64,000 nt of DNA. Source: Thermogutta terrifontis. Lineage in GTDB: Bacteria > Planctomycetota > Planctomycetia > Pirellulales > Thermoguttaceae. Within the stretch, counting starts at the first letter, position 1. Every line of letters begins with the position of its first letter. The notes below the pieces were generated by a model, which saw only the letters and a program-made list of their open reading frames with translations, ran no database searches and was not told the origin of the DNA. The stretch is from positions 620,001 to 684,000 of the forward strand of contig NZ_CP018477.1 in NCBI RefSeq assembly GCF_002277955.1, read 5' to 3'. A program made the translations under genes and the position numbers. Of the stretch, positions 1 through 64,000 are shown one piece after another.

Positions 1-1438
1 CCACACGTCGCTGGCGTTCAGTGAAGACGTCGCCACGCGTTTTCAAGCTTACGGCTGGGATGTGTACCGCGTGGGCGACGTCAACGATCTTGATAGCCTG
101 CGGAATGCTCTCAAGCGGTTCAATCCTGCAGGTGAGCGGCCCACGCTTATCATCGTCAAGAGCATTATCGCCTGGGGAGCGCCCAATAAGCAGAACACTC
201 ACGAGGCCCACGGGGCTCCGCTCGGCGAGGAAGAAATTCGGTTGACCAAGCAATTTTACGGCTGGCCGGTGGACGCCAAATTTCTTGTACCGCCGGAAGT
301 GTTGGAGCATTTCCGTCAGGGAATTGGCACGCGGGGGCCGCAGTTCCGGGAGCAGTGGGAGTCACTTTTCGCAAAATACGCTCAAAGCTATCCCCAAGAG
401 GCCGAGGAAATCCGAAAGATCACGAGCGGAGAGCTTCCTGAGGCTTGGGATCGCGACATCCCCACGTTTCCCGCTGATGCTAAAGGTCTGGCCACCCGAG
501 CGTCCTCCGGGAAGGTCCTCAACGCCGTCGCCAAGCGCATCCCGTGGATGATCGGTGGTTCGGCCGACCTGGCGCCATCCAATAACACGCTCCTCACATT
601 CCCGGAGGCAGGTCATTTCGCCGCGAACAATTACGCCGGGCGGAATCTTCATTATGGAATCCGGGAGCACGCGATGGGAGCGATCAGCAACGGTCTGGCC
701 CTCTGTGGGCTTCGCCCTTATGCAGGGACCTTTCTGGTTTTCAGCGATTACATGCGGCCGGCGATCCGTCTGGCTGCCCTGATGGAATTGCCTGTTCTGC
801 ACATCTTCACTCACGATTCGATCGGGGTGGGCGAGGATGGCCCGACGCATCAACCGGTTGAGCATGTGGCGGCTTTGCGGGCGATTCCTCATCTGGTGGT
901 CATTCGCCCCGCCGATGCCAACGAAGTGGCAGAAGCCTACCGTGTGGCGCTGCGGATGCGTCGTAATCCGGTCGCCCTCATTCTGACGCGGCAAAACCTG
1001 CCCACGCTGGATCGGAGTCAATACGCCTCGGCAGCCGGACTGGCATGCGGGGCGTACATTCTGGCCGAAGCTTCCAAGTTGCCACCGGATGTGATTCTCA
1101 TCGGAACGGGAAGCGAAGTGGCTGTATGCCTGGCTGCCCGCGAGCTACTTGCCCAGGACGGGATTGCCGCCCGAGTCGTGAGCATGCCGAGTTGGGAACT
1201 CTTCGAAAGCCAGCCGGAAGAGTACCGCAGGTCTGTCCTGCCGCCGGAAGTGGCGGCACGGGTGGCCGTGGAGGCCGGCATCGCGCAGGGATGGGAGCGC
1301 TATCTCGGGCCGAAGGGGATCTTTGTAGGAATGAAAGGTTTTGGGGCCTCCGCTCCCGCCGGAGTGCTCATGAAACACTTCGGAATCACGCCCGAAAATG
1401 TCGCAGCGGCCGCCAAAAAGTCGCTCGGCCAGGCGTGA
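1..1438 (+). CDS. tkt: Transketolase, C-terminal part (5' end outside window)
   Basis: Thiamine-diphosphate enzyme of the non-oxidative pentose phosphate pathway, moving two-carbon ketol units between sugar phosphates. The reading frame is open from the first bases (HTSLAFSEDVATRF... precedes the first in-frame ATG at 62), so the gene starts upstream and the ThDP pyrophosphate domain is mostly missing. Visible family marks are GGSADLAPSN, the IREHAMG segment carrying the catalytic glutamate, and THDSIGVGEDGPTHQP in the pyrimidine-binding domain, followed by the C-terminal domain ending at the stop at 1438. It ends 59 bases before a small membrane-protein ORF. Identification is secure; the partial state is only an effect of the window edge. 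Confidence 0.96.
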   Translation, partial: HTSLAFSEDVATRFQAYGWDVYRVGDVNDLDSLRNALKRFNPAGERPTLIIVKSIIAWGAPNKQNTHEAHGAPLGEEEIRLTKQFYGWPVDAKFLVPPEVLEHFRQGIGTRGPQFREQWESLFAKYAQSYPQEAEEIRKITSGELPEAWDRDIPTFPADAKGLATRASSGKVLNAVAKRIPWMIGGSADLAPSNNTLLTFPEAGHFAANNYAGRNLHYGIREHAMGAISNGLALCGLRPYAGTFLVFSDYMRPAIRLAALMELPVLHIFTHDSIGVGEDGPTHQPVEHVAALRAIPHLVVIRPADANEVAEAYRVALRMRRNPVALILTRQNLPTLDRSQYASAAGLACGAYILAEASKLPPDVILIGTGSEVAVCLAARELLAQDGIAARVVSMPSWELFESQPEEYRRSVLPPEVAARVAVEAGIAQGWERYLGPKGIFVGMKGFGASAPAGVLMKHFGITPENVAAAAKKSLGQA

Positions 1439-1497
1439 TGGATTGATAGGTTGGAGGCTCCCTCAAACCGGGGGCTGGGTCGTTCAGGGTCCCCCGG

Positions 1498-1797
1498 ATG
1501 GCTTCACCACAACCGCAGCGAGACGAGGACAACACCCGCCGTAAGTCGCCCCCAAGGCGACTGCACCGGGAGATTGTCCGCCTTCGCCTGCAGCTTCGGG
1601 ATCAACTGCGTGCGCAGTGTTCACGCTTTTGCGCCCGACGCCGGGAGATTCTCACTCCGGCTTTTCAGAACGGCCTGGGGTTGGCTCTCGTAGTGGGGGG
1701 CGGAATCTGGCTTCTCGCCGCGGGACATCCCCTGGCACTGGCACTTTTGTACGCAGGACTGGCCATCTGGCTGGCCACTCGTGAAAATCCTCGCTGA
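1498..1797 (+). CDS. Small hypothetical membrane protein
   Basis: A 99-residue protein of no family I recognise. The first 50 residues are very rich in Arg and Gln (RRKSPPRRLHREIVRLRLQL) and probably cytoplasmic. Residues about 58-92 form one long or two short hydrophobic segments (LGLALVVGGGIWLLAAG and LALALLYAGLAIWLA), which suggests a membrane hairpin. It follows transketolase on the same strand. A G/C-rich inverted repeat (CCGGGGG at 1468-1474 and CCCCCGG at 1491-1497) lies directly before the ATG, so translation may be weak or the start may lie elsewhere. Shape and composition favour a real gene, but no homology supports it. Confidence 0.5.
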   Translation: MASPQPQRDEDNTRRKSPPRRLHREIVRLRLQLRDQLRAQCSRFCARRREILTPAFQNGLGLALVVGGGIWLLAAGHPLALALLYAGLAIWLATRENPR

Positions 1798-1867
1798 AAT
1801 TGACAGGAGAATCGCCACTCGATGAAAGCCGAACGATGGGAAAGGGACCTGGCGGGCCCGAAAGGGC

Positions 1868-2422
1868 TTAATTCAGCCACGGATGAGCCGGTTGATGCCT
1901 CAGGTTCAGGGCGTTAACAAGGATCGTGCGGCCAATCGAAAAGACGACTCGTTTCCACAGCTCACGCTCGTTTTCGGGAAACACCAGGTCCTTTGTGGCC
2001 TTGGCCACCAGCCAGGAACCCTGGGCCAGCTCACCTTCCAACTGACCTCCCGCCCAACCCGAATGTCCGAGGAACACCCGGGCTTCGTGTCCTTCCTCTG
2101 TCATCAGGCGCTCCAGGTTGTGACGCTGAAGCGAGAAGTAAACGCCGGGGATGACCTCCAGTTCGGCCAGTTCCGGTACGTCATGGAGCGCCATCAGCGG
2201 GCCGCTGACGGGTCCACCGATATTCAGAAATCGGTCATTGACGCAGGGTGTATTCGAGACCTCGGCCCAGAGTTCCTTGATCCGCTTGGGGTGGAGCCGA
2301 TTGAGAATGACGCCGAACGCGCCGTTCTCATTGTGCTGGATAATGAGCACCACCGTTCCCACGAAATTGGGATCCACGAGATATGGCGAAGCAGCGAGCA
2401 GGTGTCCTTGCAGTGACTCCAT
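1868..2422 (-). CDS. YqgE/AlgH family protein (DUF179)
   Basis: A 184-residue soluble protein of the YqgE/AlgH family, whose biochemical role is still poorly defined. Family marks are the N-terminal GHLLAASPYLVDPNF, VVLIIQHNENGAFGVILNR, the central GGPV segment and the LGHSGWAGGQLEGEL block. The frame is open 24 codons further upstream, but the ATG at 2422 has a GGGAGG about 9 bases before it and matches the usual family start, so I chose it. It is convergent with the small membrane protein and divergent from the DUF6807 gene. Length is normal for the family. Confidence 0.9.
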   Translation of the reverse strand: MESLQGHLLAASPYLVDPNFVGTVVLIIQHNENGAFGVILNRLHPKRIKELWAEVSNTPCVNDRFLNIGGPVSGPLMALHDVPELAELEVIPGVYFSLQRHNLERLMTEEGHEARVFLGHSGWAGGQLEGELAQGSWLVAKATKDLVFPENERELWKRVVFSIGRTILVNALNLRHQPAHPWLN

Positions 2423-2735
2423 CGGTTGCACCCTCCCAGTAGTCGATGAATCTCGATGCCACAGAGGGAAGTCGCCCCTTTCACACTTTCCCAACCAAGT
2501 CCCTCCCTATATTCATCTTACGTGGAGGGATTGCAATTTACGCGAACGAATCCTATTTTCTCGCAAGAACCTTTGCCGTGTGTTTTGGACTCGGACCAAC
2601 GGCCGGCAGCCCGGGGCGATCCCGCTTCCGCATCCTCGATCCGCTCGATAGCAATTCCGGCGGCTTGGGATTACAATCTCTGTCAGTCACGGGGTAAAGT
2701 TGGCGCTTATTTTAGCGGATCAAGGAGAGACTTCC

Positions 2736-3737
2736 ATGACTGAGAGGAGTTTTCCCCGATGCTGGCGGTCCAGCTTCTTTTGGGCGATACCGGTCGCGGC
2801 TGCAATCGCGTTCCCCACAGGTGGGGCTGGCAAAGAGCCCTCCCCGGCCGCCACTTTTTCCATCCAGAAGACCGATCACGGGGTGGAAATACTGGGGAAC
2901 GGAGAACTCTGGGCAGCCTATGTGGCCGATGGGGAATTCAAGCCCTACGTTTGGCCGATCATCGGCCCGACGGGCAAGCCTTTCACTCGCGAATGGCCCA
3001 TGGGCCCCGGCGAGGGGGAGAAGCACGACCATCCGCACCAGCGCTCTCTGTGGTTTACCCACGGTGATGTCAATGGCATCAGTTTCTGGGAGGAAGCACC
3101 CGGTCGAGGTAAAACCGTTCACCGCGAATTTGTTACCCTGGAAGGGGGCGCCAAAGCGGTGGTCGTTACCCGCAATGACTGGGTCGCACCTGATGGAACG
3201 GTGCTGCTCAACGACGTTCGGAAGCTGGTCTTTTACCCACTCGGGGAAAACCGCGTCATCGATTTTGCCATCCGTCTGACGGCCGTCGCCGACAATGTGA
3301 CCTTCGGCGACACCAAGGAGGGGACATTTGGGCTTCGCGTGGCTGACTCCATGACCGTGGATGCGAAAAAAGGCGGAAAGATCGTGAATAGCGAAGGTCA
3401 AGAAGATAAAGATGCCTGGGGTAAAAAGGCGAAGTGGGTTGACTACTCGGGCCCGGTGGACAGCGAGATCGTGGGAATTGCCGTCCTCAATCACCCCAGC
3501 AGTTTCCGGTTTCCTACCTACTGGCACGTGCGAACCTACGGCCTGTTTGCGGCCAACCCGTTCGGCTGGCATGATTTTGTCGGGCGCTCCGATGTCAGCG
3601 GCGCTTACACTCTGGGGAAGGGCCAAAGCATCGAGCTCCGGTACCGCGTCATTCTCCACAAGGGACGCACAGCAGAGGCAAAAATCCCTCAGCTTTATGA
3701 AGAATATGCGGCCGAGCCACCGCTTCCGCTGCCCTGA
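2736..3737 (+). CDS. DUF6807 (PmoA-like) family exported protein
   Basis: A 333-residue protein with an N-terminal hydrophobic signal-like segment (residues about 12-30, FFWAIPVAAAIAFPTGGAG), so probably exported. The rest resembles the DUF6807 family common in Planctomycetota and Verrucomicrobiota and often labelled PmoA. The cluster HDHPHQRSLWFTHGDVNG (residues 97-114) is its hallmark and may bind metal, but no activity is established. The ATG at 2736 has AAGGAGAG 7-8 bases upstream, which rules out the open codons before it. The gene stands alone between yqgE (divergent) and the Mla operon. Family call is good; function is unknown. Confidence 0.82.
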   Translation: MTERSFPRCWRSSFFWAIPVAAAIAFPTGGAGKEPSPAATFSIQKTDHGVEILGNGELWAAYVADGEFKPYVWPIIGPTGKPFTREWPMGPGEGEKHDHPHQRSLWFTHGDVNGISFWEEAPGRGKTVHREFVTLEGGAKAVVVTRNDWVAPDGTVLLNDVRKLVFYPLGENRVIDFAIRLTAVADNVTFGDTKEGTFGLRVADSMTVDAKKGGKIVNSEGQEDKDAWGKKAKWVDYSGPVDSEIVGIAVLNHPSSFRFPTYWHVRTYGLFAANPFGWHDFVGRSDVSGAYTLGKGQSIELRYRVILHKGRTAEAKIPQLYEEYAAEPPLPLP

Positions 3738-4009
3738 AGGGTCCCTTTTCGCAGGATCGGGCAATGTTACCCGGCAGTGAGCAGGGGGCTAGGGGGTGAT
3801 AAAAACTCCGGGCAATATGTAGTCCGCAGGTTGATTTGGCAGTTCTGTCGGGACGTTAGCGTGTCGTTTTTTTTTGAACCAACCGTCTTGCCCCTACGTT
3901 TGTCTCAAGCCGTACATTCGATAAAGTCGAAGAGAGAGCAGGGGCATTGCGCACTTGTGGGACAGGTCTGACCCCACGCAGATCGTCCAGGCTCTCTCGG
4001 AGGCATGCG

Positions 4010-4888
4010 GTGAGTACAGCTTCACTACGCTCGCCCAACGGACTCCCCGGTGTACCCGGGGGAATGCTCAACAACTTTGCCCAATGGGTGGCGGACGTCG
4101 GTGCCCGAACGATGGACTGGATCGTCGGGCTGGGGAGCATTTCGCTGTTCTTCGCGAGAACGCTCCGCTGGCTTGTCATCCGGCGCCCTCGACGGGAGAC
4201 GATTATCTGGAATTTTTATCAGATCGGGGTGCTCAGCCTCCCGGTGGTGGCCCTCACTGGGACATTTGTGGGGATGGTCCTCGCCGTGCAGAGCTACGCC
4301 CAGTTCAAAATGCTCAACCTGGAAACCCGGCTGGGGGCGGTCATCAATATGTCACTCGTCCGCGAGCTTGGGCCGGTCCTGGCCGCCACCATGCTCGCCG
4401 GTCGGGTGGGCAGTGCGATGGCGGCCGAGTTGGGCACAATGCGGGTCACGGAACAGATCGACGCCCTGGCTGTCATGGGGGCGGACCCCATCCATTACCT
4501 TGTCGTTCCCCGGTTTCTTGCCTGCCTGGTGCTCATTCCCGCGCTCACGCTGGTGGCCGACTTCATGGGCGTGGTCGGGGGATACTATTACAGCGTTTAC
4601 CTGCTGCACATCGACGCCTACTATTACCTTCAGAACTCCGCAAATTATGTGGGGTGGTTTGATCTGTTCTCGGGAACGGCCAAAACGCTGTTTTTCGGAG
4701 GCGCCATCGCCGTGATCGGTTGCCACCATGGTTTTCATTGTGATCCGGGCGCGGAAGGCGTCGGCCGCGCTGCCACCTACGCGTTTGTCCATTCGTTCGT
4801 GACGATCCTGCTTCTGGATCTGCTTTTGGGAATCGGTTTCGATGCGCTCTACAATGTGCTGTTTCCGCAGGGCCCGCGGTTGATTTAA
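4010..4888 (+). CDS. mlaE: MlaE-type ABC transporter permease
   Basis: Integral inner-membrane permease of an Mla-type phospholipid transport system. About five hydrophobic segments are visible. The family signature region is present (VRELGPVLAATMLAGRVGSAMAAELGTM), as is the C-terminal GFHCDPGAEGVGRAAT motif. I place the start at the GTG at 4010, which has a GGAGG six bases upstream (3999-4003). An ATG at 4064 (MLNNFAQ) is the alternative and would shorten the protein by 18 residues. It heads an operon with the ATPase (49 bases on) and the MCE protein. No MlaC or MlaB gene follows. Confidence 0.92.
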   Translation: MSTASLRSPNGLPGVPGGMLNNFAQWVADVGARTMDWIVGLGSISLFFARTLRWLVIRRPRRETIIWNFYQIGVLSLPVVALTGTFVGMVLAVQSYAQFKMLNLETRLGAVINMSLVRELGPVLAATMLAGRVGSAMAAELGTMRVTEQIDALAVMGADPIHYLVVPRFLACLVLIPALTLVADFMGVVGGYYYSVYLLHIDAYYYLQNSANYVGWFDLFSGTAKTLFFGGAIAVIGCHHGFHCDPGAEGVGRAATYAFVHSFVTILLLDLLLGIGFDALYNVLFPQGPRLI

Positions 4889-4937
4889 TGCGAGATTACC
4901 CAGTGACACTTCGGAGGTGCGACGTTCGTCAGCCGTC

Positions 4938-5828
4938 ATGACCTATGCCACAGAACCCCACGTCAGCCCGACAGCCACCGCCGCTCCGACTGACGGCCAT
5001 GTCCTGGTGGAAGTGGACCACCTGACGGTGACCTTCGGCCGTCAGACGGTGCTGCGGGACATTTCCCTCCAGATACGGCGGGGCGAGACCGTGGCGATCC
5101 TGGGGGAAAGTGGCTGCGGAAAGACGGTGTTCCTGAAAACACTCGTGGCCCTCCAGCGACCCACTCGTGGCAAGGTCTTCTTCGACGGTCAGGATTTATT
5201 TCGCCTCAACGCCGCGGAGCTGGCACAACTGCGCACCCGAATGGGATTCGTCTTCCAGAATGCAGCCCTTTTTGACAGCATGACGATCGGCGAAAACATC
5301 GCTTTTCCCCTGCGTCAGCACCGACAATTGAGTGAGGACGAAATTCAGGCCATTGTTCGGGCGAGGGTGGCGGAAGTTGGGCTGCCCATGAGTGTCCTTC
5401 GCAAAAAGCCGGGAGAGATCTCAGGTGGGATGCGGAAGCGGGTGGGTCTTGCCCGGGCCCTTGCTCTGGAGCCGGAACTGATGCTTTATGACGAACCTAC
5501 GACGGGACTGGATCCCATCATGAGCGATGTGATCAACGAACTCATCCTCCGCACCCGGCGCCAACATCCTGTGACGAGTGTCATCGTCACGCATGACATG
5601 CGCACAGCCACCAAAGTGTGCGATCGCATCGTCATGCTCTACCCGCTCGCGCGACTTAAACCCGGGGAGAGCCAGATCCTCTATGATGGCCCAGCTGCAG
5701 AGATCGAAAAAGCCGACGATCGCCGGGTCATTCAATTTGTCCGTGGCGAGGCGGGGGAACGTCTGATGGAAATGGCTCGCGAAGAAAATAATCACCCGCA
5801 CTCTGCGGAGGAGTCGGCCCATGGATGA
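4938..5828 (+). CDS. mlaF: MlaF-type ABC transporter ATPase
   Basis: A 296-residue nucleotide-binding subunit that powers the Mla lipid transporter with the permease encoded just before it. Walker A is GESGCGKT (residues 56-63), the signature is SGGMRKRVGLARAL, and Walker B with the following residues is LMLYDEPTTGLDP. The switch histidine is in VTHDM. The variant signature (SGGMRKR rather than SGGQQQR) is typical of MlaF/Mkl-type ATPases. I chose the ATG at 4938; a GTG at 4917 is in frame, but its start codon overlaps the only GGAGG. The last 8 bases overlap the MCE gene, so the two are probably translationally coupled. Confidence 0.93.
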   Translation: MTYATEPHVSPTATAAPTDGHVLVEVDHLTVTFGRQTVLRDISLQIRRGETVAILGESGCGKTVFLKTLVALQRPTRGKVFFDGQDLFRLNAAELAQLRTRMGFVFQNAALFDSMTIGENIAFPLRQHRQLSEDEIQAIVRARVAEVGLPMSVLRKKPGEISGGMRKRVGLARALALEPELMLYDEPTTGLDPIMSDVINELILRTRRQHPVTSVIVTHDMRTATKVCDRIVMLYPLARLKPGESQILYDGPAAEIEKADDRRVIQFVRGEAGERLMEMAREENNHPHSAEESAHG

Positions 5829-6987
5829 ACGGCTCATGCAGTTCCGAATCGGGGTGATGGTGCTGGCGTCCATTCTCATTGCCGCCATTTTGCTGGTGAC
5901 GTTTGGAGAATGGCGATGGCCTTTTCCTGCGGAATACACCATCTACATCCGCTTTCCCGAGGCCCCCGGTGTGGCCGAGCGCTCCCCCTTGCGGAAAAGC
6001 GGGATTGTCATCGGTCACGTGACCGATGTGCAATTGACCCCCGAGGGGAATGTGCTCGTCACCGCCCGCGTCGAACGCAAATACGTGCTTCGCCGCAACG
6101 AAGTGTGTCGATTGAATCGGGCATTGCTGGGGGATTCCACCCTGGAGATCTCGCTCTCCCCGGACCCCAACGCTTCGACCGAACCTCTCAAGGAAGGCGA
6201 TGTCATGCAGGGAATCGTCCCTCCAGATCCCATCGTGATTCTCACCAACCTGCAGGAACGGCTGGTAACGGCGATCAATTCAGTGAACCAGACGGCGGCC
6301 GACTTGGGGGATACGGTGCGCTCCGTCAATCGCATTCTCACGGATAACGAACAGCAATTGAAGGACCTGCTCGCCAACGCTAACAAGACGGTGACGCTTG
6401 CCCAGCAGACGGTGAGTAACGCCAATGACATCGTGGGAGACCCGGAGCTGAAACAGCGGCTGAAGGATACGCTGAGCCGCGTTCCCCAGGTGGTGGACGA
6501 TCTTCGTCACACCCTCGACGAAGCCAACCAGACGATTCGCGTGGCGAGGGAAAATTTGGACAACCTTCGTGGGGTGACGAGCCCGCTGGCGGAAAACGGG
6601 GCTGCCATGGTCCGTCGCCTGGATACCAGTTTGCAGAACTTGGAGCGCGTGACCGCCCAGCTCGCCGAGTTCGGTGAAAACCTGAACCGCGAGGATTCCA
6701 CGCTCGGCCGTCTCGTGCGGGATCCCACGCTCTACCAGAAACTCGATCGCACCATGACCAACGTTCAGCAGTTGACGCAGGATCTCCGACCGGTAATCAG
6801 CGATCTTCGCGTGTTCAGCGACAAAATTGCCCGCCATCCCGAGTTGCTGGGCGTCAGGGGTGCCCTGGAACGCCAGGCGGGTACCAAGGGTCTGCCCAAT
6901 ATTCCCTCTTTCGGCGAGGAGACCGTTCCGGTGCCGCAGGCTGAGCCGCCGCGCCGATTCTCCATCCTTCCCGGAACCTTCCGTTGA
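5821..6987 (+). CDS. mlaD: MCE-domain lipid transport protein (MlaD-like)
   Basis: A 388-residue protein: one N-terminal transmembrane segment (residues about 10-27), an MCE domain (about 38-117, with FPEAPGVAERSPLRKSGIVIGHV and LLGDSTLEISLSP), then a long helical region rich in Asn, Gln, Val and Leu (about 130-340), probably coiled coil, and a Pro-rich end. MCE proteins form hexamers in the periplasm that hand lipids to the MlaE-MlaF complex. The start overlaps mlaF by 8 bases and has GGAGGAG upstream. It is about twice as long as E. coli MlaD because of the helical tail, as in many MCE proteins with tunnels. Confidence 0.9.
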   Translation: MDERLMQFRIGVMVLASILIAAILLVTFGEWRWPFPAEYTIYIRFPEAPGVAERSPLRKSGIVIGHVTDVQLTPEGNVLVTARVERKYVLRRNEVCRLNRALLGDSTLEISLSPDPNASTEPLKEGDVMQGIVPPDPIVILTNLQERLVTAINSVNQTAADLGDTVRSVNRILTDNEQQLKDLLANANKTVTLAQQTVSNANDIVGDPELKQRLKDTLSRVPQVVDDLRHTLDEANQTIRVARENLDNLRGVTSPLAENGAAMVRRLDTSLQNLERVTAQLAEFGENLNREDSTLGRLVRDPTLYQKLDRTMTNVQQLTQDLRPVISDLRVFSDKIARHPELLGVRGALERQAGTKGLPNIPSFGEETVPVPQAEPPRRFSILPGTFR

Positions 6988-7019
6988 GAATGCCGGTGTT
7001 GTGAAAGGGTGATTCGGCG

Positions 7020-8429
7020 TTACCTGGATGCCGTCGTTCCCAGTTTTAAAAAGCTCCGCTCGATCTCTTCCAGTGTTTTGCCTTTTGTTTCTGGCACGAA
7101 CAGCAGGACAAACACCAGGCACACCGCGCACATCACGGCATACGTCCAGAACGCCGAGGCGGGTCCCCACGCCGCGTACATCATGGGAGCGGTCTGCGTG
7201 ATCAGAAAGTCCGCCAGCCACAGGGCCACCGTGGCAATCCCCATGGCCAGACCGCGTGTTCGGGTGGGAAACATTTCCGCCAGCACAACCCACACCACCG
7301 GTCCCATGCCCACCGCAAAGGACGCCATGTAAAGCTGGATGAACACCACAACCCAGGTATTGGGCAATTGCTGATGAAATGCCCAGCCCAGGAGCACAAG
7401 CGAAACTCCCATCGCCGTGGACGTAAGAAGCAGGAGGGGTTTTCGCCCCAATCGATCCACTACGGCAATGGCAACCAGAGTGAAGGTTAGATTGACGGCC
7501 TGCGTGATGATCGTCCAGAACAGGGCCCAGATGTCGGTACTGCCGGAACTGCGAAAGATGCTGGGCGTATAATAGACGATGGCGTTGATCCCGGTGATTT
7601 GCTGAAGGATCGCAAGAATGACGCCGATCACGAGAATCCGCCGGTAACCGGGACGAAGCAGTTCACTTAATCGGCCAGTTTCTTCCGCCACAGTGCGCTG
7701 AATATCTGCCGCTTCCCAGTTTGCTCGCTCCGGCCCGGCCAGCCGGGTGAGTACGGCGAGCGCATCCGCCGTTCTGCCCATCTTGATCAGCCAGCGAGGA
7801 CTTTCCGGAACGAGGGTCAGACAGGCGAGGAACAGGACGGCGGGCAGCGTTTCCGAGCCGAACATCCAGCGCCACCCGGTCGTCACATTCCAGGCATGAT
7901 CCCCCTGGAGCGCGATGACCCAGTTCACAATGGCGACCACCACCATCCCCGAGATGATGGCAATCTGCTGGAGGGCCACCAGCCTTCCACGGATAGGGGC
8001 AGGAGAAATCTCGGCGATGTAAAGGGGTGAAACGATGGCAGCTGCTCCAACCGCCAGGCCGCCCAGCATCCGCGCAAGAACGAATTGTGTCAGCGTGGTG
8101 GGGATGGCTGTGCCAATAGCCGAAATGGCGAAGAATATGGCAGAGAGTACGAGCACCCATCGCCTGCCGAGATAGTCCGCGAGCGGCCCGGCCACCGCCG
8201 CGCCAAGGGCACATCCAAGCAGAATGTTCGAGGTTGCCCAACCTTTCAGCTCTGGCGAAAGCTGAAAGTGCTCTGTCAGGTAATCGATAGCGCCCGCTAT
8301 CACGGCCGTGTCGTATCCAAACAGCAATCCCCCCAGGGCAGCAACGACGGTAAGCAGGAGCACGTAGCCTGTGCTTCCGCGATAGGGTGGAGGCTCTGTG
8401 CCGGGAGCATGCTGAAGATGGGCGATCAT
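7020..8429 (-). CDS. Sugar porter family MFS transporter
   Basis: A 469-residue, 12-segment major facilitator protein of the sugar porter family (XylE/AraE/GalP type), probably a proton-sugar symporter. Marks are GGLLFGYDTAVIAGA in helix 1, the cytoplasmic GRR after helix 2, PLYIAEISPAPIRGRL, PESPRWLIK before the central loop, QQITGINAIVYYTP in helix 7, and PETKGKTLEEIE at the C terminus. The substrate cannot be read from sequence. It converges on mlaD, with 32 bases between the stops. Its upstream side (8430-9280) is a repeat-rich stretch, and the next gene beyond is a secreted glycosidase on the other strand. Confidence 0.93.
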   Translation of the reverse strand: MIAHLQHAPGTEPPPYRGSTGYVLLLTVVAALGGLLFGYDTAVIAGAIDYLTEHFQLSPELKGWATSNILLGCALGAAVAGPLADYLGRRWVLVLSAIFFAISAIGTAIPTTLTQFVLARMLGGLAVGAAAIVSPLYIAEISPAPIRGRLVALQQIAIISGMVVVAIVNWVIALQGDHAWNVTTGWRWMFGSETLPAVLFLACLTLVPESPRWLIKMGRTADALAVLTRLAGPERANWEAADIQRTVAEETGRLSELLRPGYRRILVIGVILAILQQITGINAIVYYTPSIFRSSGSTDIWALFWTIITQAVNLTFTLVAIAVVDRLGRKPLLLLTSTAMGVSLVLLGWAFHQQLPNTWVVVFIQLYMASFAVGMGPVVWVVLAEMFPTRTRGLAMGIATVALWLADFLITQTAPMMYAAWGPASAFWTYAVMCAVCLVFVLLFVPETKGKTLEEIERSFLKLGTTASR

Positions 8430-8632
8430 GGCGAGGACCTTTTGGCAGAGGGCGTTCCCGCCCGTGGATCGAGCAACTCCAAATCACGACATTAAACGGC
8501 ATTATGGTACTTGTTCCCCTGCGTAGTGCAAGTCAATTGGGAAAGCGTCAATCCCGTGCCCGGTTTGACTCTATCGCTGAAAAGGTGCAGGCTTCAAAAA
8601 GCTTTTGGGCGGGCGAGAGGTTCAGCTTGGCA

Positions 8633-9034
8633 GGACCTGCCTGGCAGGTCCACATCCTGACCGTTTCACCGTCCGGGTTGTGTCTGTTTAGCACAGTTGA
8701 GGCTTAAACGTAGGGGCAATCCATGAATTGCCCCTACCGATATGCGATCGATTAGCCATCGGCCCACGTGTTCCGACGGCGATTGATGAATTTCCCGACC
8801 GGTGAACCCTTATCGTGCCCGTGAGAAGGGGAAAAGCGTTATCCAATGTTGGACAGACGGACCTGACGAGCAGGTCCCTCCGAAAGGTCGGAGGGGCACG
8901 CTTGTCGTGCCCGCAGAACGAAATGGATTATCAACGGTCGAAAAAAACGGACCTGACGAGCAGGTCCCTCCGAGGATGGAGCTGACAGGCAGGTCCTTCC
9001 GACCTTGTAGGGGCCATTCATGAATTACCCCTGC
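8633..9034. repeat. Palindromic repeat cluster 1
   Basis: Within the gene-free stretch 8430-9280. Hairpins seen: GGACCTGCCTGGCAGGTCC at 8633-8651; a 28-bp near-palindrome at 8710-8737 with arms GTAGGGGCAATYCA/TGAATTGCCCCTAC; GGACCTGACGAGCAGGTCC followed by CTCC near 8861; the opposite-facing GGGCACGCTTGTCGTGCCC near 8896; another GGACCTGACGAGCAGGTCC near 8951; and a degenerate GTAGGGGC... palindrome at 9007-9034. Short ORFs crossing this area are by-products of the palindromes. Confidence 0.9.
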
Positions 9035-9101
9035 AACACATCGCGCTCGGAACATGGCGTGGGTTTTGCAAAAGTGGAGAGGGCTTAACGCGCCAAACTG
9101 C

Positions 9102-9129
9102 TTGAATTCAAATTCAAGCCCGAGATAAT
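9102..9129 (+). promoter_or_regulatory. Candidate promoter of the secreted glycosidase
   Basis: TTGAAT (9102-9107) and GATAAT (9124-9129), separated by 16 bases, in an AT-rich pocket. The -35 sits inside an inverted repeat, CTTGAATT-CA-AATTCAAG (9101-9118), which could serve as an operator. The leader would be about 145 bases. Sequence match only. Confidence 0.35.
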
Positions 9130-9280
9130 ATGAAACCGGCCGAAGTGATGCTTCCTCGACGGTTATAAAATAAAAAAACTCTGGAGTCGGTCAAAACCGG
9201 AGCGCGTCGCTCCCTCCGAACGGAAAAAGGGACTTTAAAAAAAGACCGAGCCCTGGTCGTTTCCTGAAATTCGGAGCTAA

Positions 9281-11416
9281 ATGGCGATGACCGGAAAATT
9301 TGGAATGCTTTTAAAATCTTTTTTGTCAATTCTGCTCGTTGTGACGCTTGTCCTGAAGGTTCCCAGCGGTGCTGGGCGGTTGGTCGCCAGCGAGTCACCT
9401 GCGGTGACAGCGTCGCGGAATCTGATTGTCAACGGGGATCTGGAACGTGATGAAGACCGCAAACCGCCGTTCGGCTGGGTCATGTGGGGTGCTCAGCAAT
9501 ATAAAAATCCTGAATATTACCAGCGGGATACACAGATCCGCCGAAGTGGCAAAGCCAGTCTGCGGATTTTTCATCCCAAGGATACAGCGGGCTACATCGT
9601 GACCGATCCCGAGTCGGCGATTCGGCCGGAGCCGGGCATGGCCTACGAGATCAGCTTCTTTGCCCGGGCGGACAGGCCCTGCCAGGGGCGTTTTATGGTC
9701 ATCGGGTACCAGTCGATCCGGCCTTTCATTGACGCGGAATCGCCCTTGAATGCCGCCATTTCTCTGGACACCCAGTGGCGGCAATATCGCTTCGAGATTC
9801 GCGAGAGTGTGGATTTCTTTGCCGAGTCCTCCCGCTATCTGATATTGGGATTTCAGGCCGCGGGCGATCCACGCGTGGAGTGTACGATGTGGGTGGATGA
9901 TGTGGTGGTCATTCCGCGGCGAATGCCGGCAGGAGCGCGACTGATCAACCCCGCCACTTTGTCAATCACACCTCTTCCCCACCGTCTGACACCCGGCGCT
10001 TCGTTGGATGTCGCTGCCGATCTCCGGCAGAGCGGACGACCAGCCCTGAAAACGGCCTGCGGCCTGTCGTTTCACAGATTGGTCGGTTTCACCGGTTTTC
10101 CTTTCGATGCCAAAGGCGAGTACAACCTGCCGGGCGAATTGGAAATGGCAATCCGCGAATTAAGACTGCCGTTGAGTCGGGTGTATGGGGTAGGACATGA
10201 GCCACCCCAAAAAGATCAGCCGCCCTGGTCGATTGAAATGGCGATCGATCGGCTCGCCCTGCTCTGCCGGCGGATCAACCTGCCTTACGAGATGATGGTT
10301 GTCGAGCTGGAGGAGCAAAGTGCCAATCGCAAACTTCCGCCGGAGACCTGGGCTCAAGCCGTTCGTTATGCCCGGTCGAAGGGATACGGTTTTCGCTACT
10401 GGGAGGTGTCCAACGAACCTTATTCTCAAACCTTCAGCAACAGCGTTGGCATGGGTGGGGCCTTTCCCACTTCCGATGACTATATCGCGCACGTCAAAGC
10501 CGTATCGGCTGCCATTCGCAAGGTCGATCCCACGGCCCAGGTGGGAGTGGCTATTCACATCGGCCGGCCACGCTGGGGAAATTACATCCTGAAAAATGCG
10601 GCAGGCTCTTATGACTTCGCGGTCGCGCACTATTATGGTTTTGAGAACGCCTACAAAAGCTCGTTCGAGGAGCTTGTTCTCGGGCAGAATTATCGAGTTC
10701 TGTATCGCATCCAGCAGACACAGGCCCTCCTCAATGCGTACAACCCCAATCGCCGGGTCTATCAACTGGACACCGAATGGGGGATGCACTCTTCTGGTCC
10801 AAATGGAGAACGCCCTGACTATGCCAATCGCAATGGAAATATCATCGGAGTACTCCATCGGGCGATACGCATGATCTACTACGTCCGCGAGCAACCGCTG
10901 GCGGGTGCTTCTGGTTGGCAAATGCTGGGCCATTCACGGGGGCTGGGGTTCGATATTCTCGTGACGGATCAGCCCTCCGCCCGCACCATGCTGTACTGGC
11001 TGTATTACCACTTCATTCGCCATGTGGGGGACTCTGTGGTGGAGTTTCAGGGAACAGCCCCGTTTGTCACAATGCGTGGCCTGGTCGGCGATCAACAGAT
11101 CGAAGGCCCCATGACGCCCCTTCTGCTGACCACCGATGCCCAGAAGCGCCAGGTGTTCTGCGTGCTCGCCAATGGATCCTGGACGCAAGAGGTCCCGTGC
11201 CGTCTTTTGATCAAAAACTTTCAGGGCCGACTGGCTTTCGCCAAGCTACTCTCCGATGACGATTTGGATCGCTCGCCGCTTCTCACATCGCCAGACAACT
11301 TTGTGCGCGATGTCTCGAAGAATTGGAACGTCGAAATCGACAGCGGCGCTACGCAGGTGCGGGGCACACTGCCTGCGCACAGCGTGCTGTTTCTCACGTT
11401 GGAGCAGTCGCGCTGA
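9281..11416 (+). CDS. Secreted clan-A-like glycoside hydrolase with N-terminal carbohydrate-binding-like domain
   Basis: A 711-residue protein. Residues about 8-33 are a signal peptide. Residues about 45-210 (NLIVNGDLE ... MWVDDVVVIP) look like a jelly-roll carbohydrate-binding module. The rest looks like a (beta/alpha)8 glycosidase of clan GH-A with a C-terminal beta domain. Candidate catalytic residues are Glu379 in WEVSNEPY (acid/base) and Glu499 in DTEWGMHS (nucleophile), arranged as in GH39/GH51-like enzymes. Substrate is unknown; arabinofuranosidase or xylosidase types are the nearest guess. A GGAG lies 5 bases before the ATG. It stands alone between two repeat clusters. Confidence 0.75.
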   Translation: MAMTGKFGMLLKSFLSILLVVTLVLKVPSGAGRLVASESPAVTASRNLIVNGDLERDEDRKPPFGWVMWGAQQYKNPEYYQRDTQIRRSGKASLRIFHPKDTAGYIVTDPESAIRPEPGMAYEISFFARADRPCQGRFMVIGYQSIRPFIDAESPLNAAISLDTQWRQYRFEIRESVDFFAESSRYLILGFQAAGDPRVECTMWVDDVVVIPRRMPAGARLINPATLSITPLPHRLTPGASLDVAADLRQSGRPALKTACGLSFHRLVGFTGFPFDAKGEYNLPGELEMAIRELRLPLSRVYGVGHEPPQKDQPPWSIEMAIDRLALLCRRINLPYEMMVVELEEQSANRKLPPETWAQAVRYARSKGYGFRYWEVSNEPYSQTFSNSVGMGGAFPTSDDYIAHVKAVSAAIRKVDPTAQVGVAIHIGRPRWGNYILKNAAGSYDFAVAHYYGFENAYKSSFEELVLGQNYRVLYRIQQTQALLNAYNPNRRVYQLDTEWGMHSSGPNGERPDYANRNGNIIGVLHRAIRMIYYVREQPLAGASGWQMLGHSRGLGFDILVTDQPSARTMLYWLYYHFIRHVGDSVVEFQGTAPFVTMRGLVGDQQIEGPMTPLLLTTDAQKRQVFCVLANGSWTQEVPCRLLIKNFQGRLAFAKLLSDDDLDRSPLLTSPDNFVRDVSKNWNVEIDSGATQVRGTLPAHSVLFLTLEQSR

Positions 11417-11599
11417 ACACGACGCGGAACTTCCTGCTGCTTCGCAAGTTGCGCGTCGCTTTGAGGCTGCATGCTGCCCGCGCCCAGGGCGTGCGAATCG
11501 CGATCGCTGATCCATCCCCTTCTTGGTAAAGATCAGTAAGATGCCCAAGGCGCGCTGCGTTGTGGGGGTCATTGATGTATGGCCCCCAACCGGTGCATT

Positions 11600-12482
11600 C
11601 TGGTCGTGCCCATGGGAGGCGGAAATGGGTTATCCAATAGTGGACAGACGGACCTGCCAGGCACTTCCCTTTCGAAAGCGGACCTGACAAGCACGTCCCT
11701 CCGAGGTTCTTCCGGAGGGGCACGTTTATCGTGCCCGCAGAACGGCTGTGGATTATCCGTGATAGGAAAGCGGACCCGACAAGCAGGTCCCTCCAATTAT
11801 GCGGATCCCCATTGTGTGGTTTGGAGCGTCGGGCTCCACTCCGACCGGTCATTGTCGTACCATCCGGGTTGAGGGCAAGGTGGTGAAGGCTAAAGCCTTC
11901 ACCGAAAAGCGGCGATGAATCGCCGCACTCCATGGAGTGCGGGGCTTTAGCCCCGCTCTCGGCGCGGGACTTCAGTCCCCGGCGAGAAGCCATTGACGAT
12001 TGAACGTCAAACAACGGACGGAAGTGTTGTAGGGGCAATTCATGAATTGCCCCTACCGTTCAACCCGCGGAATGCGGACGTGATAAGCACCTACGTCTGA
12101 AACAAGCGGACCTGACAAGCAGGTCCCTCCCCAGTCCCAACACACGGACGTGACAAGCACGTCCCTCCGAGGTTCTTCCGGAGGGGCACGTTTATCGTGC
12201 CCGCAGAACGGCTGTGGATTATCCGTGATAGGAAAGCGGACGTGACAAGCACGTCCCTCCGGAGCAGGCCCTTTCCGTGCGCGAACGCCCTTACACATAG
12301 GACGTCACAAGGATTGGTAGGGGCAATTCATGAATTGCCCCTATCGTTCAACCCGCGGAATGCGGACGTGATAAGCACCTACGTCTCAAACCTGACAAGC
12401 AGGTCCCTCCCCAGTCCCAACACACGGACGTGACAAGCACGTCCCTCCGAGGTTCTTCCGGAGGGGCACGCTTATCGTGCCC
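11600..12482. repeat. Palindromic repeat cluster 2
   Basis: Most of the gene-free stretch 11417-12771. It holds many hairpins of the stem-GACAAGC-stem-CCTCC design (GGACCTG or GGACGTG stems), opposite-facing GGGCACGTTTATCGTGCCC copies (near 11718 and 12183) and GGGCACGCTTATCGTGCCC near 12465, and two 28-bp GTAGGGGCAATTCA palindromes (12029-12056 perfect, 12317-12344 nearly so). A block from about 11700 to 11760 recurs at about 12165-12230, and a block after 12056 recurs after 12344. No credible gene is present. Confidence 0.9.
11883..11980 (+). repeat. Five-hairpin composite cassette, copy A
   Basis: Five consecutive palindromes in 98 bases: GTGAAGGCTAAAGCCTTCAC, GCGGCGATGAATCGCCGC, ACTCCATGGAGT, GCGGGGCTTTAGCCCCGC and GGGACTTCAGTCCC. 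The same order occurs at 14697-14794 and 15126-15224, and in reverse orientation at 43161-43257 and 43591-43687. This copy and about 145 bases after it are almost identical to 14697-14943. Confidence 0.93.
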
Positions 12483-12625
12483 GGGGGAAATTTCCAGAAT
12501 CTTGGGACGGAACTCACGACTGTCAACGAACCGTCGCAACCGGCAACGGCTCGTCTCGTTCGGCCGGTCAATTTTCCCAGGTTCAGGTCCGACAACTCCT
12601 GGAGCGCAGGACGGTCCTTTGCTTA

Positions 12626-12691
12626 GAGCCTATCCGAAAACGTCAAGTTTGGCTTGAATTCCGCGGCGCCGTTTGGTTTTCGGATAGGGTC
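12626..12691. mobile_element. 66-bp mini-element with IS-like terminal inverted repeats
   Basis: Ends GAGCCTATCCGAAAAC (12626-12641) and GTTTTCGGATAGGGTC (12676-12691) are inverted repeats with one mismatch. They are flanked by TTA on both sides (12623-12625 and 12692-12694), as expected for a 3-bp target duplication. The ends resemble those of some IS5-family elements, from memory. The 34-base core has no coding capacity, so this is a MITE-like remnant or a chance hairpin. No transposase lies in the window. Confidence 0.6.
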
Positions 12692-12771
12692 TTAGTTCTA
12701 TCGTTAGTAGGTCCGATAGAAGACAGTCATCTATGATATACGATTAGAGCGAGTGCGAGGCAACGGTTCGA

Positions 12772-13800
12772 CTAGAAGGCTCCCTCACGCACCTGGTCCT
12801 TTGTCAATCCCCGTCGCAGTCTGATAACTATCTCTGGCGTGACAGGACAGTTTTCGGGCAAAGGGACATCTTTTTTCTCCTTGCCGAGAGTCAGAACACT
12901 TTTCAACCCCTGCAAGGTGGAAGAACCTTCGACCGCATTGAGGGTTTCGTCATAGTAATCGAACCAAGGCAGACCGGCGTCGGTGTACTCCTTTGCGGTC
13001 GGAGGGACGGTCGGCGGCGCCTCTCCCGTTATCGACCGCCAGACAAGCGAGTTGGCAATGTGAACAAAACACCGACTAAAGTGTTCCTGGTCCCAATCAT
13101 CCAACTCGTAGGGATCTTCATAGATCATCTGACGCATGCGGCCACCGGGCGCCAAGCCCATGGCAGGGCCGCACAAGACCTCTTCTTGTAAAGCAACCGT
13201 AGGGAACGAACACCTATCATCTTCGCGAGAAGCTGGGAAGTAACGTTCGAACGCCTTTCGCTTCATCGGATAAGCAATGATCTGAATTCCACCGTGTTCT
13301 GCTTCGCCGGTGATCTGTTCCTCAGCGGAATAGCCTGCGCCCAAGGGCATGGCCACAAACTGTCGGATCACGCCTTTCTCAACACAGTAACCGTCCAACC
13401 ACGGCTGCTCGGGAATGACCATATAGTCTTGCGGGTCGTTGTGGAGAGCGCGAGTCCACGGTTCCCCCGTGACCACGTTGATCTTGCCTGTTGCCACCTT
13501 CACGGCGAAGGGATATTGTGCAGAGTGGCCCTTTATCCAATCCGATTCAAAATCGATCCACATCGCTTCCGACTGGTACATCGGAAACATGACCCCTCCG
13601 TGTTCGAGCCAGCGACGTGGCACACGGTCCGCAAAATCATCGACGTGCCGAAGCGGGAACCGGCCCAGTCCCGGCGGCAAGGGATAATCATTGTTATCGT
13701 CCGGGATGCGTAATGTTCGCTGAAAGCTTATGCGTAACCTGGCCTTTTCATGCACCTCTGGAAATCGAAACACAAGCTCGTCCCCTTTCAGCTCGATCAT
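12772..13800 (-). CDS. Conserved-looking protein of unknown function, XRE-linked
   Basis: A 342-residue soluble protein without signal or membrane segment, in no family I can name. Its composition and segments such as GGVMFPMYQSEAMWIDF, NDPQDYMVIPEQPWLDGY and QFVAMPLGAGYSAEEQ look like a well-folded enzyme-like protein rather than a chance ORF. The ATG at 13800 has AGGAG about 8-9 bases upstream; a GTG at 13815 overlaps that site and is unlikely. It lies 58 bases behind the XRE regulator and is probably co-transcribed from the promoter at 14223-14251. The pair is bracketed by near-identical repeat blocks. Confidence 0.8.
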   Translation of the reverse strand: MIELKGDELVFRFPEVHEKARLRISFQRTLRIPDDNNDYPLPPGLGRFPLRHVDDFADRVPRRWLEHGGVMFPMYQSEAMWIDFESDWIKGHSAQYPFAVKVATGKINVVTGEPWTRALHNDPQDYMVIPEQPWLDGYCVEKGVIRQFVAMPLGAGYSAEEQITGEAEHGGIQIIAYPMKRKAFERYFPASREDDRCSFPTVALQEEVLCGPAMGLAPGGRMRQMIYEDPYELDDWDQEHFSRCFVHIANSLVWRSITGEAPPTVPPTAKEYTDAGLPWFDYYDETLNAVEGSSTLQGLKSVLTLGKEKKDVPLPENCPVTPEIVIRLRRGLTKDQVREGAF

Positions 13801-13858
13801 GGCTTTTCTCCTCACTCAGGGTGATACAGAATCGACACGAGGTAACAGCGTACGTTCG

Positions 13859-14212
13859 TTACCAATGACCATCCCGAACCTCCCGGACGATTCGCAAGAC
13901 AGCGTGGTCCGGCAAATCCTTCAGTTGGCGAATCAGTTCCGCAAACAGTTGCGGACGTTTGCGAATGACCTCGGCCAAGTCACTGGAGACCTTTCCCGCA
14001 AGCGCCAGCAAAACATCGGAATCTTCCCCGAGGACGCGTGCCAGCGCCACGATCGTTTTCTCGGAAGGGGGCGGTTGTTCGCCCCGCTCGATCTTACTCA
14101 AGTAGGACGGCTCAATGCCGACCTGTGCCGCCACTCGCCGGATCGAGTAGGCGGGATCGTTTTTTCGCAGGGCTTCGCGTCGTTGTCGAAGATAATCACC
14201 GAATGTGCTCAT
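13859..14212 (-). CDS. XRE-family helix-turn-helix regulator
   Basis: A 117-residue DNA-binding protein. Residues about 6-62 form a Cro/C1-type helix-turn-helix (LRQRREALRK...SIRRVAAQVGIEPSYLSKIERGEQPPPSEKTIVALARVLG). The C-terminal 50 residues form a short helical tail that may dimerise. There is no Shine-Dalgarno before the ATG, and the -10 of a strong promoter ends 10 bases upstream, so the mRNA is probably leaderless or nearly so. A perfect 14-bp palindrome covers the -10, which points to autoregulation. It is the first gene of a two-gene operon with the 342-residue unknown protein. Confidence 0.9.
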   Translation of the reverse strand: MSTFGDYLRQRREALRKNDPAYSIRRVAAQVGIEPSYLSKIERGEQPPPSEKTIVALARVLGEDSDVLLALAGKVSSDLAEVIRKRPQLFAELIRQLKDLPDHAVLRIVREVRDGHW

Positions 14213-14220
14213 GATGCTGT

Positions 14221-14234
14221 GTAGTATATACTAC
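14221..14234. promoter_or_regulatory. Palindromic operator candidate
   Basis: GTAGTATATACTAC is a perfect 14-bp palindrome starting 9 bases upstream of the XRE gene start. It covers the -10 element, so a bound dimer would block transcription. The XRE protein itself is the obvious candidate ligand; this is inference from position. Confidence 0.65.
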
Positions 14235-14251
14235 TCACTCCACGCCGTCAA
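14223..14251 (-). promoter_or_regulatory. Sigma-70-type promoter of the XRE operon
   Basis: On the minus strand: TTGACG (14251-14246), a 17-base spacer, and TATACT (14228-14223), each one base off the sigma-70 consensus. The expected transcription start is only a few bases from the ATG at 14212. Confidence 0.7.
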
Positions 14252-14696
14252 GCCGCCTGGCTTTCCGTCCATCCCCACCCGTGCAGGAATCATGAGATGT
14301 CACAGGCACAACGTGCTAAAGGGGCCATTGATGAATTGCCTCGACAACACATGGAACATGGCCAAATGGATCGGATCCCGTTAGGGGCAATTCATGAATT
14401 ACCCCTACCGTTCAACCCGCGGAATTCGGACGTGATAACCACCTACGTCTGAAACAAGCGGACCTGACAAGCAGGTCCCTCCGAGGTTCTTCCGGAGGGG
14501 CACGCTTGTCGTGCCCGGTGAAAGCGAATGGATGATCGAACGTGCGCGAGCGGACGCGACGAGCGGGGCCCTCCGGAAGATGAACCTGACAACGCATGAA
14601 TGGACGCCCTGGAACGTGTCCTTCCATTGGATGGATTAGAGGCTCCGGTTCCGCCCCGACCGCTACCCCGTTTCGATCCGGATCGACGCCAAGGTT

Positions 14697-14794
14697 GTGA
14701 AGGCTAAAGCCTTCACCGAAAAGCGGCGATGAATCGCCGCACTCCATGGAGTGCGGGGCTTTAGCCCCGCTTTCATCGCGGGACTTCAGTCCCC
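14697..14794 (+). repeat. Five-hairpin composite cassette, copy B
   Basis: Same five palindromes in the same order as copy A. Including the following 149 bases (to 14943) it is almost identical to 11883-12127, making a direct repeat of about 245 bases that flanks the XRE operon. Confidence 0.93.
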
Positions 14795-15125
14795 GCCGAG
14801 AAGCCATTGACGATTGAACGTCAAACAACGGACGGAAGTGTTGTAGGGGCAATTCATGAATTGCCCCTACCGTTCAACCCGCGGAATGCGGACGTGATAA
14901 GCACCCATGTCTCAAACAAGCGGACCTGACAAGCAGGTTCCTCCAAACAATGATTCGGAGGGGCACGCTTGTCGTGCCCGCCGAACGGCTATGGATTATC
15001 CGTGATTGGAAAGCGGACCCGACAAGCGGGTCCCTCCAATTATGCGGATCCCCATTGTGTGGTTTGGGGCGTCGGGCTCCACTCCGACCGGTCATCGTCG
15101 TGCCATCCGGGCCGACGGCAAGGTG

Positions 15126-15224
15126 GTGAAGGCTAAAGCCTTCACCAAAAAGCGGCGATGAATCGCCGCACTCCATGGAGTGCGGGGCTTTAGCCCCGCT
15201 TTCATCGCGGGACTTCAGTCCCCG
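15126..15224 (+). repeat. Five-hairpin composite cassette, copy C
   Basis: Third direct copy, 332 bases after copy B. The 170 bases before it (from about 14955) match the sequence before copy A, so copies B and C each share a different flank with copy A, as expected from successive duplications or recombination. Confidence 0.9.
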
Positions 15225-15665
15225 CTGAAAGTCAATGGGTGATCGAACGTTGATAAGCGGACCTGACAAGCAGGTCCCTCCGAATAATGGACCTGTGCGG
15301 CAGGTCGATCGGAAATGGAGGGGCACGCTTGTCGTGCCCGCCGAAAGGCAAGGCATCGTCTATCATTAAACTGCGGACGTGACAAGCACGTCCCTCCGGA
15401 GCAGGCCCTTTCCGCGCGCGAACGCCCTTACATATAGGACGTCACAAGGGTTGGTAGGGGCAATTCATGAATTGGCCCTACAACACATTGCATCCGTGCC
15501 ATCTCAGTGGTTTTTGAAAAACCGCGGGTGGATCAAAGCGGCTGGTCCTTGAGGGGATTTGGCTTTCCCATTAGCATGAAGATTTTCTCTCTCTGCGCTG
15601 GCTAATGGAATTAAGATTTTTCGGCAAGAATTGCTCTGCGGAAGAAAAGGACGGAGGCATCGGGA

Positions 15666-16124
15666 ATGGAACGCACCCTTGTGTTGCTCAAGCCAGACTG
15701 TGTGCAGCGCCGACTGATGGGGCGGATCATCAGCCGGTTTGAAGACAAAGGCCTGAACATCATCGCGATGAAGATGATCCGCGTTACCCAGGAGCTTGCG
15801 CGAAAGCACTACGCAGAGCATGTCCAAAAGGCTTGGTATCCGTCGCTGGAGGAATTCATCACGTCTGGACCTGTGGTGGCGATGGTGGTGGAAGGGCCGG
15901 AGGCGATTCGTGTGGTGCGGGACATGGTGGGTGCCACCAACGGCCTCAACGCCACGCCCGGCACCATCCGCGGTGATTTCGGCTGCTCCCGGCAGATGAA
16001 TCTCGTCCACGCCTCGGACGGACCGGAGTCCGCGGCACGCGAGCTGGCTATCTTCTTCCGGGAAGAAGAACTCTGTCCGTATACCCCCACGATCCAAAGC
16101 TGGTTGCGGGCGAAGGACGAGTGA
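15666..16124 (+). CDS. ndk: Nucleoside diphosphate kinase
   Basis: A 152-residue cytosolic enzyme that passes the gamma-phosphate of ATP to other nucleoside diphosphates through a phosphohistidine. The N-terminal ERTLVLLKPDCVQR and the active-site segment MNLVHASDGPESA with His115 are clear. The usual motif is NxxHGSDS; Gly is Ala here and the last Ser is Gly. ACGGAGG lies 8 bases before the ATG. It follows repeat cluster 3 and precedes an exported PQQ-propeller protein by 93 bases. Full length. Confidence 0.96.
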   Translation: MERTLVLLKPDCVQRRLMGRIISRFEDKGLNIIAMKMIRVTQELARKHYAEHVQKAWYPSLEEFITSGPVVAMVVEGPEAIRVVRDMVGATNGLNATPGTIRGDFGCSRQMNLVHASDGPESAARELAIFFREEELCPYTPTIQSWLRAKDE

Positions 16125-16217
16125 AGTTAACATGGAAGGCTATCAACCCGTTGTCCACGGGCATGTGCTGAAGCTTCCGGAATTCCCCAGGGCGTCCTTC
16201 AATCAGCGAGCGGGTTC

Positions 16218-17591
16218 ATGGTAGGTCGGTGCTCGTTTTCCCCGGTGTTGTGCCGGTTTCGGCGTTCGATTCCCACGGCAATCGGGGGGTTGCCGTGGTT
16301 TGCCTGTTTAATGCCGGTGGTTTTCGCCAGCCCTCTTTGGGCGGATAACTGGCCGGCTTGGCGGGGGCCTGAAGGAACGGGTGTCTGTCGCGAGACAGGT
16401 CTGCCACTGAGGTGGTCGGAAGAGACGGGCGAAGGGATCATCTGGAAAACGGAGATTCCGGAATGGGGGAATTCCACCCCTGTTATCTGGGGTGACGCGA
16501 TTTTCCTCACCACCCAGGCTGACGATCGTCTGCTTGTCCTGCGCGTGGACAAAGCAACCGGGCGGATCGTATGGACCCGGCAGGTGGGAACCGCCGATAC
16601 GCCAAGAGATGCCCCGCGAGGTTACCAGAAGTTCCATAACCTCAATAACAACGCGAGTCCTTCGGTGGTGACGGATGGCGAGCATGTGGTGGCTCATTTC
16701 GGGAACGGAGACCTGGCCGTCTTCAACTTTGCCGGGGAATTGCTCTGGCGGAGAAACCTGCAAAAAGATTACGGGCGATATACGATCTGGTGGGGACATG
16801 CGAACAGTCCGGTCATTGTGGATGGCTTGGTCATTTCGGTCTGCATGCAGGACTCGCTTGCCGATCTGCAGGAGAAGCCGCACCCAAGTTATGTTGTGGC
16901 ACACGATTTAAAATCTGGCTGGGAAGTTTGGTACACGCCGCGAATGACCGGGGCAGAAAAGGAGAGTTGCGATGCCTACACGACGCCGCTTGTGCGCCGG
17001 GTAGGGGATCGTGCGGAGATTCTTGTGATGGGGGCGGAGTGGCTTGACTGCTACGATGCGCGAACCGGTCAGCGCCTGTGGTATTTGCCAGGCCTGAAAG
17101 GAAACCGGACAATCACCGGGCCGACGATCTCCGGAGATATTGTTTTTGCGACAATAGGCATGCGCGGGGCGACCTTTGCCGCCCGCATCGGTGGTACTGG
17201 AGAACTGCCCGCTGATCGCATCCTCTGGCGTTATGAGGGGAACAATCCCGATTCGCCAAGTCCCGTGTACTACCAGGGACTGCTCTACCTTGCAGCGGAT
17301 AACGGAGTCGTCCAATGCCTTGATGCGAAAACGGGGGAGTTGAAGTGGCGCGAGCGCATCGGCCGCGACATCAAGGCGTCCCCAATTGCCGCGGAGGGCA
17401 GGATCTACTTTTTGGATACGGCTGGTCAGTGCACGGTGGTGCGAGCGGGGGAAAAATACGAGGTTCTGGCCGTCAACCGAGTCAACGATCGCACCATCGC
17501 GTCGCCCGCCGTGTCCGACGGACAAATCTTCCTTCGGGGGCGAAAATACCTTTATTGTCTTGGCGCAAAAGTCGGCAGTGATCGGCCATAA
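16218..17591 (+). CDS. Exported PQQ-like beta-propeller protein
   Basis: A 457-residue protein with an N-terminal hydrophobic signal segment (about 23-42, GGLPWFACLMPVVFASPLWA) that probably ends at ADNWPAWRGPEG, the typical start of planctomycete PQQ-propeller proteins. Repeated blades of the form G..I.W....G (KATGRIVWTRQVG, FAGELLWRRNL, ARTGQRLWYLPG, AKTGELKWRERIG) indicate a beta-propeller like BamB. It is not clearly an enzyme: no quinoprotein metal site was recognised. It probably acts in the periplasm as a binding or scaffold protein. Confidence 0.85.
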   Translation: MVGRCSFSPVLCRFRRSIPTAIGGLPWFACLMPVVFASPLWADNWPAWRGPEGTGVCRETGLPLRWSEETGEGIIWKTEIPEWGNSTPVIWGDAIFLTTQADDRLLVLRVDKATGRIVWTRQVGTADTPRDAPRGYQKFHNLNNNASPSVVTDGEHVVAHFGNGDLAVFNFAGELLWRRNLQKDYGRYTIWWGHANSPVIVDGLVISVCMQDSLADLQEKPHPSYVVAHDLKSGWEVWYTPRMTGAEKESCDAYTTPLVRRVGDRAEILVMGAEWLDCYDARTGQRLWYLPGLKGNRTITGPTISGDIVFATIGMRGATFAARIGGTGELPADRILWRYEGNNPDSPSPVYYQGLLYLAADNGVVQCLDAKTGELKWRERIGRDIKASPIAAEGRIYFLDTAGQCTVVRAGEKYEVLAVNRVNDRTIASPAVSDGQIFLRGRKYLYCLGAKVGSDRP

Positions 17592-17852
17592 AGCGGAAAA
17601 ATCAAAACTTATCTAGGAGTGATTGTATTTGTTCCCGAACCTGCGCGGTTATGTAACGCTCTATTATCTTCTGGCCAGGCGCGCCATAAGCGTGGCGGGG
17701 CGGGAATTTCGGCTTCCGATGAGATCAGCCCAATTAGAATAGACCATAACGCAGGTAATCGCCCCGGGGAAGCTGTGGACGATAGTCCTCCTGACGGCGC
17801 TGTCTTTTCCCGCCTGAGAAAGCCTTTAAGTGGGCCAGTCGCCACGTTTAAC

Positions 17853-17881
17853 TTGGAAAGCTGCAGCTTTCCGCGTAGAAT
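17853..17881 (+). promoter_or_regulatory. Candidate gltB promoter over an 18-bp palindrome
   Basis: TTGGAA (17853-17858), a 17-base spacer and TAGAAT (17876-17881). A perfect palindrome GGAAAGCTGCAGCTTTCC (17855-17872) lies over the -35 and most of the spacer, so a bound regulator would compete with polymerase. The gltB start follows 50 bases later. The rest of the 340-base gap 17592-17931 shows nothing else clear. Confidence 0.5.
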
Positions 17882-17931
17882 GCGGGGATGGGATCTTTCG
17901 GAGCACAGTGTTGAAGCAGGATTTAAGGCCA

Positions 17932-20900
17932 ATGAGTCAGTCATTCAATCGCTTGCACCCCAAACCTTACGGACTCTATGATCCTCAGTATGAGCATGAC
18001 GCTTGCGGTATTGGGGCTGTGGTGAATATTTCGGGCCGGCGGGATCATCAGATTATCGAGTACGGTAAGCAGATTCTGCTTAATTTGATGCACCGCGGGG
18101 CGTCCGTGGCCGACGAAGTGACCGGCGACGGTGCAGGCATTTTGTTTCAGATTCCACACGAATTTTTCGAAGAGGAACTCGCTCGGGAGGACGTTGCTCT
18201 TCCCCCTCCCAAGCGTTATGGGGTGGCGATGGTCTTCTTCCCGCGGGAGGATGAGATTCGCATCCGCTGCGAAGCGATTTTGGAGGCGGAGATCGCCCGG
18301 GCGGGCCTGAAACTTCTCGGCCGTCGGGAGGTTCCCAGCGATAATAGCTGCCTTGGGGAAATTGCCCGGGCTTGTGAACCACGGATTTTTCAGTTCTTTA
18401 TTGATGGCCTGGGACTTGCCGAAGAGGACCTCGAACGGCGGCTGTTTGTCACGCGGAAGAAGCTGGAGCATCGTGTTCGTCGCGAGCTTGGCGATGCGGC
18501 GGTCGATTTTTATATCCCCTCGATGTCGTGCTACACGATCGTATACAAGGGGATGTTTCTGGCGCCGCAACTGGCGGCCTACTATCCGGACCTTTCTGAT
18601 CCCCGCGTGGTTTCCGCACTGGCCATCGTCCATCAGCGCTACAGCACCAACACCTTCCCAAGCTGGAAACTGGCGCAGCCGTTCCGCATGATTGCCCACA
18701 ACGGGGAGATCAATACGCTACGGGGCAATATCAATCATTTGGCGGCTTACGAGAAACGGATGTCATCGCCGCTTTTCGGGGACGATATCAAGGAAATCTG
18801 CCCGATCATCGAGCCGGGGGTGAGCGACTCCGCGGCGTTCGACAACTGCATGGAGTTGCTCGTGCGTGGTGGTCGGTCGGCGCCCCACGCCCTCATGATG
18901 ATGATTCCGGAAGCCTTCGGGCCGAAGTATCACATCAGCACCGACAAACGTGCCTTCTACGAGTATCACGCGGCGATCATGGAACCGTGGGACGGTCCGG
19001 CGGCGATCGTGTTCACGGACGGTCGACTCGTCGGGGGCACGCTCGACCGTAACGGTTTGCGCCCCTGCCGCTACCTCGTCACCGACGACGGACTCGTTAT
19101 CCTGGCAAGCGAGACTGGCGTGGTCGAGTTTCCGCCGGAAAAAATCCGCCAGAAAGGGCGTCTTCAGCCCGGCAGGATGTTTCTCGTGGACACCGTGGAA
19201 CAGCGGATTATCTCCGACAACGAAGTCAAGGGGAAGCTCAGCCGCCAGCGGCCGTACCGGCGATGGCTGGAACAGAATCGCATCGAGCTGCGGGGGCTCT
19301 TCCTGCCTTCCACGAATACCGACAGTGATCCGAAAACACTTTTTGAGCGATTGCGGGCCTTTGGCTACACCGGTGAGGATCTGACGATGATTCTCGCTCC
19401 GATGGCCCGTGATGGCCAGGAGCCGGTCGGATCGATGGGCAATGACGCGGCGCTGCCTGTGCTCTCCGACAAGCCCAAGCTGTTGTTCAACTACTTCAAG
19501 CAACTGTTTGCACAGGTGACCAATCCTCCCATCGACCCGCTGCGGGAAGGATTGGTTATGTCTTTGATGACGTTCACGGGCAAGCACGGGAACCTGCTGG
19601 ATGAACAACCGGAACATTGCCGCCAGTTGAAGCTCCCGCATCCGATTTTGACCAACGACGACATGCGGCGGCTCAGGGAGGCGAACCATCCGCACCTGAA
19701 GGTGGCGACGCTGAGCATGCTCTTTCCGGCACACGTGGATGACCCTGAGCGCGCATTGCGGGAGGCAGTGGAGAACCTGGTTGCGTCGGCCGAAAAGGCC
19801 ATCCACGAGGGGGCCTCGCTGCTCATCCTCAGTGATCGCGGAGTGAATGGGGCCTGGGCAGCCATCCCCAGCCTCCTTGCCACAGCGGCGGTTCACCATG
19901 GGCTGCTGCAGCGAGGATTGCGAGGTGAAGCGGGCCTGATTATCGAAAGCGGTGAACCTCGCGAGGTCATGCACTTCTGCCTGCTGCTGGGATATGGGGC
20001 CAACGCCATCAACCCCTATCTCGCCTATGAAGCGATTTACCACCTCTATCGTAATAAAGACTTGCCGTCCGGACTGACGCTTGAGGAAGCCATCGATCGG
20101 TACATCAACGCGGTGAAGAAGGGCATCCTCAAAACGATGTCCAAGATGGGGATATCCACCCTGCGAAGTTACCACGCTGCCCAGCAGTTCGAGGCAGTGG
20201 GACTGGACCGCTCGGTGGTGGACAGATATTTTTGCGGAACGGCCTCGCGAATCGGCGGGGTGGATCTGAAAGTCATTGCAGAGGAGGCTCTGGCTCGCCA
20301 CCACAGCGGCTTTGGACCGCGAGAACCGTGGGCTTTGCCTCTCGATTTCGGCGGCGAGTATCACGAGCGGCTGGACGGAGAACGTCATCTGTGGAATGCC
20401 GAGACGGTGACTCTCCTCCAGCATGCCGTCATTAACAACGACTGGAATAAATACCTGGAGTTTGCGGATCGTGTGAACAAGCAGAACGAAGCCCTCTGCA
20501 CACTTCGCGGGCTGTTCGACTTTGAATATGGAGAACCGGTTCCCCTCGACGAGGTGGAGCCCGCCAGTTCGATTGTCCAGCGCTTCTATACCGGCGCGAT
20601 GTCTCATGGTTCGATCAGCAAGGAGGCTCATGAAACGCTGGCCATTGCGATGAACCGGCTGGGGGCCCTGGCGAACACGGGTGAGGGGGGCGAAGACCCC
20701 ATCCGTTACCGGCCACTGCCCAACGGGGATTCGGCGAACTGTGGCATCAAACAGGTGGCCAGCGGTCGGTTTGGAGTGACCATCGAGTATCTGGCTAATG
20801 CCAAGATGCTCCAGATAAAAATGGCGCAGGGGGCGAAGCCGGGGGAAGGGGGACAGCTTCCTGGACATAAAGTCACGGAGGAAATCGCTCGGTTGCGGCA

Positions 20901-22503
20901 TTCGACGCCCGGTGTGTCTCTCATTTCGCCTCCGCCCCACCATGACATTTACTCCATCGAAGATCTGGCCCAGTTGATTTACGACCTCAAGGCGGCCAAT
21001 CCGGAAGCTCTGGTTTCGGTGAAACTGGTGGCGGAAGTCGGCGTGGGGACTGTCGCGGCAGGTGTGGCCAAGGCCAATGCCGATGAGGTGCTCATCAGCG
21101 GTCACGACGGCGGTACGGGAGCCAGCCCGTGGTCTTCCATCAAGCATGCAGGGATTCCCTGGGAAATCGGCCTGGCGGAGACGCAGCAGACCCTGGTGGC
21201 CAACGGTCTGCGGGATCGCATCCTCGTTCAGGTGGACGGGCAGATGCGGACCGGCCGCGACGTGGTGATCGGGGCTCTCCTGGGAGCGGAACGCTTCGGC
21301 TTTGGCACGGCGGCTCTCGTTTCACTGGGCTGCATCCTGATGCGGAAATGCCATCTCGGCACCTGCCCGGTGGGTATCGCCACGCAGAAGCCCGAGTTGC
21401 GGGAGCGTTTTGCCGGTCGGGCGGAATACCTCATCAGATATCTGCTGTTCGTCGCTGAGGAAGTTCGCCACTGGATGGCCAAGCTCGGCTTCCGCCGATT
21501 TGACGAGATGGTCGGTCGGGTGGATCGGCTGAAGGTGCAGCGGGCTGTCAACCACTGGAAGGCGAAAGGGCTCGATTTTTCTGCCCTGCTGACACCACCG
21601 CCGGGATTCCCCAATGTGCCGCTTCGTCGCATCCGTCCCCAGACAAACAAGCATTTGGATCATCTCGACCGGCAGATCCTGCCCCAGATTCAGAGTGCTC
21701 TGGAAGAAAAAAAGCCGGTAGTCCTGGAGATGCCGATTCGTAATATCCACCGTGCGGTGGGGAGCACGATCAGTTATTACGTGACTAAGAAATACGGCAG
21801 CGCTGGCTTGCCCGACAGCACCATTCACCTTGTTTTTCGCGGTTCGGCTGGCCAAAGTTTCGGGGCCTTTCTCGCGCCGGGCATCACTTTAGAGCTCATC
21901 GGCGACGCGAATGACTATCTCGGAAAGGGACTCTCCGGTGGCCGGATCGTCGTGCGGACTCCGCCGGGAAGTCCGTTTGACCCCACGGAAAACGTCATCG
22001 TGGGAAACACGCTTCTGTACGGAGCCACGTCCGGCGAGGTGTTCATCAATGGGCTGGCGGGCGAGCGTTTTGCTGTCCGTAACAGTGGTGCCGTGGCCGT
22101 CGTGGAAGGCGTCGGTGACCACGGCTGTGAGTACATGACCGGTGGAATCGTGGTCGTGCTGGGACGGACCGGCCGGAACTTCGCCGCCGGTATGAGCGGG
22201 GGTGTCGCGTACGTCCTCGATGAGCATCAACTGTTCGATACCCTCTGTAATCTCGATATGGTGGACCTGGAGTCCGTGTGGCAGCCGGAGGATCAGAAAC
22301 TGCTCCGCAGCCTCATCGAGCGGCACTACGTGTGGACGGGAAGTGCTCAGGCCAAACGGCTCCTGGAGCAGTGGCCGGAAGCGGTGGGCAAATTCGTCAA
22401 GGTCATGCCCATCGAATACCGGGCGGCGCTGGAAAGGATGAGAGAGCAGGAACAGGTTCGGGCAGATCAAACACCGGCAACAGAGGAGGTGTTCAGTGGG
22501 TAA
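17932..22503 (+). CDS. gltB: Glutamate synthase, large (alpha) subunit
   Basis: A 1523-residue subunit of NADPH-type GOGAT, which makes two glutamates from glutamine and 2-oxoglutarate. Order: N-terminal Ntn-type glutaminase with nucleophile Cys25 in EHDACGIGAV (the first 24 residues are probably cleaved), central domain, FMN-binding synthase domain, and C-terminal beta-helix (gltB/FwdC-like). The 3Fe-4S cysteines are Cys1134, Cys1140 and Cys1145 in CILMRKCHLGTC. The frame is open upstream, but the ATG at 17932 (MSQSFNRLHP) has AAGG upstream and places the Cys correctly. Its end overlaps gltD by 8 bases. Confidence 0.97.
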   Translation: MSQSFNRLHPKPYGLYDPQYEHDACGIGAVVNISGRRDHQIIEYGKQILLNLMHRGASVADEVTGDGAGILFQIPHEFFEEELAREDVALPPPKRYGVAMVFFPREDEIRIRCEAILEAEIARAGLKLLGRREVPSDNSCLGEIARACEPRIFQFFIDGLGLAEEDLERRLFVTRKKLEHRVRRELGDAAVDFYIPSMSCYTIVYKGMFLAPQLAAYYPDLSDPRVVSALAIVHQRYSTNTFPSWKLAQPFRMIAHNGEINTLRGNINHLAAYEKRMSSPLFGDDIKEICPIIEPGVSDSAAFDNCMELLVRGGRSAPHALMMMIPEAFGPKYHISTDKRAFYEYHAAIMEPWDGPAAIVFTDGRLVGGTLDRNGLRPCRYLVTDDGLVILASETGVVEFPPEKIRQKGRLQPGRMFLVDTVEQRIISDNEVKGKLSRQRPYRRWLEQNRIELRGLFLPSTNTDSDPKTLFERLRAFGYTGEDLTMILAPMARDGQEPVGSMGNDAALPVLSDKPKLLFNYFKQLFAQVTNPPIDPLREGLVMSLMTFTGKHGNLLDEQPEHCRQLKLPHPILTNDDMRRLREANHPHLKVATLSMLFPAHVDDPERALREAVENLVASAEKAIHEGASLLILSDRGVNGAWAAIPSLLATAAVHHGLLQRGLRGEAGLIIESGEPREVMHFCLLLGYGANAINPYLAYEAIYHLYRNKDLPSGLTLEEAIDRYINAVKKGILKTMSKMGISTLRSYHAAQQFEAVGLDRSVVDRYFCGTASRIGGVDLKVIAEEALARHHSGFGPREPWALPLDFGGEYHERLDGERHLWNAETVTLLQHAVINNDWNKYLEFADRVNKQNEALCTLRGLFDFEYGEPVPLDEVEPASSIVQRFYTGAMSHGSISKEAHETLAIAMNRLGALANTGEGGEDPIRYRPLPNGDSANCGIKQVASGRFGVTIEYLANAKMLQIKMAQGAKPGEGGQLPGHKVTEEIARLRHSTPGVSLISPPPHHDIYSIEDLAQLIYDLKAANPEALVSVKLVAEVGVGTVAAGVAKANADEVLISGHDGGTGASPWSSIKHAGIPWEIGLAETQQTLVANGLRDRILVQVDGQMRTGRDVVIGALLGAERFGFGTAALVSLGCILMRKCHLGTCPVGIATQKPELRERFAGRAEYLIRYLLFVAEEVRHWMAKLGFRRFDEMVGRVDRLKVQRAVNHWKAKGLDFSALLTPPPGFPNVPLRRIRPQTNKHLDHLDRQILPQIQSALEEKKPVVLEMPIRNIHRAVGSTISYYVTKKYGSAGLPDSTIHLVFRGSAGQSFGAFLAPGITLELIGDANDYLGKGLSGGRIVVRTPPGSPFDPTENVIVGNTLLYGATSGEVFINGLAGERFAVRNSGAVAVVEGVGDHGCEYMTGGIVVVLGRTGRNFAAGMSGGVAYVLDEHQLFDTLCNLDMVDLESVWQPEDQKLLRSLIERHYVWTGSAQAKRLLEQWPEAVGKFVKVMPIEYRAALERMREQEQVRADQTPATEEVFSG

Positions 22504-23968
22504 TCCAACAGGGTTTTTGAAATATCCGCGGGTGGACGCAGGTCACCGGCCTGTGGAGGAAAGGATCCACGATTGGCGGGAAATCGATCTGCCACTCGCC
22601 GAGCGTATTCTCAACGAACAGGCGGCACGCTGCATGGACTGTGGCATCCCGTTTTGTCACATGTCGGGCTGCCCGGTCAAGAACCGGATTCCGGAATTCA
22701 ACGATTTGGTATATCGCGGAAAATGGCGGGAGGCGGCCGACAACCTGCATTCCACCAACAATTTTCCCGAGATCACCGGCCGTGTGTGTCCTGCCCCGTG
22801 CGAGGCGGCCTGCACCCTCTCCATCAACTCGCAACCGGTGACGATCAAGCACATTGAGTATCAAATTGCCGAGCGGGCGTTTGCCGAGAAATGGGTGCGG
22901 CCCATCAAGCCGGCGCAGCGAACCGGGAAGCGAGTGGCCATTATCGGCTCCGGCCCGGCAGGATTGGCCGCCGCCCAGCAGCTTTGCCGTCTCGGACATG
23001 AGGTCATTGTCTTCGAAAAGTCGGACCGGATCGGTGGACTGCTCCGCTACGGCATTCCCGATTTCAAGCTGGAAAAACACATCATCGACCGGCGACTGGA
23101 GCAGATGGTCGCCGAGGGAGTGCACTTCGAGCCGAACGTGTGGGTGGGGCGTGACATCACGGCCGACGAATTGCGGCGGAGCTTCCACGCGATTCTTCTG
23201 GCCATGGGCGCCGGCAAGCCGCGACCGCTGACCGTTCCCGGTGCGGATGCAAAAGGAGTCCATTTTGCGATGGACTACCTCACCCAGCAGAATCGCCGGA
23301 TTGCCGGTGATCCTGTTCCCACCACCGGACCGGATGCCATCTACGCCAAAGACAAGCATGTGGTTGTCATTGGAGGTGGGGATACGGGGAGTGACTGTGT
23401 CGGCACGGCCATCCGACAGGGCGCCAAGTCAGTCCTGCAAATTGAAATTCTGCCCAAACCCCCGGAGGGTAAAAATCCGGAGACGCCCTGGCCGCTCTGG
23501 CCGCGGATCATGCGGACTTCCACCTCTCACGAAGAGGGATGCGTCCGCCGCTGGAGCGTGCTCACCAAAGCCCTCTCTGTCAAAGACGGCCAGGTGACCC
23601 ATCTTCACGCCTGTGAAGTGGAATGGATCCGCGGGCCGAAAGGCTGGGAAATGCGGGAGAAACCGGGGACGGACTTCACGGTCCCGGCGGACCTCGTGCT
23701 CCTGGCCATGGGCTTTTTGCACGTGGAGCATGAAGGGCTCGTCCAGCAATTTGGCCTTCAGCTCGACCAGCGGGGAAACGTGGTCGTCAAGAAGTGGATG
23801 ACCTCCGTGCCCGGCGTGTTTGCGGCGGGAGACACAGTCAAGGGCGCGTCGCTGGTGGTGCACGCCATCAATCACGGCCGGGAAGCTGCCCGGGCGATTC
23901 ACGAATGGCTGTGCACCGAGCCGACGCTGCCCAGGGAAACCGTGTTGTCGGTTGCCACGGCACGCTGA
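22496..23968 (+). CDS. gltD: Glutamate synthase, small (beta) subunit
   Basis: A 490-residue FAD and NADPH-binding partner of GltB that passes electrons to the large subunit. The N-terminal Fe-S region is complete (CMDCGIPFCHMSGCPVKN and CPAPCEAAC). Then come the FAD dinucleotide fold (VAIIGSGPAGLAAAQQL), RIGGLLRYGIPDFKLEK, the NADPH fold (VVVIGGGDTGSDC) and the C-terminal GVFAAGDTVKGASLVVHAI. It starts with GTG at 22496, with GAGGAGG 6 bases upstream inside the end of gltB, so the subunits are translationally coupled. Normal length. Confidence 0.97.
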   Translation: MGNPTGFLKYPRVDAGHRPVEERIHDWREIDLPLAERILNEQAARCMDCGIPFCHMSGCPVKNRIPEFNDLVYRGKWREAADNLHSTNNFPEITGRVCPAPCEAACTLSINSQPVTIKHIEYQIAERAFAEKWVRPIKPAQRTGKRVAIIGSGPAGLAAAQQLCRLGHEVIVFEKSDRIGGLLRYGIPDFKLEKHIIDRRLEQMVAEGVHFEPNVWVGRDITADELRRSFHAILLAMGAGKPRPLTVPGADAKGVHFAMDYLTQQNRRIAGDPVPTTGPDAIYAKDKHVVVIGGGDTGSDCVGTAIRQGAKSVLQIEILPKPPEGKNPETPWPLWPRIMRTSTSHEEGCVRRWSVLTKALSVKDGQVTHLHACEVEWIRGPKGWEMREKPGTDFTVPADLVLLAMGFLHVEHEGLVQQFGLQLDQRGNVVVKKWMTSVPGVFAAGDTVKGASLVVHAINHGREAARAIHEWLCTEPTLPRETVLSVATAR

Positions 23969-24045
23969 AGCTTTCCCACCTTTACCGAGAAGCGTTCAGA
24001 ACTGGACGCTCCCAGAGGCGCTGGGCGTCCAGATTGCCCAGGTGG

Positions 24046-24450
24046 TCATTGATCGAGGGCCTCGCTGAGCACCTCTTCTGCGACGTAGATGGGCAGGGGA
24101 GGTTTCCATCGTACGGCGATGGCAATGGCATCCGACGGACGGGCGTCCACCTCCACCAGCGAGCCGTTCTGCCGAAACCGGAGTCGTGCAAAGTAAGTGT
24201 GTTCGCGAAGTTCGCTGATGAGGACGTCCTGCGGCTCGATGGAAAGTTCCTGCAGAATATTGATGATAAGATCGTGCGTCATTGGGCGTGGCAACACGAC
24301 ATTCCTCACCGCCCGATAAATGCTCTGGGCTTCGAAGACGCCGATGACGATCGGAAATGCCCGGTCTCCGTCCACCTCTTTGAGGTAAATGATTTGCTCT
24401 TCCGCGATGTCGCTGAGGACAATTCGGGCAAGTTGCATCTGGACTGGCAT
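24046..24450 (-). CDS. Bifunctional nuclease (BFN/DUF151) family protein
   Basis: A 134-residue protein of the DUF151 family. Members are annotated as bifunctional nucleases from a plant homologue; the bacterial role is unsettled. Marks are LKEVDGDRAFPIVIGVFEAQSIYRAV, MTHDLIINILQELSI, and VEVDARPSDAIAIAVRWKPPLPIYVAEEVL at the C terminus. I chose the ATG at 24450 because GGAGG lies about 8 bases upstream; the frame stays open for 35 more codons. It converges on gltD. Confidence 0.88.
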   Translation of the reverse strand: MPVQMQLARIVLSDIAEEQIIYLKEVDGDRAFPIVIGVFEAQSIYRAVRNVVLPRPMTHDLIINILQELSIEPQDVLISELREHTYFARLRFRQNGSLVEVDARPSDAIAIAVRWKPPLPIYVAEEVLSEALDQ

Positions 24451-24718
24451 CAGTCCCCTCCAGGTTGTTTCCCTGTAATGTGCTCGAACCGTGTCCGTCC
24501 ACGTGCCCGGCTGGGTTCCACGACCAGCAGAGTGTACGGTGGCCGCGTCGATCATGGGGGCCGGTCACGGGCGGCAAGTTTGATGTGCTCGTTGGCTGTG
24601 CGCCGTGATACGGCGTCGCACGAGCATGAAAACATGGCGACGGCCGTATACGAGAACACCCTTTGTGTATTCTAGTCCCCCGAGCGGGCCTCTCACCAGT
24701 GGCCGACCCGCGTTTCTT

Positions 24719-25429
24719 TCAGCGGACGGTATCGGCTTCGATGCGGTACACAATCCCGCCGAACTGCTGTTTGAGGACGTCCGGGTTCGACGTGAACACG
24801 CCACCCACCCCGATTCTCTTCGTGGAATAATCCACAGAGAGCCCATTTTTGAAATGGACTTCGATCATCTGGGTGGGCCGAAGCTGGGACTGGCAAAACT
24901 GGCAATGGGAAAGCTGTTCCACGAGCACGAAGTCTGTGATGCCGTACTGTTTTTCACCCGGCACCATGTATCCCCACACGAAGACTTTTTTCTCCTCGAG
25001 ATCTCGCGCGAACTGGGGAATGAGCTTGGGCTCGTTGGGATCCGGTTGGAGTTCGGCGAAGGTGATCAATTTGTATCCGGGGGGAGCCTCTGCCAGATAC
25101 GTGTACATGACCCAGCCGCATCCCAGCACACCGAAAACGAGGGAAAGGATGATCCCCGTCTGGGCCATTCCCAGGCCGAGTCGTTCCTTCGGCGATTTCG
25201 CGATTTCCTTGCGGGCAATCCAGCCGAAAATCAAACCACCCAGGGGAATCCAGAACAAATAAACGGTGAAGAAGCAGAAGATGGAGAGCACACCCAGCAC
25301 CAGGCTGAGCACCGCCTGGGCCTGGATGACCTTGTAATCATCCGTTGGCCGGAAGCCGATCCGGGTTCGCCGCCGGATGACCGGCTGCTCGCTGCGGAAA
25401 ATGGGCTTTTGACCGTCGATAATACTCAT
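24719..25429 (-). CDS. Membrane protein with DUF4190-like segments and soluble C-terminal domain
   Basis: A 236-residue protein. Two hydrophobic segments (about residues 41-68 and 86-107) separated by a short basic loop (GWIARKEIAKSPKERLGLG) resemble the DUF4190 hairpin. The C-terminal 120 residues (KVFVWGYMVPGEKQYGITDFVLVEQLSHCQFCQSQ...) look like the DUF3299 type of extracytoplasmic domain; the CQFC pair could bind metal or form a disulfide. I use the ATG at 25429; the Shine-Dalgarno is weak. It lies between the BFN gene and the MacB-like permease gene, on the same strand. Family assignment is tentative. Confidence 0.72.
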   Translation of the reverse strand: MSIIDGQKPIFRSEQPVIRRRTRIGFRPTDDYKVIQAQAVLSLVLGVLSIFCFFTVYLFWIPLGGLIFGWIARKEIAKSPKERLGLGMAQTGIILSLVFGVLGCGWVMYTYLAEAPPGYKLITFAELQPDPNEPKLIPQFARDLEEKKVFVWGYMVPGEKQYGITDFVLVEQLSHCQFCQSQLRPTQMIEVHFKNGLSVDYSTKRIGVGGVFTSNPDVLKQQFGGIVYRIEADTVR

Positions 25430-25620
25430 GGGTTTCACCACTTTTAATGAATCCAGTGTGACCTGTTAGAAGAGTTCGCCAACTGTCCTGCCGGTCCCCC
25501 TATGGCGGGAATTTTTCCGAGAACAGTTAGTTCCTCTCTCATGTTATTGTTGCCGCCGGAAAAGTGTTCGGCGAGCCCTGAGTTTGGGCCGGAAATTCCG
25601 CCGGGGAAACTGTGGCCCCA

Positions 25621-26946
25621 TTATTCATGCCGAAGGGCCTCGATCGGATCCATATTGGCGGCCCGTCGGGCAGGATAGAGGCCGAAAATAACACCCACGG
25701 CCACCGCAATCCCAAAAGCCAGGGGGACGGAGCTGGGAACGATCACCGGCCGCATGGTCCGCACGATCTCCGGCAGCGAGTCGTACACCCGTGGCATGAG
25801 AATCTGGATGGCGCTCATAATGGCCTCGCTGAGTAGGGGACAGATGAAACCGACGAGGATGCCTGTAATCCCGCCGAGGGTCGAGAGCACCACCGTTTCG
25901 ACGAGAAATTGCCGGATGATGTCCCGTCGCTTGGCCCCCAACGCCCGGCGGATACCGATTTCGCGGGTCCTTTCGGTGACCGTGGCGAGCATGATGTTCA
26001 TGATGCCGATACCACCCACCACGAGCGAAATGCCCGCGATAAGGCCCATGAAGATCATGAACATCATTCGGGTGATGCGGGCCTGTTCGAGAAGTTCCAA
26101 CGGGACGGTGACACCGTAGTCTTCCGTGGGATGGTAGCGGGCCAGGGTGGCCTTCACAACATCGGCTGTGGAGATAACGTTTTCTGTTTTATCCACCTGG
26201 AGGGTGATTTGGCTCAACTCCACCTGTTCCGCTTCCAACGACCCCGCCCGGCGGGTGAAAATTACGTCCCCAATGCGCCACCAGAGGGTTGTGATGGGGA
26301 TGTACACGTCGCTGGAGAAGTCCTGGGCGGCAAACGAACCGCCGATTCCAGCGGACGGCATTTTCGGTTTGCACACCCCCACAACCACGTAGTATTGCTC
26401 TTCGATGCGGATGACTTTTCCAATGGGATCTTCGAAAGGGAACAGGCGTTCGGCCGTTCCCGCCGCCAGAACGCAGTAATTTTTGAGGTCTTCCAGGTCG
26501 GTGTCCTCGATGAAGCGACCGCGGTCCATTTCCAGCCGGACGATGTCCTTGTACTCGGGCGTGCAGCCCACCAGGCGACCATCGACCATCCGCCCACCGT
26601 AGCTGAAACGCTGCCGCAGTTCGCGAATTCGCACGGCGCGGGTGATGGTGGGGATGGTGCTGACCAGCCGTTCGTAATCCGCCCGGGTAATCCCATATTG
26701 CAGGAGCAGGCCCGAGCTCTGAATCTGCTCTGACGGCGGTTTAATGGAGCGGATGATGATGTTGGTGGCGCCCAGGCTTTCGATCTGCTCCTGGGCCTTG
26801 CGACTGATGCCTTCCCCGATAGCCAGCAACCAGATCACGCTGGCCACGCCGATAAAAATCCCCAACACGGTCAGCAAGGACCGCAGAGGATGAAGCATCA
26901 GGCTTTTGACACCGAGTTGGAATGTGCGAATCCAGAGAACAAGCAT
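25621..26946 (-). CDS. MacB-like ABC transporter permease (FtsX type)
   Basis: A 441-residue permease: N-terminal transmembrane segment (about 22-45, SLLTVLGIFIGVASVIWLLAIGEG), a large periplasmic MacB-PCD domain, then three C-terminal transmembrane segments of the FtsX fold (MMFMIFMGLIAGISLVVGGIGIMNIMLATVTERTREIGIRRALGA...). It lacks an ATPase domain, unlike E. coli MacB. The ATPase gene lies 70 bases upstream and the adaptor before that, all on the minus strand. Together they probably form a tripartite pump for peptides, lipoproteins or amphiphiles; no outer-membrane channel gene is nearby. Confidence 0.92.
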   Translation of the reverse strand: MLVLWIRTFQLGVKSLMLHPLRSLLTVLGIFIGVASVIWLLAIGEGISRKAQEQIESLGATNIIIRSIKPPSEQIQSSGLLLQYGITRADYERLVSTIPTITRAVRIRELRQRFSYGGRMVDGRLVGCTPEYKDIVRLEMDRGRFIEDTDLEDLKNYCVLAAGTAERLFPFEDPIGKVIRIEEQYYVVVGVCKPKMPSAGIGGSFAAQDFSSDVYIPITTLWWRIGDVIFTRRAGSLEAEQVELSQITLQVDKTENVISTADVVKATLARYHPTEDYGVTVPLELLEQARITRMMFMIFMGLIAGISLVVGGIGIMNIMLATVTERTREIGIRRALGAKRRDIIRQFLVETVVLSTLGGITGILVGFICPLLSEAIMSAIQILMPRVYDSLPEIVRTMRPVIVPSSVPLAFGIAVAVGVIFGLYPARRAANMDPIEALRHE

Positions 26947-27016
26947 GGGTGTTTATCGGCAGGTGTTGACTTCTCGAACTGTCATGGATGGAACCATCTG
27001 TGATCAGGACGGCTAT

Positions 27017-27739
27017 CTAATTGACAGCAGCTTTTGTTCGTGCGGAGCTGCGAGCCGGATTATCGGTGATGGACTCGATTTTTCCGTCGCGAAGCCGGAT
27101 GATCCTTTTGGCCCGGCTGCCCACATCCAGTTCGTGCGTCACGAGGATGATCGTTTTCCCCTGGCGGTTGAGTTCGTCGAAGAGATTCATGATCTCCTCG
27201 GTGGTGACGGAATCGAGGTTTCCGGTCGGTTCATCAGCCAGGATGAAAATGGGATCGTTGACCAGTGCCCGGGCAATGGCCACCCGCTGCTGCTGACCGC
27301 CGGACAGTTGGGTGGGCCTGTGATTGAGGCGTTCTCCGAGACCCACCATTGCGGCCAGTTCTTTACAGCGTGCCCGCTCTTTCGGCGAAAGCCGCCGCTG
27401 ATAATAGAGTGGCACCTCGATATTTTCCAGAACGGTGAGCTGGGGAATGAGATTGAAGGACTGGAAGACAAAGCCGATTTTGGAAGCCCGGAGTTCCGCG
27501 AGGCGATCGTCACTGGCTTCGGCGACGTTTTCGCCATCCAGCAGAATCTTGCCGGAAGTCGGATGGTCGAGGCAGCCCAGCAGGTTGAGGAGTGTGCTCT
27601 TGCCGGAGCCGGACGCCCCCATGATCGCCACGTAGTCTCCCTCGGGCACGTCGAAGGAGACACCGCGGAGGGCGTGAACGACCTCAGTGCCCATGTGGTA
27701 ATCTTTGGTCACATTCTGGACTGAGACGCCGATGCTCAT
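27017..27739 (-). CDS. MacB/LolD-type ABC transporter ATPase
   Basis: A 240-residue ATPase with Walker A GASGSGKST, Q-loop FVFQSFNLIPQLTVLENIEVPL, signature LSGGQQQRVAIARAL, Walker B FILADEPTGNLD and switch VTHE. The LIPQLT sequence and DEPTGNLDS place it in the MacB/LolD group. Its start overlaps the end of the adaptor gene by 4 bases (ATGA type), so they are translationally coupled. It energises the FtsX-type permease encoded downstream. Confidence 0.94.
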   Translation of the reverse strand: MSIGVSVQNVTKDYHMGTEVVHALRGVSFDVPEGDYVAIMGASGSGKSTLLNLLGCLDHPTSGKILLDGENVAEASDDRLAELRASKIGFVFQSFNLIPQLTVLENIEVPLYYQRRLSPKERARCKELAAMVGLGERLNHRPTQLSGGQQQRVAIARALVNDPIFILADEPTGNLDSVTTEEIMNLFDELNRQGKTIILVTHELDVGSRAKRIIRLRDGKIESITDNPARSSARTKAAVN

Positions 27740-29670
27740 TGGGCTTCCCCGTTGTCAGGGCGCGACGGACGACCGTCGGGGCCACCCCGGCGACCGAATC
27801 CTCCGGGGAAGCCGCCGGCCGCTCGCATTTTCTCAAAGCCCGCCAGCAATTCCTGTTTGTCGATGGCTCCATCGCCGTTGGTATCCGACTGCATGAATTC
27901 TGCCCGGCGATCCTCGGGGATTTCCGACGGATCGAGCTTGCCGTCCTTGTTGGTGTCCATTCGCTCAAAAATGCGGTCCACGATCATTGCGGGGTTGAAG
28001 CCGCCCGGTGGCCGCATCCCACCGGGCCCCTCACCGCCTGGCCCACCCGGTTCGCCACCGAACGGAGGTCGTCCCGGGGTCGTTGCGGGGGAGGCTTCGC
28101 CAGGACCACCGGAAGCACCATTACCCTGGTTCTCGGCTGCCGCACTTCCCGCGAATCTTGCCTTTCTCGCCTCCGCCTCTTTGGCTGCCGCTTCCTGTGC
28201 GGCGTTGGCCTGTTCGCCCTGGGACCGGCTCCAACTGGCGACCATGGGCTGATTCTTTTCAGCCAGTCCTACTTTTTCCCGATAGGCCGCCGCATTGAGA
28301 ACGACTTCCTGGTTCTCGCTGAGTCCCTTACGAATGACCACGAATTTTTCGTTACTGGGGCCGATCTCCACCTTGACCGGCTGGAGGCTTCCGTCGGGAT
28401 TGACAGTGATGCAGTAGAAATCGCCCGCCACTTCAAACACCGACTGGACGGGAACCTGAAGGACGTTGGGCTCGCGCTGGGCAAGGATAGTCACCTGAGC
28501 CGTCAGACCGCCTCGAAGGTTTTCCGAGGGATTGTTGATTTTCACAACGACCTGATAATCTTTGACGTTGGAGTTGAAAAACGAGGTGGGCAGCGGGTAT
28601 TCGCCCACGTCGGTGACCTCGCCGTCAAATTCCACACCAGTCAGCGCGTCCACGCGGATCTTGGCCGGCAGGCCTTCCCGCACGAGACCGATCTTCGATT
28701 CGTTCACCTTGGTCCTGACCTGCATCCGTTTGGGGTCAGGGAGTCGGATGATGGTCTGATACTGACGGACGCGGACACCTTCCTGGATGATGATGTCTGT
28801 CTGTCCTCGGACACCGACTTGGTTGGCGTAGACCACCTGTCCCGCCGCGGGAGCCGTGATGACGCACTTCTTAATCTGTTCATCAATCCGCTTGAGTTCC
28901 TGGACCTGAAGTTCATAGGAATGCTGCTGGGCCTCGAGTTTGGCCCGGGCTGTTTCGATGTCGGCATCCAGTTGCTTGAGCATCTTCACTTTGGTGAACC
29001 GCTCGAGGACATCGAGCTTGGTGCGAGCGGATTCCAGTTCTTTAATGGCCTTGTTCAGGGCGAATTGGTCGGCCTCCAACTGTGCCTGGGTGATATAGCC
29101 TTTCTGGGCAAGGCTCTGGCTGTATTTAAGGTAGTCTTCCGCTCGGCGTCGGTTTTCCTCCGCAATAAAGTTCTGAATTTGGATCTCGAGCAGCTGCTGC
29201 CGGTACTGGCCTTCGAGATACTCCTGCTTGGCAATCAGCGCCGTATCAAGTGCTCGCTGCGCCTGGATCAGTAGGGCCTGCTCATTGGCCACCTTGATCT
29301 GTTGCTGAACATACTGATCGCGAAGGGCCGAGGAGTCGAGCTCCACGAGAAAATCACCGGGCTGAACATAGGTTCCCTCGGGTACGATACGGATGATCAT
29401 CACGCCGCTGCCCTGGCTTTCCACCTCGCAGCGGATTTCGACGTTGCTGGCGCTTTCCACGTCCCCGCGCTCAGTGATCTCGTTGATAAAGTCGCCTCGG
29501 ATGACTTTGGCGGTCAACGGTTTGTCATGGTTCCCCTGCCAGAGCGTGCGAGGGAGAAAAGACCACACAAGGGGAACCCCAATCATCATGAGGCCGAGCA
29601 CAACAAGGGGACCTTTCACGACCCAACCGCGCCGCGGATGCTTGGAGGCAGGCAAAGGTTTCGGTGTCAT
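27736..29670 (-). CDS. MacA-like periplasmic adaptor with C-terminal EF-hand pair
   Basis: A 644-residue membrane-fusion protein. One N-terminal transmembrane segment (about 18-38) is followed by a biotinyl-lipoyl half, a long coiled-coil hairpin (about 115-270) with many Gln, Glu and Lys, the second lipoyl half, and beta-barrel/proximal domains. After an Ala/Gly/Pro-rich linker (about 480-555), two EF-hand loops follow: DTNKDGKLDPSE (572-583) and DTNGDGAIDKQE (596-607), with canonical acidic positions, then a Gly/Arg-rich end. GGGGGAG lies 8 bases before the ATG. The EF-hand tail is unusual for MacA and suggests calcium-dependent behaviour; that is inference. Confidence 0.92.
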   Translation of the reverse strand: MTPKPLPASKHPRRGWVVKGPLVVLGLMMIGVPLVWSFLPRTLWQGNHDKPLTAKVIRGDFINEITERGDVESASNVEIRCEVESQGSGVMIIRIVPEGTYVQPGDFLVELDSSALRDQYVQQQIKVANEQALLIQAQRALDTALIAKQEYLEGQYRQQLLEIQIQNFIAEENRRRAEDYLKYSQSLAQKGYITQAQLEADQFALNKAIKELESARTKLDVLERFTKVKMLKQLDADIETARAKLEAQQHSYELQVQELKRIDEQIKKCVITAPAAGQVVYANQVGVRGQTDIIIQEGVRVRQYQTIIRLPDPKRMQVRTKVNESKIGLVREGLPAKIRVDALTGVEFDGEVTDVGEYPLPTSFFNSNVKDYQVVVKINNPSENLRGGLTAQVTILAQREPNVLQVPVQSVFEVAGDFYCITVNPDGSLQPVKVEIGPSNEKFVVIRKGLSENQEVVLNAAAYREKVGLAEKNQPMVASWSRSQGEQANAAQEAAAKEAEARKARFAGSAAAENQGNGASGGPGEASPATTPGRPPFGGEPGGPGGEGPGGMRPPGGFNPAMIVDRIFERMDTNKDGKLDPSEIPEDRRAEFMQSDTNGDGAIDKQELLAGFEKMRAAGGFPGGFGRRGGPDGRPSRPDNGEAQ

Positions 29671-30296
29671 ACTTCATGCTCCCCCCAAAAGGATGATGCC
29701 GACCGGTTGCCCGGCGAGCAGACGGCTTCCTGGTGAACCAACCTCAGCCGCTGTTGTCTTTTCCGCAGGTGGGAAATGTATTCGCGATTCAAGTGGGAGT
29801 GACCCTTTCACGAACTGAACTGATTTCGCCGGAGCCCCATCCCCAGTCCGGTCAATTCATTCCAAGGCGGGACGCCGCCCCACGTCAAAGCCTTGAATTT
29901 TCCTGCCCCTTCGTACCCTATCACCGCGTCCGCTGTCCGGTGGCGGTTTCTACCAAACGGTCTCACGGTCTGGCTGGAGCGTCTTGCCGGAGCGAGTCAG
30001 CCGTTGGGTATGTTAACGTTGATTGATTTGACCCTTTGATGTTCCCCGTGTTTTCCGGAATATCAGAATCGACCGGATCGCTCGGAATGTCAGGAATGAC
30101 TGATGACTTATCACGCGGTTGTTGCGTCTCGGAACGACGCCGATGTGGAGCTGGCCCAGCCAGGGCGGGTTGCGTTCCGGACTGATGCCGAAAATACACC
30201 CCTGCCCGAGGTACGCCGAGCCGGTCCAGCCCGAGGCGCGTCGCCTTCACCCCTACTATTTTAAACGCTTGAAAGAGCAAAAGTAACCGAAAACCC
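29671..30296. other. Gene-free stretch before ygbA
   Basis: No credible gene, repeat module or RNA seen. It separates the divergent efflux operon from the ygbA-family gene. The efflux operon promoter should lie in its left part, but no convincing -35/-10 pair was found there. Confidence 0.5.
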
Positions 30297-30325
30297 TTGA
30301 AAATGCATAATCGTACATTTATACT
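30297..30325 (+). promoter_or_regulatory. Promoter of the YgbA-family gene with inverted repeat in the spacer
   Basis: TTGAAA (30297-30302), a 17-base spacer and TATACT (30320-30325), each 5/6 to consensus. The 20-mer AAATGCATAATCGTACATTT (30301-30320) fills the spacer and has inverted ends AAATG/CATTT. The leader would be about 140 bases. Confidence 0.6.
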
Positions 30326-30470
30326 AGATTCAACTGTTACAATTGGTGCGTCGGCCGCACGCGCTGCTGCTGGCTGCTGTGAACCGTGGACGAGTCATCA
30401 CGGCATCGGTGATTGGGCCAGCCCAGGCAATTCGCACCCCGTGAACGATTTGCAGTGCGAGGTCCCTAAT

Positions 30471-30842
30471 ATGGGAAACGGAGCTGTCAAAACGGCTTCT
30501 GGAAAATCGCGCCGAATCCAGCGAGAACGCCGCACGATCGAGGCGATGATCCGCATTTTCTGCCGCAAGAGGCACGGCCAGAAGACGCTGTGTCCGGAGT
30601 GCCAGGAGCTCCTCACCTACGCCATGTGCCGCCTTGACCGGTGCCCCTTCGGGGAGAATAAGACCACTTGTGTCCGGTGCCCCGTGCACTGCTACAAGCC
30701 GGACATGCGGGAATTGGTGCGGCAGGTGATGCGGTTCTCCGGTCCGTGGATGTTACTCTACCACCCCTATTTGACATTTCGGCATTACCTCGACGAGTGG
30801 TTCATTGAACCGCAGCCCCTCCGAAGAAGGGTGAGTGGCTGA
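30471..30842 (+). CDS. ygbA: YgbA-family (nitrous oxide-stimulated promoter) protein
   Basis: A 123-residue protein matching the family named after the nitrous-oxide/nitric-oxide-responsive YgbA of enterobacteria. The core RRIQRERRTIEAMIRIFCRKRHG...LCPECQELLTYAMCRLDRCPFGENKTTCVRCPVHCYKPDMRE has at least eight cysteines in CxxC-like pairs and probably binds a metal or Fe-S cluster. The tail MRFSGPWMLLYHPYLTFRHYLDEW is also typical. The ATG at 30471 has GAGG about 8 bases upstream; the frame is open further up, but those codons overlap the promoter. Role in nitrosative stress is by analogy. Confidence 0.85.
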   Translation: MGNGAVKTASGKSRRIQRERRTIEAMIRIFCRKRHGQKTLCPECQELLTYAMCRLDRCPFGENKTTCVRCPVHCYKPDMRELVRQVMRFSGPWMLLYHPYLTFRHYLDEWFIEPQPLRRRVSG

Positions 30843-31217
30843 GGCACCGGCGGACAGGAGTTGGCTGGCGATTCGGCCGGGCCGAAACTGTTGGGTCCAG
30901 TTGCCCGTTTAAACGGTCGCGGCAATTTACGAATTGCCCCTGCGAGACCTTGTGCCGCCGGCATCTCACATTTTACAGATATGGGGGGATAGTCCAGGCA
31001 GGATGAGCGTCCCTTGATGAGCAGAGCCGCAGCGGGTTTAATGAGGGTTTACCTGCTGCAAACCCCTGCCGGGAAAAGGGGGAGGGTAATTCCCGGGAAG
31101 GGACTGTCAATTCGGGCGGCGAGGACAGGCGGTTTGGCTCGCTTAGCCGGAATTTGCCTATGGTTGCGGACCCTGGTTAGGTCAGGAGATACCCCAACGA
31201 CAGCGAGGTTGTGCGAG
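30843..31217. other. Gene-free stretch before bL21 gene
   Basis: Contains one decayed palindrome of the GGGGCAATTCATGAATTGCCCC type (about 30918-30942, with CGGCAATTTACGAATTGCCC). The rest, up to the bL21 start, is probably its promoter and leader. An in-frame extension of the bL21 ORF reaches back to 31014 but has no family match. Confidence 0.5.
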
Positions 31218-31661
31218 ATGTACGCGATCATTCAGGACGGCGGACGCCAGTACAAGGTAGAGGTTGGCCAGGTGCTCGACGTCGATTACCGCCTCAGCAC
31301 TGAAAAGTCCGAAGATGGCGCCGCGTTCGCTCCCAAAGAAATCCGCTTCGATCGGGTGCTGGCCATTCGGGATGGTTCGACGTTCCTCCTTGGTCGGCCG
31401 ACAATCGAGTCCGCGTATGTCGTGGCGGAAGTCCAGGAGACCCTTCTCGGCCCCAAGATCTACATTCAGAAGTTCCGCCGACGGAAGAATTATCGTCGTC
31501 GCAAGGGGCATCGGCAATTGTACCTGCGGGTGCGAATTAAGGAGATCAATCCCGGCACCGCACTGCCTGGGAAGCGCGAGGAAGCGGCGATCGCCCAGCC
31601 GGAATCAGCACCTGCCGAATCCTCCGGCCAGCCCGAGCAGGCCGAGGCCCTCGCCGTTTGA
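31218..31661 (+). CDS. rplU: 50S ribosomal protein bL21
   Basis: A 147-residue ribosomal protein that binds 23S rRNA in the large subunit. The core MYAIIQDGGRQYKVEVGQVLDVDYRL...IYIQKFRRRKNYRRRKGHRQLYLRVRIKEI is standard. Beyond residue about 112 there is an extra tail rich in Glu, Ala and Pro (PGKREEAAIAQPESAPAESSGQPEQAEALAV), about 35 residues longer than the E. coli protein. Start at the ATG at 31218 as in all homologues. The usual next gene, rpmA (bL27), is absent; ATP sulfurylase follows. Confidence 0.94.
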   Translation: MYAIIQDGGRQYKVEVGQVLDVDYRLSTEKSEDGAAFAPKEIRFDRVLAIRDGSTFLLGRPTIESAYVVAEVQETLLGPKIYIQKFRRRKNYRRRKGHRQLYLRVRIKEINPGTALPGKREEAAIAQPESAPAESSGQPEQAEALAV

Positions 31662-31663
31662 GG

Positions 31664-31715
31664 TATCCGCTCGGGGGATCCTGGAGCCCCCTGTAGCAAG
31701 TCGGCTGAGCGGATA
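31664..31715 (+). promoter_or_regulatory. Nested stem-loop after rplU
   Basis: Two bases after the rplU stop, TATCCGCTC (31664-31672) can pair with GAGCGGATA (31707-31715), and inside it GGGGG (31673-31677) with CCCCC (31687-31691). There is no T tract, so it is not a classical terminator. It may stabilise the rplU mRNA end or act in the leader of the sat gene. Confidence 0.45.
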
Positions 31716-31877
31716 ACGGGACGGCTGCCCCGGCTCGACGCTGGGATTCTCTCCGTGCTTCCGCGGGGAATGGGCGAACGGGAATTTGCGACACGCTCAC
31801 AAGGGCTATTTTCCGTGACCAGCGCTTTCCGGCGCCCTGGTCATTGACTCTTTGGTTGGCTTGAGGAACAGAAGCGT

Positions 31878-33140
31878 ATGACAAAGGATTTGATTCCCGC
31901 CCATGGCGATCTTCCAGAACCGCTGGATTTGACTGTTCCTGAGGAAGCGCGGGACGATTTTCTGGCCGAAGCGAGTCGGCTCAAGAAAGTCCCGGTGTCG
32001 GATGCTGACCTCTCCACCGTTTATCGCTTTGGGGATGGTGCCCTCAGTCCGCTCACCGGGCCGATGGATCGCGAGGTTTACGATCGGGTTCTGGAGGAAG
32101 AGGTCATCGAGTACAACGGGCGGCTCTACGCCTGGACGATTCCTCTGGCCTTCCCGGTAACGGCTGAGCTGGCCAAACAGTTGAGCCCGGGGGAGAAGGT
32201 CGCTCTGGTGAACTCCCGAGGAGAGATTGTCGCCACGCTGGAGCTTACCGATGTCTTTCCGTGGGACAAGCGGAAGTACCTGACGCGGGTGTATCTGACC
32301 GAGCGGTTCGACCATCCCGGCGGCGATATGGTGTTGAAGGCGGACGGGGACAAGGATTACCTCATTGGCGGAAAAATCCAGGTCCTGCCGCAGCCGAAGC
32401 ATCCTCGATTCGGCAAGTATGTTCTGCGTCCGAGGGAGGTTCGGGAACTGATTCGGCAGAAGGGTTGGGAACGCGTGGTGGCCTTTCAAACCCGCAACCC
32501 CCTCCATCGCGCCCATGAGTATGCCCTCGTTTATGGTTTGGAGACGCTGCTTCGTCAGGGTTACAATGCCGGGGCATGTCTCAATCCGTTGATCGGGGAA
32601 ACCAAGGGGGACGACGTGCCTGCCGATGTTCGCATGCGGACCTACGAGGCACTCATCGAGCAGCGTGCTCTCGGGGACGGAGATAGTGATCCAGCTCTCT
32701 GGGGACCGCGGGGAGAATCCGTGCCCGACCGTGTGATTCTGGTGGGCCTGGACATCAAGATGTTCTATGCCGGTCCCAAGGAGGCCGTCATGCATGCGAT
32801 TTACCGGCAGAACTTTGGATTCACGGACATCATCATCGGGCGGAAGCATGCGGACGCCCCCTATCACGACGGAACGCCCATCTGGGGCGATTTCGATGCC
32901 CAGGAAATCTTCAAGCGATTGCGAGGCGATCTTAAGATCAAGCCCCTGTGTGTGGGGTTTGCAGCGTACTATGAGTCAGTGGGACGGGTCGATCTGATGG
33001 AGAATCATCCCAACGAGAAGCCGGTCTCAATCTCTGGAAAGGAGATTCGCGCGGCACTCCGTGAGGGGCGGCCGGTCGATCCGCGGATCATGCGGGAAAG
33101 CACAGCCCGAATTCTGGCCGAGGCCATGGCACAAAAATAG
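31878..33140 (+). CDS. sat: Sulfate adenylyltransferase (ATP sulfurylase)
   Basis: A 420-residue cytosolic enzyme making adenylyl sulfate and pyrophosphate from ATP and sulfate, the first step of sulfate use (it also runs in reverse in sulfur oxidation). The N-terminal PUA-like domain is followed by the catalytic domain with [12 protein letters not shown] (residues 204-215), the (Q/N)xRNPxHRAHE motif. The second motif is [14 protein letters not shown], where many homologues have GRDHAGVG, so it belongs to a divergent branch. GAGGA lies upstream of the ATG. The TauE/SafE gene starts 21 bases after the stop. No APS kinase or reductase is in the window. Confidence 0.92.
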
Positions 33141-33161
33141 CCCAAGTCTGGGGAACGCGGA

Positions 33162-33902
33162 ATGTCCGGGGGGGTTGCGCGACTGGTGTGGGGAGGTCTG
33201 TCGGCTGTCTGCATGGGATTTTCCAAGACAGGCGTGCCGGGGGCTTCCATTCTCGCCGTGGTGCTGATGGCGCAGGCCTATCACGAGGACGCCGCTCTTT
33301 CGGTGGGGGCGCTCGTGCCGGTTCTGCTTGTCGGTGACCTCTTCGCCGTCTACCTGTATGCCAGGTACACAGCGTGGGATCGGCTGATCAGACTATTTCC
33401 CTCCGTGGCCGTGGGATTGATCGCTGGGGCCGTGCTTTTGCATTATGTGCGGGGAAACGCGCTTCGACCGATCCTGGGAGCGCTGGTGGTGGCCATGTTC
33501 GTTCTGGAGGTTTACCGTCGGGCCTCCGCGAACGGACACTATGGCCAGAAGTGGTGGTACGTCTGGCTGACGGGGATGCTGGCGGGCTTTAGCACGATGG
33601 TGGGAAATGCTGCCGGTCCTGTCATGACGATGTATCTTCTCAGTCAGAATCTGCCCAAGGACAAGTTCATGGGCACCACGGCGATGTTCTTCTTCACGGT
33701 CAATCTTTTGAAAATTGCGCCCATGGCGCTGGAAGGAATGATCACACCCGAGACGATGCATTTTGCAACCTATACCGTTCCCATGACGCTCGTCGGCGTG
33801 GGCTTGGGCCGATGGGTGTTCCGACAAATGTCCCAGAACACGTTCGACATGGCAGCCCTGATCCTGGGAGGCATTGGTGGGCTCTGGCTGCTTGTAGGCT
33901 AA
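33162..33902 (+). CDS. TauE/SafE family anion exporter
   Basis: A 246-residue membrane protein with about seven to eight hydrophobic segments and the two half-repeats typical of TauE/SafE (GFSKTGVPGASILAV near the N terminus and MLAGFSTMVGNAAGPVMTMYLLSQ in the middle). Family members move sulfite, sulfoacetate or other sulfur-containing anions. Being 21 bases after sat suggests an operon and a sulfur-anion substrate. GGGGAA lies before the ATG. Confidence 0.9.
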   Translation: MSGGVARLVWGGLSAVCMGFSKTGVPGASILAVVLMAQAYHEDAALSVGALVPVLLVGDLFAVYLYARYTAWDRLIRLFPSVAVGLIAGAVLLHYVRGNALRPILGALVVAMFVLEVYRRASANGHYGQKWWYVWLTGMLAGFSTMVGNAAGPVMTMYLLSQNLPKDKFMGTTAMFFFTVNLLKIAPMALEGMITPETMHFATYTVPMTLVGVGLGRWVFRQMSQNTFDMAALILGGIGGLWLLVG

Positions 33903-34065
33903 ACGAATGCCCGCATGCGGACTATTAATCGTCGTATAGGGCGTTTTGGCACCGCTTGAAATCTCAGCCGCTAGCCAGTCAAAATCGGTTCGACCGAAAC
34001 GCGAAACGCTGCTCGATTGGCTTCCCGGCACAAGAAGGCAATGGTGTCTTTAAGGAGATTCAACC

Positions 34066-34506
34066 TTGCGACATCCAGTATCCTTTCGAAATTCATTCGC
34101 AACCGTTGAGTGGAAGTGCGGCACCGCGTCGCTTTCCGCTTTCCTGTTTCTCATCGTCGCGGGGATAGCACTTGGAGCGGGGTGCTCGCGGGAGCGCCCC
34201 GAAACTTCCAACATAAAGACAGAGAGCCAGGCGGCGAGCACGGATCAGTTGACACACGCTGCGGGAGGAACGACCGCCGAAGGCAGCCCGGCATTGTGGG
34301 GATTTCCACCGGAACAGGGGAAACCCTGGCCGATCCGGCCAAGTCCCGAACCGCTTTCACCGACGCGGCAAGCCAGCACGGGAGAACCGAACGTCCGCTG
34401 GCCGGATTACCGCGTGCCTCGCGAAATCATCTTCACCGCACCACCGGTGCCCTCGCAGATTGTCGGGCCGGCGGAGAACCGGAGGAATCCTGAAGCGGCC
34501 GAGTGA
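34066..34506 (+). CDS. Small putative lipoprotein
   Basis: A 146-residue protein with a TTG start at 34066 supported by TAAGGAG 8 bases upstream. Residues about 22-38 (ASLSAFLFLIVAGIALGAGC) are a lipoprotein signal ending in a lipobox-like LGAGC. The mature part is low-complexity, rich in Pro, Ser, Thr and Glu (PWPIRPSPEPLSPTRQAS), and probably unstructured. No family recognised. It converges on the UDP-glucuronate decarboxylase gene. Confidence 0.65.
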   Translation: MRHPVSFRNSFATVEWKCGTASLSAFLFLIVAGIALGAGCSRERPETSNIKTESQAASTDQLTHAAGGTTAEGSPALWGFPPEQGKPWPIRPSPEPLSPTRQASTGEPNVRWPDYRVPREIIFTAPPVPSQIVGPAENRRNPEAAE

Positions 34507-34554
34507 GCCCCTTCAACGCGAAAACTTTGGAGGACCCGGTTCCACCCCGACCGA

Positions 34555-35535
34555 TCACTGTTCGTAGCACGGGGTCGGGGGCCGATAATGCGAAAGGTCG
34601 ATCGAGCGAAACCACTCGATCGTCCGCATGAGGCCTTCCCGGAGCGGAGTCTTGGGTTCCCAGCCGAGTTTCTGTTTGGCCAGGGTGATATCGGGACGAC
34701 GGCGAACGGGATCGTCGGCCGGCAATGGTCGGAAGACAATTCTGGATTTGGATCCGGTCAACTCGATGACGAGTTTGGCCAGTTCCAGGATGGTGAACTC
34801 TTCCGGATTGCCGAGATTGACGGGCCCGGTGAAATCCTCGGGATTTTCCATCATCCGGATGATGCCTTCCACCATGTCGTCGCGATAGCAGAAGGATCGT
34901 GTTTGTGAACCGTCGCCGTAAACGGTGATGTCTTCTCCACAGAGGGCCTGGCGAATGAAGTTAGAGACCACCCGGCCGTCGTATGGGTGCATCCGTGGCC
35001 CATAGGTGTTGAAGATCCGCACGATGCGAATGTTCACCTTGTTCATGCGGTGATAATCCATAAACAGGGTTTCTGCCGCCCGTTTACCTTCGTCATAGCA
35101 GGCGCGAGGACCAATCGGGTTGACCGCCCCGCGGTACGTTTCGGGTTGCGGATGGACTTCCGGGTCACCATAGACTTCGCTGGTGGAGGCTTGCAGCACC
35201 TTGGCCCGACATCGTTTAGCCATCCCCAGAACGTTGATCGCTCCCATTAAGGAGGTCTTCATGGTTTTGATCGGGTTGTACTGATAGTGCCCCGGAGCCG
35301 CCGGGCACGCGAGATTGTAAATCTCGTCCACTTCCAGCCAGATGGGCAGCGTGATGTCGTGACGAATGAGCTCGAAGTTGGGCTTGTCGAGTAGATGCGC
35401 TACATTGGACTTCTGACTGGTGAAAAAGTTATCCAGACAGATCACGTCATGACCCATTTCCACCAGGCGTTCGCACAGATGCGAACCGAGAAAACCGGCA
35501 CCGCCTGTCACCAGGATTCGTTTGACGAGCGCCAT
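34555..35535 (-). CDS. uxs: UDP-glucuronate decarboxylase (UDP-xylose synthase)
   Basis: A 326-residue short-chain dehydrogenase that oxidises and decarboxylates UDP-glucuronate to UDP-xylose with bound NAD. Marks are the NAD motif [48 protein letters not shown], the STSEVYGDP segment with YDEGKR (catalytic Tyr and Lys), [12 protein letters not shown] and [17 protein letters not shown]. This combination separates UXS from dTDP-glucose dehydratases. GGGAGG lies before the ATG. UDP-xylose probably feeds polysaccharide synthesis; no partner transferase is adjacent. Confidence 0.92.
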
Positions 35536-35682
35536 CGTACCTCCCTACTCCGATTGCTTAGGATTACTCCTTTATCAATTCCCGAAAATTCCGAATTTTT
35601 GCTCCGAGAGTGGTTCGCTGCCGTTTCAGGTGTGTTCCTCGGCCGCCCGGCGAATTCCGCCCAATTTTTTTCTGTGTGACTT

Positions 35683-38514
35683 TCAGTAGGCAGCCGTCAA
35701 AATTGGCAAGTCACCCAAACTGGTCTTTTCGACCTCCCACGGTTCTTTCCAGTTTGATGGGGAATCGCCGGATTGGGAATAGGATTTTCCAAGGAATTGG
35801 GCGACTACTTCCAAAAGTTGCTCCTGATATACCGGCTTGGGGACATAGCCCGAAAATCCCGACTCCAGAAACTGCTCCACACATCGGGGATCATTGTGGG
35901 CTGTAAGGGCCAGAATGGGGACGGTGCAACCGCTCTGCCGCAGTTCTCGGACGGCGGTGATTCCATCCATTTCGGGCATTTCCACGTCCATGAGGATGAG
36001 GTCGAACGGGCGGCGGTGATGTCGGGCCTGCCGGTACTGGGCGATGGCATCTCGGCCGTTTTCCACCGTCGTGACCGTCAATCCGGCCTTCTCCAGAATG
36101 CGCTGCACAAGCCGACGATTGTCGAGAAAGTCTTCCGCGACGAGGACACGGCCCTTCAGGGGGCCAGACACGGCCGGGGAGTTCCGCGGTGAGTGCGGGG
36201 CCAACGGGCTTTCCTGGCCCTTAGCCATGGATTGGCTTCGACCGGCTGTCCCCATGTTGAGAAGCCCCTGGCCGTCAACAAAGGGTGTGTTTTCCAATGG
36301 CCCGGTGGCCACCCGAACGTGAAAGATCGTCCCTTTGCCCGGCGTGCTTTCCACCGAGATATCCCCACCGAGCAAGCGAGCCAAACGCCGACTGATGAGA
36401 AGTCCCAAGCCCGTGCCCCCGTATTGACGGTAGGTTCCGGCTTCCCCCTGCCGAAAAGGTTGGAAGAGTCGGCCGATTTGGTCAGGCGACATTCCCACCC
36501 CTGTATCGCAAACGCGGAATTCCAGGACCGGTTGGTCGACAGGTGTTCGATCAAGTTCGATTTCGATCCACACCCGACCCTCACGCGTGAATTTGATCGC
36601 GTTGTCGGTGAGGTTGACCAGAATCTGCCGCAACCGTGTGGGATCGCTTTGAATTGTTTGCGGGATAGCACCCTTGACTTCCAGCTCCAGGCGAAGGTTT
36701 TTCTCCCGGGCCTTGCCGGCCAGCATGTGGACCACGTCCTGGGCGATCGCAATCGGATCGGTGGGAATGCGTTCCACTTCCATTCGGCCGGACTCCAGCT
36801 TGGAGAAGTCGAGGATCGTGTTGATCATCTCCAGAAGGTGCTCTGAGTTTCGAATCAAACCCTCGGTGGCTTCCAGAATGAGTGCGTCGGGCTGTCCAGA
36901 GGGTTGCTCCGAACTCGACAGAACATTTTCCGTACCACCCGCATCCTTGCTCGCGCTGTTTTCCGACTGTTGAACCGAAAAACGACGGAGAATTTCCTCG
37001 CTGAGAAGGCGCGCGTAGCCGAGAATCGCGCTCAGGGGTGTGCGGATTTCGTGGCTCATGCTGGCGAGTAAGGTGATTTTCGCCCGGGCGGCATTCTCGA
37101 TCTCCTGCGAGTAGGCGCGGAGGCGGATATTGGCGGCCTGGAGGGAACGCGCGTATTCTTCGAGCTGACGCTGGACGGCCTTGTGTTCGGTCATGTCGAT
37201 AAGGGTGATCACGTAGCTCGTCCCCTGCGCCAGTTCCAGGCGGGAAACGAGGCCCAGAACTTCCCGAGTTTGTTCCCCGCTCGATTGGAGGCACGTCTCC
37301 AAAAGCCAGGAATCGGTATCTGGGGACGAGGGGTTCAGCCAGCGGCAAAGGGAGAGCTCGTGCTCCGGGGTGCATCCTTGAGGACAAAAGTCACAGAACG
37401 AGCGGCCAACAGGCGATTGGCCGAGAAATGTTATCGCAGCAGGATTGCATTCGTGGATTCGTAGCTCTCGATCGACGATTAAAACTGGGTGGTGAACGTG
37501 CTCAAAGACCTTTTGATACCGGCGTTCCGTGTCATTGAGCAGCTGTACGAGCCGCTGGCGAACACGCGCAAAACGGGTCCGAAGCCGCTCGAAGTGAGTC
37601 ACCGCCAGAACAGCCAGACCGGTTCCCAGAAAACCCAGCATCAACGTGATTCCCGGAAGCCACTCATGAATGGCATCCGCGCGAATCTTGTCTGGGTAGA
37701 ACCCGACTCGGAACACCTGGCCGTACCAGGATAGTTCTTCCCAGAGGCCGCTGGTCTCTCGGTCACTGGCCAAGCCTGAAACGACAGATGTCGGAGTGGC
37801 GTGACGCCACTCGTGATTTCCGTATTGAAGGATCAAAGCGCCACCAAATTGCCAGCTAGTAGCTACCTCCGCCAGCATAGGCTGTGGGTCAAGGGCGAGA
37901 ATGATCCAGCTCTCACTGTTCCCGTCTTCCGGCGATAAAAAGACTCTTTCCGCGCGGACTGCCGCTGCCAGGTACTCGTCGGCCGGTATAAGATGGCGAC
38001 GCGCCCCGGGTCGCGTATACAGGGCACAGCACACGCGGCTTACGAAGGAACTCAGTTCCTGGCGACGGTTCGGCGGAACGTCGAAAAAGGAGAGATAGAC
38101 AAATTCCCGGTCACAGCAATTTGAGGCGTCGCCAACAGTCGACGGCGGCACTGCGCCCTTCTTGGACAGTTGGACGACGCCGAGGGCCTTCACTTCGGGA
38201 TGTTTGTGAAGCTTCAAATTGTCGAGCGCGACCTCCCATTCCGCGGGGTCAACTTTCTGGCTGGCCGACCAAAGGATCCGCAGAGCCATCAATTTTTCCT
38301 CGATGGCTTCCAGCCGGGAAGTGAGGTTGACAATCACGGGCTGGGCTGCGAGTTTCGTTTGTTCGTTTCGTTCATATAGGCGATGTTGATGAGCCAACCA
38401 GCAGGCCGGCACGGTAAAGATCGCCCCTCCCACGAGGCACAGGAGGATCCCCCACCGATGCCCGCTGTTCCATTTCCGAAATAGTCTTACACCAGACATA
38501 TCAGCAGAACTCAC
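35683..38514 (-). CDS. Membrane-bound hybrid histidine kinase (CHASE-like/PAS/HisKA/HATPase/REC)
   Basis: A 943-residue sensor kinase. A transmembrane segment (about 21-41), an extracytoplasmic domain of about 240 residues of CHASE-like layout, a second segment (about 288-310), a PAS domain (about 335-450, VFEHVHHPVLIVDRELRIHECNPAA), HisKA with SHEIRTPLSAILGYARLL, HATPase with N box (NLTDNAIKFT), DTGVGM and GGTGLGL, and a C-terminal receiver with LILMDVEMPEMDG and KPVY. The PAS domain holds a cysteine-rich stretch (FCDFCPQGC). The start could be GTG 38514 or ATG 38499. No partner output regulator lies beside it. Confidence 0.92.
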   Translation of the reverse strand: MSSADMSGVRLFRKWNSGHRWGILLCLVGGAIFTVPACWLAHQHRLYERNEQTKLAAQPVIVNLTSRLEAIEEKLMALRILWSASQKVDPAEWEVALDNLKLHKHPEVKALGVVQLSKKGAVPPSTVGDASNCCDREFVYLSFFDVPPNRRQELSSFVSRVCCALYTRPGARRHLIPADEYLAAAVRAERVFLSPEDGNSESWIILALDPQPMLAEVATSWQFGGALILQYGNHEWRHATPTSVVSGLASDRETSGLWEELSWYGQVFRVGFYPDKIRADAIHEWLPGITLMLGFLGTGLAVLAVTHFERLRTRFARVRQRLVQLLNDTERRYQKVFEHVHHPVLIVDRELRIHECNPAAITFLGQSPVGRSFCDFCPQGCTPEHELSLCRWLNPSSPDTDSWLLETCLQSSGEQTREVLGLVSRLELAQGTSYVITLIDMTEHKAVQRQLEEYARSLQAANIRLRAYSQEIENAARAKITLLASMSHEIRTPLSAILGYARLLSEEILRRFSVQQSENSASKDAGGTENVLSSSEQPSGQPDALILEATEGLIRNSEHLLEMINTILDFSKLESGRMEVERIPTDPIAIAQDVVHMLAGKAREKNLRLELEVKGAIPQTIQSDPTRLRQILVNLTDNAIKFTREGRVWIEIELDRTPVDQPVLEFRVCDTGVGMSPDQIGRLFQPFRQGEAGTYRQYGGTGLGLLISRRLARLLGGDISVESTPGKGTIFHVRVATGPLENTPFVDGQGLLNMGTAGRSQSMAKGQESPLAPHSPRNSPAVSGPLKGRVLVAEDFLDNRRLVQRILEKAGLTVTTVENGRDAIAQYRQARHHRRPFDLILMDVEMPEMDGITAVRELRQSGCTVPILALTAHNDPRCVEQFLESGFSGYVPKPVYQEQLLEVVAQFLGKSYSQSGDSPSNWKEPWEVEKTSLGDLPILTAAY

Positions 38515-38812
38515 TCAAGTTGCTAAAAAACATCAACGATCTCATCTGGCGCCCAAGAAAAAGCCAAGAGTTTTTGCGCGGGTTTCGGGACTACGGATAA
38601 ACTTTACGTTGAGTTCCAGGGCAAAGGGGTCGATGACGCCAAAAAGTGGGGAAAACCAACTGGGGGGATTCTTCGGCACATTCGGTGTGATCGTTACAGT
38701 TGTGAGGGATGGAGCAGGAGCACAGAGGACGTTTGGTGCATCGGTTGGTGAGCTTTTTTGCCCGAACAGAATTGTCATGCTGCAATACGCCGTTTGTGGA
38801 AGGGAGAGACTC

Positions 38813-40432
38813 ATGGTTGATCACTCGGTGAATCGGCGAACATTCCTGGCCCAGGCGCTAGGGGTGACTGTCTTGGGCTCCCCTACAATTCACGCCGTTT
38901 GTCTCGGCAGCGGGATCCGCGAAACTCCTCGCCAGCCCGGTCAGGATGCAATCGCCACGGATTTTCTCGACGGGTCCCCCGAGGCCACGCGGTGGTGGGA
39001 ACGGAACATCGGTCCGGTAGTCGGCCGAATTAAGGGGCGCCACTCACGGGAGATAGCGCGGTCACCTTTCTCCGTGGGGATGGAAACGCTCGATCGGGCC
39101 ATGTATGACCCGCAACGAGTCTACCGGCCGCTGGGGGAACTGGGGGTGAAATGGGCGCGGTTGCAAACGGGCTGGGCGCGATGCGAGACCTCCCCCGGCA
39201 AATACGATTTTGGTTGGCTGGAGGCAGTTGTGGACGCGGTCCGTGCCGAGGGTGTTAGCCCGTGGTTCAATCTTGGCTACGGCAACAGGCTCTACCTGCC
39301 AGAGGCCCCTGACGTCTCGGCGGTGGGTTGGATTCCTGTCTACAAGCCAGAAGCACAGAAAGCCTGGCTGAAATTTGTGGGAGCACTCGCCGCGCGATTT
39401 GGCGATCGGGTGAAACACTGGGAAATTTGGAACGAGCCGAACATCAAAAACTTCTGGAAACCCGGCGATCCGTCCCCGGACCTGTACTGCCGGTTTGTGG
39501 CGGAGACCAGCCAGGTCCTGCGGCAGACGATTCCTGATGTCGTGATTATTGGTGGGGCTCTCGCCGGCATGCCCACCGATTATCTCCGCCAGCTCCTGGC
39601 CTGTGGAATTCTGCAGCATGTGGACAGGATCTCCTATCATCCTTATCGCCCCGTGCCGGAAGAGGGTTATCGAGAAACCCTGACCACCTGGCGGACAATT
39701 CTTCGACAGAACAGTCCGGGTGGAAAAGAAGTGCCCTTATGGCAGGGGGAGAACGGGTGTCCTTCGCGACCGGGGGGTGCCGGCGCCCTCTCGCAGTATG
39801 AATGGACCGAAGTTCGTCAGGCGAAATGGCTGCTGCGGAGAATGCTTTACGACAGGGTCCTCGGGGTGGAGCTGAGCTCTTACTTCCACATCGTCGATCT
39901 GGTGAATTACAACTGGGGAACGGGGCCGAGCGGGAAAACGAATTTTAAAGGGCTTTTGCGGGGAGAAGATTATTCTCCCAAGCCTGCTTACCATGCCTAT
40001 CAGCGCCTGTGCGCTTTGTTCGACGGGGAGACGCGTCGGGAGCCTGCCCTCGATGAAATGGTGACTGTGGCGAGCGCTTCGGCAATGTCCGCGGAGGATC
40101 GCCCGATGGGCAAAACCCCGGAGGCACAGAAATACGTGGTCGCCGGTTTCTTGCGAAACGACGCACCGCTGTGGGCTCTATGGGCCGTGGAACCACTACA
40201 CAGCCCGGGACAGGTACGTTGTGCGGACGTTCGGATACGCGGGACGGCCCCCTTGAATTCCCCCGTCTTGATCGATCTTTTGAGCGGCTGCGTTTTTACA
40301 GTGGACCATCGTGCAGGCAATTCCACCGCGTTGAGATTTCCCTCGCTGCCCATTCCCGACTATCCGGTGGTGATTGCCGATAAAGAGGCGATTCATGATC
40401 TGGTGACGAGCCCTGTCCAGGTGGATGGATGA
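38813..40432 (+). CDS. Tat-exported clan-A-like glycoside hydrolase
   Basis: A 539-residue protein with an N-terminal twin-arginine signal (NRRTFLAQALGVTVLGSP), so probably exported folded. The catalytic region resembles GH39/GH-A (beta/alpha)8 glycosidases: Glu208 in HWEIWNEPNI as acid/base, ISYHPYRP, and Glu313 in LWQGENGCPS as nucleophile. The C-terminal part (about 420-530) is probably a beta-sandwich. GGGAGAG lies before the ATG at 38813; the open frame upstream has no signal and is not used. Substrate is unknown. It is divergent from the hybrid kinase, which may or may not be linked to it. Confidence 0.82.
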   Translation: MVDHSVNRRTFLAQALGVTVLGSPTIHAVCLGSGIRETPRQPGQDAIATDFLDGSPEATRWWERNIGPVVGRIKGRHSREIARSPFSVGMETLDRAMYDPQRVYRPLGELGVKWARLQTGWARCETSPGKYDFGWLEAVVDAVRAEGVSPWFNLGYGNRLYLPEAPDVSAVGWIPVYKPEAQKAWLKFVGALAARFGDRVKHWEIWNEPNIKNFWKPGDPSPDLYCRFVAETSQVLRQTIPDVVIIGGALAGMPTDYLRQLLACGILQHVDRISYHPYRPVPEEGYRETLTTWRTILRQNSPGGKEVPLWQGENGCPSRPGGAGALSQYEWTEVRQAKWLLRRMLYDRVLGVELSSYFHIVDLVNYNWGTGPSGKTNFKGLLRGEDYSPKPAYHAYQRLCALFDGETRREPALDEMVTVASASAMSAEDRPMGKTPEAQKYVVAGFLRNDAPLWALWAVEPLHSPGQVRCADVRIRGTAPLNSPVLIDLLSGCVFTVDHRAGNSTALRFPSLPIPDYPVVIADKEAIHDLVTSPVQVDG

Positions 40433-40616
40433 ATCCCATCAGCCGCTTCGCGCTTCTCTCGCGGACCGTCGTGCTGACTGCGAGAGGACATCCGGTTTGC
40501 AGTTCGACGCAGAGAAGACCGCCGGGCAACGTCGCGGAGGCGTGAAATACCTATGGCGCGCATGTGTCGCTGGACATGAAAAATACAACCGTCCTGTGAA
40601 CGCCCTAGAAGACGCA

Positions 40617-41423
40617 TTAGAAGTCTATTAGCGCTTGACCGCAATGGGGACAGCGCGATGGCGTCTTTTTCCGCCGCCGGCGTTGAATCTCCTCGGTAAA
40701 CCCGGCCCCCAGAATACCTGCCGGCAGCGCGAACATTCCGATTCCCAGAAGAGCCACAATCCCAGTGACAAATCTCCCCGGTCCCGTAACAGGATACACA
40801 TCCCCGTAACCGACAGTGGCGAGGGTAATGACAGCCCACCACATGGCAGTGGGAATATCAGGAAACTTGTCCGGCTGAGCCGGGTTTTCCACGTAGTACA
40901 CGATCGCTGCGGAGAATAGAACAAGCAGGAACATCACGCAAAAAGCCACGACGATCTCTTCTTTTTTCTCCCGGAATACAGCGACGAATATATCCACAGC
41001 AGCCGTATAACGCGCCAGCTTGATTGAGCGAAGTAATCGGAACAGTCGCAACAGCCGGAGCATTCGCAGGTCAATGTGCGAAGCCGGCAAAAATGCCGGC
41101 AGAATTGCAAAAAGGTCTATCAGCGCAAGGGGCGTCATGGCGAAACGGACCCGGCCCCAAATAAGAGAGTCATACTGAGGATTTGCGCGACACGACCATA
41201 ACCTCAATAAATATTCAACGGCGAATATAGACACTGAGAAATGCTCGAATAAAGAAAGCGCCCACCCCCAACGGTTGGCGATCCATTCGACGGTCTCGAT
41301 TACTGCGGCAAATACGTTGGTGAGAATGAGCGTGATAAGAAAAACATCACACCATTTACTGAGAGTATCACCTTCAGTAGCAGGCTCGAGGATTGTCCAA
41401 ATCCGTTCTCGCAGCGCATTCAT
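40617..41423 (-). CDS. Voltage-gated-type potassium channel subunit
   Basis: A 268-residue channel of the six-segment voltage-gated superfamily. S1-S3 lie at about 24-105. S4 has regularly spaced positive charges (RMLRLLRLFRLLRSIKLARY). S5 is followed by the pore with selectivity filter TVGYGD, then S6 (GIVALLGIGMFALPAGILGAGFTEEI). The C terminus is short and basic and ends in CPHCGQALIDF, half of a zinc-ribbon-like motif. It probably assembles as a tetramer selective for K+. It converges on the glycosidase gene, and the HNH protein gene is upstream on the same strand, 22 bases away. Confidence 0.93.
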   Translation of the reverse strand: MNALRERIWTILEPATEGDTLSKWCDVFLITLILTNVFAAVIETVEWIANRWGWALSLFEHFSVSIFAVEYLLRLWSCRANPQYDSLIWGRVRFAMTPLALIDLFAILPAFLPASHIDLRMLRLLRLFRLLRSIKLARYTAAVDIFVAVFREKKEEIVVAFCVMFLLVLFSAAIVYYVENPAQPDKFPDIPTAMWWAVITLATVGYGDVYPVTGPGRFVTGIVALLGIGMFALPAGILGAGFTEEIQRRRRKKTPSRCPHCGQALIDF

Positions 41424-41445
41424 AAATCATAACCTGGAACGCAAT

Positions 41446-42792
41446 CTAAATAGAATCGGACTTCTTCAGATTGCAGCGTCGGCAGAGCAGTTGCACATTA
41501 TTGTCAGAGTTGCTCCCACCTTTGGCTACCGGGATGATATGGTCAAATTCCAGATAGTCCGTCGCCCCGCACTCGGCGCATCGTCCACCATATCGCTGCC
41601 AAACACGCTGACGGACATCGCGTGGAATATATCTGCTGGTTTTCCCCTCGACTTTGGCCACCCGGGTTTGATTGGCCAGGCCCACCGCCGCAGTAAACAA
41701 TGGGTAGAAAAGGGGCGACGGTTGTAAGATGTCAAACCTATAAACGGGTTTGCCCTCCGTTTGGATCTCTAGCCAGTTGTCGCTGCCGCGATGAGAGATG
41801 ATTTTTCGATAATCCAGGGCCACTGTTTTTGTAGACGAGGAAAACAGAAGTCGGTGATCGGTGAGCGCCAAATTCCCATGATGCTGTTCCCAGGCAAGAT
41901 TACCACCACGGGTCCGCGGCAGGTGCCACACCGCTTGGGAGTAAAAATGGAGCAGTTCGCCAGCTCGCAACTGCAGTCCCGAAGGTGGAGAGAGGGTTGG
42001 AAGACGGCCATTTTCGATTTCCTCAAGCCTGCGAAGGATGTTGATCTCTTGCTCCAAGTACTTGCGATACTCGGCCGATAATCCCAGCTCTTCGACCAAC
42101 CACCTGAGGATTTTTTCTTCTTCGGGAGATAATCGTCCGTCGGCTTTGGCGTCGGCAAGCACATGTTCCACAAATCGTTGTGCGGAAAGTTGGATCGCTT
42201 GCTGGAGTTCCTGTTTGGTCAAACCGAACTTTTGTGTGATCCGAAGGAGATTCTCCCATTCCGCGGGGGAAAGCCGACCGTCAGCCACTGCCGCCATGAA
42301 CAGCCCACGCAGAAATGCCTCCGCATAATCGCGAAAGAACATGCGGGCGAATTGGGGAAGCGCGTATCCTACTGAGTGCGCGATTCGGGCTAATCGGGCC
42401 TCTTCCTCTGGGGACAAGATGCCATCCTCCATGGCCTCCCCAAGGGCAATAGCAAACCTGTTTCGCGCAAATTCGAGATGGATGTCTTTTGCTTTTGCTT
42501 CAGAAATCTCCAAACATTGCACGATTGACCGAAGGGCCTGCTGTTCTTTTTGTGTGACAACCTCATCGGCCCACGCTCGTTCTAGGACGTACCGGTAAAC
42601 GTTTTCCTTGGCAAGTTCCAGCTCATCAGGGTTAACGTCCCACCCCTGCAGCATGCTCGACACAGAAAATTTTTCTTGATTAGTCACGAGGCCGTGATAA
42701 AGCAGACGGGTCAACTCCTGAACCCTCTTTTCCCGATCGGGGTCAATCAGCTTTTGAACTGTTTTCTTGACCCACTCAGCGAGCTTTGCCAT
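41446..42792 (-). CDS. TerB-like repeat protein fused to an HNH nuclease domain
   Basis: A 448-residue protein. Residues about 1-250 are helical with repeated acidic segments of the form ADGRLSPEE (EDGILSPEEEARL, ADGRLSPAEWENL, ADGRLSPEEEKIL), as in TerB/DnaJ-associated folds. Residues about 275-375 look like a small beta domain (LALTDHRLLFSSSTKTVALDYRKI) of PH/GRAM type. The C-terminal HNH domain has Cys405, Cys408, His418, Cys437 and Cys440 around DHIIPVAKGG, with all expected metal and catalytic residues. AGGGG lies before the ATG. The combination suggests regulated DNA cleavage, possibly defence-related; that is inference. Confidence 0.82.
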   Translation of the reverse strand: MAKLAEWVKKTVQKLIDPDREKRVQELTRLLYHGLVTNQEKFSVSSMLQGWDVNPDELELAKENVYRYVLERAWADEVVTQKEQQALRSIVQCLEISEAKAKDIHLEFARNRFAIALGEAMEDGILSPEEEARLARIAHSVGYALPQFARMFFRDYAEAFLRGLFMAAVADGRLSPAEWENLLRITQKFGLTKQELQQAIQLSAQRFVEHVLADAKADGRLSPEEEKILRWLVEELGLSAEYRKYLEQEINILRRLEEIENGRLPTLSPPSGLQLRAGELLHFYSQAVWHLPRTRGGNLAWEQHHGNLALTDHRLLFSSSTKTVALDYRKIISHRGSDNWLEIQTEGKPVYRFDILQPSPLFYPLFTAAVGLANQTRVAKVEGKTSRYIPRDVRQRVWQRYGGRCAECGATDYLEFDHIIPVAKGGSNSDNNVQLLCRRCNLKKSDSI

Positions 42793-43130
42793 GATGATCC
42801 CCTTTGCTCGGTTACTACCACTCCTATCTGATCCTCGGGATTCCAGATACTGAATCCATATTCTCTAAAAACGTATTCGTGTGACAAGGTAGCAACGAGA
42901 AAGTTGCCCCCAGCCCGCATCATTATCGGTGTTCCGAGCGTCTCATGGAAGATTAGCCGTTTCGCTACCCTATTCACGGTTTTTTGCGGCACGAACGGCA
43001 CCGGCACCCCGGCACGGATTTGTGTGGAGATAATATGCAGCCCGCGGGCCTCTTCCGGAAGAACCTGTTTCGGAGGCATGTGCTTATCACGTCCTTTTTC
43101 CGGAGGGACCCACTTGTCAGGTCCGCCGTT
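42793..43130. other. Stretch upstream of the TerB/HNH gene
   Basis: Holds the start region of the TerB/HNH gene and, from about 43035, the first palindrome modules. A minus-strand ORF crosses it (to 42747), with a plausible-looking segment around GGNFLVATLSHEYVFREYGFSIWNPED. But its N-terminal half is repeat-derived, it has no ribosome-binding site and it overlaps the nuclease gene by 46 bases, so I do not call a gene. It may be the remnant of one. Confidence 0.4.
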
Positions 43131-43160
43131 CAATGTTTGATCATCCATTCCCGTTCGCCG

Positions 43161-43257
43161 GGGACTGAAGTCCTGCGGCGAAAGCGGGGCTAAAGCCCCG
43201 CACTCCATGGAGTGCGGCGATTTATCGCCGCTTTTTAGTGAAGGCTTTAGCCTTCAC
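43161..43257 (-). repeat. Composite cassette, reverse copy D
   Basis: The same five hairpins as copy A on the other strand: GGGACTGAAGTCC, GCGGGGCTAAAGCCCCGC, ACTCCATGGAGT, GCGGCGATTTATCGCCGC, GTGAAGGCTTTAGCCTTCAC. The second loop changed from ATGAAT-type to ATTTAT-type while the stem stayed intact. Confidence 0.92.
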
Positions 43258-43282
43258 AACCCTGCCGTTTGCGGCGTCGGAG

Positions 43283-43307
43283 GGACCTGCTTGTCAGGTC
43301 CTTTTTT
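43283..43307 (+). terminator. Terminator-like repeat module (unit 1)
   Basis: GGACCTG-CTTGT-CAGGTCC followed directly by six T. It has the form of an intrinsic terminator, but it lies in a repeat with no gene ending just before it on this strand. Confidence 0.5.
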
Positions 43308-43590
43308 CGGAGAGACCCGCTTGTCAGCCTGCGAGGTTCCACTCCAATCTACTCGGGTTTCGGTAGAGGCAATTCATGAATGGCCCCTACAGCGTCGGAA
43401 AAACCTGCTTGTCGGGTCCGATTAACACCGATTGATGACCTATCCCACCTCACCGGGCACGACGAGCGTGCCCCTCCGAAAACAGTCCGGAGGCACGTGC
43501 TTGTGACGTTCGCATTCGGACCAACCCCTTTCGGAGGGACCTGCTTGTCAGGTCCGCGTTCAATGTTTGATCATCCGTTCCCGTTCGCCG

Positions 43591-43687
43591 GGGACTGAAG
43601 TCCCCCGGGGAAAGCGGGGCTAAAGCCCCGCACTCCATGGAGTGCGGCGATTTATCGCCGCTTTTTGGTGAAGGCTTTAGCCTTCAC
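43591..43687 (-). repeat. Composite cassette, reverse copy E
   Basis: Second tandem copy, 430 bases after copy D, almost identical. A truncated third copy begins at 44022 and breaks off inside the ACTCCATGGAGT hairpin near 44068. Confidence 0.92.
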
Positions 43688-43712
43688 AACCTTGGCGTTT
43701 GCGGCGTCGGAG

Positions 43713-43737
43713 GGACCTGCTTGTCAGGTCCTTTTTT
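43713..43737 (+). terminator. Terminator-like repeat module (unit 2)
   Basis: Same hairpin and T6 tract as at 43283-43307, in the second tandem unit. Confidence 0.5.
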
Positions 43738-44435
43738 CGGAGAGACCCGCTTGTCAGCCTGCGAGGTTCCACTCCAATCTACTCGGGTTTCGGTAGGGGC
43801 AATTCATGAATTGCCCCTACAGCGTCGGAAAAACCTGCTTGTCGGGTCCGATTAACACCGATTGATGACCTATCCCACCTCACCGGGCACGACGGGCGTG
43901 CCCCTCCGAAAACAGTCCGGAGGGACGTGCTTGTCACGTTCGCATTCGGACCAACCCCTTCCGGAGGGACCTGCTTGTCAGGTCCGCCGTTCAATGTTTG
44001 ATCATCCGTTCCCGTTCGCCGGGGACTGAAGTCCCCCGGTGAAAGCGGGGCTAAAGCCCCGCACTCCATATGGAGAGTCCGCACTCCGCTGGTTAAACGG
44101 TAGAGGCAATTCATGAATGGCCCCTACAACACATTGAGCCTTTGGCCTGTCCCAGCTCCAAACGAAAACTGGGGATGCATCCTACGCCCACCTCATTGCA
44201 TGGCTGCGCCTCAGGCGTTATGCATAGGAATATTTCGCTTGCGTCTTGTGGGAAGATCGGAGGCCGGTGCCGTGGGTTCGGAAGTTGAAAAAAAGGGGGC
44301 GGGTGTCGCCAGATGTCTCGTGGACGAACTCGGAGACGTCGGCCATCGGGAAAACATCCATAACGCACACGCCGGTTATGTGGGCGTGAACGAATCCAGG
44401 TAGTGCTGGGAACTTGCAGCTCTGGGAGCGCCGCG

Positions 44436-45824
44436 ATGAAGATCAACGGTTATCTTGTCCTGTGTGTTGCCATTGCGTCGCTGGGTGGTTTGCTTTTTGG
44501 CTTCGATACGGCCGTCATTTCGGGGACGGAGAAGGCGCTTCAGAATCTTTTCCATTTGTCGGGTTTCTGGCACGGATTCACGGTGGCGAGCGCACTGATC
44601 GGGACGGTCATCGGCTCGCTGGTGGCGGGGTACCCGGCCGATCGCTGGGGGCGGCGGGAAACGCTTATCCTCATCGCCGTCCTCTATTTTGTTTCGGCGG
44701 TCGGAAGTGCCCTGGCGTGGGATTGGTATTCTCTTGTGTTTTTCCGGTTTATTGGCGGGCTGGGGGTCGGGGGGTCGTCGGTTGTGGCGCCGATGTATAT
44801 TGCCGAAATCTCGCCGCCCAAATGGCGGGGCCGGTTGGTGGCGGTCGTGCAGTTCAATATTGTGTTCGGCATTCTGCTGGCGTTCTTTTCAAATTACTGT
44901 ATCGCGCTGCTTAACTTGGGGGATGTGGAATGGCGGTGGATGCTCGGTGTGGAGGCGTTTCCGGCCGGATTGTTCTGGCTGCTTCTCTACTTCACGCCCC
45001 AGAGTCCGCGCTGGTCGGTGGCCCGGGGACGCTGCGAGCAGGCTCGCGCGGTCTTTGAAAGGCTCGGTGCTTCCCGCGAAGAGGCCGAGGAACTCGTGCG
45101 GGAGGTGCAGGCTTCGCTCCATGACACGTCCCTCGATGAACCGCTCTTTTGTCGTCGCTATCTTCGCCCGGTGCTTCTGGCCATTGCCATTGCCGCCTTC
45201 AATCAGCTTTCTGGGATTAATGCCGTGCTCTACTACGCCCCACGAATTTTCGAGATGGCAGGGGCCGAGAAGGATGCGGCGTTTCTCCAGGCCGTGGTGG
45301 TTGGCGGGACGAATCTCATCTTCACGCTGCTGGCCATGAGCGTCATTGACTATTTCGGCAGAAAATTCCTTATGCTCGTGGGATCCATCGGCTATATTGT
45401 CAGTCTGGCGACCACGGCGGCGGCCTTCTACGTCTATGGCACGCACTTCGATCGGCTGGGCAACATCATTGTGCTAGCCAGTCTCGTGGTGTTTATCGCG
45501 TCCCACGCCTTTGGTCAGGGGGCAGTGATCTGGGTGTTTATCAGTGAAATCTTTCCCAACACCGTCCGCGCCAAGGGACAGGCCCTGGGAAGTTTCACGC
45601 ACTGGTTCATGTGCGCGTTGATCTCCTGGACCTTTCCGGTGATTGCCGCGGCGTCCGGTGGACATGCCTTCGCGTTTTATGCGGCGATGATGGTCCTGCA
45701 ACTTCTGTGGGTGATCTTCGTCATGCCCGAAACAAAAGGAATCCCGCTGGAAGAAATCGAGCGTCGGCTTTTGGGAACGGATTCCGCTTCTGCGGCCGCG
45801 GGGTCCACCAGGTCGTGCTCCTGA
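44436..45824 (+). CDS. Sugar porter family MFS transporter (fructan-linked)
   Basis: A 462-residue, 12-segment transporter. Marks are GGLLFGFDTAVISGTEKAL, DRWGRRETL, PMYIAEISPPKWRGRLVA, PQSPRWSVARG, NQLSGINAVLYYAPRIFEMAGA and PETKGIPLEEIERRL. GGGAG lies 7 bases before the ATG at 44436; the frame is open 11 codons further up. The GH32 fructan-hydrolase gene starts 15 bases after its stop, so fructose or a short fructan is the likely cargo. It belongs to the same family as the transporter at 7020-8429 but is clearly different in sequence. Confidence 0.92.
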   Translation: MKINGYLVLCVAIASLGGLLFGFDTAVISGTEKALQNLFHLSGFWHGFTVASALIGTVIGSLVAGYPADRWGRRETLILIAVLYFVSAVGSALAWDWYSLVFFRFIGGLGVGGSSVVAPMYIAEISPPKWRGRLVAVVQFNIVFGILLAFFSNYCIALLNLGDVEWRWMLGVEAFPAGLFWLLLYFTPQSPRWSVARGRCEQARAVFERLGASREEAEELVREVQASLHDTSLDEPLFCRRYLRPVLLAIAIAAFNQLSGINAVLYYAPRIFEMAGAEKDAAFLQAVVVGGTNLIFTLLAMSVIDYFGRKFLMLVGSIGYIVSLATTAAAFYVYGTHFDRLGNIIVLASLVVFIASHAFGQGAVIWVFISEIFPNTVRAKGQALGSFTHWFMCALISWTFPVIAAASGGHAFAFYAAMMVLQLLWVIFVMPETKGIPLEEIERRLLGTDSASAAAGSTRSCS

Positions 45825-45839
45825 AGGGAGAAATCCGCC

Positions 45840-48059
45840 ATGAATCCAATCGCGGTCATCGTGCTGTTAGCAGGGGGGTGGGTGGTAGCTGGGATTTCGG
45901 CCGCCAGTGAAAACGGAGAACGCCCCGTTCGTCCGGATATTCTCGTGGACGATTTTGAGCGTGATTCTTACGCGCCCTGGGTGGCCGAGGGGGAAGCGTT
46001 TGGTCCTGGCCCCGCCCCCGGCACGCTCCCGCGGCAAATGGAAGTGACCGGCTATCACGGCCGTCGGCTGGTCAATTCGTATTACGGTGGGGACAGTACG
46101 GTGGGGATGCTGACGAGCCCTCCCTTCACAATCGAACGGCGCTATCTCGCCTTTCTCATAGGTGGAGGGGGCTATCCGGAAGAAACCTATATGGAGCTTC
46201 TCGTGGATGGGAAAAGTGTTCGTCGGGCAACCGGTCCGAACACCGCACCCGGCGGCTCGGAGGAGCTGGATTGGGCCGTCTGGGACGTCCATGAGTTTGA
46301 AGGCCGCACCGCTGTCCTGCGGATCGTCGATCGCCGCACCGGCGGTTGGGGGCACATCAATGTGGATTACATTTTTCAAACCGATCGCAATCCGCTGGAG
46401 CAGCTCAAGCCCCTGGAAACAACAGTTCAATCACGGTACCTGCTACTTCCGGTGGCCGGGGAAGGACCGCGGACGCATTGTCGCATTCTCTTGGGCGATC
46501 GGGTCCTCCGCTATTTCGACATTCAAATTGCCGCAGACGATTCGGATGTGAGATTTTGGGCGGCAATTGATCTGCGTGATTATCGCGGCCAGACGGTCCG
46601 CTGGGAAATCCGTCCCCGCTCTGCCCGCGTTCTGGTGGAAAAACGCCTTCGGCAGAGCGACGCACCGGTTTGGCCGGAGAACCTCTATCGGGAAGCGTAT
46701 CGGCCGCAGTTCCATTTCTCACCGCGGGTGGGTTGGACCAACGATCCCAATGGCCTGGTGTACTACGATGGCGAATATCACCTGTTTTTCCAGCACAATC
46801 CCTTTGGGATTCAGTGGGGTAACATGACCTGGGGCCACGCGGTGAGCCGGGATCTGGTCCACTGGGAAGAGATCGGTGACGCCATCCTTCCTGACGAGCG
46901 GGGCACGATCTTTTCAGGGTCAGCGGTGGTCGACCTCGATAATACGTCGGGGCTTGGTCGGCCTGACCAGCCGCCTCTGTGTGCGTTTTACACCGCCGCC
47001 GGTGGCCACTCCTACCAACCCTGCCCGTTCACTCAGTGCATTGCCTACTCGCTGGATCACGGTCGCACCTGGAGCAAATACCCTGGCAATCCTGTGGTGG
47101 ATTTCATTGCCGATGAGAATCGTGATCCAAAGGTCTTCTGGCATGAGGCAAGTCGGTGCTGGATCATGGTGCTCTACGTTCGGCGGGACGCGTTCTCGAT
47201 CTTTTCTTCCCCTAACCTGAAAGAGTGGACCCTGGAGAGCGAAGCGGCGTTTCCCACGGCCCATGAGTGTCCCGAACTATTCCCGCTCGCGGTGGAGGGA
47301 GAGCCAAACGAAGTCCACTGGATCCTGTGGACGGCCTCCGGCAACCATTTGATCGGCCGATTTGATGGGCGTCGCTTCACCGCGGAAAGTGACGTGCTGC
47401 GGAGCGAATGGGGAAAGAACTGTTATGCGGGACAGACATGGAACAACGCACCGGGCGGCCGGCGGGTTTTCATCGGATGGATGAATTCCGACGGTTCCGC
47501 GTATCCGGGAATGCCTTTCAACCAGCAGATGACGGTGCCCCGGGAGTTGACGCTCCGCCGCACGCCGCAAGGATTAAGACTTTTCGCCCGTCCCATCCAG
47601 GAACTTGAATCACTCCGCGCGAAATCGGCACGATTCCAGGGAGTTGCTCTGGGAAATGACAGCCCATCGCAATCCTGGCCGGTGGGCGATCTTCTGGATA
47701 TCCGCCTTGCTGTGCAGAATCGGTCGGCAGAGCAAATCATTTTGGAGGTGAAAGGTGTCAGGCTGTCATGGTCCCCGGTTCGGGGAGAGCTGGAATGCCT
47801 GGACCGACGGATCACCGATTTGCCGAGGGATCGTCCTCTCCACCTGCGATTGCTCGTGGATCGCACGTCGCTGGAAATTTTTGCTTTGGACGGCAGTTAC
47901 GTGATGTCGTTCTGCTGGCCATTTGGTCCGAAGCCGGGGCAGTTCACGATCACGGCACGGGGTGGCGACGCGGTGATTGAATCTCTGGAAATTCACGAAC
48001 TGCGTTCGATCTGGGAAAACATCACACGCCAGGGCGAACAGGAAAAGCCGGGCGGTTGA
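45840..48059 (+). CDS. Exported GH32 beta-fructosidase (levanase/invertase type) with N-terminal accessory domain
   Basis: A 739-residue protein with a signal peptide (about 1-22). The N-terminal region up to about residue 275 is an accessory beta-sandwich-like domain (ILVDDFERDSYAPWVAEGEAF..., GWGHINVDYIFQTD) seen before GH32 domains in these bacteria. The GH32 catalytic five-blade propeller follows, with WTNDPNGL (nucleophile Asp302), NRDPKVFW (Asp429) and HECPELF (acid/base Glu476), then the C-terminal beta-sandwich. It cleaves beta-fructosides such as levan, inulin or sucrose. The start follows the sugar porter by 15 bases. Its last 38 bases overlap the convergent GT4 gene. Confidence 0.94.
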   Translation: MNPIAVIVLLAGGWVVAGISAASENGERPVRPDILVDDFERDSYAPWVAEGEAFGPGPAPGTLPRQMEVTGYHGRRLVNSYYGGDSTVGMLTSPPFTIERRYLAFLIGGGGYPEETYMELLVDGKSVRRATGPNTAPGGSEELDWAVWDVHEFEGRTAVLRIVDRRTGGWGHINVDYIFQTDRNPLEQLKPLETTVQSRYLLLPVAGEGPRTHCRILLGDRVLRYFDIQIAADDSDVRFWAAIDLRDYRGQTVRWEIRPRSARVLVEKRLRQSDAPVWPENLYREAYRPQFHFSPRVGWTNDPNGLVYYDGEYHLFFQHNPFGIQWGNMTWGHAVSRDLVHWEEIGDAILPDERGTIFSGSAVVDLDNTSGLGRPDQPPLCAFYTAAGGHSYQPCPFTQCIAYSLDHGRTWSKYPGNPVVDFIADENRDPKVFWHEASRCWIMVLYVRRDAFSIFSSPNLKEWTLESEAAFPTAHECPELFPLAVEGEPNEVHWILWTASGNHLIGRFDGRRFTAESDVLRSEWGKNCYAGQTWNNAPGGRRVFIGWMNSDGSAYPGMPFNQQMTVPRELTLRRTPQGLRLFARPIQELESLRAKSARFQGVALGNDSPSQSWPVGDLLDIRLAVQNRSAEQIILEVKGVRLSWSPVRGELECLDRRITDLPRDRPLHLRLLVDRTSLEIFALDGSYVMSFCWPFGPKPGQFTITARGGDAVIESLEIHELRSIWENITRQGEQEKPGG

Positions 48060-49191
48060 AAAGACCCTCCAGAATCTGCTCCAGCCGTTCCATCCGGCGA
48101 TCAAAACCGTAGTGCGTTTTCACATGCTGGCGGGCGTTTTCCCCAAGTGCCACTGCCCGGGAACGATCGGTCACCAATTGCTTCACCGCTTCGGCCAGGG
48201 CACGGTCATCCCCTGGCGGAATGAGAGTTCCCGTCTCGCCATCGCGGATGAGTTGGGGAATTCCCCCCACGGGGGTTGTCACGACGGGCACGGCCATGGC
48301 CATCGCTTCGAGGAGGACGTTGGGCAGTCCTTCGCGGAGACTGGACAGAATGAACACGTCCATAGCCGCATAGTACGGCCGGGGATCCGGGGTGTGTCCG
48401 ACCAGAGTCACGTGCTGTTCCAGAGAGAGGTCGCGGATCGTGTTGTGAAGCTCGTCCCTGGCCGGACCATCGCCCACAATGAGCGCGCGCACTGACAGAC
48501 CGTTCTCAATGAGCCGGGCCAATCCGCGAAGCAAGGTGCCCAAATCTTTCTCGGCGGAGAGCCGACCCACATAGCCCACAACCGGGCACGCAACGGACAG
48601 ACCGAGTCGCCGTTTGGCGTCTTCGCGTGAGGAAGGCGGTGCAAACTCTTCGCAATCCACGCCGTTGGGTAATACCTCGCAGATTGACGGTGGTATCCCG
48701 GCACGTATGCATTCTTCACGCAGCGAGGGCGAGACGCACACCACCCTGTCGAACCCCCGGAGACACAATTTGTGGATGAAATGGTAAAAATGGACCCGGG
48801 GAGCGTAAACACCCCACCCGTGCACGGTGCTCACGAGCTTCATCCGGTGACCATGGTGAAGGAGCCAGCCCAGTGCATCGGCCTTGTAGTCATGCCCATG
48901 CCAGATTACATTGCCCAGCTTGCGAACGAGTCGAAATAGCCGAGTGACGGTGCGAAAATCGAGCGGGCCGCGATCCTCGAGGTCAATCAGGGACACATCG
49001 AGTTCCCGTCCACGGTTGCGGATGACCTCGAAGGCGGGATCAGCGGGTGGATGGAGGTAGACGATCTGCACGGGCCAGCCGCGTGCCTTCAACCATCGTG
49101 CGCCCAGAAGAATCGTCTTTTCCGGACCTCCGCCGGCTCCGGTGACGGTGCGGACTTCCAGAATGGTGGGACGCGTAACGGAAGGCGGCAT
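48022..49191 (-). CDS. Glycosyltransferase family 4 protein
   Basis: A 389-residue GT-B-fold transferase. The N-terminal acceptor domain has TVTGAGGGPEKTILLGARWL. The C-terminal donor domain has VGYVGRLSAEKDLGTLLRGLARL, the ALIVGDGPARDELH segment, and the EX7E-type motif SLREGLPNVLLEAMAMAVPVVTTPVGGIPQLI. GT4 members move sugars from nucleotide donors onto lipids or growing polysaccharides; the substrate cannot be told. It follows the methyltransferase/MTHFR gene by 12 bases on the same strand and its 3' end overlaps GH32 tail-to-tail. Confidence 0.9.
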   Translation of the reverse strand: MPPSVTRPTILEVRTVTGAGGGPEKTILLGARWLKARGWPVQIVYLHPPADPAFEVIRNRGRELDVSLIDLEDRGPLDFRTVTRLFRLVRKLGNVIWHGHDYKADALGWLLHHGHRMKLVSTVHGWGVYAPRVHFYHFIHKLCLRGFDRVVCVSPSLREECIRAGIPPSICEVLPNGVDCEEFAPPSSREDAKRRLGLSVACPVVGYVGRLSAEKDLGTLLRGLARLIENGLSVRALIVGDGPARDELHNTIRDLSLEQHVTLVGHTPDPRPYYAAMDVFILSSLREGLPNVLLEAMAMAVPVVTTPVGGIPQLIRDGETGTLIPPGDDRALAEAVKQLVTDRSRAVALGENARQHVKTHYGFDRRMERLEQILEGLFNRPAFPVRPGV

Positions 49192-49203
49192 GGCGACAAT
49201 GCT

Positions 49204-51036
49204 TCACGCCCCGATCACTTCCAGGGCCACCTGAATCTTGCCGAACGGGGCACTCACCTGAACTCCAGCCACGCGATCGCGGATTCGCTCGATGGCCTGT
49301 CGGGCGATTTCAATCCCCATTTTGAGTTGATCTTCCCGGCTGGTGACGGAGGCCATTTTTTCCATCACCCAATCCGGAATGACCACGCCGGGGACTTCAT
49401 TTTTCAGGAACGTGGCGTTGCGAAGGCTGGCCAGCGGCCAGATTCCCGCGATGATCGGAATGCCGTAGTGCTGTACCTTGTCCAGAAATCGCAACAGGGC
49501 GTCGGGGTCGAAGACCGGCTGAGTGATGGCGAACTCGGCCCCGGCCTCCACTTTGCGGCGAAAGCGGTCGAGTTCGCGGTTTTGATCGATCGCCGTGGGA
49601 TCCAGACCGACGCCGATGACCGCGGCGGTCGGTGGATCGATGGGCTGGCCGCCGAGATCCACGCCCTGATTGAGACGCTTCTGAACCCCCACCATGCCAA
49701 TCGAGTCGGTATCGAACACGCCTGTAGCATGGGGGTAATTACCGAGCTTGGGTGGATCGCCGGTGACAAACAGGATGTTGCGGATGTCACAGGCGGCACA
49801 GGCGAGGAGGTCCGCCTGCATGCCGATGAGGTTCCGGTCCCGGCAGCAGAAATGGAGGATGACTTCGATCATCGCCTCCCGCTGGATGCGATCCGCTGTG
49901 ATCAGGGGCGAAATCCGCGAGCTGGCGCGGGGGCCATCAGGAATGTTGACGGCATCCACTCCGTGCCGGTGGAGCATTTTGCTTTTCTCGATGATGTCAC
50001 GGAGGTCGTATCCGCGGGGAGGAACCAGTTCGACCGAGGTCACCCATTGTTTGTGCACCAGCCGCCAGGCAAATCGCGAGCGCTCCGCCAGAGGCACCGG
50101 CGTTTTGAGCTCCACGGTCTCTGCCGGGGTGACAAAAACAGGTTTTATTCGGGCACGGACAAGAGGTTTGACCGCATCGCAGATCGCACGGATGTGGTCT
50201 GGCGTTGTGCCGCAGCACCCGCCGACCCCCGCCGCCCCCAGGTTGACGAATCGCTTGGCGTACTCGGCCAGATACTCGGGCGAACAGAGGTAAATGCGGC
50301 GATGTTCAACTTCCTTTGGGATGCCGGCATTCGGCTGCACGACGAGCGGTTTGCGAAGAATGCGGACTGCCTGCTCCACAGCCCCAAGCAGACCGTGGGG
50401 CCCGCTGCCGCAGTTAAGGCCCCAGGCAAGCGGTTCCGGACACCCTTCGGGGAGCGGGGCAAATAATCGCTGGACCGTCTCACCGGAAGCGGTTTCGCCG
50501 TCCTCGTAAACGGCCGCTGAAAGGATGAACGGCACCCCCGGCCGTTCCCGCATCGCCGCCGCACAGAGTTCCAGGGCCTGACGACTGGGCTGGGTTTCAA
50601 AAATGATGAAGTCCACGCCGCCCTCCAGGAGGGCATCGACCTGCTCCCAGATCATTTGCCACAGAGCTTCTTCGTTTTGGGGCAGCGTGGGAAGCGGCCC
50701 AATGGAACCGGCAACGTAGACCGGTCGATCTGCGGCATCCGCCACTTGCCGGGCAATTTGGGCCCCTGCCTGATTGATCGCCCGCACCTGCTCAGCCAGG
50801 CCGTACTTGGCGAGGGTCTCCCGATTCGCACCGAAGGTGTTGGTGGTCAGGACTTCGGCGCCCGCGTCGCAGTACGACTGATGGATTTTGCGGATGAGCT
50901 TGGGATCGGACAGATTGAGTTCATCAAAACACCGATTAGTGAACACGTGATGGCGATAGATCTCCGTGCCCATGGCTCCGTCGAACACCACGACGCCCTG
51001 GGCGAGGTATTCGGCAAAGGGTTGTTTATCCGCCAT
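49204..51036 (-). CDS. Homocysteine S-methyltransferase / methylenetetrahydrofolate reductase fusion
   Basis: A 610-residue fusion as in Bacillus YitJ. Residues about 1-295 are a homocysteine methyltransferase barrel with GVVVFDGAMGTEIYRH, TNTFGANRETLAKYGL and the zinc site GGCCGTTPDHIRAI (the first cysteine lies in LNCGSGPHG). Residues about 320-605 are a FAD-type MTHFR (VELVPPRGYDL, VNIPDGPRASSRISPL, FVTGDPPKLGNYPHATGVFD, EFAITQPVFDPDALL). It supplies reduced one-carbon units and methylates homocysteine to methionine. AAAGGTGA lies before the ATG. It is probably transcribed with the GT4 gene. Confidence 0.93.
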   Translation of the reverse strand: MADKQPFAEYLAQGVVVFDGAMGTEIYRHHVFTNRCFDELNLSDPKLIRKIHQSYCDAGAEVLTTNTFGANRETLAKYGLAEQVRAINQAGAQIARQVADAADRPVYVAGSIGPLPTLPQNEEALWQMIWEQVDALLEGGVDFIIFETQPSRQALELCAAAMRERPGVPFILSAAVYEDGETASGETVQRLFAPLPEGCPEPLAWGLNCGSGPHGLLGAVEQAVRILRKPLVVQPNAGIPKEVEHRRIYLCSPEYLAEYAKRFVNLGAAGVGGCCGTTPDHIRAICDAVKPLVRARIKPVFVTPAETVELKTPVPLAERSRFAWRLVHKQWVTSVELVPPRGYDLRDIIEKSKMLHRHGVDAVNIPDGPRASSRISPLITADRIQREAMIEVILHFCCRDRNLIGMQADLLACAACDIRNILFVTGDPPKLGNYPHATGVFDTDSIGMVGVQKRLNQGVDLGGQPIDPPTAAVIGVGLDPTAIDQNRELDRFRRKVEAGAEFAITQPVFDPDALLRFLDKVQHYGIPIIAGIWPLASLRNATFLKNEVPGVVIPDWVMEKMASVTSREDQLKMGIEIARQAIERIRDRVAGVQVSAPFGKIQVALEVIGA

Positions 51037-51142
51037 GAAGATTCACCTTTCTCCCGCATTCAAGCCATGGAGAAGCCCGGGTATCGCTTTTGCAAGCCGA
51101 TTGTAACCGCCCGCGACGTCCATCGGGGACTGTCACCCAAGA

Positions 51143-51157
51143 GGTGGCAGCGCCACC
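51143..51157 (-). promoter_or_regulatory. Leader hairpin of the methionine-synthesis gene
   Basis: In the 5' region of the methyltransferase/MTHFR gene, GGTGGC (51143-51148), AGC and GCCACC (51152-51157) form a six-bp stem. It could belong to a structured leader, but I do not recognise the conserved core of a SAM, SAH or cobalamin riboswitch around it. Confidence 0.3.
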
Positions 51158-51261
51158 CGCCGCGAAATCTTCATTGTAGCTTAAGAACTGATCGCCCGAG
51201 AATCCGCAGTCGCCGTAAGCCATTACCATTTTTGCTAAGACCTATGACATACCACGATCGC

Positions 51262-51600
51262 GAAGTGTTGTTGGGCGATTCATGAATCGCCCGTGCAACT
51301 TGATCACGGTCACAGACCATCTCGGTAGGGGCCATTCATGAATGGCCCCCACCAATCCTTGTGATCTCGTATGTGCAAGGGGGTTCGCGCTCGGAAAGTG
51401 CCTGGGCCGGACGGACGTACTTATCACGTCCGCATTTCAACGTTAGACCATGCATTGCGTTTGGGCGGGCATCGAGGGGTGTTTCGGAGGGGCACGCTTG
51501 TCGTGCCCGATGAAGGGGAATGGGTCATTGACTGCTGTTGATCGGACCTGACAAGCAGGTCCCTCCGACGTTGTAGGGGCAATTCATGAATTGTCCCTAC
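51262..51600. repeat. Palindromic repeat cluster 5
   Basis: Inside the gene-free stretch 51037-51804. It has a GGGCGATTCATGAATCGCCC palindrome (about 51272-51291), a paired-change variant of the usual GGGGCAATTCA form; 28-bp relatives at 51324-51351 and 51573-51600; a GGGCACGCTTGTCGTGCCC module near 51492; and a GGACCTGACAAGCAGGTCC module near 51544. The other parts of the stretch show no gene. Confidence 0.88.
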
Positions 51601-51804
51601 CTGGCTGCGGTTGCATCTGTTGTAGCGGGTGAACGTCACATAATGGTGCGACAACCGGCTGTGCCAAGCCACATTTCTTCAGCCCCATTCTTTATCCTAC
51701 CGGTTGCCAGGGGGAAGTTTTTTCGGCAGAATGGGGGCGGCATACAGGCGACAGGACGCAGTGTCGGTTCACAGCGTAGGTTTACCTGAAGAAAGGACGG
51801 CACA

Positions 51805-52908
51805 ATGAAACGCGTTTTCTGGCTCGGCACAGCGGTCGGACTTGCGGTAGGGCTTTGGCTGACGGGTGCAGCCGTGTGGGGCCAGCAGCCGGATTTGATT
51901 CACCAACCCTATCTGCTGGATACTGGCCTGGTTTCGCGATCAATTTCGTTCGAGAACCCCACAGGGGCACCGGGAGAAGGGGGCAAGGCTGCCAGCAACC
52001 TTGGCGTGGGTCGGAAAGGGTCGCCGATGCGCCCCATCAAGCCCGGGGAAACCCTTCAGCTCTGCGATATCGAAGGGCCCGGCACCATCCGCCATATCTG
52101 GCTGACCACCGAATCGAATCCGGAGAACCTGCGGAGCCTGGTCATCCGCGCGTACTGGGAAGGTCAGGAACACCCCAGTATCGAATGTCCGCTGGGCGAC
52201 TTTTTCGGCTTTGCCCACGGCAAGGTGATGCCGTACTTCTCGGCCGTCCACTCGGTGGGGCCGCGCGCCGGAATGAACATCTGGCTGCCGATGCCCTTCA
52301 CCAAACGTGCGCGAATTACCCTTACCAATGAAACGAAGGGCAACCGGACACCCCCGATCTTTTATCAGATCGACTACACCCTGGGAGATAAACACCCCGA
52401 GGATGTCGGCCGACTGCACGTCCTTTTCCGGCGTGAAAATCCCACCAGGCAAAAACAGGATTTCGAGATTTTGCCCTTGCGGAAAAACAAAGGTCGGTAT
52501 ATCGGTGTCGTCATTGGGGTACGCAATCTTCACCCAGGCCAGTGGTGGGGTGAAGGCGAAATTAAAGTGTACATGGATGGTGACACCGAGTTTCCCACAA
52601 TTTGCGGCACGGGCAGCGAGGACTATGTAGGACTTTCCTGGGGCATGCAGCAGGTGCCGTTTTTCTATCAGGGGTGTTCGCTTGACCAAAACAATTTTGT
52701 TTCCATGTACCGTTGGCATTTGCCCGACCCCATCGCGTGGCAGAAGGAGTGCCGCATCACCATCCAGCAGATCGGATGGAAGAACGGACTGGTGGAAACG
52801 GAAGATGACTGGTGCTGCGCAACTTTCTGGTACGAACCCACGCCAAGTGCCCCGTTGCCGCCGCTGCCCGATGTTGATGCCCGCATCGCCGACATCTGGA
52901 AGGATTGA
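51805..52908 (+). CDS. GH172 (DUF2961) family exported protein
   Basis: A 367-residue protein with an N-terminal signal (about 1-26, ending near VWGQQ). The body matches DUF2961, now glycoside hydrolase family 172, whose studied members act on difructose dianhydride (alpha-fructofuranosidase) or D-arabinofuranosides. Marks are GPGTIRHIWLTTES, ECPLGDFFGFAHG, FYQIDYTLGD, and FPTICGTGSEDYVG with the conserved candidate catalytic Glu272, then MYRWHLPDPI. A second catalytic carboxylate was not assigned. The fructan operon is only 4 kb away, which hints at a fructose-containing substrate. GAAAGGA lies before the ATG. Confidence 0.88.
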   Translation: MKRVFWLGTAVGLAVGLWLTGAAVWGQQPDLIHQPYLLDTGLVSRSISFENPTGAPGEGGKAASNLGVGRKGSPMRPIKPGETLQLCDIEGPGTIRHIWLTTESNPENLRSLVIRAYWEGQEHPSIECPLGDFFGFAHGKVMPYFSAVHSVGPRAGMNIWLPMPFTKRARITLTNETKGNRTPPIFYQIDYTLGDKHPEDVGRLHVLFRRENPTRQKQDFEILPLRKNKGRYIGVVIGVRNLHPGQWWGEGEIKVYMDGDTEFPTICGTGSEDYVGLSWGMQQVPFFYQGCSLDQNNFVSMYRWHLPDPIAWQKECRITIQQIGWKNGLVETEDDWCCATFWYEPTPSAPLPPLPDVDARIADIWKD

Positions 52909-52999
52909 GACCCCTTAAAAACACCGAGTTCTCTCCTTGTGAGCGCGGACATTCCGCGGACGCGGTGACGTGCGCCAGCCGATTGAGGAGGGAAAAATC

Positions 53000-54190
53000 A
53001 TGGAGGAACCGCGTGAGGTTGCCATTCGACGTGTGCTGTGGTGGAAAGTTTTTCCGTGGTTGCGCCTGGTCCGCGCGGCAGTTGTGGCGTGCACCCCGCG
53101 GGTGTTGGTGATTGCCATCGCGGGCTTGCTGCTGGTGGAAGCCGGACGCCAGGTCCTGGAATACGCTTTTCCCAACCGCGAGCCTTTGCCTGCCCTTCCT
53201 CGCGGGGTGCCCCTGAGCTTGGGAGGAGGCGATCTCAGCCTGGCCCAGCCCGTCCAGCCTCGGTTTGAGGCTCCCAAGCCGTCCTCATCTCGGGCACGGG
53301 AAAGTTCATCGTTGCTGGCGGAGCTTGCTCGGCAACCGCGGCTGGTGCCCGTTTTCGGCGTTTGGGCGGACCTTGCCAGTTGTTACACATATTTTCTTCA
53401 AATCACCTATGTTCCCGATCGGCCGGAGATGCCCCGTGCCATTCCCCAAGAAAGGTCCTGGGTGGACTGGATCAAACGGCTTTTCCACCTCATTTGGGTC
53501 TTCGCAGTGTGGGCGTTGTGCGGAGGTGCCATCCTGCGTTTCGCCGCACTGGCTTCTTTACGGGGAGAGGGGCACAGTCGCGGAAGATGGTTTCGCTTTG
53601 CTCTCGCACGCTGGCCCGCGGGGATGGCATGTGTTCTCGGCGGTTGGGTGGCCATTTACGGTTTCGGCTGGATTTCGGCCGTGGTATGTCTGGGGGCGAA
53701 CTGGTTCGGGACGCATGTTCTGCCCCTTGGCTGGGCCTGGGTTATCACGGTGATTCCGGCCGCGATCCTCACGCTGGTCGTCGTTCTCGTCGTCCTTGGC
53801 TGGCCGTTGATGCTGGCGGCCATTATGATCGACAACCAGGACGGCTACGGAGCAGTGGGGGCTGCGGGCTCCTATTTATTCCGGCGGCCGTTCCACTTTC
53901 TCTTCTATGCCGGGGTGGCTGCCGTTATTGGTGCGGCGGTGGCCGTGGTGGTGGCGATCCTTGTGGAATGGTGTATTGGACTGACGCTCTGGTCGGCGGA
54001 ACTCGTTCTACCGAGGGTCTCCTTTGGAGAGATTCTCGCCAACTCGAGTCTGGCTCAGTGGCACAACGTGTTCCGCCACCTGACCTCGGCTTATCTGTAT
54101 GGGCATTTTTGGACGTCCACGGCCGTGGCCTATGTCCTGCTGCGGCATGCTGTGGATGAAACGGAGTTCGACGAACTGTACGACGAGTAG
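53000..54190 (+). CDS. Polytopic membrane protein of unknown function
   Basis: A 396-residue protein with about seven hydrophobic segments: one near residues 26-50, then a loop of about 110 residues rich in Pro and Ser, then six from about 155 to 385 (LIWVFAVWALCGGAILRFAAL, WPAGMACVLGGWVAIYGFGW, WVITVIPAAILTLVVVLVVLGWPLMLA, FLFYAGVAAVIGAAVAVVVAI). The C terminus is acidic (DETEFDELYDE). I recognise no family. GAGGAGGG lies 7 bases before the ATG at 53000. It follows the GH172 gene by 91 bases and may be co-transcribed. Confidence 0.75.
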   Translation: MEEPREVAIRRVLWWKVFPWLRLVRAAVVACTPRVLVIAIAGLLLVEAGRQVLEYAFPNREPLPALPRGVPLSLGGGDLSLAQPVQPRFEAPKPSSSRARESSSLLAELARQPRLVPVFGVWADLASCYTYFLQITYVPDRPEMPRAIPQERSWVDWIKRLFHLIWVFAVWALCGGAILRFAALASLRGEGHSRGRWFRFALARWPAGMACVLGGWVAIYGFGWISAVVCLGANWFGTHVLPLGWAWVITVIPAAILTLVVVLVVLGWPLMLAAIMIDNQDGYGAVGAAGSYLFRRPFHFLFYAGVAAVIGAAVAVVVAILVEWCIGLTLWSAELVLPRVSFGEILANSSLAQWHNVFRHLTSAYLYGHFWTSTAVAYVLLRHAVDETEFDELYDE

Positions 54191-54372
54191 TCCGTGAGAA
54201 ACGGCCTGGCGCGGGAAAAACGTCCGCGGATCCTGTGTATTGGGTGGACCCTTGCAAAAGGAACGTATGATTTGGATCGTCTTTGTGTGCGAGTTTGACA
54301 AATCAAACTTCGCGGGCAAAAAACGAAGAATGCACCATCCCAGTCATTTGAAAAGAAAGGATCAGGCACTAG

Positions 54373-54909
54373 GTGAGTGGCATAATGAGGACGCAAGATA
54401 AAGTCAGCCTGGATTTTCGCTCGACGGTGCGACCGGACGACAGGCTTGCCGTGCGGCGGCTGGTGGAGTCTACTGGGTTTTTCCGTCCGGACGAGGTCGA
54501 TGTTGCTGAGGAGTTGGTCACAGAGCGGTTGCTGAAAGGACCTGCCAGCGGGTATGAGTTTCTCTTTGCAGATCAGGAAGGGCAGCTCCGGGGATATGTG
54601 TGTTTCGGTCCTATCCCGTGCACCGTTTCCAGTTGGGATCTTTACTGGATCGTGGTGGATCCGGCTTATCAGCGGCAGGGGTTGGGACGGCAGCTCCTTC
54701 GGGAGGCAGAAAAGGCCATTCGAGCTGCCGGGGGGACCCGGGTTTATGTGGATACCTCCGGCCGGGAGCAGTATCAACCGACCAGACAGTTTTATGAAAA
54801 AAACGGCTACCGGGTGGCAGCCGTCCTCGAGGATTTTTATGCGCCGGGTGACGCAAAAGTTATTTACGTCAAAGTGCTCACGGGTACTGGTAACTCCGGG
54901 AAGTTATGA
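54373..54909 (+). CDS. GNAT-family N-acetyltransferase
   Basis: A 178-residue acetyl-CoA-dependent acyltransferase. The fold marks are LYWIVVDPAYQRQGLGRQLLREAEKAIRAAG (acetyl-CoA loop RQGLGR), VYVDTSGREQYQPTRQFYEKNGYRVAAVLEDFYAPGDAKVIYVK. Substrate cannot be told. The start is either GTG 54373 (AAAGGA about 11 bases upstream) or ATG 54385 (GGTGA about 8 bases upstream). It precedes a broken DUF1559 gene on the same strand. Confidence 0.9.
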   Translation: MSGIMRTQDKVSLDFRSTVRPDDRLAVRRLVESTGFFRPDEVDVAEELVTERLLKGPASGYEFLFADQEGQLRGYVCFGPIPCTVSSWDLYWIVVDPAYQRQGLGRQLLREAEKAIRAAGGTRVYVDTSGREQYQPTRQFYEKNGYRVAAVLEDFYAPGDAKVIYVKVLTGTGNSGKL

Positions 54910-54942
54910 TGCTTTTCCTCCGGGTGTGCCCAGCCGTGGGCG

Positions 54943-55488
54943 GTGCCCCGTCGTCACTCCGGAATGTCAAAGCTGAATTCGTTGGGTCCGCCTTCTTTTA
55001 TTGGAGTGCAGAACAGCCGTTTGGTGGGCGAGGCGATTGCCCGGGATGTGGGCGCGTATAATAGCGCCCCGCCCTCGTTGTGCTTGCAGCAAGTGGGGCC
55101 AAATCGGCAATTTACCGGGAATATTCAGGGGCCAGATTGGCTCATTGGCTGGCGTTGGGCGGATGGAAGAAACCCGTACACGTTCTTCTATCCCATGCTG
55201 CCGCCGAACGGTCCGAGCTGTGGGAACGACGGGGAGAACTGGTGCATCGTGACCGCGAGCAGCCGTCACCCGGGCGGTGTCAATGTGCTGTTCCTGGATG
55301 GCGCGGTGCGGTTTATCAGTGAGACGATCGACGCGGGTGATCCGACGCGGACTGCCACGGCCCCGCCGCCGGGCTTCCCGCCCCTTGTGAATCCCAGCCG
55401 ACCGCAGGACTACACAGGACCCTCGCTGTACGGTGTCTGGGGTGCCCTGGGAAGTGCCTACGGAAAAGAATCCGTGCAAGTTCCGTAA
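54943..55488 (+). pseudogene. Truncated DUF1559 (H-X9-DG) protein gene
   Basis: The C-terminal part of a DUF1559 protein, the large planctomycete family of pilin-like exported proteins. The segment SSRHPGGVNVLFLDGAVRFISETID is the H-X9-DG signature, and the tail is typical. The N-terminal type IV prepilin-like helix (GFTLVELLVVIAI...) and about half of the family length are missing: the frame opens only at 54943, 33 bases after the GNAT stop. It is therefore a 5'-truncated remnant, although its end and terminator are intact. Homology starts about codon 15. Confidence 0.82.
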
Positions 55489-55536
55489 TCGGAAGACGTG
55501 TAGAAGCTGGGTTTGAAGCGGAACGACTCTCCCCGG

Positions 55537-55566
55537 GGTTGGCATCGGATGATGCCAACCTTTTTT
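55537..55566 (+). terminator. Intrinsic terminator after the DUF1559 remnant
   Basis: A perfect 10-bp stem GGTTGGCATC (55537-55546) with GATGCCAACC (55551-55560), a GGAT loop, and six T (55561-55566). The best rho-independent terminator in the window. Confidence 0.92.
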
Positions 55567-55646
55567 ATTACGCGCCGGGAGGGGGGAGGCTCCGCAAGTT
55601 AACGGCTCCTGTAACGAAGCCTTGGGTGTCGACGGGCCGCGAGGCC

Positions 55647-56687
55647 TCACACCGTCACGCCAAGTTGCGCCAGTTTGGATCGCAAGACCTGTACAAGTGA
55701 CTGTGCCTCCGGGTCACGGTCCCAGGCTGCAGAATCGCTGGCATCTTCGGCGATAGTACTGGCCGTGGAGGGGCGGAAAAGGGATTGCCAGGCGACAGGG
55801 TGCAAGCCGTCATGGTAAAAAGTGCAGTTACGGCCTGCGTGCTTGGCGGCGTACAGAGCTTCGTCGGCACGTTCAAAGACGCGGTTCTCGTTGTCGGTTT
55901 CCAGGAATATCGCCACGCCACAGCTTAATGAAACCGGCGGACAATTGGCCCCGTCCTCTCCAGCATGACGACCTGCCTGACGCGCCCGCTCGACTTCCTC
56001 CAAGGTTTGTGAGAGCTGGACGTGAGGCCAGATGAGGGCGAATTCCTCTCCCCCGATCCTTGCCAGAACCGAATGGGCCGGAGCTGCGGCACGCAGGGCC
56101 GCGGCAACCTTGACGAGCACTTGGTCGCCTGTCTTGTGTCCGTAGGTGTCGTTGATGTGCTTGAAATGATCGACATCGAAAATGGCCAGGGCAAAGGGAC
56201 GATGCTCGTTCCGAAAGTCGCGTATGAATCGGAATAACTCCTGATCGAACACGTGGCGATTCGGCAAACCCGTGAGCGGATCAGAACGAACCTCCTGCCA
56301 CTGGGCCTGAAGTTCCTGATGCTGCTGCGCGATCTGCGATTCGGCCAGTGCTAATCGATCCTGGAGCCGACGATTGGTCTCAGCCAGGGTCACCAGGGCA
56401 GCCACCACGGTTTCTGTCGTGACGTTGTTTGCGTCCAGATCGCCCAGTTCTTCCATGGTTTCTTCAAGATCACTGCGATGTTCCTGCAGGTGGGTTTTCA
56501 ACGTTCCCACGATGCCGGAAAGCCGCTTGAGCAGCCGCTGCAATGTAGGGGGAAAATGGGAATTGTCGGCGGCCTCGGAACGTTGCTTCTTGTGGTGGAA
56601 TGATGAGAAAAAGCCGCGCCACACAACTCCTGCGATGCAGATTCCGGCTACCATCGCCAGAGTTGCCACTAGTGACGCCATCGCCAT
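55647..56687 (-). CDS. Membrane-anchored diguanylate cyclase (GGDEF)
   Basis: A 346-residue protein with one N-terminal transmembrane segment (about 5-25), a helical linker (about 50-130, a probable coiled coil with ETNRRLQDRLALAESQIAQQHQELQAQ), and a GGDEF domain: DPLTGLPNRHVFDQEL, AIFDVDHFKHINDTYGHKTGDQVL and the active-site RIGGEEF. It makes cyclic di-GMP from two GTP. No RxxD inhibitory site is visible upstream of GGEEF, so product feedback may be absent. No sensory domain is evident beyond the linker. GGGAGG lies 9 bases before the ATG. The C-terminal 45 residues are not part of the domain. Confidence 0.93.
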   Translation of the reverse strand: MAMASLVATLAMVAGICIAGVVWRGFFSSFHHKKQRSEAADNSHFPPTLQRLLKRLSGIVGTLKTHLQEHRSDLEETMEELGDLDANNVTTETVVAALVTLAETNRRLQDRLALAESQIAQQHQELQAQWQEVRSDPLTGLPNRHVFDQELFRFIRDFRNEHRPFALAIFDVDHFKHINDTYGHKTGDQVLVKVAAALRAAAPAHSVLARIGGEEFALIWPHVQLSQTLEEVERARQAGRHAGEDGANCPPVSLSCGVAIFLETDNENRVFERADEALYAAKHAGRNCTFYHDGLHPVAWQSLFRPSTASTIAEDASDSAAWDRDPEAQSLVQVLRSKLAQLGVTV

Positions 56688-56825
56688 GCTGTGTGACCTC
56701 CCACAGACACGAGAGTTGAAAAGTTCGTTGCCGAATCAGTTTGACGGCGCTTGTGTTGGAAAAGACGTCCGTCGGTGAAAAGAGAACCTCCCGCCGCCTG
56801 ACACTCAATGTGCGGCGTCCAAGTA

Positions 56826-56834
56826 AGTATAGCA
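56826..56834 (-). promoter_or_regulatory. Extended -10 promoter candidate of the diguanylate cyclase gene
   Basis: On the minus strand, TGCTATACT is an extended -10 element (TG-N-TATACT). No good -35 lies 17-18 bases upstream, which fits an extended -10 promoter. The leader would be about 135 bases. Confidence 0.4.
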
Positions 56835-56956
56835 TACGGGAAAGTAGTAGTTGTGGAGAGGCGCCCCATGAATCGCCCTGACCGGCCGTTGGTGGTTTTC
56901 CACCACCCGGTTCCACCAGGAACCTTGTGCCGAATGAGTCCCACAGCCGGGCCCAA

Positions 56957-58180
56957 TCAAAAAGAGTCGGGCAGGAGGTGTCCCATCTTGTCCCGTTTTG
57001 TCGCCAGATATTTGGCGTTGAATTCGTTGACGGGGCCCACAATCGGAATTTGATCGACCACCTGAAGGTCAAAGCCACCGTAGATGAAGGCGTCTGTCTT
57101 CTTGGGATTGTTGGTGAGCAGTCGGACCTTGCTCAGTCCCAGGTCCTTGAGGATCTGAATCCCGATGCCGTAATCGCGGCAGTCCACCTGATGACCCAGG
57201 GCAAGATTGGCCTCGACGGTGTCCATGCCTTCGTCCTGGAGGTGGTAGGCCTTGATTTTTTCCACCAGGCCAATGCCGCGACCTTCCTGGGGGAGATACA
57301 CCAGCACACCGGTCCCTTCCTGGCCGATCATCTGGAGAGCCAGATGGAGTTGATCGCCGCAATCACAGCGGAGGGAGGCGATGAGGTCGCCGGTAAAACA
57401 CGAGGAATGAAGCCGCACCAGAGGCGCGGCGACCCGGGTGGGATCACCAAACACAATCGCGATGGGTTCCTGGTTTTCGTATTTCACCCCGTAGGCAATG
57501 ATCTTACCCAATCCGTACTTGGTGGGGAGCTGCGCTTCGGCGATGCGGTAAACGAGTTTTTCCCGGCGGCGGCGATAGCGGATGAGGTCTTCCACGGTGA
57601 TGATCTTGAGATGGAAGCGGCGGGCGAGTTCATGAAGTTCCGGGCGACTGGCGCGATCCCCGCGGTCGTTGAGGACTTCACAGAGAACACCGGCGGGCGC
57701 CAGCCCAGCCAGCCGGGCCAGATCAACGGCAGCTTCGGTGTGGCCAGCGCGACGGAGGACGCCGCCCTCTTTGGCAATGAGGGGATAGACGTGCCCCGGT
57801 CGGGCAAAGTCTCCCGGTTTACTGGTGGGATCGATCAGGGCCCGAATCGTTTTGGCCCGCTCCGCTGCCGTGATTCCCGTGCGGCAGGATCGATGATCCA
57901 CGGGGACCGTGAACGCCGTTCCCAGCGGCGAAGTGTTCTCTTTCACGATGAGAGAGAGTTCCAGCCGCTCGGCCACGTCGGGCAGAATGGCCGCACAGAG
58001 GAGCCCCCGGCCGTAAGTGATCATAAAATTGACAATTTCCGGCGTCACTTTCTCCGCCGCGCAGATGAAGTCGCCCTCGTTTTCCCGATTCTCATCGTCC
58101 AGAACGATGACGACTTCGCCCTGTGTGATGGCGTCGATTGCCTCGTCAATGGTGTTGAATGTATCCTGGGACTCCGTCAT
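56957..58180 (-). CDS. ribBA: Riboflavin synthesis bifunctional enzyme RibBA
   Basis: A 407-residue fusion. Residues about 1-205 are 3,4-dihydroxy-2-butanone 4-phosphate synthase (VVIVLDDENRENEGDFICAAE, HTEAAVDLARLAG), and the rest is GTP cyclohydrolase II with the zinc cysteines in CFTGDLIASLRCDCGDQL, then LPQEGRGIGLVEKIKAYHLQD and DYGIGIQILKDLG. It makes both direct riboflavin precursors. AGGA lies 8 bases before the ATG. No FMN riboswitch core was recognised upstream. It is followed by the diguanylate cyclase on the same strand, but a 269-base gap with a promoter candidate separates them. Confidence 0.96.
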   Translation of the reverse strand: MTESQDTFNTIDEAIDAITQGEVVIVLDDENRENEGDFICAAEKVTPEIVNFMITYGRGLLCAAILPDVAERLELSLIVKENTSPLGTAFTVPVDHRSCRTGITAAERAKTIRALIDPTSKPGDFARPGHVYPLIAKEGGVLRRAGHTEAAVDLARLAGLAPAGVLCEVLNDRGDRASRPELHELARRFHLKIITVEDLIRYRRRREKLVYRIAEAQLPTKYGLGKIIAYGVKYENQEPIAIVFGDPTRVAAPLVRLHSSCFTGDLIASLRCDCGDQLHLALQMIGQEGTGVLVYLPQEGRGIGLVEKIKAYHLQDEGMDTVEANLALGHQVDCRDYGIGIQILKDLGLSKVRLLTNNPKKTDAFIYGGFDLQVVDQIPIVGPVNEFNAKYLATKRDKMGHLLPDSF

Positions 58181-58576
58181 GGATGTGATCCTGATATTCG
58201 TGAACCGACGGCCTCACAGACCTCGGGTGGGTTTAATGGCCACGCCGCGAGTTAGCGGTCAATTCTGGTCGATGTAACGGTCAAACACAGGAACTCGGCG
58301 AATTGGGCCAAGGATACGGGAGCAAACCGGCCGCGGCAGTCTGGGTCTTTCTTTTTATTCTACGTTTGGGAGTGCGAAATCCGCTAGCGTCACAAAATTA
58401 AAGTTCACCCATTATCGAAATGGCGGGTGGGTGGAAATGGGGCTATGGCACAAGAATCGCCTGACCTGCGTGGCCAGTCAATCAAATAGGTGCGAGACCT
58501 CTCTGGGGAGCCGCCGGGATACTCAGGAAAGGTGTGGCAAACGACATGGTGATTTCGCTTGTCGCAAGGGACGACT

Positions 58577-58735
58577 GGCAGGGCGATTCATGATCCGCCC
58601 CTACCGAGGATGTTGCCAATGCTTGGGCACAACGCCTCGCCAAGCGGCCAGTAGGGGCAGTTCATGAAGTATCCCCATCAAAGCCCACAACCTATTAACG
58701 GGCAATTTGTGAATTGCCCCCACCATAGGCCGGGT
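58577..58735. repeat. Decayed palindrome cluster 6
   Basis: Left part of the gene-free stretch 58181-60002. Three imperfect relatives of the 28-bp palindrome are seen: GGCAGGGCGATTCATGATCC... (58577-58604), GTAGGGGCAGTTCATGAAGT... (about 58651-58676) and GGGCAATTTGTGAATTGCCC (about 58700-58719). A further one lies near 59641 (GGGGCGACTCACGAATCGCCCC). They are more diverged than those in other clusters. Confidence 0.7.
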
Positions 58736-59045
58736 CAGTTGATCATCCTTAATGTATTGTCGAGGCAGCTCGTAAACTGCTCCGAAGGGAATTCGACGCA
58801 CCCGGCTGTAGTTGAGGTCAAAGTACCGACCGCGCGGATGGCGAAAGAAATGAGCGGCGGACCCTCTCATTTCTGAGGGGGGCCGCCGCCGTTCGAAAGG
58901 AGGTGTACAGGGACGACAGGGAAGCCCGGCGAGACCTGGATCCAAGTCCTGCGGTGAACCGTTTTGCCGAAGCCCACTTTAAGCCCCCATCTGCCCCGTT
59001 GAGGATCAGCCCCGATTCGCACGCAGCCCTTCGCTGGAGAAAAAC

Positions 59046-59270
59046 TGTGCCCCGACCTCTGCCCCTTGTGCCCCGCGCCCCTTCTCTGTGCCCCGATGCC
59101 CCTTTGCGAGAATCGATCCCGGGAGTCGTTGCCGTGAGGGCTAATTGCCCAATGCCCCAGCACCCCTTTGATAGGTGATTTCACCCTGGCTGCCCCACCC
59201 AGGTCCCCTTTCTGTTTTGCCTTGCCCCGTTGCAGTAACCTGCCCCTTTCACGGAGTTGGCATGCCCCTT
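59046..59270. repeat. TGCCCC-rich block
   Basis: About ten copies of TGCCCC within roughly 220 bases, irregularly spaced and mostly separated by 5-20 bases of varied sequence. It lies in the middle of the 1.8-kb gene-free stretch. ORFs here have unlikely compositions (runs of Cys, Pro and Leu). Nothing else is recognised from 59300 to 60002 except the decayed palindrome at 59641 and, at the end, the MurE-like gene leader. Confidence 0.6.
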
Positions 59271-60002
59271 CGAGAATGCTTCAGGACGTGCTTCCCGTTG
59301 CCCGATCCAGGTCTCCTTCGGCCTTTCACCTATACAGTAACCGAGTCCCTGGACAACCCATGTCCAACCTTCCGCAAAATTCAGCAGCGCCTGCCGACAG
59401 GCTGGCGGGAGGCCGATTATGGGGGCTCTTTTCCACAGGGGCCATCACTCGTTTTCAGCAGTGATAAGCCCAGCGCTTGCGCGTTGCCGTCAGTGCCGGG
59501 TAACTCTTGGATTCAGTGCATCCGTGCTGACGTAGTTCATTGCGGGTATCCCGGCGCTGAGATCAGCTTTGCCGAAGTTCAACCGCTGTCCAACTCGCCG
59601 TGCGATGAGAGGTTGGGATGACGAAAGTCGCGAAATCGCGGTAGGGGCGACTCACGAATCGCCCCCAACTCGCGCAAAACTGGTGAAATAAATCAGATTG
59701 CTGGGAGGGGAAAACTCAGCACTGATTCGTGCCGCATGGCCCTATCCACGAAGCATCCCTGGCGATTGCCCTTGTTGGCGTTTTTTGCAACGGTAGGTGA
59801 ATAGGTGGCCCCCTGCCAAGTTTGCCCTTGACACAATCGGCGAAATCAGGAAAATCCCGCAACATCAGCAAACGACGCGGGCATACGGAAAGGAGTCCGG
59901 TATGCCGCGTGAGTCAGGCTGTGCGGCCGATATGCCACCTGGTCTGGATGTCGAAAGCTGAAGCATCTTTGGTAAGCCACCGAGGTAAGGAGGCCTCGGA
60001 GA

Positions 60003-61457
60003 ATGCGGTTGTGTGCCTCGACGGGGAAAACGATCGCTTTGCGGCAGGTTCTGCCGGATGCGCAGGTGGTGGGCGCGACGGAAGTGTCGCTCACTCGATG
60101 TCGCTGCCATCCGCGGGACGTTCGGCCGGGCGATCTGTTTGTGGTGCTTCATCCACCGGGAGCACGTCGCGATGCCGCATTACAGCAGGCGCTGACGCGG
60201 GGATGTGCCGCAGTGCTGGCTGATCATCCGTTGGAAGGCCTCCCTGTGCCGGTCATCTATGTGAGGAATGCTCGTGAGGCTTTCGGTCGCATTTCGCATG
60301 CGATGGCGGATTATCCCGCCCGAAAGCTCCACGTTATCGGCGTGACCGGCGCCTATGGTAAGACGACCACCGCATGTCTGCTGACCCGGGTGCTCGTTGA
60401 GGCCGGTTTCAATACTGGCATGCTTACCACGCTGGGTTACTTCGAGGGCGAGGAATCCGCATTCCCCCGGGAAACGACTCCACCAGCGGACGAACTGGCG
60501 CTATCTCTGGCGCGGATGGTGAACAATCACTGCACGCATGCGGTGGTCGAGGTAACTGGCAAAGCGATTCGAGAACAGTACCTGGCGGGGATGGAACTCG
60601 ATGTCGCCGTGCTGGTCAATACCGACGTCGAAGCAAAGGCACGTCACCCCAATTCATATTTCCGCGTGCTGGAATGGTTAAAGCCGGAAGGGGTGGCCGT
60701 CGTCAACGCGGATGATCCCGGTTGTCGTGGTTGGCTTTCTGGTTTGGCCCATCCCGCTCTGACGGTCGGTTTGCAGATGCCGGCCGAGATCAAAGGCTAC
60801 GAAATCAGCCGCCAGTTAGGGGAAGAGATTTTTTACCTGATGGCGGGTGGTGAGACCTTCCCTGTTCGCACGCGGATGTTCGGCCGCCATCACATTTTGA
60901 GTTGTTTGGCGGCTGCGGCAGTGGGGCTCGTTTATCAAATTCCGCTCGAGGTGATCGTCAAAGCGCTGGAAAGCGTGGACCAGATCCCGGGGCGATTACA
61001 GCCGGTCCTGGCAGGCCAGCCATTTTCCGTGTTTGTCGACGCCGCCGAGACTGCGGAAGCGGTTCGCGCGACGCTGACGACCATTCGTCCGCTGGTTTCG
61101 GGGCGATTGATCTGCGTGGCCCATCCGCCCCGTCGAGGTCAAGGCGATATCGCCGGTTGGGTCCAGACATTGGAAGAGTTTGCCGATCTGATTGTGCTCA
61201 CACTACCTGGCGTGGGAGAAGGGCACACGAATCTTTTGGCAGCGGGTGCCAGATATCTTCGGGACCGCCATCGTGCGATGCTGCTTCCCGATCGAACGGA
61301 AGCCATCGGTTGGGCTCTCACGCAGGCCCAGCCCGAGGATTGCATCCTGCTCCTTGGAAATGGCCATCGCTTGTGGAGAGCCACACGGGATGGTGACTTG
61401 ATCGTCGATGACTACCGCTTTGTACGGCAGTGGTTGCAGCAGGAGTACCCTGCATGA
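60003..61457 (+). CDS. Divergent MurE-like Mur ligase
   Basis: A 484-residue three-domain Mur ligase most like MurE. The N-terminal UDP-binding domain has DVRPGDLFVVLH. The central ATPase has GVTGAYGKTT (residues 113-122, where MurE has GTNGKTT), ETTPPADELALSLARMV, and VVEVTGKAI in place of the usual EVSSHAL; VLVNTDVEAKARHPN follows. The C-terminal domain lacks the DNPR motif that reads diaminopimelate; VAHPPRRGQGD and LTLPGVGEGH stand near its place. It may use another amino acid or another substrate. GGAGG lies 9 bases before the ATG. No cell-wall genes flank it. Confidence 0.82.
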   Translation: MRLCASTGKTIALRQVLPDAQVVGATEVSLTRCRCHPRDVRPGDLFVVLHPPGARRDAALQQALTRGCAAVLADHPLEGLPVPVIYVRNAREAFGRISHAMADYPARKLHVIGVTGAYGKTTTACLLTRVLVEAGFNTGMLTTLGYFEGEESAFPRETTPPADELALSLARMVNNHCTHAVVEVTGKAIREQYLAGMELDVAVLVNTDVEAKARHPNSYFRVLEWLKPEGVAVVNADDPGCRGWLSGLAHPALTVGLQMPAEIKGYEISRQLGEEIFYLMAGGETFPVRTRMFGRHHILSCLAAAAVGLVYQIPLEVIVKALESVDQIPGRLQPVLAGQPFSVFVDAAETAEAVRATLTTIRPLVSGRLICVAHPPRRGQGDIAGWVQTLEEFADLIVLTLPGVGEGHTNLLAAGARYLRDRHRAMLLPDRTEAIGWALTQAQPEDCILLLGNGHRLWRATRDGDLIVDDYRFVRQWLQQEYPA

Positions 61458-61735
61458 GGAGGGATGACGTCACCCGCGGTGCGTCGTCCAGAGGACCAGA
61501 AGGAGTGCGGCAATCATTTATGGAAAACGGGAAGGAGTGAGAAATCACACAGCCAGCGGTAACCCCATCGATTGCGTTGGGTGTGCGGGAGCCCGATGCA
61601 GCCCTCCCTCCTGGGGTGAAGCATCGAGCTTGTCGGAAGATGCGGTTTCTGGGTCGGCCGCTCCGACAAGCGCTTCTCGATGGGGTTTGATTGCCTGACG
61701 GCCGGGGCGGTGCGGGTCACACCGCCCCCGGCCGG

Positions 61736-62851
61736 TCAGGGAGATTTCTCGCCGCGCTCTTTTTCTTTCTGATCGCCTTTCCTCTTGCGGGACTTCATTT
61801 TCGCTTTCTGAGAAGGGTCGGTTGCCGGAGCTTGCCCTGCTTGTCCCGTCGTGCTCCGGGAAGCTTTCCCCGACTTCTTGGACTGGGATGACTTTTCCTG
61901 ACGGCGGGTCCCCGTTTTCACTTGACCGTGCTGTGGAGTTTGTGCAGGACTTTCTTTTTTTCCAGATTGTTTTTGAGGGCTCTGGAATCGGGCCAGAGGC
62001 CCCGGCCGATCGGGCGTGATCAGGCCCGTCGGGAATATCTCGTAGCGGAGTTTCCGCAGTTGGCATCCCCGCGGGGGGACCAGCCGGTCTTCGGGGCACA
62101 CCTGCAGGAGAACGCTCTCGGCTCCGGTGTCAGGGATGGTGTAGCGATCCACGATGCGCAGTGCGTAACCGTGCATCACCCCATAATGGCGGGCTTGACC
62201 GCGCTCTTCCACCCACGTCGGTCCCTTGAGAAGGAGCATGCGATCGAAACAGGGCCAGTATGGCTTGAACCATCTCATGAGCTCGAGGAGGGTGGCCACG
62301 GCCCTTATCACCAGCGAATGAAACTCCCAGCCTCCCGCTGCCAGAAAATTCTCCGCCTTGCCCACCAAAACGGGCAGCGGCAGCTCGAGCTTTTCGCACA
62401 TATCGGCAACGGCCCGAGCCCGCTTGCCTACCGATTCGCACAGGGCGATCTGCAGATCGGGACGAAGAATCGCCAAAATAATTCCTGGGACCCCGCTCCC
62501 CGTGCCCACATCCAAAACAACTTCATCGGGTTGGAGCACTCTCGCGAAGGAAAGCGTGTCGATGATATCCCGGCCGACAAATTTCCGGTAATCCGTGTGC
62601 CGGGTGAGATTCATCTGGGCATTCCATTCGTTGCGAAGATGGAAATACCGATCAAGCTGGCGAATCTGCTCGGGGAAGAGCGAAATGCCGTATTCTGCGA
62701 GGGCTTCTTCGAGTGTTTGCGGGGCCGAAGTACCAGGTTCGGCGGCTGATTCGGTAGGCTGCACCTCATGTGGTTCGCCGCCCGTCACCGAGGGCTGCGC
62801 TGCTTCGGAATCGTCCTTTTCGAGATGGGGAATCGTGTTGTCTTCAACCAT
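61736..62851 (-). CDS. rsmG: 16S rRNA (guanine-N7) methyltransferase RsmG with long basic tail
   Basis: A 371-residue protein. The RsmG core (about 45-250) has HLRNEWNAQMNLTRHTDYRKFVGRDIIDTL, the SAM motif VVLDVGTGSGVPGIILAI and the segment SLVIRAVATLLELMRW. It methylates G527 (E. coli numbering) of 16S rRNA with SAM. Two extensions are unusual: an acidic 45-residue N terminus, and a C-terminal tail of about 85 residues (285-371) made almost wholly of Lys, Gln, Ser, Arg and Pro. E. coli RsmG has about 207 residues. Its start overlaps the FMN reductase gene by 8 bases. Confidence 0.92.
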   Translation of the reverse strand: MVEDNTIPHLEKDDSEAAQPSVTGGEPHEVQPTESAAEPGTSAPQTLEEALAEYGISLFPEQIRQLDRYFHLRNEWNAQMNLTRHTDYRKFVGRDIIDTLSFARVLQPDEVVLDVGTGSGVPGIILAILRPDLQIALCESVGKRARAVADMCEKLELPLPVLVGKAENFLAAGGWEFHSLVIRAVATLLELMRWFKPYWPCFDRMLLLKGPTWVEERGQARHYGVMHGYALRIVDRYTIPDTGAESVLLQVCPEDRLVPPRGCQLRKLRYEIFPTGLITPDRPGPLARFQSPQKQSGKKESPAQTPQHGQVKTGTRRQEKSSQSKKSGKASRSTTGQAGQAPATDPSQKAKMKSRKRKGDQKEKERGEKSP

Positions 62852-63419
62852 GGAGTTTTTTTATCACCCACGCCATATTTTCGCCCAGGATTCGCATTGT
62901 CCGCAGGCCTTCCTCATCGTTGTTCACATCTCCCGGCTCAAGACCCCGGCCCAGATTCCAGTAGATGGATCCCACGACGATCATCTGGGCGATGAGGAAG
63001 TAGTGGTTGAGCGAATCAAAAGTGTGGACCGCGCCTCCGCGTCGGACGGCCACCACGGCCGCCCCCACCTTGCGGCGGAACATGTCTCCGGCCGCCCGGG
63101 CGACCATCCCGGTTCGTTCCATGAGCGCTTTCATGTTGGCCGTCACGTCCGCGAAGTAGACCGGTGAGGCAAGAATCACTCCCTGAGACCGGGAAATCTT
63201 TTGGATTGCCTCGTTGATAAAACCATCGTCTTTCTGGTGGCATCGGCCGGGCTCCCGAAAACAGCGGTAGCAGGCAATGCATCCGCTGATCTGCCGACCA
63301 GCCAGGGAAACATGCTCGGTTTCGATCCCTTCATTCTGGAGGACATTCAAAACGGTGTTGACCAGAATGCTTGTATTGCCATCTTTGCGTGCACTGCCAT
63401 TGAACGCGATCACCTTCAT
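62844..63419 (-). CDS. NADPH-dependent FMN reductase / iron-sulfur flavoprotein family
   Basis: A 191-residue flavodoxin-fold protein. The phosphate loop is FNGSARKDGNTSILVN. A cysteine group GCIACYRCFREPGRC (CxxCxxC...C) fits the iron-sulfur flavoprotein branch. ILASPVYFADVTANMKALMERTG and RRGGAVHTFDSLNHYFLIAQMIVVGSIYWN are family typical. It probably passes electrons from NAD(P)H to FMN or small acceptors. GGGAGGAG lies 7 bases before the ATG. It is the first gene of a two-gene unit with rsmG. Confidence 0.92.
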   Translation of the reverse strand: MKVIAFNGSARKDGNTSILVNTVLNVLQNEGIETEHVSLAGRQISGCIACYRCFREPGRCHQKDDGFINEAIQKISRSQGVILASPVYFADVTANMKALMERTGMVARAAGDMFRRKVGAAVVAVRRGGAVHTFDSLNHYFLIAQMIVVGSIYWNLGRGLEPGDVNNDEEGLRTMRILGENMAWVIKKLHG

Positions 63420-63646
63420 GGTCGTCTCCTCCCGAAAGTCCTTACATGAACCCTACGTTAGGAGCGAATTCCCTCGATTCCGCCGCAACCGGCCATGAGG
63501 GAGAGGCAACGGCACGAATCCGAGAAAAACGCGTTTGCATGCACCCGTTCCAGGAAACCACGCACGCGCTCCGATTCCGTGCGCGGGAAGTCGACTCAGC
63601 GACCCTGGAATTTCATGTTACCATATTTCGCCTCACACAAACACGA

Positions 63647-63652
63647 TATACT
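63647..63652 (+). promoter_or_regulatory. Candidate -10 of the kinase gene
   Basis: TATACT 39 bases before the ATG at 63691, in the intergenic gap after the divergent FMN reductase gene. No clear -35 is seen. Confidence 0.3.
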
Positions 63653-63690
63653 GACAGTGTGGAACCGGACAGAACGGGGCACGGAGACCG

Positions 63691-64000
63691 ATGAGGCCCC
63701 CTTCTCCACACCCTCGCACAATCTTTGCAATGCCAGATGATCTGACCATTCCCCAGGGCGATTTCGAACGGCAACGTTCCCAGGCCCTCAGTTTGGAAGG
63801 GCGACGTCCCCCAATCGAGGTGCCCGGTTACGACTTTGAACGGTTGCTCGGTTCGGGTGCCTATGGGGAGGTCTGGGTAGCGATTGAGCGCAACACGGGA
63901 CGGCGAGTCGCCATCAAGTTCTACGCTCACCAGGGGGGCCTGGACTGGTCGCTCCTGTCTCGGGAGGTGGAAAAGCTCGCCTTTCTGTGCGCGGATCGGT
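63691..64000 (+). CDS. Serine/threonine protein kinase, N-terminal part (runs off window)
   Basis: The first 103 residues of a Hanks-type kinase. The glycine-rich loop is LLGSGAYGEVWVAIE, and VAIKFYA holds the ATP-binding lysine; SREVEKLAFLCAD should contain the helix C glutamate. Such kinases are very numerous in Planctomycetota. The ATG at 63691 has GGAG four bases upstream; the ATG at 63730 (MPDDLTIP) is the alternative. The rest of the protein, including any membrane or sensor domain, lies outside the window. Confidence 0.88.
   Translation, partial: MRPPSPHPRTIFAMPDDLTIPQGDFERQRSQALSLEGRRPPIEVPGYDFERLLGSGAYGEVWVAIERNTGRRVAIKFYAHQGGLDWSLLSREVEKLAFLCADR

What the first reader, a model, noticed from the sequence alone, without database searches (positions are those of the whole stretch)
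41446..42792. TerB-like repeats, PH/GRAM-like domain and HNH nuclease in one protein
Three parts rarely seen together: an acidic helical TerB-like region that may sense metal or stress, a small beta domain and an intact HNH site. The fusion could be a new type of regulated nuclease, possibly anti-phage. The K+ channel gene follows at 22 bases on the same strand, which raises the chance of a joint membrane-damage or ion-signalling role.
Basis: partly seen in the sequence, partly recalled or inferred. Interest (0 to 1): 0.58.

Follow-up and report, generated by a model that had tools for sequence, protein, structure and literature searches.

The report
Stress-sensor DNA-cutting enzyme, modular family
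A bacterial gene fuses a repeated stress-sensor rod, a membrane-type docking domain and a DNA-cutting domain; relatives differ in the front sensor and some sit in restriction clusters or prophages, which suggests a controlled DNA-cutting weapon against invaders.

Summary
On the minus strand, 41446-42792 encodes 448 aa: four TerB-type repeats at a 47-48-residue period (Pfam TerB 6.8e-15), a predicted PH/GRAM fold (residues 268-380, VIA Z 11.5) and a complete HNH site. A 6-TM K+ channel starts 22 bases downstream and is the only Ion_trans_2 gene in this genome (Thermogutta terrifontis R1, by exact length). TerB-PH-HNH is a real but scattered family: 13 of 392 sampled Planctomycetota genomes match the TerB-PH profile, and forms exist in Deinococcus, Acinetobacter and another phylum. 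The core stays while the front differs: TerD, FHA, zinc ribbon, membrane helix or extra TerB. In Deinococcus radiophilus the TerD form heads a ter gene run; in D. radiodurans it does not. Several relatives adjoin restriction genes or lie in prophage-like contigs; I picked these neighbours by eye, without a control. The channel pairing recurs at 2 of about 45 other loci, one lacking HNH, with different channel subfamilies, and was not found beside the closest relatives. I read this as a Ter-type, signal-gated DNA nuclease, probably anti-invader; channel coupling is possible but weakly supported. No activity is shown.

The parts
41446..42792 (-). TerB-PH-HNH protein gene, 448 aa, ATG at 42792, stop TAG at 41448-41446
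   Evidence: ORF and translation; start supported by alignment with L003
42013..42741 (-). helical TerB-repeat rod, residues 18-260
   Evidence: Pfam TerB 6.8e-15 and DUF533 9.2e-8; profile A6 hits solved TerB 2ou3 (3.4e-5) and Tic110 4bm5 (3.1e-8); models
42544..42570 (-). first TerB-type loop, residues 75-83 (degenerate)
42403..42429 (-). second TerB-type loop EDGILSPEE, residues 122-130
42259..42285 (-). third TerB-type loop ADGRLSPAE, residues 170-178
42118..42144 (-). fourth TerB-type loop ADGRLSPEE, residues 217-225; D218 invariant in 18 of 18 aligned rows
41653..41991 (-). PH/GRAM-fold domain, residues 268-380
   Evidence: AlphaFold2 model and VIA-align Z up to 11.5
41449..41622 (-). 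C-terminal HNH nuclease domain, residues 391-448
   Evidence: Pfam HNH 405-446, 1.4e-13; conserved residues
41424..41445 (-). 22-base gap between nuclease stop and channel start; no terminator-like site listed in it
40617..41423 (-). 6-TM voltage-gated-type K+ channel gene, 268 aa, TVGYGD filter; the only Ion_trans_2 match in the genome

Best explanation
A signal-gated DNA endonuclease of the Ter type. Shown: four TerB-type repeats, a predicted PH/GRAM fold and an intact HNH site in one chain; the core recurs in scattered genomes with differing front domains. Inferred: the TerB rod (and in relatives the TerD, FHA, zinc-ribbon or membrane part) receives a stress or infection signal; the PH domain docks the protein to a membrane or a partner; release or oligomerisation lets the HNH domain cut DNA, either of the invader or of the cell (abortive infection). 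The K+ channel downstream is probably co-transcribed in this genome (inferred from the 22-base gap) and may belong to the same response, but is not a required partner of the family.
For: Domain evidence. Same core with differing N-termini: TerD 5.8e-29, 2.6e-26, 1.6e-35 and 3.4e-32 in four of ten relatives scanned, FHA 2.8e-11 in one; hydrophobic N-terminal stretch in 7 of 41 listed loci. HNH motif matched by the script's pattern in 37 of 41. Patchy spread: 13 of 392, 30 of 397 and 4 of 201 genomes. Neighbours picked by eye and then scanned: HsdS, YhcG nuclease, HsdR and YgjP directly upstream of L006; HsdS, HsdR, Mrr_cat and integrase at L049; Z1 plus C5 methylase, with holin and amidase about 4.7 kb on, at L046; N6_Mtase about 3.5 kb from L003; NACHT at L226; HSDR_N at L139; phage lysozyme and P22_AR_N genes around L241. 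Head of a ter gene run in D. radiophilus.
Against: In the window the scanned neighbours are a channel, a glycosidase, a histidine kinase and a sugar transporter, not defence genes. Many relatives have ordinary-looking neighbours (by eye), and some scanned neighbours matched no family (L221:7122-8261, L224:7715-9013; L003:7459-8589; L228:8021-8815). Defence neighbours were not counted against controls; L045-L050 come from a virus collection, so mobile contexts are expected there. PADLOC matches only the TerB part (PDC-S48 8.7e-20) and HNH parts. 0 of 193 matching phage records cover 80% of the protein. HNH confidence in the model is only moderate (10-residue blocks 54-84 from residue 381 on). 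No activity is shown.
Confidence: 0.5

Rival explanations
1. A stress-response DNA-processing enzyme (metal, redox or radiation damage) of the Ter network, not a defence against invaders.
For: TerD-fused relatives in Deinococcus radiodurans and D. radiophilus, the latter heading TerD, vWA, TerD, TerD and DUF475 genes, with ATP-grasp, phosphoribosyltransferase and HAD genes on the other side. A vWA gene (6.9e-10) and a kinase-like gene follow the relative in L008, and a kinase-like gene lies 1.6 kb from L009; both kinase matches (7e-5, 8.9e-5) are under Pfam's cut-off. TerB and TerZ/TerD genes of D. radiodurans stand in a table of PMC1978522 on radiation resistance (passage seen).
Against: TerD is absent from this genome. 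The D. radiodurans copy has no other annotated ter gene within 14 kb. That same table gives no D. geothermalis counterpart for the TerB and TerD genes shown. Prophage and restriction neighbours in other relatives fit defence better. The two readings overlap, since Ter systems themselves are described as phage resistance in PMC7824862 (passage seen).
Confidence: 0.28
2. A two-part membrane system: the K+ channel and the PH-docked nuclease act together as dual effectors or as sensor and effector.
For: 22-base spacing; the only Ion_trans_2 gene in the genome; channel next to the TerB-PH-HNH gene in L139 and next to a TerB-PH protein in L148; both genes not found in the three other genomes of the genus.
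Against: The window's channel is closest (48-51%) to channels L177, L163, L178, L180 and L169, and L148's channel is 54-69% identical to many others, all without a TerB-PH neighbour in the short flanks held, so the pairs probably arose separately. Of 30 channel loci fetched, only the three known ones have a TerB-PH neighbour; one more (L160) has a neighbour that looked TerB-like by eye, but no profile supports it. For HNH-bearing loci alone chance is 0.037.
Confidence: 0.12
3. An HNH gene of a selfish mobile element (homing type) with TerB and PH as passengers.
For: The HNH part resembles phage HNH families (phrog_6050 3.1e-19) and, below the cut-off, IscB-type HNH; patchy spread.
Against: The TerB-PH-HNH order is kept across phyla, D218 and the zinc cysteines are invariant in 18 of 18 aligned rows, and one relative heads a ter gene run.
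Confidence: 0.06
4. A decayed or inactive nuclease kept as a binding protein.
For: In one genus (L140, L142, L144) the PH part is missing and the catalytic D-H is replaced; L138 and L231 are split into two overlapping frames.
Against: The window copy and 36 other loci of the 41 keep the motif.
Confidence: 0.04

Closest known systems
TerD-TerB-PH-HNH proteins of Deinococcus (D. radiodurans WP_162177623.1, D. radiophilus WP_126352148.1, annotated 'TerD family protein')
   Same: Last TerB repeats, PH-like part and HNH align along residues 161-448 at 33-35% identity
   Different: They carry an N-terminal TerD domain and a zinc-ribbon-like stretch (by eye) instead of the long TerB rod; their own TerB matches are under Pfam's cut-off; D. 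radiophilus has a ter gene run alongside
TerB family (PF05099), e.g. solved protein 2ou3
   Same: Sequence match above the curated cut-off; profile match 3.4e-5
   Different: Here four repeats in an extended rod, nearest in sequence profile to Tic110 (4bm5, 3.1e-8), fused to PH and HNH
Shango / Bunzi anti-phage systems (TerB-bearing)
   Same: Contain TerB; Shango blocks phages (PMC10250203, passages seen; TerB listed for both in PMC10952713, passage seen)
   Different: Shango is TerB with helicase and ATPase genes; none is among the scanned neighbours of the window gene. Bunzi was not compared
HNH nucleases of defence systems (type II REases, Septu PtuB)
   Same: Weak HNH matches (PADLOC REase_II 3.9e-6, PtuB 5.9e-4)
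   Different: Match confined to the HNH part; no partner ATPase or methylase among the scanned window neighbours
PH-GRAM domains (Lam6, MTMR2)
   Same: Predicted fold, Z 11.4-11.5 over 96-101 residues
   Different: 14-16% identity; no lipid-binding evidence

Membership tests
HNH endonuclease (PF01844) | Profile match above curated cut-off | tested here: met
   51.2 bits against 21.4
HNH endonuclease (PF01844) | Catalytic D/H, N and zinc cysteines present | tested here: met
   D417 H418 N432 N441, C405 C408 C437 C440; roles recalled
HNH endonuclease (PF01844) | Metal-dependent DNA cleavage | not testable with these tools
   needs an assay
TerB family (PF05099) | Profile match above curated cut-off | tested here: met
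   55.8 bits against 24.4, three stretches
TerB family (PF05099) | TerB fold by structure comparison | tested here: inconclusive
   No TerB chain among the 50 rows shown; best Z 7.6 with helical proteins; sequence profile does hit 2ou3
PH/GRAM domain | Seven-strand barrel with C-terminal helix | tested here: met
   Model; Z 11.5 and 11.4
bacterial PH Pfam models (bPH_3 etc.) | Profile match above curated cut-off | tested here: not met
   None in this protein; in relatives only weak matches, bPH_3 0.0029 in L046 (18.5 bits against 23) and Vps36_ESCRT-II 0.0039 in L147
Ter operon system | TerD gene in the genome | tested here: not met
   0 PF02342 matches in G000; control rings in 2 of 14 genomes
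PADLOC candidate PDC-S48 | Whole-protein match | tested here: not met
   Best stretch only residues 113-204 of the protein, profile 231-317 of 411
Shango | TerB, helicase and ATPase genes together | tested here: not met
   Scanned neighbours are channel, glycosidase, histidine kinase, sugar transporter
Voltage-gated-type K+ channel (neighbour) | Ion_trans domain and TVGYGD filter | tested here: met
   6.7e-30; sequence

The most novel reading that the evidence does not exclude
A dual-effector defence cassette: the channel collapses or senses membrane potential and the PH-docked nuclease cuts DNA, so that membrane damage is converted into DNA cleavage; TerB-PH proteins have recruited K+ channels of different subfamilies at least three separate times.
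Probability: 0.12. Interest if true: 0.78.

Novelty: new variant of a known kind. Interest (0 to 1): 0.48.

Why it matters
If right, this is a family in which one nuclease core is joined to different sensors (TerD, FHA, membrane helix, zinc ribbon, TerB rod). That would give the Ter stress network a direct DNA-cutting output that can be tested in one protein, in Deinococcus laboratory strains and in planctomycetes.

Tried and rejected
Conserved two-gene system with the channel: rejected as a family rule. No channel in the fetched flanks of the closest relatives; only L139 and L148 have it.

Phage records: tblastn gave 193 of 50,697 records; the 40 listed rows match mainly the HNH end, and none of the 193 covers 80%. 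Plasmids: 63 of 72,556; among the 40 listed rows only the two Deinococcus records cover TerB and PH (161-448).

TerB fold by structure search: Foldseek had no match at E 0.001 or better and VIA-align none with Z of 8 or more for the TerB rod alone; absence from the list is not evidence against TerB.

Clean empty site: flanking genes are found in same-genus drafts but on broken or rearranged contigs, so no empty site could be shown.

Defence-neighbour statistics: I drew lists of 127 of 161 neighbour ORFs and 127 of 181 control ORFs but did not run the scan, because one restriction protein may match many PADLOC models and flood a 25-row tally.

Rows dropped: L138, L231 (split frames), L140, L141, L145 and L219 before the tree; L142, L144, L232 and L229 as near relatives before the counts. 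The '45 other loci' are the 40 HNH loci plus L146, L148, L149, L234 and L237 without HNH; L149 and L234 match only the TerB part of the profile, several loci come from one genus, and some lack complete flanks, so the chance figures are rough. The base-rate sample of 12 genomes includes the three with linked channels; leaving those channels out gives 0.034 and 0.0007.

Literature: the Ter network paper (10.1039/c2mb25239b) is not held; what it says of TerB-HNH fusions is unknown to me beyond citing papers. In the listings I saw no paper on this fusion; I read passages of PMC7824862, PMC10250203, PMC10952713, PMC1978522 and PMC4012209. The held library is partial.

Full report
What is there. The finding's coordinates hold one open frame on the minus strand, 41446-42792, 448 residues. 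The genome is a single contig of 4,810,751 bases; a passage of PMC5673643 gives that exact length for Thermogutta terrifontis R1. Pfam places TerB (6.8e-15, three stretches) and DUF533 on the helical part and HNH (1.4e-13) at the end. The four TerB-type loops start at residues 75, 122, 170 and 217, a regular 47-48-residue period. The start codon agrees with the nearest relative, L003 (54% identity).

Structure. AlphaFold2 with 15 sequences gives mean pLDDT 86.1. Residues 268-380 form a PH-type barrel; VIA-align scores 11.5 to Lam6 and 11.4 to MTMR2 over 96-101 residues. The TerB part alone gives a helical rod; structure searches with it are inconclusive, but the sequence profile reaches a solved TerB (2ou3, 3.4e-5) and Tic110 (4bm5, 3.1e-8). 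The HNH part is modelled with lower confidence (blocks 54-84 from residue 381 on) but carries all the expected residues.

The family. A protein search of one genome per species gave 11 loci: nine that run from a TerB repeat to HNH and two with HNH only. Of 71 virus-collection loci, six reach back into TerB and PH (L045-L050), L048 having the same coordinates as the Acinetobacter locus L010. A profile of the last TerB repeats plus PH, without HNH, matched 13 of 392 sampled Planctomycetota genomes (E up to 1e-5), 30 of 397 of the class (E up to 1e-8) and 4 of 201 of the phylum of L011. These counts include the query genomes and some forms without HNH or with TerB only. In a sample of 99 relatives 70 match, but only G000, G016, G072 and G075 well beyond the HNH part; the three other genomes of the same genus have only HNH-region matches. 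The HNH pattern is intact in 37 of 41 loci that I listed; of the four misses two are split frames, one (L235) is a length variant that looks complete, and one (L140) has lost the catalytic pair.

Differing fronts. Ten relatives were scanned: TerD precedes the core in four (two Deinococcus, L050, L235), an FHA domain in one (L236). A hydrophobic N-terminal stretch is found in 7 of 41. A tree of 35 cores splits the TerD/zinc-ribbon/FHA forms from the TerB-rod and membrane forms (98/99 support); with my own class labels all groups together need 7 changes (shuffled mean 15.0, 0 of 200 as low), but TerD alone is not clearly clustered (44 of 500 shuffles as low), and long branches make parts of it unsure. 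A constant nuclease end with a changing sensor end argues for a regulated nuclease.

Neighbourhoods. In D. radiophilus the TerD form starts a run of TerD, vWA, TerD, TerD and DUF475 genes, with ATP-grasp, phosphoribosyltransferase and HAD genes on the other side; the D. radiodurans copy has no other annotated ter gene within 14 kb. In L008 a vWA and a kinase-like gene follow, and a kinase-like gene lies near L009 (kinase matches under the cut-off), like the TerY-phosphatase-kinase sets that I recall from the Ter literature. L006 sits directly behind HsdS, YhcG, HsdR and YgjP; L049 lies by HsdS, HsdR, an Mrr-type nuclease and an integrase; L046 lies by a Z1 protein and a C5 methylase, with a holin and an amidase about 4.7 kb on; L226 is followed by a NACHT protein; L139 has an HSDR_N protein two genes on; the Acinetobacter locus L241 lies between a lysozyme-bearing phage protein and an antirepressor gene. 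I chose these proteins by eye from the flanks, did not scan all flanks, and have no control count. Many other loci have ordinary-looking neighbours, and so has the window.

The channel. P0002 is a 6-TM K+ channel (Ion_trans 6.7e-30, TVGYGD). It is the only Ion_trans_2 match in this genome; 12 genomes hold 31. Channels of this broad type occur in 125 of 392 sampled Planctomycetota. One lies next to a TerB-PH-HNH gene in L139 (169 bases downstream, same strand) and one next to a TerB-PH protein without HNH in L148. Against the base rate, two among 45 other loci has a chance of about 0.0009, but one among 40 HNH-bearing loci 0.037; not every locus has complete flanks and not all are independent, so these are rough. 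Of 30 channel loci fetched, three have a TerB-PH neighbour, and these are the three already known; L160 has a neighbour that looked TerB-like by eye but matches neither my TerB profile nor Pfam. The window's channel is closest (48-51%) to five channels without a TerB-PH neighbour in the flanks held, L148's is 54-69% identical to many others, and L139's differs from both. In the three same-genus genomes neither gene is found although neighbouring genes are, so the pair seems to come or go together; the drafts are 87-97% complete.

How it most likely works. Shown: the domains, their order, conservation and the spread of the family. Inferred: the front part senses a signal, the PH domain docks, the HNH domain cuts DNA. 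Ter proteins are described as possible signal sensors in a phage- and chemical-resistance network in PMC7824862 (passage seen), and a TerB-bearing system, Shango, blocks phages (PMC10250203, passages seen). Anti-invader and stress-repair readings cannot be separated with the present evidence; I lean to the first because of the restriction and prophage settings.

Novelty. No searched library names the whole architecture: Pfam, NCBIfam, PADLOC and PHROGs match only parts. The key Ter review is not held, so the fusion may already be listed there. I rate it a new variant of a known kind.

Noticed in passing
window 43070-44128: Two to three copies of a 430-base direct repeat with strong palindromes upstream of the nuclease gene; one same-genus draft (G001) gave 137 matches to the searched DNA, most of those listed falling on this stretch, so a dispersed repeat family.
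   Followed up: partly
L141:7931-10782 and L143:9393-12257: In two planctomycetes of one genus the TerB-PH-HNH gene is followed at 11-12 bases by a 501-aa protein that itself carries a TerB domain; a possible two-gene system.
   Followed up: partly
L140, L142, L144: A genus keeps a shorter version without the PH part and with the catalytic D-H replaced, with neighbouring genes that look alike: a nuclease turned inactive but retained. L232 is from the same genus and was not looked at residue by residue.
   Followed up: no
L046:4791-12541: Prophage-like contig with TerB-PH-HNH, Z1 protein and C5 methylase between a NUMOD3/HNH gene and a holin-amidase pair: looks like a prophage-borne defence island.
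   Followed up: partly
L228:9087-11375: TerB-PH-HNH followed at 30 bases by an EcsC-family gene.
   Followed up: no
L003:10744-11574: A second, different HNH protein lies 3.4 kb from the TerB-PH-HNH gene.
   Followed up: no
L148:8790-11461: K+ channel, TerB-PH protein without HNH, and an FRG-domain gene side by side.
   Followed up: no
L221:2991-4184: A SMEK-domain gene lies about 1.1 kb from the TerB-PH-HNH gene.
   Followed up: no
window 40617-40670: The channel ends in a short CPHC zinc-ribbon-like tail that the two other TerB-linked channels lack.
   Followed up: no
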